Made by a program: the position numbers and the translations under genes. Below, one piece after another: positions 1 to 33,144 of a stretch of DNA of 33,144 bases; within the stretch, counting starts at the first letter, position 1; every line of letters begins with the position of its first letter. This stretch comes from Oscillatoriales cyanobacterium (GTDB lineage: Bacteria; Cyanobacteriota; Cyanobacteriia; Cyanobacteriales; Microcoleaceae): NCBI GenBank assembly GCA_004292745.1, contig RDXH01000085.1, positions 1-33,144 on the forward strand. Reading direction: 5' to 3'. The notes below the pieces were generated by a model. It was not told the origin of the DNA. It saw only the letters and a program-made list of their open reading frames with translations, and ran no database searches.

Positions 1-437
1 ACTGTAAAATTTGTAAACAATTGCACATCAAACTCACTACCTGTCAAAGAATTCACTAACCGTTCATCCAATGTTAGCAACGGTGCCGTGACTTGCTCTG
101 ACAGTGCCACATAGCAGCCATCATAAGCTGTGATACCATAGTCCAATCCAATTTGAACAGCTTTATTCATTAGCTCTTTGGTTGAAGTAACTTGAAATCG
201 TAAAGCTTTTAAGTCACTTAGATCGGCCTGAACTTGTTCGGCAGTGTAGAGTTTAGCTCGAACATACTTCCAAAGAACATTAGCACACTCAATATAAAAC
301 AGATCTGGCACAAAAAACTCAACAGCCGGATCGTCAAGACAATCGAATAATTGATTAACTTTAGGAGTCAAAGGATCGACGATAAACTGCTTAATACAAA
401 TATTTGTATCCAGTACCAATCGTAGCGGAACTGTCAT
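1..437 (-). CDS. PIN-domain toxin (VapC/FitB-like), 3' end cut by window edge
   Basis: Reading from the ATG at 437 gives 145 codons with no stop before the window edge, so only the last few residues can be missing (PIN toxins are usually about 130-150 aa). The acidic residues expected of a PIN-fold metal-dependent ribonuclease are visible: D10 in LVLDTNI, E50 in YIECAN, D106 in AYDGCY and D124 in LTLDERL. The start codon overlaps the stop of the upstream antitoxin gene as ATGA, typical of translationally coupled toxin-antitoxin pairs. The likely role is cleavage of tRNA or other RNA when free of antitoxin; the target cannot be read from sequence. Family assignment is firm, toxicity is inferred. 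Confidence 0.85.
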   Translation of the reverse strand, partial: MTVPLRLVLDTNICIKQFIVDPLTPKVNQLFDCLDDPAVEFFVPDLFYIECANVLWKYVRAKLYTAEQVQADLSDLKALRFQVTSTKELMNKAVQIGLDYGITAYDGCYVALSEQVTAPLLTLDERLVNSLTGSEFDVQLFTNFT

Positions 438-709
438 CTGTTGCGATCCTCTCGAATCAAAACAGTGCTATCCGTTAATCCAAAATCCCTTGGGTTAACT
501 CTGGGACGACTGCGAATCCTTTGTAGGATTGCTGACGTTAGTTGGCTTTCTTGCGCCCGATCTATCATCACCTTGTCGAACTCAAATGATTGCTTCAATA
601 GATGAATTACTGCCTCATTGAGAGTAAAATTTTTTTCAGAGGCAAGACATTGAATACGAGTGTATAATTCATCGGGTAGATTTTGAATCTGAAGTGTAGC
701 CATTGCCAT
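434..709 (-). CDS. Ribbon-helix-helix antitoxin (FitA/VapB-like)
   Basis: 91 aa. The N-terminal segment, residues 4-43 (TLQIQNLPDELYTRI...LNEAVIHLL), has the pattern of an Arc/CopG-type ribbon-helix-helix DNA-binding domain: a short beta strand, then two helices. The C-terminal half is the part that in FitA-like proteins wraps the PIN toxin. The gene lies immediately upstream of the PIN toxin and overlaps it by four bases, so the two form one operon. By family, the antitoxin neutralises the toxin and, with it, represses the shared promoter, which should lie in 710-800. No operator was resolved by eye. Confidence 0.8.
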   Translation of the reverse strand: MAMATLQIQNLPDELYTRIQCLASEKNFTLNEAVIHLLKQSFEFDKVMIDRAQESQLTSAILQRIRSRPRVNPRDFGLTDSTVLIREDRNR

Positions 710-901
710 TTCATAGTTACTTTATTCATTATATCACAGTTTAACTCAAGCGTCAATGTTCAGAAACCTGGTTTCTCAGATAACTCAAGCATCGCCGCCG
801 AGATTTTATTTAGAAACCCGGTTTCTCACCTCACGCGATCGCCCGATCGCGCATCAAGAGCGATCGCCCTTTCTGGTTTCTGATGAGCGAGATCCGAATA
901 A
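710..901. repeat. Intergenic repeats: AAACCCGGTTTCT elements and a HIP1-rich block
   Basis: The spacer between the two toxin-antitoxin pairs holds two copies of the palindromic AAACCnGGTTTCT element (about 764-777 and 811-824). They are followed at about 836-868 by a HIP1-rich stretch (GCGATCGCCC, then CATCAAGAGCGATCGCC) that recurs nearly unchanged at about 2164-2200. The same AACCCGGTTTCT family is found again at 3097-3292 and 30295-30600. I see no gene here: the short plus-strand open frames are made of repeat sequence. Confidence 0.7.
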
Positions 902-1342
902 TCATCGCCCCGTCTCTGGCATTTCTCCACCAACAACTACCAATTCCACACCGCAGCGAGTTGCCGCTTGGGCCAAGCGGTTATCAAGTGTGGCGATCGG
1001 CAATTCCAATCTTATTGCTAACTCTAAATAAGCTGCATCATAAGCAGCTAAACCTTCTTGTCTTCCTAATACTATAGTTGACGATAGTGCATTACTATCC
1101 GTAGCTTCATCAACCTGAATTAACAGCGATTGTAACAAAGTAATAGCCATCTCAGATTGCTCAGTCGTCATGCGGTTGCGTCGCTCGGCAACTAAGAGAG
1201 TATTCGCAACTTCTAGCGACCAAATTCCCGGTACAAATGCTTCGCAATCCGGCATCATCGCGAGTATAGCATTAGCATAATCGTTATCTTCATCGACTAA
1301 GCACCAACTAATGGCTATAGAACAATCCAATACAAACTGCAT
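902..1342 (-). CDS. PIN-domain toxin (VapC-like)
   Basis: 146 aa, a full-length PIN protein. The conserved acidic residues are D6 (FVLDCSIA), E44 (SLEVAN), D102 (AAYDAAYLELA) and D120 (ATLDNRL). This places it in the VapC-type ribonuclease toxins; the YDAAYLELA segment is highly typical. Its ATG shares one base with the stop of the upstream partner (TAATG at 1340-1344), so translation is coupled. It is not closely similar to the first PIN protein in the window, which argues for separate acquisition rather than duplication. Substrate unknown. Confidence 0.88.
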   Translation of the reverse strand: MQFVLDCSIAISWCLVDEDNDYANAILAMMPDCEAFVPGIWSLEVANTLLVAERRNRMTTEQSEMAITLLQSLLIQVDEATDSNALSSTIVLGRQEGLAAYDAAYLELAIRLELPIATLDNRLAQAATRCGVELVVVGGEMPETGR

Positions 1343-1614
1343 TAGAACCTGCGCCCTTCTTCTATCATTTCGCGGATTGAGCTTTTATCCAAGGCAATTT
1401 CTTGCCGTAGTTGTCGCATTCTACCAATTGCTGTTTGAATTGATTTTTTAGTAGTCAGTTGTCCCCAAGCGTTATACTTCGGTTTAACTTCCTCCGATGG
1501 TAGAGGCTGCACAACTACTACAACTTCCACAGAAGTATCTTTAAACTCAGCGGGCATTTGGAGAAGCAATATGCCATCGGTTCCAATATGCGATCGCAGT
1601 TTCATTGTTTCCAT
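1342..1614 (-). CDS. Antitoxin of the VapC-like toxin
   Basis: 90 aa, starting METMKLRSHIGTDGILLLQMP. The first ~35 residues, beta-rich with an LRSHIGTDG...LLLQMP pattern, resemble the small cyanobacterial antitoxins found in front of PIN toxins. I see no clear AbrB or ribbon-helix-helix signature, so the fold is not assigned. The C-terminal part is charged and helical (TAIGRMRQLRQEIALDKSSIREMIEEG), as expected for a toxin-binding tail. It overlaps the toxin by one base. The function is inferred mainly from this position. Its 5' end and upstream sequence are nearly repeated in front of the 52-aa gene at 1838-1996. Confidence 0.7.
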   Translation of the reverse strand: METMKLRSHIGTDGILLLQMPAEFKDTSVEVVVVVQPLPSEEVKPKYNAWGQLTTKKSIQTAIGRMRQLRQEIALDKSSIREMIEEGRRF

Positions 1615-1757
1615 GTCAGACTCCAGAAACTTCGAGCAATTCTAGTTTACCTCAAAGCTGTTGGCTTTTACCAGTATTTTGACCGATAGTATAGGTGCTA
1701 TTGAATGGGGAAAGCGATCGCCCTTCGCAGCAAATACCAGACTGTGCGATGATTGTT
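1605..1757. repeat. Direct repeat copy 1 flanking the decayed RelBE-like module
   Basis: Two conserved blocks form this copy. 1605-1652 (TTGTTTCCATGTC, then CTCCAGAAACTTC) matches 1987-2034 with only a few differences, and 1714-1755 (GCGATCGCCCTTCGCAGC...) matches 2113-2154. The segment covers the start and upstream region of the antitoxin gene at 1342-1614. It also forms the 3' end of the truncated RelE-like frame. Confidence 0.75.
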
Positions 1758-1825
1758 TGGTATGATGTCGAACTCTTCAGTTGTTTCAAGTCTTTTAGAA
1801 AAGCCTGACGGTATTGAACTTCCAA
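1652..1825 (-). pseudogene. RelE/ParE-like toxin remnant, C-terminus lost
   Basis: Reading from a TTG at 1825 gives VQYRQAFLKDLKQLKSS and then SYQTII, the typical N-terminus of a RelE/ParE-superfamily toxin (an YRxxFLKDLKKL-type first helix). After about 28 residues the frame runs into the repeated block at 1714-1755 and then into the upstream region of the next operon, stopping at codon 58. A whole RelE toxin is about 85-95 aa and needs its basic C-terminal strands, so this is very probably a truncated, inactive toxin. It follows the 52-aa antitoxin-like gene by 12 bases. Confidence 0.65.
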
Positions 1826-1837
1826 GATAATTATTCC

Positions 1838-1996
1838 TCAAGATAAGCTAAGGCTTTCTACCGCACCCGTAAGTCGATCGACAGAAACTTCTTCATTAAG
1901 TAGTAGTAGTTGTCGCCATAGCTCAAGAGGAATCACCACAGCGCTTACATCTCCGTCTTTGTTCGTAAGATATTCAATATTTAACGTTGTTTCCAT
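1838..1996 (-). CDS. Small antitoxin-like protein upstream of the RelE remnant
   Basis: 52 aa, METTLNIEYLTNKDGDVSAV...IPLELWRQLL...VDRLTGAVESLSLS. The pattern NxxYLTNxDGxxxAVVIPLELW resembles the short antitoxin-like proteins encoded just before RelE-type toxins in cyanobacteria. Its toxin partner is broken, so it would be an orphan antitoxin, possibly still able to neutralise a homologous toxin elsewhere or to bind its old promoter. The start and upstream bases nearly duplicate those of the 1342-1614 gene. Identification rests on resemblance and context. Confidence 0.6.
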   Translation of the reverse strand: METTLNIEYLTNKDGDVSAVVIPLELWRQLLLLNEEVSVDRLTGAVESLSLS

Positions 1997-2155
1997 GTCA
2001 TACTCCAGAAACTTCCTGCAATTCTAGCTTACCTGAGAGTGCTTTGGCAATATCTGGTTTAGGATAAAATATCAAGTAAACATTGGTAGCTGTCGCCCCA
2101 TCAAAACAAAGTGCGATCGCCCTTCGCAGCAAATACCAAACACTGCGATAATTGC
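1987..2155. repeat. Direct repeat copy 2 flanking the decayed RelBE-like module
   Basis: This partner of 1605-1757 carries the same two blocks (1987-2034 and 2113-2154) in the same order, with a slightly longer gap between them. It contains the start codon and leader of the 52-aa antitoxin-like gene. The two copies bracket the remnant module, consistent with a tandem duplication or a recombination that deleted the toxin's 3' end. Confidence 0.75.
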
Positions 2156-2222
2156 ACGAGTTGCGATCGCCCAATCACGCATCAAGAGCGATCGCCCCCT
2201 TTAATTATTCGTCTATTCTTAA

Positions 2223-2831
2223 TTACTGCGGACGAATCCCATTCAAAAACTCCATCCTTGCCTCAATTATTGAAGGCATTAAAACGCAACGCACCAACAA
2301 TTCTAAATCCAACTCTGGCAACAACTCACTTCTTGAAACTTGCTCATAATTATCCTCGCGCAGCCGATAAACATCAAGCCGATTATTTTCCCAAAACCAG
2401 ACTTCAGGAATGCGAAGTCGCAAATACTTAGCTAGTTTATTTGTACTCCCGCTAGTAATTGTCACCTCCACTGCTAAATCGGGATGATCTTTCTTTTCAC
2501 CTATATAATAAGACTCGTCAGGTTCAAAGGAAACATCTTTTTCTCGATTTCTGCGAGTTGCGCTTCCTACAGGAATAAAGTTGATCCCTTTCTCAAAAAA
2601 GTAAAGTGCTATAAATATAGCCAAAATACTTTTTATCTCTTCATGTGCTTCGCCCAGTGTCATAAACTCAATCCACCCATCAAGATAAGTTATCCGCAAA
2701 CCAGAAGCATCTGCTATCAAAGATTCTAGAGCCTCAAATTGCTCCCAACTATAATAACTGGGGAGAAGCAATCGCTGTTCCCCAAGCGTACCTATTTCTT
2801 CTAAAACTTGTGCAGTCACAGGTATCACCAT
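2223..2831 (-). CDS. Uma2-family (DUF820) putative PD-(D/E)xK endonuclease
   Basis: 202 aa, the usual size for Uma2/DUF820 proteins, which are greatly expanded in filamentous cyanobacteria. Visible family features are the N-terminal SWEQFEALESL, then RITYLDGWIEFMTLGEAHEEIK, DVSFEPDESYYIG, and HPDLAVEVTITSGSTNKLAKY. The D...ExT pair in the HPDLAVEVT strand is the presumed PD-(D/E)xK metal site. The biological role of the family is not established; nuclease activity is inferred from fold. It stands alone, downstream (in the same strand sense) of nothing recognisable, beside the toxin-antitoxin patch. Confidence 0.88.
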   Translation of the reverse strand: MVIPVTAQVLEEIGTLGEQRLLLPSYYSWEQFEALESLIADASGLRITYLDGWIEFMTLGEAHEEIKSILAIFIALYFFEKGINFIPVGSATRRNREKDVSFEPDESYYIGEKKDHPDLAVEVTITSGSTNKLAKYLRLRIPEVWFWENNRLDVYRLREDNYEQVSRSELLPELDLELLVRCVLMPSIIEARMEFLNGIRPQ

Positions 2832-3371
2832 CCTATTTTAAATATTACTAGCCCGTGTCTTCTTGCCTTTCTAATTAGATTTATATCCCCCTAAATCCCC
2901 CTTAAAAAGGGAGTAGGGTGTGAGTAGGGGTTGACTTTGATGCTCATTCTCCCCCCCTTTGTAGGGGCGGTGCCCCCGTGCCCGCCCTCTTGGCCGTGGG
3001 GGCTCTCTGGGAAGAGAAAACACGCCCCTACCTAGCCAAAACCAAGCAGGGCATTCTCTCACATTCTAACTTAATCAGTCCTGGACGCACTATCAACCTA
3101 AAAAACCCGGTTTCTTCCAAAAATCATCGCTTTTTCCATAAATATTGATGCACAAACCGGGTTTTTGGCCACCCGTCAAGGACTGAACCTAATTCACCTA
3201 AAAAACCCGGTTTCTTCCAAAAATCATCGCTTTTTCCATAAATATTGATGCACAAACCGGGTTTTTGGCCACCCGTCAAGGACTGAACCTAAAAAACCCA
3301 GTTTCTCGCGATATTCGTCAACCTAAAATGACACAATTACCTTAAGAAACCGGGTTTTTGCCTAAGTTTTA
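2832..3371. repeat. Repeat-rich spacer with 100-bp direct repeat and hairpin elements
   Basis: No gene is seen. 2886-2916 carries a CCCCCCTAAATCCCCCTTAA-type repeat. 2961-3031 is bounded by an inverted pair, GTAGGGGCG and CGCCCCTAC. 3097-3192 is repeated at 3197-3292 with a period of exactly 100 bp and no difference noticed by eye. Each copy contains an AAACCCGGTTTCT arm and an AAACCGGGTTTTT arm that can pair. A third, degraded half copy lies at about 3293-3360. A 63-codon minus-strand frame in 2871-3062 is a by-product of the GC-rich repeat. Confidence 0.85.
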
Positions 3372-5612
3372 TTAATGAACTAATGCGATCGCCCTTTTAG
3401 TCAACGCCTCAGCAGTCAACCCATTAAACGCCATCAATTGACCAGCACTAGCAGTAGTTTCCCCCCGCTTCCAAGCGAAAGTATCGCGCGGACAATTGCT
3501 GCGTAGCATCACAGGTTCCAACATCCCAGAAGCGCCGCCTATCACGCCAACTAAGGCATCTCCGCCAAACATTTCGGCAAATTTGTCATCGCTCAAAAAG
3601 CCGCCGTCAGCCTCGGAACAAGTATCCCAAGCAACATCAGTTGGGCGGTACAAACGCCGAGGATTGATGATAGAAACAATCCGCGAACCAACACCTGATT
3701 TTTCCAAAGATGCCGCTGCTTCAAACACCGGAATCAAACTCATATCGCCAATGACAGCAAATACAACTTTCTTACTCCCCCCTTGATTAAGGGGGGTTTG
3801 GGGGGGTTCGATTTCTTGCAACACGATCGCACCATCTTCCAAACCTTGGCGAGTCTGTGCAAAAGTAGTCCGAATTGGCAATGGCGACTTACTCGCAGTA
3901 ATCACAATTCCCTTATTCTTAGCAGTCAGAGCCCAATCGTAACAAGCTTGAATACTGTTAGCATCGGGTGGAAACAAAGGAAACACATTTCCATTCCGCA
4001 TCATCGCCGCAAAATAAGCCTCAATTTCCGGGCGTTGGTGCGTCCAACCATTGCGGCCTTGCTCTAAAGCACCGGCAGTAAATAAGGTGACAGTAGCTGG
4101 AGTTGGACGCCGCAATTCTGCCATTGCTTGAGTAACAGTTTGCCAAATTGGTAAACCATTAATCGCAAAAGATTCATAGGAACACCACAAACTCCGCGCG
4201 CCGAATAGCGACAAACCTACGGCTAAACCTGCACAAGCATCTTCACTCAAAGGTTCGTAAACTTGTCCGTTTGGCCCTTGATTGTACAGGTCATCTGTGG
4301 TAGGGTGAATGATTTTCAGGGCTTGGTTGATGTTGGCAATTCCCGATGCTTCATTACCGTCAGCATTGGTGACAATAAAGGTCCGATCGCGCTCACCGAC
4401 TTTTCCTACCAAACGTCCCATTGCTGTTGTCGAAACCTTTGCTTCTCCACCCACAGCAAATTCCTCTAAAGGCAATTCGCCTAAATCTGCCAGCGGCAAT
4501 TCAAACTCTGTTACCACTGTTTTTGCTGCCGGCCCGCCGCCCGCACGTTCAGCATTTGTCCGCACCAATTGCCAAGCTTCCACAGTCAAAGCACGCTCTT
4601 TTAAAGCACTGATAATGTGCGGTGCATCTAGCGTATCTTTGGGATAAAGATTGTGCGATTTTGCTCCCCGCGCGTGCACGCCGGCACCTTTCAACTGTTT
4701 GATGATAAACACAGTTAATTTGCCGCCTAGAGCAGATTTTGCTGCTTTGTCAACTCCTTGCAAAACAGCTTTGGTAAACGCCATCCGCTGTTCTAGGGAA
4801 AAAGCAGTGCTGTCAACATAATCTCCCGCTTGATTGCGATCGTCAAATTCCTTAGCGTCAATTAAGATGATTTCTTCAAAACCATTTCCTTGCCAATAAG
4901 CAATCATTTCCCCATTGGTTTTAGTGGAAACCATGCTATGATGTTCTTGGGAATATCCGTTCCAAACTAACACAGGCAAAAAGTTGGTAACACTCGGATA
5001 AGCAGTGTGAAAATGTCCCATGCTGCTCATCGGATAGGGTTCGCCCATGCCGCCGTCGCCCATTGTGAAAGCAAACAGTTTGTCGCGGTGCAAAAGTGCT
5101 CCTGACATGGCAAAATGCTGTCCTTGTCCGAGGGGGCCGGCTGGTGCTAAAAGGCCGGGAATGAAACCGGAAAGATGTCCTAACAAACCGTCTTTTTCTC
5201 GGAATTTGTCGCGCACTTGCTGTACGTTGACAATTCCCATGTCTTCCAAAGATCGATCGAGAAACATGGCACTGTAAAAGCCGGGGGCGTGATGCCCGAC
5301 TTCAGTTACAATATTCTTGTGTCCCAGCATCACCAAGGCTGCGTAAGCCTCGGCTTGGCTAGCAAATCCCCCCGGATGTCCAGAGGCCTTGCTGGCTGTT
5401 ACTTGCAGCGTCAGGTAGCGCAGGGCGTCTGCTGCGAGCATCGTTTGAAAGACGGCTGCGGGATCGGCGGGATCGGCGATCGATTTGCTTCCGGTGGCGA
5501 TCGCAGGTACTTTCCCGTAAGTCTCAAAACCAGGGACTGTCTCGGAAAAATATTGAATGCCTTCGCAAAAAGCTGGCGTTGCTGACGTTGGTTTCGGGCT
5601 AGTTGCTGTCAT
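3372..5612 (-). CDS. Transketolase/phosphoketolase-superfamily ThDP enzyme
   Basis: 746 aa. The N-terminal half has a thiamine-diphosphate domain: TASKASGHPGG near residue 75 and a ThDP/Mg motif beginning MGDGGMGE and ending VWNGY. A central pyrimidine-binding domain follows (residues ~390-560; VTNADGNEASGIANI), then a C-terminal domain. The segment with GWTHQRPE followed by FPPDAN recalls phosphoketolases (SHQxP, PPDAN) as much as transketolases, so the reaction (ketol transfer or phosphoketolase cleavage of sugar phosphates) is not certain. Genomes of this group usually label such proteins transketolase. A repeat-derived peptide (EPPQTPLNQGGS, DNA 3777-3808) sits between two C-terminal strands as an apparent in-frame insertion. 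The gene is monocistronic; 480 bp separate it from the next gene upstream. Confidence 0.75.
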   Translation of the reverse strand: MTATSPKPTSATPAFCEGIQYFSETVPGFETYGKVPAIATGSKSIADPADPAAVFQTMLAADALRYLTLQVTASKASGHPGGFASQAEAYAALVMLGHKNIVTEVGHHAPGFYSAMFLDRSLEDMGIVNVQQVRDKFREKDGLLGHLSGFIPGLLAPAGPLGQGQHFAMSGALLHRDKLFAFTMGDGGMGEPYPMSSMGHFHTAYPSVTNFLPVLVWNGYSQEHHSMVSTKTNGEMIAYWQGNGFEEIILIDAKEFDDRNQAGDYVDSTAFSLEQRMAFTKAVLQGVDKAAKSALGGKLTVFIIKQLKGAGVHARGAKSHNLYPKDTLDAPHIISALKERALTVEAWQLVRTNAERAGGGPAAKTVVTEFELPLADLGELPLEEFAVGGEAKVSTTAMGRLVGKVGERDRTFIVTNADGNEASGIANINQALKIIHPTTDDLYNQGPNGQVYEPLSEDACAGLAVGLSLFGARSLWCSYESFAINGLPIWQTVTQAMAELRRPTPATVTLFTAGALEQGRNGWTHQRPEIEAYFAAMMRNGNVFPLFPPDANSIQACYDWALTAKNKGIVITASKSPLPIRTTFAQTRQGLEDGAIVLQEIEPPQTPLNQGGSKKVVFAVIGDMSLIPVFEAAASLEKSGVGSRIVSIINPRRLYRPTDVAWDTCSEADGGFLSDDKFAEMFGGDALVGVIGGASGMLEPVMLRSNCPRDTFAWKRGETTASAGQLMAFNGLTAEALTKRAIALVH
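3777..3808. repeat. GC-rich palindromic repeat captured in frame in the ThDP enzyme
   Basis: The plus strand reads CCCCCCTTGATTAAGGGG followed by GGTTTGGGGGGG. On the coding strand it encodes PPQTPLNQGG between strands of the C-terminal domain. The same repeat type occurs in dnaX (24624-24656), where it encodes PPQPPLSKGG, in the MITE-like element (about 21206-21240), and in the spacer near 2886. Confidence 0.8.
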
Positions 5613-6092
5613 GCTTGATACCTGAAAAATTTCAATTAGATCGATGTAACAGTAATTTTATAGCTTCCGTGTTCCAAAAAATCATCAGTTCTATTATATC
5701 TATCATAAATAACTTAAATTTATCCCATCTCAAATTAAATTTAGCAAGTATTTAAATAATATAAGGCTCCCCAAAAATACTGTAAAATAATTCAATTTGA
5801 TAAAATTTAGATTAAATTATCAGGCGAATTTGGTCAACTCATATCATTTCCGGTTACACCGTCAGGTGATGTTGACAGTTGACGGTTGACGGTTGACAGT
5901 GAACAGTGAACAGTGAACTCGAATTTACTATTCCGATGAAGAGAGGATTTGATATTATATAAAATCCTCTCTTCCGAGTCCTGTATTAAACTCTCTCTTC
6001 TCTTGCTTCGCGTACTTCGCGCCTTCGCGGTTAAATCACCTGACGATACCACCGGAATTGATATCACGGATATTTAATTAAGGTTCCCTAGT
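5613..6092. repeat. AT-rich spacer with short tandem and dispersed repeats
   Basis: 5640-5820 is AT-rich and should hold the promoter of the ThDP enzyme (minus strand). 5870-5920 is a heptamer array (GTTGACG/GTTGACA, then GTGAACA). 5990-6035 is a dispersed block (CTTCTCTTGCTTCGCGTA and CGCCTTCGCGGTTAAATC) that recurs near 14868-14910. The 77-codon minus-strand frame at 5834-6067 is made of these repeats, and I do not call it a gene. Confidence 0.6.
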
Positions 6093-7313
6093 CTATTCCA
6101 GCCGTTCTTTAACATCAATATAAGGTATAGTCCCGCTTTCAAAAATAGAAGGCTGAGCTTTTTGATTCGCCAACCACACAAAGAAACTGCTCAGGGCAGG
6201 AATCGGATCTTGATCGCGACGTAGGGTGTAGATCAAACCTTCGCAAGGTCCATTAACGCGGCTACTGGTGCAAATCGCTTTCTGGTTATTTACCATACCT
6301 ACAGTCACATAATTTAGCTGTTGGTTGCGACTGTAATTTTCTAGGCGCTGAGTCACTTGTCGGCAACGAGTTAGAGGATCGTAGCCAGAATTAGCAAAAA
6401 AATTAGAATTCCACCGAATCCAAGTCTCCCTAATCCCTGCGGGATTTTGATACACTGTCATCGGTTCTCCTGTCGATGTATCACACAAAAATCCCCCCGG
6501 CCTCATGTTCGGTTGGTTTTGGTTAGAAACGCGGTTCATAGAAAGACTGCTGAGAATATCCAAGCTGTTACGCTTATTTTGTGATAGTAACCCCAGAAAA
6601 ATATCGATCGGAATTGCTGAATTTAATCCCGTTTTAATCTCTTCACTCTGACCGTTCCACGGGCTAGTCACAGTGCCCACAGTATCTCCTTGACCGTGAA
6701 TTCCCACAATTTTGCCATCAACATCAAATACAGGCCCTCCACTCATGCCTCGCCTAGTCACCGCTTGATAGCGCAGTCTGTAACCCGATGATGCGCGATC
6801 GAGCCGAGAAGAGATAATACCAGCAGTAAACTCCAGTTTTTTTTCCACTCCAGAGGCAATGGGTAGCGGATAGCCAGCAACATAAATAGGAGAACCGACA
6901 ACTGCACTTTGTGACTCTCCCATGGGTGCTACAGGATACTGTTCTTGGCTCTGAAATTGTAGCAGCGCTAAGTCTATATCTCTGTCATTTTTCGGTAGCC
7001 GTTGTATTCGGATGACAGCATAATCTTTCTCCAAATGAGTGCGAATACTGTATTTTTGTGCCTGGCTTGCTACCACATGATTAACTGTCAAAACAGTGTA
7101 AATATTACCCTGTTTCGCAATAATTACTCCTGAGCCACTACCCGCAAAACCCATGGTGTTGTTGACTTCCACAGTTGTCAACATCGCTAACTGGGCAATT
7201 TCTTGGGATGTTTTGGCGCTGGCAGTATATTGTTGGATCACCACCTGTGCCACTGTAAATGCACCAGTCAAGATGATTGTCAGTGCGTCAAACCGCAAAC
7301 TCCACACATTCAT
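6093..7313 (-). CDS. Membrane-anchored trypsin-like protease with C-terminal COP23 domain
   Basis: 406 aa from the ATG at 7313. I prefer this start over an upstream ATG at 7373 because it overlaps the preceding stop (TGATG) and has AGGGAG seven to eight bases before it. Residues ~8-28 form a hydrophobic signal or anchor segment. Residues ~50-260 are a chymotrypsin/trypsin-like domain with the triad H79 (VNHVV), D114 (DIDLALLQ) and S191 (GMSGGP). Residues ~285-400 are a COP23-type domain (FLCDTSTGEPMTVYQNP, CRQVTQRLENY) like the free-standing one at 7996-8571. It probably acts in the periplasm or envelope; the substrate is unknown. It is the last gene of a three-gene unit. Confidence 0.85.
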   Translation of the reverse strand: MNVWSLRFDALTIILTGAFTVAQVVIQQYTASAKTSQEIAQLAMLTTVEVNNTMGFAGSGSGVIIAKQGNIYTVLTVNHVVASQAQKYSIRTHLEKDYAVIRIQRLPKNDRDIDLALLQFQSQEQYPVAPMGESQSAVVGSPIYVAGYPLPIASGVEKKLEFTAGIISSRLDRASSGYRLRYQAVTRRGMSGGPVFDVDGKIVGIHGQGDTVGTVTSPWNGQSEEIKTGLNSAIPIDIFLGLLSQNKRNSLDILSSLSMNRVSNQNQPNMRPGGFLCDTSTGEPMTVYQNPAGIRETWIRWNSNFFANSGYDPLTRCRQVTQRLENYSRNQQLNYVTVGMVNNQKAICTSSRVNGPCEGLIYTLRRDQDPIPALSSFFVWLANQKAQPSIFESGTIPYIDVKERLE

Positions 7314-7993
7314 CAGTAACTCCCTAGATGAAACGAGGCTAACTGCAAATATATACTGATGGGAATTCCCCAACTAGATTTAACCATTTTTTCCAATAAT
7401 TCCGGCGTTGGTTCGCTTCCATCTTCAAAAGCATAGACACCAAAATTTGGATCTCGATACTTGCCCCGACCGTTAATCCCAACTAACAAACCTTTGGCAT
7501 TAAAAATCGGACCACCACTCATACCAATTTTAACCTCATTTGTATAACCCAAGCTATAGCCTTGGGGCAAAGATTTCGGTAGTACCAGCGAAACGAATCC
7601 CCGTGTCATCACCCAAGCATCAACCTCCGAATCCCCAGGAAACCCTGCTGCTAGCACAGTTTCTGATACCGCTGCTGGCTCAGGGCTGATTGGTGCTAAT
7701 TTATACTCTTTATGACTGCGAAACTGAACGATCGCCAGATCCGTATTACCAAGTCTCTGGACTGTTGAGAGCAAAGGTTTGTGGAGGATGCCATCCCAGG
7801 TCACTATGGTGCGATCGCCCCGCTCGAAGGCGACAACGTGCCAGCTAGTCAGCACCGTGTAAATTTGCCCACTCGATCGGACGATCGCCCCAGAACCCGA
7901 AAATTTCCCCGTCTTAATGCGTACCGTTGTTTGACGCGCCAACTTTTCCACATCCACCCCCGGAAGGGACGATGGGATGGAAAATTGCCCCAA
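7313..7993 (-). CDS. Trypsin-like serine protease, start uncertain
   Basis: 226 aa from a TTG at 7993. The catalytic triad is visible: H52 (TSWHVV), D85 (NTDLAIVQ) and S159 (IGMSGGP), with oxyanion-loop glycines. No ATG occurs before mid-protein and no signal peptide is seen. The frame stays open upstream into the COP23 gene, so the true start could be the TTG or a codon inside the preceding gene; no good ribosome binding site marks either. The gene begins two bases after the preceding gene ends and overlaps the next by one base, so all three are probably co-transcribed. Whether it is exported is unclear. Confidence 0.8.
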   Translation of the reverse strand: MGQFSIPSSLPGVDVEKLARQTTVRIKTGKFSGSGAIVRSSGQIYTVLTSWHVVAFERGDRTIVTWDGILHKPLLSTVQRLGNTDLAIVQFRSHKEYKLAPISPEPAAVSETVLAAGFPGDSEVDAWVMTRGFVSLVLPKSLPQGYSLGYTNEVKIGMSGGPIFNAKGLLVGINGRGKYRDPNFGVYAFEDGSEPTPELLEKMVKSSWGIPISIYLQLASFHLGSY

Positions 7994-7995
7994 TC

Positions 7996-8571
7996 TTAAG
8001 GGAGAAGCGACTCTGGGGAAAAAGGGGGCCGTTGTACCATCTTATTAGTATTTTCTCCTAGTTTTTCCGTCACATCTATGTAGGGAATTATACTAGATTC
8101 GTCCAAATAGGGCATTCCGACTTGTCCTTGACGCCAAGCCAACAAGTTATACAAAGAGCCGATCGGATCTTGACCGGGCTTGAGAGTATAAATCAAATTT
8201 TGGCAGATGCCATTCATTTGGTTAGCGGTGCAAATGACGTTTTGACCATTCATCACACCCACAGTAATGTACTTGAGCTGCTGGTTACGGCGATAGGTTT
8301 CGAGGCGCTGGCTGACTAATTGACACCGAGTTTCCGGGTCATAGCCAGAACCAGAAAAGTAATCTGAAGTCCACTCAATCCAAGGCTCGATCGCACCTTG
8401 AGGGTTTTGATAAACGGTAACAGGCTGACCGTTAGACGTGCTGCACCAAAATCTACCTTCCCCTTGGGTCGGCTGTGAAGGTCTGCTGTGACTGGGTTGA
8501 CACAAAACGGTCATGCTGATGATGGGGATCACAGTTGTTACCCCCAGTTTTGTCAATAATTGGTATTTCAT
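7996..8571 (-). CDS. Secreted COP23-domain protein
   Basis: 191 aa from the ATG at 8571, chosen because GGTGAG lies just upstream and a signal peptide follows directly (MKYQLLTKLGVTTVIPIIS...CQPSHS). Starting at 8616 would add 15 residues in front of the signal. The mature part matches the COP23 pattern: FWCSTSNGQPVTVYQNP, CQLVSQRLETY, NQLKYITVG-like strands, VICTA and LIYTLKPGQDP. Conserved Cys pairs suggest disulfides. COP23 was named for a circadian-oscillating 23-kDa membrane-associated protein of cyanobacteria; its molecular function is not established. It is first in the unit with the two proteases, one of which carries a homologous domain. Confidence 0.85.
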   Translation of the reverse strand: MKYQLLTKLGVTTVIPIISMTVLCQPSHSRPSQPTQGEGRFWCSTSNGQPVTVYQNPQGAIEPWIEWTSDYFSGSGYDPETRCQLVSQRLETYRRNQQLKYITVGVMNGQNVICTANQMNGICQNLIYTLKPGQDPIGSLYNLLAWRQGQVGMPYLDESSIIPYIDVTEKLGENTNKMVQRPPFSPESLLP

Positions 8572-8973
8572 GATGATCTCACCCTGGTTAATAAAAATTG
8601 TCAAAAGAATTGCCAACTAATGATTTAGGGCCGCAGCTCCTATCAAATTCGCTGGTATCGAGATTGTGTTTTTCAGGACTTATGTATCGCCTGAAACGTT
8701 ACACCACACTACCGACCAAGTATTGGATATCACTTGCTAGTCGGGCTACAAGCTTTACGAGCTCGTCTTTTGTGAGGGTAACACCCGTGATGGGTGTCAC
8801 CCTTTATACTGTACATCAAACAAAGGAAATTAACCAGTTTTTTCACTTTATTTTCATTTACGTACTACGCACGCCAAAAATATTTTTAACTATGTAAAAT
8901 TACGTATAAAATGATTGCTACTACTAACTCTCTTTCTCTCAATAGACAGATTGCTTGTTGAGTATTAAAAACG
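8572..8973. promoter_or_regulatory. Divergent promoter spacer with a hairpin at 8776-8802
   Basis: This 402-bp spacer lies between the COP23 unit (minus) and the lipoprotein gene (plus), so it must hold both promoters. The one clear structure is an inverted repeat, GGGTAACACCC (8776-8786) and GGGTGTCACCC (8792-8802), with one mismatch. It could be a regulator site or a weak hairpin. No other gene is seen. Confidence 0.45.
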
Positions 8974-9582
8974 ATGAACAATATCTATCAAAACTTCAGG
9001 TATTTAGTTGCGGGGTTAATTTTGCTCAGTGCCAGCAGTTGTTCTGGCTCCGATGCAGCTAACTCAGCAGAAAATCAGGATCTAACCGCAACCACTCAAC
9101 CTCAGTTCGGACACATACAACTAACGCCAAATCAAATTAACCCTAAATTTAGCCAAGTGTCCCAGCAATTTAGTCCTGTGGAGCCAGTTTTAGCCACTGG
9201 AACCACAGAATTAGACAGCACCGTCACAGTAACGGTCTATAAAGTAGACAAGAATTGTAAAAGTCTCCACCCGGAAACAGTTACAGGCCCAGACAACCAG
9301 CTAATGTCATCTGCTGTGAATGAAGTGTTAAAACAGCAGGTGTTTACGAGTCTAGGTTTGGTAGGTTATCGACTTAGAATCGATCGCACTCTGGGCATCG
9401 CCACCGTAGATTTACGAACATCAGGGAACGACCGACAAAAATTGCAAAATTTGTCTAGTTGCCAAATGTTAAGTTTGTTCGGTGGCGTGCGCCAAACTTT
9501 AACCAGTTATGCTCCTTGGCAAATTAAAACTGTTCGTTTTACAGAGCTTGGAGAGGATATTTTGAACACCGTTCGAGAATAA
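8974..9582 (+). CDS. Putative lipoprotein with GerMN-like domain
   Basis: 202 aa. The N-terminus is a lipoprotein signal, VAGLILLSASSCSG, with a lipobox cysteine near residue 23, so it is probably anchored to a membrane. A linker to residue ~80 is Gln/Asn/Thr-rich. Residues ~83-195 (VTVTVYKVDKNCKSL, MSSAVNEVLKQ, IATVDLR, LGEDI) follow the strand-helix order of GerMN domains, including the small-residue IATVDL strand. GerMN proteins are known from spore germination, but the domain also occurs in non-sporulating bacteria with unknown roles. Domain assignment is by pattern and is moderate; the two internal cysteines may form a disulfide. Confidence 0.6.
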   Translation: MNNIYQNFRYLVAGLILLSASSCSGSDAANSAENQDLTATTQPQFGHIQLTPNQINPKFSQVSQQFSPVEPVLATGTTELDSTVTVTVYKVDKNCKSLHPETVTGPDNQLMSSAVNEVLKQQVFTSLGLVGYRLRIDRTLGIATVDLRTSGNDRQKLQNLSSCQMLSLFGGVRQTLTSYAPWQIKTVRFTELGEDILNTVRE

Positions 9583-9595
9583 GCCCGCGCCAGCA

Positions 9596-9623
9596 CCCCA
9601 ACTATCAGCAAGTTTAGTTGGGG
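9596..9623 (+). terminator. Hairpin after the lipoprotein gene
   Basis: CCCCAACTA (9596-9604) pairs perfectly with TAGTTGGGG (9615-9623) around a 10-base loop. It lies 14 bases after the stop and is followed by CTTCTCAT, a weak T-rich tail. This is a probable but not ideal intrinsic terminator. Confidence 0.55.
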
Positions 9624-9773
9624 CTTCTCATAAAAATAATAATTAAAAAGGTCTTATTCCCGCTCCTAACCACAAGCCCGCCTATCCATCTGAGTCGTTT
9701 AATTTAAAATCTAAAATCTAAAATCTAAAATATAAAATATAAAAATCAGATAACCAACCCCCTGGTAATTCCC

Positions 9774-11150
9774 ATGACACTACCTAACGGCCCAAAAACT
9801 CTGCCCTTTATACAGCTAATTCAATGGATTGCCGATCCGTTAACATACATGGATAAATGTGCTAAGGAATACGGCGACATTTTCACAACCCAATGGGGCA
9901 GCCTGGAACCCTTCGTGATGGTCAGTCACCCGGAAGCGGTGCAGTCCATGCTCAACAGTAGCGCTTTTGAAGCTCCAGGCAGCATGAACAGCATCCTAAA
10001 ACCCTTACTGGGAGAACAATCCATGATTATCCTCTCAGGTCAGAAGCACAAACGCGAGCGCCAACTATTGATGCCTTCTTTTCACGGGGAACGGATGCGC
10101 AACTACGGGCAGCAAATTAGCGATATAGCTCTAGATGTTGCCAGTAAATGGTCGGTGGAGAGACCTTTTTTCGCCCGCAGCGCCATGCAGGAAGTCACCA
10201 TGCGGGTAATCTTACAGGCGGTTTTTGGCTTGGATGACGGCCCGCGATTGCAACAAATCAGGCCCTTACTTGCCTCAATTCTCGATATGACTGGTTCTCC
10301 CCTGCGATCGAGTATGCTATTTTTCAACTGGATGCAGCAAGATTTAGGCCCCTGGAGTCCTTGGGGACGAATGAAACAGCGCCAACGACTAATCAACGAA
10401 CTAATCTATGCTGAAATAGCCGAACGCAGAGACCAACCAGATGCCAGCCGTACCGACATTCTCAGCTTAATGATGGCCGCCCGCGACGAAAACGGGCAAC
10501 CGATGACGGATGAAGAATTGCGCGACGAGTTAATGACACTGCTGTTTGCCGGCCACGAAACCACCGCCACAGCCCTAGCTTGGGCATTTTACTGGATTCA
10601 CAGCATACCATCGGTACGCCACAAACTCCTACAAGAATTGGACAGTTTGGGGGAAAATCCCGACCCGATGGAGATTTTCCGCTTGCCCTATCTGAGTGCC
10701 GTTTGTCAAGAGACGCTGCGGATTTATCCGGTGGGAATGCTCACCTTTCCGCGAGTAGTCAAGTCCCCTGTGGAACTGATGGGATATCAACTAGAGCCTG
10801 GTACGGCTGTGGTCGGCTCGATTTATTTAACTCACCGTCGCGAAGACTTGTATCCAGAACCCCTGCAATTTAAACCAGAACGGTTTTTGGAGAGGCAATT
10901 CTCCCCTTACGAGTATGTCCCCTTTGGAGGGGGAAGCAGGCGCTGCATCGGCATGGCCCTGGCGCAGTTGGAGATGAAACTGGTGTTAGCACAAATTTTG
11001 CGCGATTTCGACCTAGTATTGGCCCACAACAAGCCTGTGCAACCCAAGCGTCGAGGGGTGACTTTAGGCCCAGCCGGCGGTGTGTCGATGGTGATGACTG
11101 GGCGGCGGCAGCGGCAGCAGATGCCTGAACCTGTTGTCAGCGGGGTTTGA
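9774..11150 (+). CDS. Cytochrome P450, CYP110-like
   Basis: 458 aa, a normal full-length P450. All signatures are present: the I-helix oxygen-activation motif AGHETT at 259-264, the K-helix ExxR at E313-R316 (ETLRIYP), PERF near 365, and the heme loop FGGGSRRCIG with the axial cysteine at 391. The start MTLPNGPKTLPFIQLIQWIADPL and overall pattern fit the cyanobacterial CYP110 family, some members of which hydroxylate fatty acids, alkanes or terpenes; the substrate here is unknown. No redox partner gene lies nearby, so it probably uses general ferredoxin. It is followed by a good terminator and is likely monocistronic. Confidence 0.92.
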   Translation: MTLPNGPKTLPFIQLIQWIADPLTYMDKCAKEYGDIFTTQWGSLEPFVMVSHPEAVQSMLNSSAFEAPGSMNSILKPLLGEQSMIILSGQKHKRERQLLMPSFHGERMRNYGQQISDIALDVASKWSVERPFFARSAMQEVTMRVILQAVFGLDDGPRLQQIRPLLASILDMTGSPLRSSMLFFNWMQQDLGPWSPWGRMKQRQRLINELIYAEIAERRDQPDASRTDILSLMMAARDENGQPMTDEELRDELMTLLFAGHETTATALAWAFYWIHSIPSVRHKLLQELDSLGENPDPMEIFRLPYLSAVCQETLRIYPVGMLTFPRVVKSPVELMGYQLEPGTAVVGSIYLTHRREDLYPEPLQFKPERFLERQFSPYEYVPFGGGSRRCIGMALAQLEMKLVLAQILRDFDLVLAHNKPVQPKRRGVTLGPAGGVSMVMTGRRQRQQMPEPVVSGV

Positions 11151-11174
11151 AACTGTAATTTAATTTCGATCGCA

Positions 11175-11209
11175 AACTACCCATAACTTACTGTTTGGGT
11201 GGTTTTTTT
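11175..11209 (+). terminator. Intrinsic terminator of the P450 gene
   Basis: AACTACCCA (11175-11183) pairs with TGGGTGGTT (11196-11204), with one T-G wobble, and runs straight into seven Ts (11203-11209). It lies 24 bases after the stop codon. Confidence 0.75.
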
Positions 11210-11377
11210 CTTCCCCGGGTTCGATCGCATCACCCTCGACTATCACACCTAATTCTTGTTGTTTTTTGTTCTAACCATTGAATAGCTGTTTCCGTCAAAT
11301 TAAAATTTCCAGTTTAAAATAGTTTCAGCCTTGTAAAGACACGATCAAAGCAAAAGTGGGCGATTGCAATAGCCCTC

Positions 11378-11407
11378 TTGATCGATCGAAAACCTCACTG
11401 CCATAAT
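11378..11407 (+). promoter_or_regulatory. Candidate sigma-70 promoter of a small RNA
   Basis: TTGATC (11378-11383) and CATAAT (11402-11407) are separated by 18 bases, a good match to a housekeeping promoter. A start near 11413-11415 would lead into the structured segment that follows. There is no open reading frame downstream. Confidence 0.45.
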
Positions 11408-11412
11408 TTAAA

Positions 11413-11492
11413 AACATATGCATACCCTGTTATTCAGCAAGGGCGGAAGCGTGTGGGCATTGCCTACTCTCTTTCGCCCTCTTTATTTTTTA
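11413..11492 (+). ncRNA. Candidate small RNA ending in an intrinsic terminator
   Basis: A hairpin GGGCG (11441-11445) / CGCCC (11475-11479) with an inner GGC/GCC pair is followed by TCTTTATTTTTT. Together with the promoter at 11378-11407 this predicts a transcript of about 80 bases. Alternatively the RNA continues: 11441-11452 (GGGCGGAAGCG) can pair with about 11614-11628 (CGCTTCGCTGGCCC), and GCCTAC at 11462 with GTAGGC at about 11582. That gives a long rod of roughly 190-225 bases, a shape like 6S RNA. I cannot match the sequence to a known family, and I did not find tmRNA, SRP RNA or RNase P signatures. Confidence 0.4.
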
Positions 11493-11699
11493 GAACGCAG
11501 AAGGAATAAGGTCCTTCGACCCTTCTACCCTTAGACTGTGTTTATGCTCAGCGAAACGGCACTGTGAGTGATGAAGTGGCGGTAGGCCTGTGCGTACTCA
11601 AAGGGCTTGGCGTCGCTTCGCTGGCCCAACCCAGTCAGGAAGAAGGAAGATTCTCCCCATTTTCCCCATTTGCAATTGTGCAAAAAATAATTAATCTAT

Positions 11700-11850
11700 T
11701 CTTAAACAAACTCTTTATAAGTAAGTTCACCTAATTAAATGCAAGTTCCAAATCGCTCAAAAGCTTACTGGCTTGCTATTCTTCACATCGATCCTCTTCC
11801 TTCTTCACATCGATCTTCTTCCTTCTTCCTTCTTCCTTCTACTTATCACT
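11700..11850. repeat. Dispersed repeat, copy 1 (partner at 14918-14999)
   Basis: About 11719-11780 (TAAGTAAGTTCACCTAATT, then AATCGCTCAAAAGCTTACTG, then GCTTGCTATTCTTC) recurs with few changes at 14920-14980. It is followed in both places by runs of CTTCCTTCTT pentamer/heptamer repeats. No coding frame is seen. Confidence 0.75.
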
Positions 11851-11853
11851 CAC

Positions 11854-12141
11854 TTAATCTTCTGTTTTGAGAAATTCTGATACCGAAACTGACTTCGGCA
11901 GATTCTCTATATCTTGAATTTCGCTCTCGTGGGCAAAAAACTCCACTTCTTTATCGTCAATCTGGATCTGATAGCTAGCGGTAGCAGTCACAATGCGTCG
12001 CTTTTTTTTATCTTCTACTAACACCCAACACACCACAGGTCTTACCCACCTCTCAACGTGCTGGCTTTGCTTGGTACTCCCAAAGGCATACCAACCCTTT
12101 GCTTCAATAATTTGAAGCACTTTAAAATCATGATTTGCCAT
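11854..12141 (-). CDS. Conserved-looking small protein of unknown function
   Basis: 95 aa, MANHDFKVLQIIEAKGWYAFGSTKQ...VCWVLVEDKKKRRIVTATA...YQIQIDDKEVEFFAHESEIQDIENL. The composition is that of a folded soluble protein with alternating beta strands, without signal or membrane segment. I do not recognise a family. The coding frame is clean, it is oriented away from the MoaD-like gene, and the two share a 178-bp divergent spacer containing a perfect hairpin (12191-12231). No function can be proposed. Confidence 0.6.
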   Translation of the reverse strand: MANHDFKVLQIIEAKGWYAFGSTKQSQHVERWVRPVVCWVLVEDKKKRRIVTATASYQIQIDDKEVEFFAHESEIQDIENLPKSVSVSEFLKTED

Positions 12142-12190
12142 AAATATCTCGATCGCGCCAACTTCACTATTACTGCTTGATAAAACCTAT

Positions 12191-12231
12191 GTAAACTTAT
12201 CTAAAGCCGTCTTTAGATAATTAGTGTTTAC
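12191..12231. promoter_or_regulatory. Perfect inverted repeat in a divergent spacer
   Basis: TTATCTAAAG (12197-12206) and CTTTAGATAA (12211-12220) form a perfect 10-bp stem with loop CCGT. An outer pair GTAAAC/GTTTAC (12191-12196, 12226-12231) extends it past a five-base bulge. It lies between the unknown 95-aa gene (minus) and the MoaD-like gene (plus). It could be a regulator-binding palindrome or an RNA hairpin; it lacks a T-tract for a terminator. Confidence 0.55.
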
Positions 12232-12319
12232 TTCCTAGGCTTTTGGGTAGTAGGCTATCCCAAGATAAGATTGTATTGTGTATTTGAGCCTTGGCTAAAA
12301 TTTCTAGATTTTAATTATC

Positions 12320-12580
12320 GTGTCTAACTCTTCGATTACCATCACCGTTAAATTTTTTGCAGCGTTTAGTGAAGCCTACAGTGTTTCTGAACAAACATGG
12401 GAATTTCCAATCCTTACCCCAGTCTCTCAAGTGCTCGATCGCGCGATCGCCCAACATCCCCAATTAGAACCCTGGCGCGATCGTACCCGCTTCGGGATCA
12501 ACCTAGAATTCGTCTCCCCTGACACCATCCTCCAAGAGGGCGACGAAGTTGTACTGATTCCCCCTGTTAGTGGTGGGTAG
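12320..12580 (+). CDS. MoaD/ThiS-family sulfur carrier protein
   Basis: 86 aa, starting at GTG 12320. It has the beta-grasp pattern ITVKFFAAFSEA...VSQVLDRAI...RTRFGINLEFV...LQEGDEVVLIPPVSGG. The terminal Gly-Gly is where MoaD-type proteins are adenylated and thiocarboxylated to carry sulfur. Length and ending fit MoaD (small subunit of molybdopterin synthase), but no moaE or other moa gene is nearby, so I do not assign the symbol. The stop codon is directly followed by 14 copies of a heptamer. It lies about 420 bases before threonine synthase, with a second MoaD-like gene just after it. Confidence 0.85.
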   Translation: MSNSSITITVKFFAAFSEAYSVSEQTWEFPILTPVSQVLDRAIAQHPQLEPWRDRTRFGINLEFVSPDTILQEGDEVVLIPPVSGG

Positions 12581-12677
12581 GGCATGGGGCATGGGGCATG
12601 GGGCATGGGGCATGGGGCATGGGGCATGGGGCATGGGGCATGGGGCATGGGGCATGGGGCATGGGGCATGGGGCATG
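12580..12677. repeat. Heptamer array, 14 perfect copies of GGGCATG
   Basis: 14 uninterrupted units of GGGCATG begin on the last base of the MoaD-like gene's stop codon. Cyanobacterial genomes are known for such short tandemly repeated heptamers. The array is open in several frames, which creates artificial Met-Pro-His-Ala-Pro-Cys repeat proteins on the minus strand and Met-Gly-His-Gly ones on the plus strand. A variable-length array of the same unit, in reverse orientation, lies at 21478-21530. Confidence 0.97.
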
Positions 12678-13003
12678 AAATATTGTCTTATACCGCACCA
12701 CGACCAAATTGTCAACCCCAAACTCAAATATTAAGTTTTGTAACAAGTTTTTTAGCAAATCATCCTTGAGTGCGATCGGGCAACAGACCCAGCCTCATAA
12801 TCTGCATTTCCAGGGAGAGCTTGAGAACAACTCCAATCCTTGTCATGCCAAGTTTTCAGCAATCCAAACATCCAAGTTAAATACACCACTGTCTAACTAA
12901 AAATCAATCCCGACTAAAAAGATCGGGTATGGTTGACGCACTAATTTCACCGTGGTATTCTGCGAAAAGAGTTAACAACATTGCAAAACTGGAGAGTTTA
13001 GCT
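12678..13003. promoter_or_regulatory. Leader region of threonine synthase
   Basis: There is no convincing gene in this stretch. A short stem, CCCGA/TCGGG, lies near 12910-12928. An in-frame ATG at 12929 would add 25 residues to ThrC, but GGAGAG just before 13004 marks the later ATG as the real start. The promoter of thrC should be here. Confidence 0.4.
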
Positions 13004-14302
13004 ATGACCCAGGCGACCAGAACCCAATCGACAGCAGCAACCTTCACAGCCCTCAAGTGCAAAGAATGCGGCGAAGAATACGAACTTCAAGCCAAACACG
13101 TCTGCGATTGCTGTTTCGGGCCGCTAGAAGTCAAATACGATTACGATGCTATCCGCCGCACCGTCACTCGCCAAACCATCGAAGCCGGACCAAACTCGAT
13201 TTGGCGTTACCGCGCATTTCTGCCAGTCGCCACAGATAACGTGATCGATGTCGGGACCGGCATGACTCCTCTATTAAAATCCCACCGCCTAGCTCGTCGC
13301 CTGGGTCTAAAAAATCTTTATATTAAAAACGATGCCGTCAATATGCCCACTCTCAGCTTCAAAGATAGAGTGGTGTCCGTTGCCCTCAGCAGAGCAAGAG
13401 AATTAGGTTTCACAACAGTATCCTGTGCCAGCACTGGTAATTTAGCTAACTCTACGGCGGCGATCGCAGCCCACGCCGGACTCGACTGCGTAGTCTTCAT
13501 CCCCTCCGACTTAGAAGCAGGCAAAGTCCTCGGCACACTAATTTACAATCCAACCGTGATGGCAGTTCACGGCAACTACGACCAAGTTAACCGCCTCTGC
13601 TGCGAAGTAGCCAATACACATGGCTGGGGATTTGTCAACATCAACTTGCGCCCCTACTATTCCGAAGGCTCGAAAACCCTAGGCTACGAAGTGATCGAAC
13701 AACTAGGTTGGAAATTGCCCGATCACGTAGTTGCTCCCCTGGCTTCCGGTTCTTTGTTCACCAAAATTTACAAAGGCTTTAACGAATTCACCGAAGTCGG
13801 CTTAGTTGAAGGCAAGAAAGTCCGCTTCAGCGGTGCTCAAGCTGACGGCTGTTCCCCCATCGCCCAAGCCTTCCGCGAAGGCCGCGATTTTGTTAAACCA
13901 GTGAAACCGAATACAATTGCTAAGTCGATCGCGATCGGCAATCCAGCAGACGGGATGTACGCCCTCGACATCGCCCGCAAAACAGGCGGCAACATCGAAT
14001 CCGTCAGCGACAGCGAAATCATCGAAGGCATGAAACTGCTAGCCGAAACCGAAGGCATCTTCACCGAAACCGCAGGTGGCACCACGATCGCCGTCTTGAA
14101 GAAACTTGTAGAAGCAGGTAAAATCAACCCCGATGAAACCACCGTCGCCTACATCACCGGCAATGGCTTAAAAACCCAAGAAGCTGTCCAAGGCTACATC
14201 GGCGAACCCATCACCCTCGAACCAAAACTAGAAGCCTTCGAGCGTGCCCTAGAACGGGCTCGGACATTGGAACGCCTAGAATGGCAGCAAGTTTCGGTTT
14301 AA
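13004..14302 (+). CDS. thrC: Threonine synthase
   Basis: 432 aa from the ATG at 13004, supported by GGAGAG eight bases upstream. It converts O-phosphohomoserine to threonine with pyridoxal phosphate (PLP). A small cysteine cluster opens the protein (C19, C22, C34, C37: CKECG...CDCCFGPLEV), common in this class of threonine synthases. The PLP lysine is K120 in LSFKDRV, followed by the phosphate/substrate loops CASTGNLANSTAA and, later, LASGSLFTKI. AETEGIFTETAGGTT near the C-terminus fits the fold-type II family. The gene lies between two MoaD/ThiS-like sulfur-carrier genes, an arrangement discussed in the findings. Confidence 0.93.
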   Translation: MTQATRTQSTAATFTALKCKECGEEYELQAKHVCDCCFGPLEVKYDYDAIRRTVTRQTIEAGPNSIWRYRAFLPVATDNVIDVGTGMTPLLKSHRLARRLGLKNLYIKNDAVNMPTLSFKDRVVSVALSRARELGFTTVSCASTGNLANSTAAIAAHAGLDCVVFIPSDLEAGKVLGTLIYNPTVMAVHGNYDQVNRLCCEVANTHGWGFVNINLRPYYSEGSKTLGYEVIEQLGWKLPDHVVAPLASGSLFTKIYKGFNEFTEVGLVEGKKVRFSGAQADGCSPIAQAFREGRDFVKPVKPNTIAKSIAIGNPADGMYALDIARKTGGNIESVSDSEIIEGMKLLAETEGIFTETAGGTTIAVLKKLVEAGKINPDETTVAYITGNGLKTQEAVQGYIGEPITLEPKLEAFERALERARTLERLEWQQVSV

Positions 14303-14510
14303 TAGTTATTAGTCATTAGTCATTGGTCATTGGTCATTGGTCATTAGTCAGTAGTCATTAGTCATTAGTCATTGGTCATTAGCTATCAAGCTGTTGACTA
14401 ATGACGACTGATTGTTAACCACCGAGAACTGACTTGTGACTAATAACTACTGACTAATAACTACTGACTGATAACTAATGACTAATGACTAATGACTACT
14501 GACTAAGGAC
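14303..14510. repeat. Heptamer repeat array (TTAGTCA/TTGGTCA type)
   Basis: The whole spacer between thrC and the second MoaD-like gene is degenerate heptamers: TTAGTCA, TTGGTCA and CAGTAGT forms first, then their inverted forms (TGACTAA, TGACTGA) after about 14395. It can fold into a long imperfect hairpin. It is non-coding, and related units recur near 17130-17180. Confidence 0.9.
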
Positions 14511-14517
14511 TAAAAAA

Positions 14518-14793
14518 ATGACTGTTAAAGTTTTAATTCCCACACCACTGCAAAAATTCACCAACAATCAAGCCACAATAGAATGCGGCGGTGATAATAT
14601 TTCTGAACTGATTGAATCCCTCGAAACAAATTGTCCCGGCATCAAAAAAAGCTTGTGCGACGAACAAGGAACACCTCGTAGATTTTTGAATTTCTACGTC
14701 AATGCTGAAGACATCCGGTTTTTAGACGGTACTGAAACTGCTCTTAAAGATGGCGATGAAGTGAGTATTGTACCGGCAGTGGCTGGGGGTTGA
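14518..14793 (+). CDS. MoaD/ThiS-family (CysO-like) sulfur carrier protein
   Basis: 91 aa ending VPAVAGG. The pattern [20 protein letters not shown]...[44 protein letters not shown]...[16 protein letters not shown] is the subfamily that includes CysO, the mycobacterial carrier that feeds thiocarboxylate sulfur to a PLP cysteine synthase. The longer insertion with [14 protein letters not shown] separates it from true MoaD. It is on the same strand as thrC, 215 bp downstream across a repeat array. A terminator-like hairpin follows at 14830-14858. It may donate sulfur to a PLP enzyme; the partner is not proven. Confidence 0.87.
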
Positions 14794-14829
14794 TTTTTTC
14801 ACCGCCAAGAGATGCCCGATGGGCTTGAG

Positions 14830-14858
14830 ATACCCGATTTGTTTAACAAGTCGGGTAT
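14830..14858 (+). terminator. Hairpin after the CysO-like gene
   Basis: ATACCCGATTTG (14830-14841) pairs with CAAGTCGGGTAT (14847-14858) with one wobble around a five-base loop, 37 bases after the stop. The following bases are TCATCTCTCTCTTCTC, pyrimidine-rich but not a T-tract. Confidence 0.6.
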
Positions 14859-14917
14859 TCATCTCTCTCTTCTCTTCCTTCGCGTCAAGAGCGCCTTCGC
14901 GGTTAAATCATTCCGAT

Positions 14918-15000
14918 AAGTAAGTCCATGTAATTAAATGCAAAATCCAAATCGCTCAAAAGCTTACTGGCTTGCTATTCTTCCTTCTTCCTTCTACTTA
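14918..15000. repeat. Dispersed repeat, copy 2 (partner at 11719-11850)
   Basis: TAAGTAAGTCCATGTAATT, then AATCGCTCAAAAGCTTACTG, then GCTTGCTATTC and CTTCCTTCTT units, as at 11719-11830. A short plus-strand open frame starting at 14938 is made of this repeat plus the antisense 3' end of rnj, so I do not count it as a gene. Confidence 0.75.
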
Positions 15001-15021
15001 CAACCGGAATTGATATCAGGA

Positions 15022-15082
15022 TTTGATAGAAACAAAACAGAAAGCCACAGGTTGTATCCTGTGGCTTTCTGTTTCTATCAAA
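15022..15082 (-). terminator. Strong inverted repeat directly after rnj
   Basis: Arms at 15022-15051 and 15058-15082: CAGAAAGCCACAGG pairs perfectly with CCTGTGGCTTTCTG, and TTTGATAGAAA with TTTCTATCAAA beyond a four-base bulge. The structure abuts the rnj stop codon (15083-15085). On the minus strand the second arm ends in T-rich TTTCTGTTTTG, so it is a good terminator for asd-dapA-rnj. Confidence 0.8.
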
Positions 15083-16948
15083 CTAAGAAACTACGGAGGC
15101 TACTTTTGCAGCAGTCCGAGGACGCCGACGACCTGTTACTTTATTTACAGGGGCTGGTACTGGCGATGGTACTGAAGATGCTAGTTTAGGTGCTTCAATG
15201 GAAAGCTGTTTTTGCACAGTTTCCGATCGCACTGCTTCTTCAGGAATTTGCATCAGGAATACCAGCATGGGATTGCTTTGCAATTCCCGTCGCAGCACTC
15301 GCGCAATTGCTTTTTCTATTTGTGTTTGCACTCCTACCCAGTCCACATCAACTTGTGAGTCAGCATTCGCCGCAGGTTTGACAAATTCTGACCAACGATC
15401 GCTCAAAATTGTTTCAATGGTTTGAGTGATTAGTCCGATCACCTCGGTGCGATCGGCTGATGTCACTACACCTTTCAAGTGTACTTCCGGCTTGGCGACT
15501 AATTTGCCTTCCCAGTTCAAAGCCGCCGCTACTGTTACCGCCCCATCTCCGGCTAACTGTTGGCGTTCCTTAAGGACGTTTGCTTTGACTACTCCCGATC
15601 GCGAAGAGTCTACCAATTCAATTCCTGAAGGCACTTTACCACCCACTCGCATCGAATTTTCGGTCAACTCTACCACATCACCGTTGTCAATAATCACCAT
15701 ATTGCTAGCGGGAATGCCCATGCTTTGAGCTGTTTTTGAGTGCTGCACCAACATCCGGTGTTCCCCGTGCACGGGTAAGAAGAATTTGGGACGAGTCATG
15801 TTAATCATTAACTTTTGGTCTTCTTGACAACCGTGTCCCGAAACGTGAATTCCCTTGTCGCGCCCGTAAACTACATTTGCGCCCAGCATCATCAATTTGT
15901 CGATCGTATTTACCACTGCGATCGTATTTCCCGGAATTGGGTTAGCAGAGAAGATGACTGTATCGCCTTTTCTGATTTTCAGTTCGTGATGTTCCCCGTT
16001 AGCAATCCGAGTCATCGCCGCCATCGGTTCGCCTTGGGAACCTGTGGTTAAAATCAGTACCTTGTCATCTGGTAAATTGCGAATTTCTTTCAGGGGTTTG
16101 AAGATACTATCTTCGCATTTGATGTAGCCTAGATTGCGGCAGTGAGCGATGACATTCAGCATCGATCGACCAACTACTCCTACATACCGATTGTTTTTCT
16201 TAGCTAGTTCTAAAACTATTTGCAATCGGTGTACCGAAGAAGCAAACGTCGTCACCATTACTCGTCCCGTCGCTTGAGCTATAATTCTGTCTAAATTCGG
16301 ATAAACAGAACGTTCTGAAGCCGTAAAACCTGGAACTTCCGAGTTAGTGGAATCGCTAATCAAGCACAGCACGCCTTTTTCGCCATACTCCGCCAATTTT
16401 TGGAAGTCAAAATGCTCGCCGTCTACAGGAGTGTGGTCAATTTTAAAGTCTCCAGTGTGGATCAAAATTCCCACTGGGGTGTGAATCGCCACTGTGAAAC
16501 TGTCGGCCATTGAGTGAGTGTTGCGAATATATTCGACTAAGAAATTCTTGCCAATTCTCACCATATCGCGAGGCCTAACTGTCCTCAATTCTGTGCGGTG
16601 AGACACTCCGGCTTCCTCTAGTTTTCCTGCTAGCAAAGCCATAGCCAAACGCGGCCCGTAAATCACCGGAATTTCAAATTGTTTGAGGTGATAAGGGATA
16701 CCACCGATGTGGTCTTCGTGACCGTGAGTCACGATCATACCTTTAATTTTGTGGCTGTTTTCCCGCAGGTAAGTCATGTCTGGTAGGACAATATTTACCC
16801 CGTGCATTCCATCTGTCGGGAATGCTAAACCTGCATCCAAAAGAATTATTTCGTCTCCGTACTCGAATACACAAGTATTTTTACCGATTTCGTGGAGCCC
16901 GCCGAGGGGAATAACTTTTAGAGCCTGTCCAGTTGTATTTTTGATCAT
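15083..16948 (-). CDS. rnj: Ribonuclease J
   Basis: 621 aa, within the family's usual 550-640. RNase J is a metallo-beta-lactamase-fold enzyme combining endonuclease and 5'-3' exonuclease activity in RNA decay and maturation. The zinc motif is H75-G-H77-E-D79-H80, with the further ligand in IHTGDFKIDH and the beta-CASP part VTTFASSVHR. VSGHGCQED and PVHGEHRM are also visible. Residues ~560-621 form a Pro/Ala-rich and basic tail (RRRPRTAAK), a variable extension in cyanobacteria. The gene is third after asd and dapA, with 268 bp of repeat-rich spacer before it, so it may also have its own promoter. Confidence 0.95.
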   Translation of the reverse strand: MIKNTTGQALKVIPLGGLHEIGKNTCVFEYGDEIILLDAGLAFPTDGMHGVNIVLPDMTYLRENSHKIKGMIVTHGHEDHIGGIPYHLKQFEIPVIYGPRLAMALLAGKLEEAGVSHRTELRTVRPRDMVRIGKNFLVEYIRNTHSMADSFTVAIHTPVGILIHTGDFKIDHTPVDGEHFDFQKLAEYGEKGVLCLISDSTNSEVPGFTASERSVYPNLDRIIAQATGRVMVTTFASSVHRLQIVLELAKKNNRYVGVVGRSMLNVIAHCRNLGYIKCEDSIFKPLKEIRNLPDDKVLILTTGSQGEPMAAMTRIANGEHHELKIRKGDTVIFSANPIPGNTIAVVNTIDKLMMLGANVVYGRDKGIHVSGHGCQEDQKLMINMTRPKFFLPVHGEHRMLVQHSKTAQSMGIPASNMVIIDNGDVVELTENSMRVGGKVPSGIELVDSSRSGVVKANVLKERQQLAGDGAVTVAAALNWEGKLVAKPEVHLKGVVTSADRTEVIGLITQTIETILSDRWSEFVKPAANADSQVDVDWVGVQTQIEKAIARVLRRELQSNPMLVFLMQIPEEAVRSETVQKQLSIEAPKLASSVPSPVPAPVNKVTGRRRPRTAAKVASVVS

Positions 16949-17216
16949 GCGTATCCTTTGTTAGTTTTTTGTTATTTGTCTGTTGACTGTTGTCTGTTGT
17001 CTTGTGTTTTTTTTCTGCTGTTTGTTGATGTGGGATATTTTTTCCATGATATTTGTGGAAAAATCTGCTGCGGGTTTTACTCTCCCGTACAGTCAGTTGT
17101 CTTGGGTCTTCAATCACCAATTCTTAGTTGTCAGCTAATAACTCATAGCTAATGACTAATGATTAATGACTAATCACAACCAATATTTAGTTTTCAGAAA
17201 ACTCGTTCTCGCCTCT
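16949..17216. repeat. Repeat-rich spacer between dapA and rnj
   Basis: 16965-17030 (on the plus strand) consists of TTGTTATTTGTCTGTTGACT-like heptamer derivatives, and 17125-17180 has CTAATGACTAATGATTAATG-type units related to the thrC spacer. It should hold the rnj leader. No gene is seen. Confidence 0.6.
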
Positions 17217-18110
17217 CTAGCTAGCTGATATCTGTGCTAACTGACTCAGTGCGTCCTTTAATTTTTGAGTCACCTCAACGGGCGGATCGCACAGGGGCGG
17301 ACGGGTGGAACCTACATCCCAGCCTTGAAGTTTAAGAGCTGTCTTAACTGGAATCGGATTTGTGGTGAGAAAAAGAGCTTTAAACAAGTCAAATAGTTGC
17401 AAGTGAATCTGGGTAGCGACTTGAACTTGGCCCTTCTCAAAAGCTTCGATCATCTGTTGTAGTTGCTCTCCTACCAGGTGGCTGGCTACGCTAACTACAC
17501 CCGATGCTCCTACCGCCAGCATCGGTAATGTTAGGGAATCATCTCCAGAATAGATGGCAAATTCAGGGGATGTCAAGCGTCTAATTTGGCTGGCTTGATC
17601 TAAGTTGCCACTTGCTTCTTTTACTGCTACAATGTTCGGAATTTCTGCCAATTGAGCCACTGTTTCCGGCAACATATTTTGGCCAGTGCGACCGGGGATG
17701 TTATATAACATTATAGGCAATTCTGGAGCAGATTGCGCGATCGCCCGAAAATGATTGTACAAACCTTCTTGTGGCGGTTTGTTGTAATAGGGCACCACCT
17801 GCAAGCAACCGTCTAAACCGAGTTTAGCTGCTTTTTGTGTTGCTTCGATCGCCTCGCGAGTTGAATTCGATCCCGCTCCTGCTATGACTTTTGCTTTACC
17901 TGCTACCGCCTGCTGCACCACCTGAAATAACTCGTACTCCTCATCCCAAGTCATCGTGGGAGATTCGCCCGTTGTTCCGCACACTACCAAGCTATCCGTA
18001 CCGCGATCGGCTAAATACACCGCCAACTGCTCTGCTACCGCATAGTTAACGCTGCCGTCTTCCTTAAACGGCGTAATCATTGCAGTCAGAACCCGTCCAA
18101 ACTTTACCAC
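17217..18110 (-). CDS. dapA: 4-Hydroxy-tetrahydrodipicolinate synthase
   Basis: 297 aa. DapA condenses pyruvate with aspartate semialdehyde in the lysine/diaminopimelate pathway. The Schiff-base lysine is K164 (VAVKEASGN). Y136 (LYNIPGRTG) and T46-T47 in CGTTGES complete the catalytic site, and R141 is the semialdehyde-binding arginine. It lies 45 bp after asd, which makes its substrate, so the two form a metabolic operon. The same asd-dapA-rnj order is known in other cyanobacteria such as Synechocystis. Confidence 0.95.
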
Positions 18111-18155
18111 ACTTTCTCCGATTTTAGACCCTCTTACCTATGGGGATAGTTCCCG

Positions 18156-19214
18156 CTACTTAGAAACCGCCGCCCGCTGGGTTTGCAGTAATTTTTTTGT
18201 GGCGAGCAACTCGGCTATCTGCACTGCATTTAAAGCCGCCCCTTTGCGAATTTGATCGCCACTTAGCCACATTTCCAACCCGCAGGGGTGAGAAATATCT
18301 TGGCGTATCCTGCCTACCAACACCTCATCCTTACCGCTAGCCTCTGCGGGCATCGGGAAATAATTCGCTTGCCAGTCTTGTACCAGCTTAACCCCTTTTG
18401 CCTGCTTTAAAATGTCTCTAGCCTCGATCGCACTAAAAGGCTCTGCAAATTCTAGATTAATCGCTTCCGAATGGGCCCGGAGTACGGGAACCCGAATACA
18501 AGTTGCAGAAATTTTGATTTCTTCAGTCCCAAATATTTTCCGAGTTTCGTTCACCATTTTCATCTCTTCCTCACAGTACCCCAACTCGTTAATCGCGGTG
18601 TTGTGCGGAAACAAATTAAATGCTAAGGGGTAGGGAAATATCTCCGTTTTGGGTGTTTCTCCCGCCAAAATTGCTCTGGCTTGAGCTTTCATTTCCTCCA
18701 TTGCCCTAGCCCCTGCCCCGCTGGCAGACTGGTAAGTAGCTACAACTATGCGCTTGACTGGTCTCACTTGGTGAAGAGGCCAAACCGCCACTGCCATCAA
18801 AATCGTGGTGCAGTTGGGATTAGCAATGATACCTCGGTGAGACGCCACTGCTTCGGGATTGACTTCGGGAACCACTAGCGGCACCGTCGCATCCATACGG
18901 AAAGCGCTGGAATTGTCTATTACCACTGCTCCGGCTGCTACTGCTTTCGGAGCCCAAAATTTGGAAGTAGACCCACCAGCCGAAGCCAGCACTAGATCTA
19001 CATTATCAAAGGAGCGATCGGATACTGCCTCCACCGATAGCATGGAGCTACCAAAGGGCAATTTTGCACCCGCAGAACGTTCCGAAGCCAGCAGCTTCAA
19101 GTCTGCCAACGGAAAACTGCGACTGTGCAAGAGTTCTAGCAACTCCGCACCGACAGCACCCGTAGCACCTAAAATGGCAACTCGATAGGATTGAGACAAA
19201 TTAGTTTCCTCCAC
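18156..19214 (-). CDS. asd: Aspartate-semialdehyde dehydrogenase
   Basis: 352 aa. It reduces aspartyl phosphate to aspartate semialdehyde with NADPH, the branch-point step for lysine/diaminopimelate and for threonine and methionine (thrC is also in this window). The dinucleotide loop is GATGAVG (15-22), the catalytic cysteine C135 lies in NPNCTT, and the base H248 in RVPVLRAHSE. It is the first gene of the asd-dapA-rnj group, divergent from tig across a 479-bp spacer. Confidence 0.95.
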   Translation of the reverse strand: MEETNLSQSYRVAILGATGAVGAELLELLHSRSFPLADLKLLASERSAGAKLPFGSSMLSVEAVSDRSFDNVDLVLASAGGSTSKFWAPKAVAAGAVVIDNSSAFRMDATVPLVVPEVNPEAVASHRGIIANPNCTTILMAVAVWPLHQVRPVKRIVVATYQSASGAGARAMEEMKAQARAILAGETPKTEIFPYPLAFNLFPHNTAINELGYCEEEMKMVNETRKIFGTEEIKISATCIRVPVLRAHSEAINLEFAEPFSAIEARDILKQAKGVKLVQDWQANYFPMPAEASGKDEVLVGRIRQDISHPCGLEMWLSGDQIRKGAALNAVQIAELLATKKLLQTQRAAVSK

Positions 19215-19693
19215 AAATTAGATTGTAAGCGATCGAAATCTGGAATTTTAATAACCGCAATACTCAATATAAAACTTAATTAATCTTAGGCGACATCAGA
19301 ATCGGTTAGGATGGCAAGGGCGCAGTTAACCGGACTTGCCACTCCAGCCTCACGGCTGCGATCGCATCGTAGCCATCGCTAGTTTAGCAAGGAATGAACT
19401 GCCCTGTGGCCATAACCACAAACAAATAGCCTATTGTTGACTTTGAGACGCTTTTGTGGCGTAGCATTGACGTCTGAAGGCGATACGTGCTATGGTGCTT
19501 CGGCAATTAGTGTGTTGAACCTCCACAAAGTGTTCTGCTCCGCAAAACCTATGCACAACAATGATTGGCAGCCTCGTCAGGTATAGGTGTTTGTAGTTGT
19601 GCCAGTACGATTAAAAGCGTACAAACTTAAAATGCAGGCAAAGTCAGATTTGTATGTATTTTATATCACTATTGTTAAATATCAAAGAAGCCG
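19215..19693. promoter_or_regulatory. Divergent asd/tig promoter region
   Basis: This 479-bp spacer with no convincing gene must contain the promoters of asd (minus) and tig (plus). I see only small structures, such as TGTGG/CCACA near 19405-19420, and no recognisable RNA gene or repeat array. Confidence 0.4.
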
Positions 19694-21112
19694 ATGAAAG
19701 TAACCCAGGAAAAACTTCCAGCTAGCCAAATTGGTCTGGAAATCGAAGTACCATCAGAAAAGTCAAAACAAGCCTACGAGCAAGTAATTAAACAATTTGC
19801 TCGCGAGATTAACATTCCTGGGTTCCGCAAAGGCAAAGTTCCCCGCCAAGTTTTGCTACAGCGCCTAGGTCAAACTCGATTGAAGGCGACGGCTTTGGAA
19901 AACTTGATTAATGACTCCCTACAAAAAGCCCTGGAACAAGAAAAAATTGCAGCCATTGGCACTTTTGAACTCAGCACCGAGTTTGAAGAGTTACTGTCTA
20001 AGTTTGACCCGGAACAGCCATTGACATTCTCAGCTAAGGTTGACGTAGAGCCAGAAGTCAAAATGGGTGAGTACACAGGCTTGCAACTTCAAGCAGAAGA
20101 AGCTAAGTACGATGAGGCTCAAGTAGATGAGGTATTGGCAAAATATCGATCGGACAAAGCAGCTTTAATCCCCGTAGAAGGCCGGCCAGCTCAATTAGGA
20201 GACATGGCTTTGGTTGATTTCTCCGGCAAATTTGCAGATGCGCCAGAAGGCGAAACACCCGCAGAAATTCCCGGCGGTCAAGCAGAAGACTTTCAAGTAG
20301 AATTATCTGAAAATCAGTTTGTACCTGGTTTTATCCAAGGCATGATCGGCATGAATCCGGGAGAAACCAGAGAAGTTTCTGTACAGTTTCCTGACGAGTA
20401 TAGCAGTGAAGAATTAGCCGGAAAACCAGCAGTCTTTACGATTACTCTCAAAGAACTTAAGGAAAAAGAATTGCCGGAGTTGGACGACGATTTCGCCAAA
20501 GAAGTTAGCGAGTTTGAAACCTTAGCCGAACTGCGCGAGTCCCTAGAAACTCGCTTTAAAGGAGACCAAGAGCGCAAAACATCAGGGAATAAAGAAAAAG
20601 CAATATTAGAAGCCCTAGTGGAACTAATAGAAGTGGAAATTCCCGAAACAATGCTCGATCGCGAAGTCGATTTCTTGCTTAATCAACAAGCCACCCAATT
20701 GAAAAATTATGGCATAGACATCAACCAATTGTTTACCGAAGACAATATGGGACCGATGCGGGAACGCTTGCGTCCAGAAGCAACAGACAAAATCAAGCAA
20801 TCTCTAGCTCTAGCAGAAATCGCCAAGCTGGAATCTTTGTCTGTCGAACAAGCAGAAATCACAGCAGAAGTAGCCAAAGTCAGACAGCAGTTTCCCAAAG
20901 GAAATTTTGACCCCGAAAGGTTGCAAGAATTCGTCCGAGAAGACTTGCTCAAACAAAAAACCCTCACTTGGTTGGAAGAACATGGGACGATCGAACTCGT
21001 ACCTGAAGGTTCTCTGACTCCCGCAGTAGATGAATCTGATGATGATGCAGATGATGCAGAAACTTCAGAAGCATCCACAACTGTTGAAGTTGAAGTTGTA
21101 GGGGAAGAGTAA
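19694..21112 (+). CDS. tig: Trigger factor
   Basis: 472 aa. This ribosome-bound chaperone and peptidyl-prolyl isomerase binds nascent chains at the exit tunnel. The N-terminal ribosome-binding domain shows the signature GFRKGKVPRQ (residues ~44-53). The FKBP-type domain lies at about 160-260 (GDMALVDFSGKF, FVPGFIQGMIGMNPGE), and the C-terminal helical cradle continues to ~440. The last ~25 residues are an acidic tail (DESDDDADDAETSEAS) typical of cyanobacterial versions. The gene precedes clpP-clpX, a conserved order that links folding of new proteins with their degradation. Confidence 0.96.
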   Translation: MKVTQEKLPASQIGLEIEVPSEKSKQAYEQVIKQFAREINIPGFRKGKVPRQVLLQRLGQTRLKATALENLINDSLQKALEQEKIAAIGTFELSTEFEELLSKFDPEQPLTFSAKVDVEPEVKMGEYTGLQLQAEEAKYDEAQVDEVLAKYRSDKAALIPVEGRPAQLGDMALVDFSGKFADAPEGETPAEIPGGQAEDFQVELSENQFVPGFIQGMIGMNPGETREVSVQFPDEYSSEELAGKPAVFTITLKELKEKELPELDDDFAKEVSEFETLAELRESLETRFKGDQERKTSGNKEKAILEALVELIEVEIPETMLDREVDFLLNQQATQLKNYGIDINQLFTEDNMGPMRERLRPEATDKIKQSLALAEIAKLESLSVEQAEITAEVAKVRQQFPKGNFDPERLQEFVREDLLKQKTLTWLEEHGTIELVPEGSLTPAVDESDDDADDAETSEASTTVEVEVVGEE

Positions 21113-21130
21113 GAGCGAGAATTAAAGTAG

Positions 21131-21369
21131 TAGGGACACTCCAGGAGCCCATAGGTGTCAACTTAACGTTAAACCCAGTCACAGATTGCTGTTTGACCAT
21201 TAAGCCTAGATCCCCCCTAGCCCCCCGATCGAAGGGGGGGATAAGAGTTCGATCTTTCGTCCCCGCAACGATTCGGGGGATGCGAGGGGGATCTAGACTT
21301 AGGTAAAAGCGAGAGATACCAAGGGTTTCAGGCTTAAGTTGACACCAATGGGCTCCTGGAGTGTCCCTA
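21131..21369. mobile_element. MITE-like element with 36-bp terminal inverted repeats and TA ends
   Basis: The left end (21131-21166, beginning TAGGGACACTCC) and right end (21334-21369, ending GGAGTGTCCCTA) are inverted copies matching at 35 of 36 positions. Both are bounded by TA, the target duplicated by IS630/Tc1-mariner-type transposases. The interior also pairs: CCTAGATCCCCC near 21206 with GGGGGATCTAGA near 21285, so the whole 239 bp can fold into one hairpin. It has no coding capacity, so movement would depend on a transposase elsewhere. It sits between tig and clpP and could terminate or attenuate read-through. Confidence 0.75.
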
Positions 21370-21477
21370 GGGCGGGGATCGATAGGCGGGGCTCTGAAGT
21401 TAGATCGCATTTTACGTTTAATTAGAGCGACCTACTGATCGACTCCGGTTAAATAGTCACAATACTTGGGATCGACC

Positions 21478-21535
21478 ATGCCCAATGCCCCATGCCCAAT
21501 GCCCCATGCCCCATGCCCCATGCCCAATCTCCCAA
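21478..21535. repeat. CATGCCC heptamer array upstream of clpP
   Basis: Units of CATGCCC with variants CAATGCCC and CAATCTCC occupy the stretch about 100 bp before clpP. It is the reverse complement of the GGGCATG array at 12580-12677, but more diverged. Confidence 0.85.
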
Positions 21536-21630
21536 TCTCTGTCTAGAAGAGGCATAATAGTTAAAAGCTGGCGGCTTAATTTCAAGCTTTCATCAGCCGT
21601 AAAAAGTCTATAATCCTTGACTGGTGTCTT

Positions 21631-22320
21631 ATGGTTGTATCTCAATCTTCCAACTACCTAATTACAAGCTCTAACAATTTTGAGGTCAGCGACCACCCCA
21701 GCAACGTAGTCCCAATGGTACTCGAACAGTCGGGGATGGGCGAGCGAGCCTTTGATATTTACTCGCGCTTGCTGCGGGAGCGCATTGTGTTTTTAGGAAC
21801 CCCTGTAACTGACGAAGTGGCAGATTCCATAGTGGCTCAGCTACTGTTTCTAGACGCCGAAGATCCAGAAAAAGACATTCAAATGTACATAAATTCCCCC
21901 GGTGGTTCGGTGACGGCCGGCATGGCAATTTATGACACAATGCAACAAATCCGCCCGGATGTGGTGACAATTTGTTATGGTTTAGCAGCAAGTATGGGTG
22001 CATTTCTGTTGACAGCGGGAGCCGCGGGCAAACGGATGTCTCTGCCCAGTTCGAGAATTATGATTCACCAGCCCCTGGGTGGTGCCCAAGGTCAAGCAGT
22101 AGATATTGAGATTCAAGCCAAAGAAATCCTTTATCATAAGCGTAAGCTGAATGAACTGTTAGCGCACCACACAGGTCAACCGATCGATAAATTAGAGGCA
22201 GATACCGATCGCGACTTTTTCATGTCAGCGGCAGAAGCCAAAGATTACGGATTGGTCGATAAAGTCATAGCTAAGGAAAACCTTCCGGCGGCGGGAGAGA
22301 ATGTCAGTGCACTGAATTAA
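21631..22320 (+). CDS. clpP: ATP-dependent Clp protease proteolytic subunit (ClpP)
   Basis: 229 aa. This serine protease ring subunit has the catalytic triad S121 ([11 protein letters not shown]), H146 (IMIHQPLGG) and D195 (TDRDFFM). The first ~28 residues form an extension or propeptide, and a second possible start is the Met at residue 29. Cyanobacteria encode several ClpP paralogues; the one coupled to clpX is ClpP2 in Synechococcus elongatus, so this is probably its orthologue. clpX follows after nine bases, giving a clpP-clpX operon. The promoter probably lies in the spacer containing the heptamer array and the MITE-like element. Confidence 0.95.
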
Positions 22321-22329
22321 GAGGCTGTT

Positions 22330-23676
22330 ATGTCTAAATACGACTCCCATCTAAAATGTTCCTTTTGTGGCAAGTCTCAAGAGCAGGTACGCAAGTTGAT
22401 CGCAGGCCCAGCAGTATATATCTGCGATGAATGTGTTGACTTGTGCAATGAAATTTTAGATGAGGAGTTGTTTGACTCCACCGCCGTGCCGGCCGCGACG
22501 GCAGTACCTCCAAAGCCGGAAACCAGCCAAAAGCGTCGCACTACTTCCGGGAAAAGCCTGTCTCTGAGCCAAATTCCCAAGCCGAGGGAAATTAAAAATT
22601 ACCTCGATGAAAATGTGATCGGCCAAGATGAGGCGAAAAAAGTGTTGTCGGTGGCAGTTTATAACCACTACAAGCGTCTCAGTTTTATTCATAGCAAAAA
22701 TAGTGGCAAGCACCCACCGGAAGAAGTAGAACTGCAAAAGTCAAATATTCTGTTAATCGGGCCCACGGGCTGTGGCAAAACGCTGCTGGCTCAGACTTTG
22801 GCAGATATGCTGGATGTACCGTTTGCAGTGGCTGATGCCACGACGCTGACGGAAGCGGGCTACGTTGGGGAAGATGTGGAAAATATTTTGTTGCGCTTGC
22901 TGCAAGTGGCAGATATGGATGTGGAAGAGGCGCAGCGCGGCATCATTTATATTGATGAAATTGACAAAATTGCCCGGAAGAGCGAAAATCCTTCGATTAC
23001 GCGGGATGTGTCGGGGGAAGGCGTGCAGCAGGCGCTGTTGAAAATGCTGGAAGGGACGATCGCCAATGTACCACCTCAAGGCGGGCGCAAGCATCCCTAT
23101 CAAGACTGCATCCAAATTGATACCAGCAATATCATGTTTATTTGCGGTGGCGCTTTTGTCGGTTTGGATAAAGTGGTAGAGCAGAGAACGGGCAAAAAGT
23201 CCATGGGTTTTATTCAGCCGGGAGAAGCTGTGCCGAAGGAAAAGCGGGCCGCCGATGTCCTCAAGCAACTGGAACCGGATGATTTAGTGAAATTTGGGAT
23301 GATTCCTGAGTTTATTGGCCGGGTACCGGTGGCGGCGGTTGTCGATCCTTTGGATGAGGAGACGCTGATGGCGATTTTGACGGAACCGCGCAATGCTTTG
23401 GTTAAGCAGTATCAAAAGCTGCTAAAGATGGATAATGTGCAGTTGGAGTTTAAGGCGGATGCTGTGCGGGCGATCGCCCAGGAAGCATACCGACGCAAAA
23501 CAGGGGCGCGGGCACTCAGGGGAATTGTGGAAGAGTTGATGTTGGATGTCATGTATGAGTTGCCGTCGCGCAAGGATGTCACTCGGTGTATGATTACTAA
23601 GGAAATGGTCGAGAAGCGATCGACTGCTGAGTTATTGGTACTTCCGTCTTCGCTACCAAAACCGGAGTCAGCTTAA
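22330..23676 (+). CDS. clpX: ATP-dependent Clp protease ATP-binding subunit ClpX
   Basis: 448 aa AAA+ unfoldase that delivers substrates to ClpP. The N-terminal zinc-binding domain has C10, C13, C32 and C35. Walker A is GPTGCGKT (144-151) and Walker B IIYIDEID (D209-E210). The ClpP-docking loop reads KSMGF in place of the usual IGF, as expected for a ClpX working with cyanobacterial ClpP. The linker at 51-80 is Ala/Pro-rich. A ribosome binding site (AAGAGG) precedes the ATG, nine bases after clpP. It converges on dnaX with only 18 bases between stop codons and no clear T-tailed terminator. Confidence 0.96.
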
Positions 23677-23694
23677 AAGTTTTTGTATTGTCAA

Positions 23695-26600
23695 TCAGCT
23701 TTTTATGGGCGGGCTTTCCGGCCCACCCCACAATAAACTTAATCTATGGTGGAACAGGCCGGAGAGCCTAGGGATTAAATCATCCTCGTCTGACTCAGAA
23801 GACAACGCAGGTAAATCCGGTTCAGATTCCCATGTAAAAGTTTCCGACTCCCAAACCTCCAAGCCATCCGAGAAATCAACTACTTCCCCATCAAACATCT
23901 GAGCCCACACCCCAGCAGCATTGACTACATCTTGGGCATCAGCCTGCACCGCCACAGATCGAGCATTTAAATCATTCCCAGAGGCGATCGACCCCTTACT
24001 CTGCCCCCCCGGTTCAGCAACATTTGACAGCTTGGCGCTAGTATTTTCAGGGGCTGGCGAGTGTTTTTGTGCTTCTCCCCTATTCGTGGAAAAATCCTCT
24101 AAAATTTCCGGTTTTTGTACCTGTTGATTCCCATCATCCACCGGAGTATAATTCCGAGAATTTCCCCCCATACGTCCGTTAGAATTTGGGAAATTCTTTG
24201 GTTCTAAACTATTAGTTTCAGTGGAATTTTTTAATCCCAATTGCACAGCGACTCGACGGTTAAAAATTTGCAAAAAAGCTTCTTCAATATTAGCTACTTT
24301 GTCTTTAACCATCTTGAGCAACTGTGGCGAATTAATTTTAATCACCGCCGCATCATTGCTAAAACTCACCAGATGTCCGTGTTGGCGAAGCAAGGATTGA
24401 GTACCGTGGGGGCGCACGCGAGTCAGTACCTGTTCCCACACTTGATTTAGATCGATTTCCCTAGGGGCATTAGTTGGTGCATAATTTGTGGCGTCAGCAG
24501 TTGGTATAGATTCTCGAATCGGTGCGGTGGATGTGTTTTCTGTGGGATTAGCCATAGGTGGCGAAGTCGTCGGAGGATGTTGCACATTCGGAATTGAAGA
24601 TTCTGCAATATTAGATATCTGACTCCCCCCCTTGCTAAGGGGGGGTTGGGGGGGGTGAATTTGTGCTGGATGAGTATTTTGTGCTGGTTTATTTACTGGT
24701 TGCTGCTGAGTTCTAATTGCTGAGGGTAATAATCCCAACAGCGTTACTTCCAGCCACAAACGCGGCTGAGTCGTGTTTTTAATTTGCACTTCGTGGGTTT
24801 GCAAATGTTTCTGGCCAGCCAAAATTAACTCGGCATCCCAATGGCGGGCAAAATTGCAAAGTTTATCCCAAGTTCCGCTGGTTAAAGCTACTAAATCTGA
24901 CCGTTTTGGTGCTGCTTTGGCTATCAGCAAATCTCGGTAAAAACTGGCGAGATTCTGAAGTACAATCAGCGGTTCTCGACCGCGATTCATCAGGTGACGG
25001 GTCATGTCTACTAACGCTGTGGCATCGTCTTTGTCAATAGCTTCTAGCAGTTCCATTAAGTCGTTTTCTGGGACTGCACCGACTAAATCCCAAACTTTTT
25101 CGATTGTGACTTCACCGGGAAATAAACTTAGTTGATCGAGCAAACTTTCGGCATCTCGCAGTCCTCCTTGGGCGAGTTGAGCAACCATTTGTACTGCGTC
25201 GCTGGCAATATTGATATTTTCTAATTGGGCGATTTTGTGCAGGTGGGCGGTCATTGAGTCGAGGGCGATGCGGCGAAAGTCGAATCTTTGACAGCGGGAA
25301 ATAATGGTCGGTAAGACTCTTTGAGGGTCTGTTGTTGCGAGGACGAATACGACGCGATTTGGTGGTTCTTCTAAGGTTTTTAAGAGAGAGTTGAATGCCT
25401 GGGTGCTTAGCATATGGCAATTATGAACCAGAAGACCGTTAGCGACAAAGTTATGGTTGTCTTCTACTTCTATGTCATAAACTTTCTCTACCCCAACGAC
25501 TTTTACAGATTCTACCTTCTCCGAATTTGTAATCCATTGAAGGGATTGAATACTGTTTAAAGTCTGCGACCCATTTTCTGCTGGTTTCAGCGCCCCTATG
25601 TATGTAGTGGTAGGTTTTACCTGTGTTAGACCTTGTGTAAAACTTGGTTGTTGTTGGGTATCCCAAGCCTGTAAGCCACTTGGCAATGAGTTGATTTTCT
25701 TCCCCAGAATATCCTTCTGTATGAATTTGAATATTTGGACTTCCTTCTGGCGAAATGCTGAGCGATCCATCATCCATGTACCACCAAGTAAGTCCTTCGG
25801 GAGTGATGCAATCGAGCCAATCCATTGTGACGTATTTTCCTTTTCCGTTGGGTTTAACAGCGTCAAAGACATCTCTAAGTTGGGGATGGCAGACTGTGTT
25901 GCAACAGACTGATATATTTCCGTATCCTTGGTTAGGTGTAACTCGTAACTTGGGTCGCAGTGTCGAAAGGCAAGAGGCTTTGTATTCCAACCATTCCCGC
26001 TGCGTTTCTCCGTGTGTCCAGCCCAATCTTGGAAATCGGCTATATTTATTTGGGTATGTGATAGAACCGTCTCCAAGCAATGTTCCGTAAATGAGTCCGA
26101 GTGTTTCTGGTTGCAAAACTTCGGCATTTGCCAAGAACTTTTCCGTTCTTGCATCCCAAAGTCCATGTCTTTTTTTATAGGGATGTCGCTGCCAATGAGA
26201 CTGAATGCTCTTAATCCCTTTGCCTTTTTTTTGTAAAAAGTCTGGTATTTCGAGTTGTTCTCCACAGCCACACGCACAGAGAGGTCGGATGGCTTGAGCC
26301 TGTTCGAGAATAGAGGCAAAGTCGTAGGATTTTTGTCCGTAGGTATTCCCGTAAAATTGATGTCCTCTGGCAAATCTCCGCAAGCGTCCATCTGTTCCAA
26401 TTTTGTGAATGAGGGTGCGGCACCCACATTCACAGGGGATAGTATCTTCACTCCTTCTTTTACGTCTTTTGCTGGTATCCATCCTTGTTCGGTTCTGATT
26501 AAGTGATTGCCGGTGCATCTGATTTCTCGATGGCTCGTCTTAATAACCAGTGTTGGTTTCTCACCCTGTTCTAACCACCTTAAAACTTTTTTAAATTCCC

Positions 26601-27096
26601 AAACTTCTGAGCTTTCGTTATAGCTGAGGACTTTTTTTCCTTTGATTTTGGGATTATCTATGCGCATTAGACCTTCGCTAGTTTGCACCTGAGAATCACC
26701 AGTCAAACACTCGTCGATCACATATACTTTATAGCGGCATTGTACGGGGGAAAATTGAGCGCGTTCGATCAAATCCCGGATGTTATCGACTCCTGTGTTG
26801 CTGGCGGCATCAATTTCGATTACGTCTAGTGTGGAACCTCTGGCTATTTCTTGGCAAACGTTGCATTTGCCGCATGGTGTGGGGGTTGGGGCACCCGTAG
26901 AAATACAGTTGAGGGATTTGGCAAAAATTCGAGCACTAGAGGTTTTACCGGTGCCTCTGGGGCCTGTGAATAGATATGCTGGTGCTATGCGATCTTGGAG
27001 GATGGCGCTGGTGAGGGTTTGGGCGATCGCCTCTTGGCCTACTAATTCGGCAAAAGTCTGGGGGCGATATTTGTGGTGGAGGGGTTCGTAGGTCAC
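23695..27096 (-). CDS. dnaX: DNA polymerase III subunit gamma/tau, interrupted by an intein
   Basis: 1133 codons, of which 430 are an intein, leaving a 703-aa clamp-loader subunit. The AAA+ domain has Walker A GPRGTGKT (45-52), zinc cysteines C64, C75, C78 and C81, and Walker B VYVIDE (124-129). The intein begins at the next residue, C130, and resumes with CHMLSTQAFNSLLKTLEEPP, which carries the sensor and SRC region (ISRCQRFDF). Domain III follows, then a long, poorly conserved tau-like C-terminus rich in Pro, Asn and Ser. That tail includes a repeat-derived HPPQPPLSKGGS (DNA 24624-24656). Splicing must occur to make an active ATPase because the insertion splits the Walker B/sensor block. 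Confidence 0.96.
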   Translation of the reverse strand: MTYEPLHHKYRPQTFAELVGQEAIAQTLTSAILQDRIAPAYLFTGPRGTGKTSSARIFAKSLNCISTGAPTPTPCGKCNVCQEIARGSTLDVIEIDAASNTGVDNIRDLIERAQFSPVQCRYKVYVIDECLTGDSQVQTSEGLMRIDNPKIKGKKVLSYNESSEVWEFKKVLRWLEQGEKPTLVIKTSHREIRCTGNHLIRTEQGWIPAKDVKEGVKILSPVNVGAAPSFTKLEQMDACGDLPEDINFTGIPTDKNPTTLPLFSNRLKPSDLSVRVAVENNSKYQTFYKKKAKGLRAFSLIGSDIPIKKDMDFGMQERKSSWQMPKFCNQKHSDSFTEHCLETVLSHTQINIADFQDWAGHTEKRSGNGWNTKPLAFRHCDPSYELHLTKDTEIYQSVATQSAIPNLEMSLTLLNPTEKENTSQWIGSIASLPKDLLGGTWMMDRSAFRQKEVQIFKFIQKDILGKKINSLPSGLQAWDTQQQPSFTQGLTQVKPTTTYIGALKPAENGSQTLNSIQSLQWITNSEKVESVKVVGVEKVYDIEVEDNHNFVANGLLVHNCHMLSTQAFNSLLKTLEEPPNRVVFVLATTDPQRVLPTIISRCQRFDFRRIALDSMTAHLHKIAQLENINIASDAVQMVAQLAQGGLRDAESLLDQLSLFPGEVTIEKVWDLVGAVPENDLMELLEAIDKDDATALVDMTRHLMNRGREPLIVLQNLASFYRDLLIAKAAPKRSDLVALTSGTWDKLCNFARHWDAELILAGQKHLQTHEVQIKNTTQPRLWLEVTLLGLLPSAIRTQQQPVNKPAQNTHPAQIHPPQPPLSKGGSQISNIAESSIPNVQHPPTTSPPMANPTENTSTAPIRESIPTADATNYAPTNAPREIDLNQVWEQVLTRVRPHGTQSLLRQHGHLVSFSNDAAVIKINSPQLLKMVKDKVANIEEAFLQIFNRRVAVQLGLKNSTETNSLEPKNFPNSNGRMGGNSRNYTPVDDGNQQVQKPEILEDFSTNRGEAQKHSPAPENTSAKLSNVAEPGGQSKGSIASGNDLNARSVAVQADAQDVVNAAGVWAQMFDGEVVDFSDGLEVWESETFTWESEPDLPALSSESDEDDLIPRLSGLFHHRLSLLWGGPESPPIKS
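24624..24656. repeat. GC-rich palindromic repeat captured in frame in dnaX
   Basis: The plus strand reads CCCCCCCTTGCTAAGGGG followed by GGGTTGGGGGGG. On the coding strand it gives PPQPPLSKGG in the disordered C-terminal tail of the tau-like region. It is the same repeat type as at 3777-3808 in the ThDP enzyme. Confidence 0.8.
25420..26709 (-). mobile_element. DnaX intein, 430 aa
   Basis: It begins with Cys (CLTGDSQV, block A) at dnaX codon 130 and ends GLLVHN before Cys+1 (CHML), block G. Block B is CTGNHLI, with Thr and His at intein positions 66 and 69. Block F is VYDIEVEDNHNFVANG. All residues needed for standard Cys-type splicing are present, so it should be active. The stretch between B and F in this frame (about 340 residues) has no endonuclease motif and a composition unlike a folded domain. 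A complete LAGLIDADG endonuclease is instead read from the same stretch in the -1 frame (25475-26518). A DnaX intein is known from Synechocystis 6803. Confidence 0.95.
25475..26518 (-). CDS. LAGLIDADG homing endonuclease nested out of frame in the intein
   Basis: 347 aa, same strand as dnaX but in the -1 frame (its ATG uses the third base of a dnaX codon). Two zinc-finger-like CxCGC...GH units open it (C29, C31, C33...H53; C81, C83, C85...H108). The first LAGLIDADG helix is LGLIYGTLLGDGS (140-152) and the second LTWWYMDDGSL (243-253), followed by the family's SGEENQLIAKWL, so it is the LAGLIDADG_2-like class. The start lies in intein block B and the TGA in block F, so it exactly fills the place where in-frame endonuclease domains sit. 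A second ATG at 26482 is possible. No clear ribosome binding site is seen. Confidence 0.9.
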   Translation of the reverse strand: MHRQSLNQNRTRMDTSKRRKRRSEDTIPCECGCRTLIHKIGTDGRLRRFARGHQFYGNTYGQKSYDFASILEQAQAIRPLCACGCGEQLEIPDFLQKKGKGIKSIQSHWQRHPYKKRHGLWDARTEKFLANAEVLQPETLGLIYGTLLGDGSITYPNKYSRFPRLGWTHGETQREWLEYKASCLSTLRPKLRVTPNQGYGNISVCCNTVCHPQLRDVFDAVKPNGKGKYVTMDWLDCITPEGLTWWYMDDGSLSISPEGSPNIQIHTEGYSGEENQLIAKWLTGLGYPTTTKFYTRSNTGKTYHYIHRGAETSRKWVADFKQYSIPSMDYKFGEGRICKSRWGRESL

Positions 27097-27623
27097 GATC
27101 GAATATGGGTGTTATGTTAACTTGGGAGATGTGGTTCGATCGCACCATAGCTCAATTTTGAAAGCAAGTCCTCTGGAGGCGAACTTAGTGGAACGAAGAA
27201 CTCGTAGCATTTAGTACCTAAGTCTTTTGGGCGCTACGATCGTCCGGGCGATCGATTGTGCTCCTCAAAATTTTTTAGGAGCGATCGGAGAATTACTATT
27301 AATCTATGTAAATTCACTGATGTTTTCGAGAAAGTGCTCTGCTGAAAAAACATTTTTTCTGGTGGTACTGGTATAATACATAACAAATTATTAACCATCG
27401 CTTTTTGCCAGTGCAAGGGTGCAATTTTCCGAGATTTCGCGAACCTGCTTGCAGTTAAAGATAAAGTATTAATTAGAGGGTGCCCGTTCGAGTTGTAGAA
27501 ATCCAATTGTAGAAAGATTGTGGTAGAAAGAAGTCAAGGTGGCTCGAACCAGCGAGTTGCAATGTCATCTCCACTCAGGGGCATTCTATAAATATAGCGT
27601 CAAATTTTACCCTTTAAAAGCCC
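27097..27623. promoter_or_regulatory. Divergent spacer between dnaX and the membrane protein gene
   Basis: This 527-bp spacer must hold the dnaX promoter (minus) and that of the gene at 27624 (plus). I note HIP1-like sites and GCTCCT/AGGAGC pairing near 27260-27281. A 90-codon minus-strand frame (27234-27506) has no recognisable domain and a composition unlike its neighbours, so I do not call it. Confidence 0.4.
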
Positions 27624-28520
27624 ATGTCAACCAAAATAATCCTTGTAGAACCAAGGTTGGCAGTAGCCTCTCCCAAGCCCAAACAGGCTAAGCCAGGAGG
27701 TTTACCCTCGGATCAAATCTTGATGGGAGCATCGGGATTACTGTTGTTATTACTTGTCGGTTTAGCGGTGTTTAGCAAAATAAAAATGGATGGTTTGAGC
27801 AAGAAGCTCACTTTTGAGGAATTTAGAAATAGAGAACTCCAGAAAAAATATAAAATGGCTCTGGAAACCCTATCAAAAATGGAAAAAAATCCAGACCTCA
27901 TCCACTCACGAGACTTTAATTTAGACTACCTGAGAATGCGGATGGCGGAAGAAGTTTTTCACTTTGCCATTGTGAATCAAATTAAGGTAAAAGTCAAAGA
28001 AAAAATTAGTATTGCTCTGCGTCCAACTCAGGGTAGTGTAGGAGATAAAACTGGGAATGCCGGCAGTGGCAGACAAGTGGATTCGATGTTTGATATCGAA
28101 TACGAAACTGGCGATCCGGCGGTAAAAATCGAAAAGCGAGTGCTGTTTCGGATTCAAATTAAGTTGATGAAACTCCCGACTCAGGCAACATCGGCGACAA
28201 TTAATCAAATTATTGACTGTTTGGAAACTTACCTGAGCCCTTCCGACGACCACGACAGTTGGCAGCCCACAATTCAAGGTCGCATCGTTCACATTGAATG
28301 GGACCAAAAGGCGAAACCGACGCCGATGTTGGTGCTGGAACAGTCGAATGAAGGAGTGAATGTCACTTTCAGAACTACTAGAGCTGCCGCTGGCAGACCT
28401 GCAAATGACAATGACAGTCAGTTAGCAGGTGCTAAGGGGGCAAAAGGTAAGAGTGCAAGTAAAAGTGGATCGAAGAGTTCTACAAAAACAGGTACTAAGC
28501 GTCCGACTTCCCGCAAGTAA
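27624..28520 (+). CDS. Single-pass membrane protein of unknown function
   Basis: 298 aa. A short cytoplasmic N-terminus is followed by one strong membrane helix at about 33-50 (LMGASGLLLLLLVGLAVF). A charged helical segment follows (residues ~55-90, perhaps coiled coil), then a soluble alpha/beta domain to ~255. The last ~45 residues are low complexity, rich in Lys, Ser, Thr, Gly and Ala (GAKGAKGKSASKSGSKSS). I do not recognise the family; it looks like a conserved cyanobacterial protein. It converges on pcyA with 17 bases between their stops and is divergent from dnaX. No function can be inferred. Confidence 0.75.
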   Translation: MSTKIILVEPRLAVASPKPKQAKPGGLPSDQILMGASGLLLLLLVGLAVFSKIKMDGLSKKLTFEEFRNRELQKKYKMALETLSKMEKNPDLIHSRDFNLDYLRMRMAEEVFHFAIVNQIKVKVKEKISIALRPTQGSVGDKTGNAGSGRQVDSMFDIEYETGDPAVKIEKRVLFRIQIKLMKLPTQATSATINQIIDCLETYLSPSDDHDSWQPTIQGRIVHIEWDQKAKPTPMLVLEQSNEGVNVTFRTTRAAAGRPANDNDSQLAGAKGAKGKSASKSGSKSSTKTGTKRPTSRK

Positions 28521-28537
28521 TTGTGAACATATTTTAG

Positions 28538-29275
28538 CTATTTAGGGAAATCAAAAAGCACCTCGGTCATGTAATGTTCTGCCCAATCTTGACCGAAAGC
28601 TTTTTCCAATACGCGACGGGTTTTGTCGTTTTGTTGCTGCTGGGTGCAGTAGTAAATTTGAGCATCGAGAATTTTCGATGCTTCGGCGACAGAAACTGGT
28701 TCTGAGGCTACTGCCAGTTTGCAGTGAATTTCCATGTAGGATTCAACTATGTCCAGAAATCGACTTTCTTCTTCTGGGGAATCTGGGCGCACAAATAGGC
28801 AAAATTCTGAAAAAATATCGCCCCATTCGGGAATTTGGCGGGGACAGGAAAACTGGTTGACGGGCAGAGTTTGCAGTGGAGTGCGGTAGGTTTCGGACAA
28901 AGTGCGATCGGCATTGAGGGGAGAAAGGTCGGCGATCGCAGCGCTAATTTGGCCTTTACCTGCTACGATGTCCGTACCGAACATGGGCAAAGCGTAATTT
29001 GGTCTGGGAAACATTACGCAGTGCAGGATATCCAGCAAGGGGCCGACTTTGGCCAGTTCTAGGTGTATTTTACGGAATTGGGGAGTTTGATAGCATCGGT
29101 TTTCGATGATCAGTTTTTCTCCTTCCAAACGCCCTTCCACATATCCCAACTCAGCAGGCAGGTGGTAGGGTTCCAGGTCGAGGTACCGACGCCATACTGA
29201 TTCTATCCGATCGGCTAGTTCGCGGATGAGGTAGTGTTGTTGGTCTCGTAGAGAAGGCTTGGATATTTCTAACAT
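28538..29275 (-). CDS. pcyA: Phycocyanobilin:ferredoxin oxidoreductase
   Basis: 245 aa. PcyA reduces biliverdin IXalpha to phycocyanobilin with four electrons from ferredoxin, making the chromophore of phycobilisomes and phytochromes. The catalytic residues E73 (HLELAK), H85 (DILHCVMFPRP) and D102 (FGTDIVAGKG) each lie three positions before the E76, H88 and D105 known for the Synechocystis enzyme. Length and the C-terminal AEHYMTEVLFDFP are also typical. It stands alone on the minus strand, divergent from the Tat gene. Confidence 0.96.
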   Translation of the reverse strand: MLEISKPSLRDQQHYLIRELADRIESVWRRYLDLEPYHLPAELGYVEGRLEGEKLIIENRCYQTPQFRKIHLELAKVGPLLDILHCVMFPRPNYALPMFGTDIVAGKGQISAAIADLSPLNADRTLSETYRTPLQTLPVNQFSCPRQIPEWGDIFSEFCLFVRPDSPEEESRFLDIVESYMEIHCKLAVASEPVSVAEASKILDAQIYYCTQQQQNDKTRRVLEKAFGQDWAEHYMTEVLFDFPK

Positions 29276-29407
29276 TCTGATTTATGGGGCGATCGGCTTA
29301 ACAAAACTTTATTCAACTGTTGCAGGATGCAGGAACAAAGGTAGATACTTTTAAGGATATCAGTAAGATCGACGGGCGAGCGAGCAAGTTTTACAGGAGA
29401 TGAATCT

Positions 29408-29611
29408 ATGTTTGGTCTAGGATTGCCCGAAATGGGCATTATTGCGGTAGTAGCTATTCTAATTTTCGGTCCCAAGAAAATTCCAGAGTTGGGAAATGCT
29501 TTGGGAAAAACCTTGCGGAGTTTTAAGGAAGGGGTGAGTCAAGCTGAGGATGAATCTCCTGTCAAGGAGAAGGAGAAGGAGAAAGAGGAAGATATTCAAC
29601 CGAAAGTTTAA
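29408..29611 (+). CDS. tatA: Sec-independent translocase TatA/E-type protein
   Basis: 67 aa. A short hydrophobic helix (residues ~8-21, GIIAVVAILIFGP) is followed by the hinge GPKKIPELGNALGKTLRSFKEG amphipathic helix and an acidic/lysine tail (KEKEKEKEED). This is the TatA/TatE layout: subunits assemble on TatBC to pass folded proteins across the plasma or thylakoid membrane. AGGAGA lies 10 bases before the ATG. The gene stands alone; tatC is not in the window. TatA cannot be separated from TatE by sequence here. Confidence 0.92.
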   Translation: MFGLGLPEMGIIAVVAILIFGPKKIPELGNALGKTLRSFKEGVSQAEDESPVKEKEKEKEEDIQPKV

Positions 29612-29909
29612 ATTAGGTTGGTAGTCAGGATTTTAGTCCTGATATTTAAGGAATAAAGTTCTCGATAGAGCATCCCGATTTTGTATGGGCTATAGCATTC
29701 CGGCAGACAATTTATTAGCTCGCGCCAGAGATTTACAGCCGGAATGCTTCGCCCCTAAGAATATATTTGCAAAACACAGATGCACCATTAACTATTTGTG
29801 GAACTGGTCGAAGAGTCCGTTGCTAAAAATGATACAAATCCCAAAATAAAAGTGGTATACTATCGACTTTAACTCCTAGTCCAATAAATAGAGAAAATAG
29901 TAACATAAT
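29612..29909. repeat. Spacer with an 11-bp inverted repeat
   Basis: AGCATTCCGGC (29694-29704) and GCCGGAATGCT (29738-29748) are perfect inverted copies separated by 33 bases. They could fold as a hairpin downstream of the Tat gene, without a T-tract. Nothing else is seen. Confidence 0.55.
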
Positions 29910-30284
29910 ATGGTCGTTATTACCTCCCAAGAAATTGCTTTATTTCGCTCAGAGTTAGCAGCCTATTCCCAAGCATTGAAGGCCCTAGATGAAATCGAAG
30001 ATTGCGAGGGAAATATCGAAGATGCAGCGATATCTCTGGCAATTCAAGCCGGACAAGAACCGAATATTTCTGAAAATTGGCTAGACGGATTAGCCAAAAG
30101 ATGCCGCGTTGCTATTTGCAAATCTGAGATTAAAGAAGAGTTGATAAATGGACGTTTGAATGCAGCCTTCGGAGATTTGTTGGCGGCGAAAGTTTGCCCG
30201 GATATTTTGATAACTGCGGTGATTATTTATGTATTTAAAACAGGGGTGAATGAGTTTTGCGAGCCTCTTGATTATAAACTGTAA
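29910..30284 (+). CDS. Small conserved-looking protein of unknown function
   Basis: 124 aa, acidic and mostly helical (ITSQEIALFRSELAAYSQALKALDEIEDCEGNIEDAAISLAIQ...). It has no signal peptide or long membrane helix, though residues ~98-111 (ILITAVIIYVF) are hydrophobic. I do not recognise a domain; the style is that of cyanobacteria-only proteins. It is separated from its neighbours by repeats and has a normal ATG in an AT-rich leader. No function proposed. Confidence 0.65.
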   Translation: MVVITSQEIALFRSELAAYSQALKALDEIEDCEGNIEDAAISLAIQAGQEPNISENWLDGLAKRCRVAICKSEIKEELINGRLNAAFGDLLAAKVCPDILITAVIIYVFKTGVNEFCEPLDYKL

Positions 30285-30626
30285 AGCTATATTAGTGGGT
30301 GGCGAGAAACCGGGTTTTTACGAACATACTTCGTTACACCACCCAAAAATTACAAAAAACCCGGTTTCTGAGATTTCCGGTTTCTGAGATTCTGTGGGTG
30401 GCGAGAAACCGGGTTTTTACCAACCTACTTTGTCATATTGTTTCTGGTTACATCGGAATGATTTAACCTTTCTAGAACACAGAGGACACAGAGGGAGAGA
30501 ATAGAGTTCTGAATAATTCAGATGAAGAGACGATTTGATATCACACCACCCAAAAATCACCAAAAACCTGGTTTCTTAGGTTCTGCGGTTTTTGAGTCCA
30601 TGAGTAGTTAAACGAGAATATATAAA
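30285..30626. repeat. AACCCGGTTTCT-type repeat cluster
   Basis: GTGGGTGGCGAGAAACCGGG begins two direct copies, at 30295 and 30394 (period 99). Between and after them lie AAACCCGGTTTCT arms at about 30356-30368, about 30377 and 30565-30580, which can pair with the AAACCGGGTTTTT parts. This is the same family as at 3097-3292 and 764-824. It is non-coding. Confidence 0.8.
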
Positions 30627-31847
30627 ATGCAGATAGGCATATTTTTAGGAAATCTCGGAAATCCCCTAATCTATTATCCCAAGTTAGCGAAGATTACTGG
30701 CGGTGTCTCGGCTAGTATTTTGCTATGTCAATTATTTCAATGGCAATCTCAACTAAAAAAATCAGAATGGCTAACAACTAATTGCGATGAGATTGAAGCA
30801 GTCACTGGGTTAAATTGCGAAGAACAAGAATTAGCCATAAATCAACTCAAAAGTCGTTTGCTCCTCAAAGCAAAATCAATTAATTACCACATATATACCT
30901 GGGAACTCTGGGCTGATATTGATGCTTTCGAGGAAATACTTAATAATTACTTCACCGGAAATTCTGATAATAGTATAACACAAAGTCTGCCAAAAAGTCT
31001 CAATTATCCTGTAGAAATAGTGGCGGATAATTCTCCATCTAGTCCTAGCATTAAAACAGACAAATTCTTCGGTCAGCCCCGTAAACCTATAGCTGTTGCT
31101 GTCACCCCAAATTACCAATTTAGTGGCCCTTGGAATTCCCAAGAAGAACTGCACAATTTTCAACGGGCTTTAGAAGCCTATGCTCGAGAACGCAACTTGG
31201 GTTTTGGCAATCCTTCGGGCTGGGCTTTCAAAATTATTGATAGCATTACTAAGGGCTTAGCTTCGACTTTTTGGGATGAATTTATTGCTGGCATTCCTTT
31301 AGGAGAAAGTCAGAAGGTGCAGCGAGATTGGGAAATTGCACCACAAGTGCCTTATCCGGCCTTTGAAGAGGAGCGAATTCAATATTACGTGCACAAAGGT
31401 GAACCGCTGGAAGCAGCGGTTTCTAAGGCTCGTGCTGATTTGAGAAATCCGGTTGTGGGTAAGGATTTGTGGGAGGGTTTTTTGCGAAAGTGCGATCGCC
31501 TTGCGGAGGATGCTTTCCAAGCCAAACAGCAGGGGGTTGAGACACCATATCTGCCGTCTTCCTTCAACGAAAAACCCCAAATCACTAAGGATAGCGTGAT
31601 GCGGAAATTAGGGGCGATCGCACCGCAGTTTGCCCTGAATCAATCGACATCTGAGGCGATTCCCGAACCGCCAAAACTTGCCGAGCAAGCATCACCAACT
31701 CCGGCCGAAATTCCTAGTATTTCTACTTTGCAAAAAGCTTACAATACTCCTCTTGGTCGCAGTATAATTGAAAAACAGATTGCTGAGAATCCAGACTGGG
31801 GCTACGAAATAGTTGACGGGGAAATAGTGGAATCAATTCCTTTTTAG
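30627..31847 (+). CDS. Cyanobacterial protein with winged-helix-like N-terminus and WGYEIVDG end
   Basis: 406 aa. Residues ~20-90 (LAKITGGVSASILLCQLFQW...WLTTNCDEIEAVTGLNCEEQELAINQLKSRLLLKAK) look like the winged-helix domain found in some replication-initiator and DnaD-like proteins, including the pattern of a helix, a TGLxxxEQxxAIxxLxxxGLL recognition part and a strand. A Ser/Pro linker follows, then a helical region (~170-310) and a second linker. The C-terminus ENPDWGYEIVDGEIVE closely resembles that of the next gene. DNA binding is inferred and the role unknown. The next gene starts 10 bases on, after AGGAGG. Confidence 0.65.
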   Translation: MQIGIFLGNLGNPLIYYPKLAKITGGVSASILLCQLFQWQSQLKKSEWLTTNCDEIEAVTGLNCEEQELAINQLKSRLLLKAKSINYHIYTWELWADIDAFEEILNNYFTGNSDNSITQSLPKSLNYPVEIVADNSPSSPSIKTDKFFGQPRKPIAVAVTPNYQFSGPWNSQEELHNFQRALEAYARERNLGFGNPSGWAFKIIDSITKGLASTFWDEFIAGIPLGESQKVQRDWEIAPQVPYPAFEEERIQYYVHKGEPLEAAVSKARADLRNPVVGKDLWEGFLRKCDRLAEDAFQAKQQGVETPYLPSSFNEKPQITKDSVMRKLGAIAPQFALNQSTSEAIPEPPKLAEQASPTPAEIPSISTLQKAYNTPLGRSIIEKQIAENPDWGYEIVDGEIVESIPF

Positions 31848-31856
31848 GAGGCGAAT

Positions 31857-32090
31857 ATGAAACGAATTAGCGAGATTAATCCGCTGGGGGAAGAACGCCG
31901 AAATCCTTCGGAAGAAAAGAGGGAAGAATTGCGACGGGAAAGGTTGCAACGAGAAAGAAATGCAGGATATCAAATGTTAGTTGAACTCTGCGATTTGGGC
32001 GAATACGACATGGCGCAGCAGTTGGCAAATCGCAACTTTAATTGGGGTTATGAAATAGTTGATGGGATTGTGATGGAAAGGATGGATTAG
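31857..32090 (+). CDS. Small charged protein sharing the WGYEIVDG C-terminus
   Basis: 77 aa. The first ~40 residues are highly charged and helical (EERRNPSEEKREELRRERLQRERNAG). The rest, MLVELCDLGEYDMAQQLANRNFNWGYEIVDGIVMER, ends like the preceding 406-aa protein. The ribosome binding site AGGAGG lies 5-6 bases before the ATG, one of the strongest in the window, and the gap of nine bases to the previous stop marks an operon. The shared ending suggests a common binding partner or duplication of that segment. No known domain. Confidence 0.7.
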   Translation: MKRISEINPLGEERRNPSEEKREELRRERLQRERNAGYQMLVELCDLGEYDMAQQLANRNFNWGYEIVDGIVMERMD

Positions 32091-32177
32091 ATTTGTAGTA
32101 AATAAGTCGGTATATAGCCTTTCTCAGAAAGATGAGTAATAGGTAATTGCTAATAGGTAATTGGTAATAGGTAATTA

Positions 32178-32366
32178 GGTGGGGGCGGGTTTGATAGATT
32201 GTAAATGCTAGGCAATTATTGTTTGTAAAACCCGCCCCTACGAAATTGCAAATTATACAATAAAAAAAAGATTTGGGTGGGGGCGGGTTTGATAGATTGT
32301 AAATGCTAGGCAATTATTGTTTGTAAAACCCGCCCCTACGAAATTGCAAATTATACAATAAAAAAA
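32178..32366. repeat. Tandem pair of ~91-bp hairpin repeats
   Basis: Two nearly identical copies (32178-32268 and 32276-32366, period 98) each start GGTGGGGGCGGGTTT and contain AAACCCGCCCCTAC, which pairs with the start (11-bp stem, about 40-base loop), then end in an A-run. They share the CGCCCCTAC end with the inverted repeat at 2961-3031. Upstream, 32130-32178 has TAGGTAATTG-type short repeats. The spacer is non-coding. Confidence 0.85.
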
Positions 32367-32390
32367 GAGGCAGGGAATATTCCCTGCCTC
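32360..32390 (-). terminator. Intrinsic terminator of the rbc operon
   Basis: A perfect 12-bp palindrome, GAGGCAGGGAAT/ATTCCCTGCCTC (32367-32390), is followed on the minus strand by at least seven Ts. It lies about 50 bases beyond the rbcS stop and marks the end of the rbcX-rbcS transcript. Confidence 0.85.
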
Positions 32391-32441
32391 CAATTAGCAA
32401 TGACTGTTAACCTAAAAATTAGATTAGCCAGCCAATACTTT

Positions 32442-32663
32442 TTAGTAGCCTCTGGTGTTAGGCTTGTGGACGATGAAGCTGAGCAAAGGCAACTTCCAAA
32501 GAGTCCAATAGCGCATTTCAGCGGCGGAGGTTTCGTTGAATTCTACGCCGGGAATGTAGCCTTGATCCAAGATGTATTGCAGTTGCTTGGCAATTTGTGC
32601 GTCTGTCAGCGGGGGCAAATAGGACAGAGTTTCGTAACGACGCTCTTTAGGTAAAGTTTTCAT
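32442..32663 (-). pseudogene. rbcS: RuBisCO small subunit, internally deleted (73 aa)
   Basis: The start [19 protein letters not shown] and the end LSFIVHKPN are those of RbcS. The part through [10 protein letters not shown] aligns as usual, but the next residue is already the L of LSFIVHKP. About 38 residues are missing in frame, the junction being near 32483/32484: the stretch that normally holds the second main helix and the strands around RVVGFDNIKQCQV. Cyanobacterial RbcS is about 108-113 aa. The missing part is structural core, so this product probably cannot form the normal RbcL8S8 enzyme unless the genome has another copy or the sequence here is wrong. It follows rbcX by 46 bp and precedes a clear terminator. 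Confidence 0.85.
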
Positions 32664-32709
32664 TTTTCTATCTCTAAGGTGTGTGTTCGATTCGCACTCG
32701 TGCGATCGA

Positions 32710-33123
32710 TTAACTCGACAAATTATCTAGATTCGGTTCAGAATCTATGGAGGATGTTTCAGGATTACTGCTAGCCACAGACCAATTAAGCTGCGTAATT
32801 CGCTCCAAATGCTGGCGTCTGTGTTCCATATTCGACTGTTGAATGCCAGTAGAAACCATTTCAGGCAAAAACTCTGTCACATCATGGGCCAGATATTCTC
32901 GCACCGTCATGATCCGAAATCCCAAATCTTGATTTTCCCTCAGCAATTCTTGAACGTATGCTTCTCCATCTTGGATTTTGCCCTTGGTGGAAAAGTCATT
33001 CAACCAGATTGCTAGAGGAGGATTGGTTTCGCTCAATTGAGCAATCACAATCCGCACGGATTGATAGGTTAGGTAACTTGCCAGCACCTTAGCGGTGTCT
33101 TTCGCAACTTGTTTGAGATCCAT
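32710..33123 (-). CDS. rbcX: RuBisCO assembly chaperone RbcX
   Basis: 137 aa. RbcX is a homodimer that clamps the C-terminal tail of RbcL to help assemble the RbcL8 core. The match runs along the protein: [20 protein letters not shown], then [55 protein letters not shown] and [10 protein letters not shown]. The last ~25 residues are a Ser-rich variable tail. The cyanobacterial order rbcL-rbcX-rbcS predicts rbcL just beyond the right edge on the same strand. GAGGG lies upstream of the ATG, somewhat far for a ribosome binding site. Confidence 0.96.
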
Positions 33124-33144
33124 TTGACCCCAGCTCCCTCAAAT

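Follow-up and report, generated by a model that had tools for sequence, protein, structure and literature searches.

In the dnaX gene of an Oscillatoriales cyanobacterium, the usual place of an intein endonuclease, between splicing blocks B and F, is occupied by a separate LAGLIDADG gene read from the same strand in the −1 frame relative to dnaX. Sequence comparison among cyanobacterial relatives shows that both frames are open and kept, and we consider it likely that this endonuclease gene, entangled with the dnaX intein, is made by internal initiation and drives homing. In the textbook picture, an intein is a protein of two domains, endonuclease and splicing domain being made in a single translation; in this dnaX, two separate genes share about 1 kb of DNA, an arrangement kept across many cyanobacterial lineages. 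The window analysed is positions 1–33,144 of contig RDXH01000085.1 in assembly GCA_004292745.1. The features of the host frame are as follows:

23695–27096, minus strand: dnaX (DNA polymerase III gamma/tau), host ORF, 1133 aa, GTG start
26710–27096, minus strand: N-extein of dnaX
23695–25419, minus strand: C-extein of dnaX
25420–26709, minus strand: intein in the dnaX frame, 430 aa, from Cys1 to His-Asn, then Cys+1
26680–26709, minus strand: intein block A (CLTGDSQVQT)
26479–26511, minus strand: intein block B (GNHLIRTEQGW)
25441–25482, minus strand: intein block F (VYDIEVEDNHNFVA)
25420–25440, minus strand: intein block G (NGLLVHN)
25546–26421, minus strand: predicted disordered linker, intein residues 97–388 of the dnaX frame, pLDDT below 50

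The intein follows the Asp-Glu of YVIDE/CHMLS in DnaX (the slash marks the insertion point), and the ORF reading of 23695–27096 (minus strand) has zero stop codons across it. In this frame, the insert has a Cys nucleophile at residue 1, a C-terminal His-Asn and Cys at +1, and it combines a Hint/Intein_splicing domain with four segments that we take to be splicing blocks A, B, F and G. It matches Pfam Intein_splicing with 64.4 bits (cut-off 35.8), and the Pfam search returned no LAGLIDADG match in the dnaX-frame insert at E ≤ 1. The initial annotation, made from the sequence alone, had described an unbroken dnaX frame through a 430-aa intein with intact blocks and no endonuclease motif, and ORF reading and Pfam agree with it. 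In the predicted model, the Hint domain (pLDDT about 90) flanks residues 97–388 on both sides, and the best structural match is the solved DnaX mini-intein 7cfv (8.1e-10). The dnaX-frame product is thus predicted to be a folded Hint domain surrounding a disordered linker of about 290 residues.

The second frame contains the following features:

25475–26518, minus strand: nested ORF as first read, 347 aa, −1 frame relative to dnaX
25475–26482, minus strand: probable extent of the nested homing-endonuclease gene (335 codons and a stop codon), read in the −1 frame with respect to dnaX
26483–26518, minus strand: upstream extension to the ATG first proposed, a stop-free path in 10 of 60 inteins
26360–26434, minus strand: first CxCGC...GH unit of the nested protein
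26183–26278, minus strand: second CxCGC...H unit of the nested protein
26066–26101, minus strand: first LAGLIDADG motif (LGLIYGTLLGDG) of the nested protein
25766–25795, minus strand: second LAGLIDADG motif (GLTWWYMDDG) of the nested protein

This frame matches Pfam LAGLIDADG_2 with 72.4 bits (cut-off 25; 5.6e-20). The separate profile search of the two frames that the initial annotation had proposed thus finds Intein_splicing in one and LAGLIDADG_2 in the other. The predicted model of the nested protein (mean pLDDT 81) has I-WcaI (3.7e-11) and I-SceI (3.9e-11) as its best matches in the PDB, and it also matches PI-SceI (1ef0, 1.2e-5). Two LAGLIDADG helices, conserved acidic residues (D138, D237 and D238, unvaried in an 11-row alignment) and the family fold, as judged from the sequence and the predicted model, mark the nested protein as a member of the LAGLIDADG homing-endonuclease family; its CxCGC units may represent zinc fingers. 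Since endonuclease coding sequence is present within it, the intein is not a mini-intein.

The comparison set consisted of 71 cyanobacterial DnaX inteins, 60 distinct full-size ones and 11 shortened ones that have lost part of the nuclease. The dnaX frame is open in 60/60 full-size and 11/11 shortened inteins; the nested frame is uninterrupted in 53 of the 60 full-size inteins and carries stops in seven. The nested frame lies at offset 2 in 60/60, so that none of these is an in-frame bifunctional intein. The initial annotation had left open whether homologues share the overlap, and it proves wider than was claimed. The register is identical in all 60, with no sign of compensating indels, and the alternate frames are not filled with stops. 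A frame difference could be feigned by indels from assembly or sequencing at the two ends of the nested ORF; patterns of this kind usually arise in that way, and the window comes from a draft genome of 408 contigs. Nevertheless, this explanation is scarcely credible given that the register is the same in 60 distinct inteins, including records titled complete or scaffold-level genomes, that lengths in the dnaX frame are multiples of three, and that related phage elements are similarly arranged. Removal of the insert as RNA, namely, as a nuclease-encoding intron of group I or II, is also very improbable. The closest solved structures of the nested protein are indeed intron-encoded LAGLIDADG proteins, but there is no Rfam match within 25000–27100, the splicing blocks are intact, and the model of the dnaX frame matches a DnaX mini-intein best. 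Moreover, an RNA intron would not need the open dnaX frame seen in every full-size intein.

Synonymous shuffling was applied to 51 inteins, 200 times each per frame. When the dnaX frame was shuffled, the nested frame stayed open in 0/10,200 sequences (mean 14.1 stops), and a chance ORF was set aside on this count, in line with the initial view that about 340 open codons are very unlikely to be accidental. When the nested frame was shuffled, the dnaX frame stayed open in 5/10,200 (mean 5.8 stops). Mean amino-acid identity is 0.635 for the nested protein versus 0.418 for the dnaX frame, the nested value being higher in 1274 of 1275 pairs. Substitution phase, measured in 38 inteins, switches at both edges of the nested gene: third dnaX-frame positions take 0.56–0.76 of the differences in the exteins and splicing blocks, and second dnaX-frame positions take 0.49–0.53 inside the nested gene. 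Furthermore, in 13 close pairs, nested-silent changes occur at 2.16 (dnaX-nonsynonymous) and 1.88 (dnaX-synonymous) times the neutral expectation, and changes altering the nested protein at 0.55–0.81 times. By these substitution patterns, purifying selection acts on the nested endonuclease frame, which is strongly constrained; the dnaX frame, though under looser constraint, is held stop-free, with 5.8 stops expected per sequence. The two genes thus form a same-strand overlapping pair with selection on both frames, among the longer bacterial overlaps of this kind in which selection is measurable in both. Nested purifying selection, avoidance of stops in dnaX and the single register together bear out the earlier suggestion that the overlap is maintained and that the host frame must stay open.

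The stops in 7/60 nested genes and the absence of parts of the nuclease from 11/71 inteins would also suit a dead relic, kept by recent descent only, in inteins where the dnaX-frame linker is what matters now. We find this unlikely: nested-protein identity to the window copy falls as low as 0.46, and yet the LAGLIDADG acidic residues do not vary in the 11 aligned rows; nested-nonsynonymous changes are depleted in close pairs; and the dnaX-frame linker is less conserved than the nested frame and predicted to be disordered.

The initial annotation had placed the nested ORF in the −1 frame, starting inside block B and ending in block F, and this placement stands, but the ATG it proposed (26516–26518) can be reached without a nested-frame stop in just 10/60 inteins. 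The likely start is the ATG at 26480–26482, 12 codons further on and in the same place in 57/60 inteins (L069 is counted among the three without it). This ATG arises from the block-B Gly-Trp codons (GGA-TGG), and we therefore delimit the nested gene as 25475–26482. The Gly codon concerned is GGA in 44 of 45 inteins versus 27% of other Gly codons; this conservation is not proof of a nested start, because 10 of the 11 shortened inteins keep GGA as well. Upstream of the nested ATG, there is no clear or consistent Shine-Dalgarno site, AGGA being scattered about 14 nt upstream. A promoter scan gave one promoter-like site versus 2.3 expected, and this site is not upstream of the nested ATG. In the window, 58 nt separate the nested stop from the intein end, as in 10 of 51 intact uncut inteins; the commonest distance is 70 nt (29/51).

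The start and stop also bear on programmed −1 ribosomal frameshifting into the nested frame and back, which would produce a conventional bifunctional intein. The endonuclease of such an intein would be expected between blocks B and F, where the nested gene indeed lies, and dnaX of other bacteria is a classic case of −1 frameshifting. However, a nested-frame stop occurs no more than 20 codons upstream of the ATG in 58/60 inteins (20-codon look-back), an in-phase −1 heptamer is found near the start in just 3/45, and since the nested frame ends at a stop of its own within block F, a second shift would be needed. Moreover, frameshifting would not require the avoidance of stops that is seen throughout the dnaX frame. 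We thus regard it as quite unlikely and favor a separately translated endonuclease.

In the latter case, reading in the dnaX frame would give a precursor in which a floppy linker of some 290 residues replaces the endonuclease, and the Hint domain would excise itself, leaving DnaX. Some ribosomes would initiate at the internal ATG and release a free LAGLIDADG protein, which could cut intein-less dnaX at the DE/CHM site; repair from an intein-bearing copy would then move the intein and nested gene together. Nuclease and host gene would be entangled because an out-of-phase indel in the nuclease also breaks the essential host gene, and nonsense changes in the nuclease frame would be invisible to the host frame. 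The homing cycle thereby becomes testable, as nonsense decay of the nuclease is visible (7/60), whereas in an in-frame intein it could appear only at the cost of the host protein.

The distribution of the intein is patchy: its N-terminal part was matched in 50/388 genomes of the class, and empty sites occur in a same-genus genome (YVIDEVHMLS) and a same-family genome (YVIDECHMLS). A search with the nested protein within the family of one genome gave four matches in 50 genomes. Recent homing within the sampled set is not evident, silent divergence of the intein blocks mostly following that of the extein.

An alignment query for viral relatives gave 71 loci, to which single-phage queries added little. 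The endonuclease is out of frame in 12 of these 71 (10 different elements), inside helicase or terminase inteins and in two frame offsets; overall, some relatives are in frame, some out of frame and some in ORFs of their own. Xanthomonas phage FoX3, whose GenBank record is titled complete genome, has the same kind of nested gene, unannotated. A tree of 24 endonucleases is weakly resolved: four changes are needed for the out-of-frame label and none of the 200 bootstrap trees (0%) shows a single out-of-frame origin, but only one change is required by the branches with good support. At least two placements of the out-of-frame endonuclease are indicated by the two different offsets, not by the tree. 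The initial annotation had offered two origins, invasion of a mini-intein out of frame by a free-standing endonuclease gene or divergence of the frames under dual selection; the three states seen among relatives would fit a nuclease that joined inteins more than once, although the tree favors neither state as the earlier one. On balance, we are inclined to see entangled inteins as a recurrent, largely unannotated class of mobile elements, in which a free homing-endonuclease gene has been written over the endonuclease slot of an intein in a different frame (cyanobacterial dnaX, phage helicases and terminases), in two offsets and at least two placements. Being entangled with an essential gene would shield the nuclease from frameshift and deletion, and separate translation would allow its expression, tuning and loss to be independent of splicing. 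Intein surveys of the host frame only would label such elements endonuclease-less, and nested genes like that of FoX3 escape annotation.

In bifunctional inteins of the PI-SceI type, a LAGLIDADG nuclease likewise separates block B from block F of a Hint domain; there, the nuclease belongs to the same polypeptide, whereas the dnaX element has it in another frame, delimited by a start and a stop of its own. The monomeric LAGLIDADG endonucleases I-SceI and I-WcaI are the closest solved folds (weak sequence match, E 0.013) but are intron-encoded, lack CxCGC units and share about 20% identity. The same host protein is interrupted by the Ssp DnaX intein of Synechocystis PCC 6803, reportedly described by Liu and Hu in 1997. 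In the available portions of later papers, the Ssp DnaX intein splices in E. coli as engineered mini and split forms (PMC3443213, PMC3620165) and appears in a list of inteins with a putative endonuclease domain, complete or partial (PMC3620165), with no mention of its frame; PMC10127266 also concerns this intein. Searches of a literature collection covering few subscription journals gave no report of an intein whose endonuclease lies out of frame. The nearest precedent found, going by the accessible text of its report, is the ShiLan-type insert, an out-of-frame HNH endonuclease in phage DNA methylases (Arsenault, Gosselin and Gogarten 2025, PMC11855218). There too, the host frame stays open through the insert and an endonuclease ORF runs in a different frame. 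According to that text, the protein read in the host frame resembles no known fold, a ribosome-binding site was not seen, and the authors find no splicing domain and consider the insert neither intein nor intron (PMC11855218). By contrast, the dnaX element pairs LAGLIDADG_2 with Intein_splicing, resides in an essential cellular gene, is spread across cyanobacteria and has selection measured in both frames. Finally, STALEMATE, as outlined in the part of its description available, entangles gene sequences synthetically (PMC12455656); the dnaX case is a natural and old counterpart to such engineered gene entanglement.

Two reading frames pass through a single dnaX intein in the window, and the element is present in one copy in the genome:

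23695-27096, minus strand: dnaX, stop-free through the intein
25420-26709, minus strand: dnaX intein of 430 aa, within dnaX
25475-26518, -1 frame relative to dnaX: nested ORF of 347 codons, inside the intein

As claimed in the initial annotation, no stop occurs in the dnaX frame across 25420-26709, and the 347-codon ORF lies in the -1 frame within the intein. When each frame was searched separately against Pfam, a check proposed at that stage, the dnaX frame matched Intein_splicing and the nested frame LAGLIDADG_2 (5.6e-20); the dnaX-frame insert matched no endonuclease at E<=1, consistent with its reported lack of endonuclease motifs. The nested protein was modelled with a mean pLDDT of 81.4, lower at its two termini and over some of the first finger; a PDB comparison of this model gave 36 hits (E<=0.001), with I-WcaI and I-SceI at the top. 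The model of the dnaX-frame intein is best matched by 7cfv, the solved DnaX mini-intein from Spirulina, with residues 1-96 and 389-430 mostly above pLDDT 89 and 97-388 below 50; its mean of 46.8 fits a product that is two thirds disordered, and a shallow alignment (16 rows) can also lower confidence. At the sequence level, the data establish two maintained frames, one of a splicing-type intein and one of a predicted LAGLIDADG-type nuclease.

Among 388 genomes of the class, the nested protein was matched in 39 (E<=1e-5) and the N-terminal part of the intein in 50 (E<=1e-10). A scan of genome contigs gave 107 candidate stretches and 67 confirmed loci: 53 (L031-L083) come from cyanobacteria, and the other 14 are distant Bacillaceae-type loci that each form a separate ORF. 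Because the search patterns were nested-protein motifs, with no selection on the dnaX frame, this set is biased towards motif-bearing copies. The LAGLIDADG proteins of the Bacillaceae-type genomes (L084-L097) display about 22-30% identity (40% in one short segment), and their own ORFs are mostly 200-340 aa long. The nearest loci bear Microcoleaceae or Microcoleus titles (L031-L038, 85-99% identity, one titled Oscillatoriales). The 83 dnaX loci (L001-L083) reduce to 71 distinct inteins, of which 60 are full-size (>=1100 nt) and 11 are shortened; the dnaX frame is stop-free in all 60 and all 11. Related inteins with an alternate frame full of stops, which the initial annotation had named as contrary to its reading, are not the pattern observed: the nested frame is unbroken in 53 of the 60 (stops occur in L010, L039, L040, L049, L051, L054 and L055), and its register relative to dnaX is the same in 60/60. 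L011 and L037 are truncated by a contig end. Both registers are kept over intein lengths of 376-522 aa, which vary because the number of zinc-finger-like CxCGC units differs; this count separates L015, L019, L020, L021, L073 and L074 from L016-L018, with neither frame broken. In the shortened inteins (L022-L030, L081 and L083; 138-339 aa), the ends of the nested gene are left as relics. A second dnaX-like gene of one genome (L130; G084:C8:4500-8800) has the same intein, 57% in the intein part, with a stop immediately before the second LAGLIDADG motif of the nuclease. Patchy presence, with empty dnaX in the same genus, and decay forms are likewise documented in the compared sequences. In L134 (same-genus genome G277) and L002, the dnaX frame stops early, past the AAA+ part, and homology resumes in another frame, which could reflect natural frameshifting, repeat insertion or sequence error; the break in G277 is close to a Pro-rich PPLxxGG stretch resembling window positions 24620-24670.

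Selection on the two frames was assessed in 51 intact inteins by shuffling the synonymous codons of one frame and scoring the other (10,200 shuffles). Shuffling the nested frame introduced a mean of 5.8 stops into the dnaX frame, which stayed stop-free in just 5/10,200 cases (observed stops, 0). The reverse shuffle gave a mean of 14.1 nested stops and a stop-free frame in 0/10,200, bearing out the earlier judgement that so long a second open frame is very unlikely by chance. Mean identity is 0.635 for the nested frame versus 0.418 for the dnaX frame, and greater for the nested frame in 1274 of 1275 pairs. Moreover, among 38 inteins of 430 aa compared with their flanks, 0.56-0.76 of differences in the exteins (flanking DnaX parts) and blocks A, B, F and G fall at third dnaX positions, and inside the nested gene 0.49-0.53 fall at second dnaX positions, which correspond to nested-frame third positions. 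Across the 584 differences separating the members of 13 non-overlapping close pairs, changes silent in the nested frame and altering dnaX reached 2.16 times the neutral expectation, those silent in both frames 1.88 times (only 9 differences), those altering the nested frame and silent in dnaX 0.81 times, and those altering both 0.55 times. Single differences that alone would create a dnaX-frame stop numbered 6 versus 28.3 expected, and since no intein has a stop, all 6 are compensated by another difference. Furthermore, fourfold-site divergence is 0.103 in the nested frame versus 0.246 in exteins and 0.197 in intein blocks (0.2-0.3 bin, 22 pairs), pointing to added constraint from the dnaX frame. 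Collectively, the shuffle, identity, phase, close-pair and fourfold results argue that selection acts mainly on the nested protein, the host frame chiefly being required to lack stops.

The block-B Gly-Trp codons read GGATGG in 57 of 60 inteins, providing an ATG in the nested frame; of the exceptions (L069, L073 and L074), the latter two have a usable ATG 12 codons upstream. GGA encodes the block-B Gly in 44/45 inteins versus 27% of nearby Gly codons, and since 10 of 11 shortened inteins also use GGA, this bias supports the nested start without proving it. Neither a consistent Shine-Dalgarno site before the ATG nor a promoter-like site upstream of it was found, and the window intein locus has no Rfam match. 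Programmed -1 frameshifting was judged unlikely, in-phase -1 heptamers occurring in just 3/45 inteins. Internal initiation at the nested start would release the nuclease as a free protein, which could then drive homing. We regard this whole reading, an entangled nested nuclease gene with internal initiation, free nuclease and homing, as quite probable, and the anatomy without the mechanism as more secure still.

Out-of-frame nucleases also occur in viruses. In Xanthomonas phage FoX3, the intein of the annotated helicase gp40 contains an unannotated LAGLIDADG ORF (L112:2390-3148) in a different frame. Scanning viral contigs with an alignment as query recovered 71 loci, of which 12 have the nuclease out of frame within a longer ORF and 29 have it in frame within a long ORF, leaving 30 of other kinds. 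On inspection, the 12 reduced to 10 distinct elements, one being FoX3 (L147), after exclusion of the near-copies L149 and L151. They reside in genes for SF2-type helicases or terminase large subunits; the frame offset is dnaX-like in 3 and different in 7, and host-frame stops number 0 where 2.9-18.6 are expected. Intein_splicing is above cut-off in four of the ten (L144/L100, L145/L098, L147/FoX3 and L153) and below it in five others at 3.8e-4 to 2.8e-8 and in L148 at 0.025. Relatives with an in-frame nuclease include L101 and phage KLEP7. Helicase and dnaX inteins are alike in being inserted after an Asp-Glu pair and before Cys, a similarity that may have aided transfer.

Our literature search, whose coverage did not extend to the founding 1997 DnaX-intein paper, turned up no published intein whose endonuclease lies out of frame. 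The sole close precedent found is the ShiLan insert (PMC11855218), repeated in a genome note (PMC12613952). The ShiLan insert is an out-of-frame HNH endonuclease without a splicing domain, whereas the dnaX case combines a LAGLIDADG-type nuclease with a splicing-type intein.
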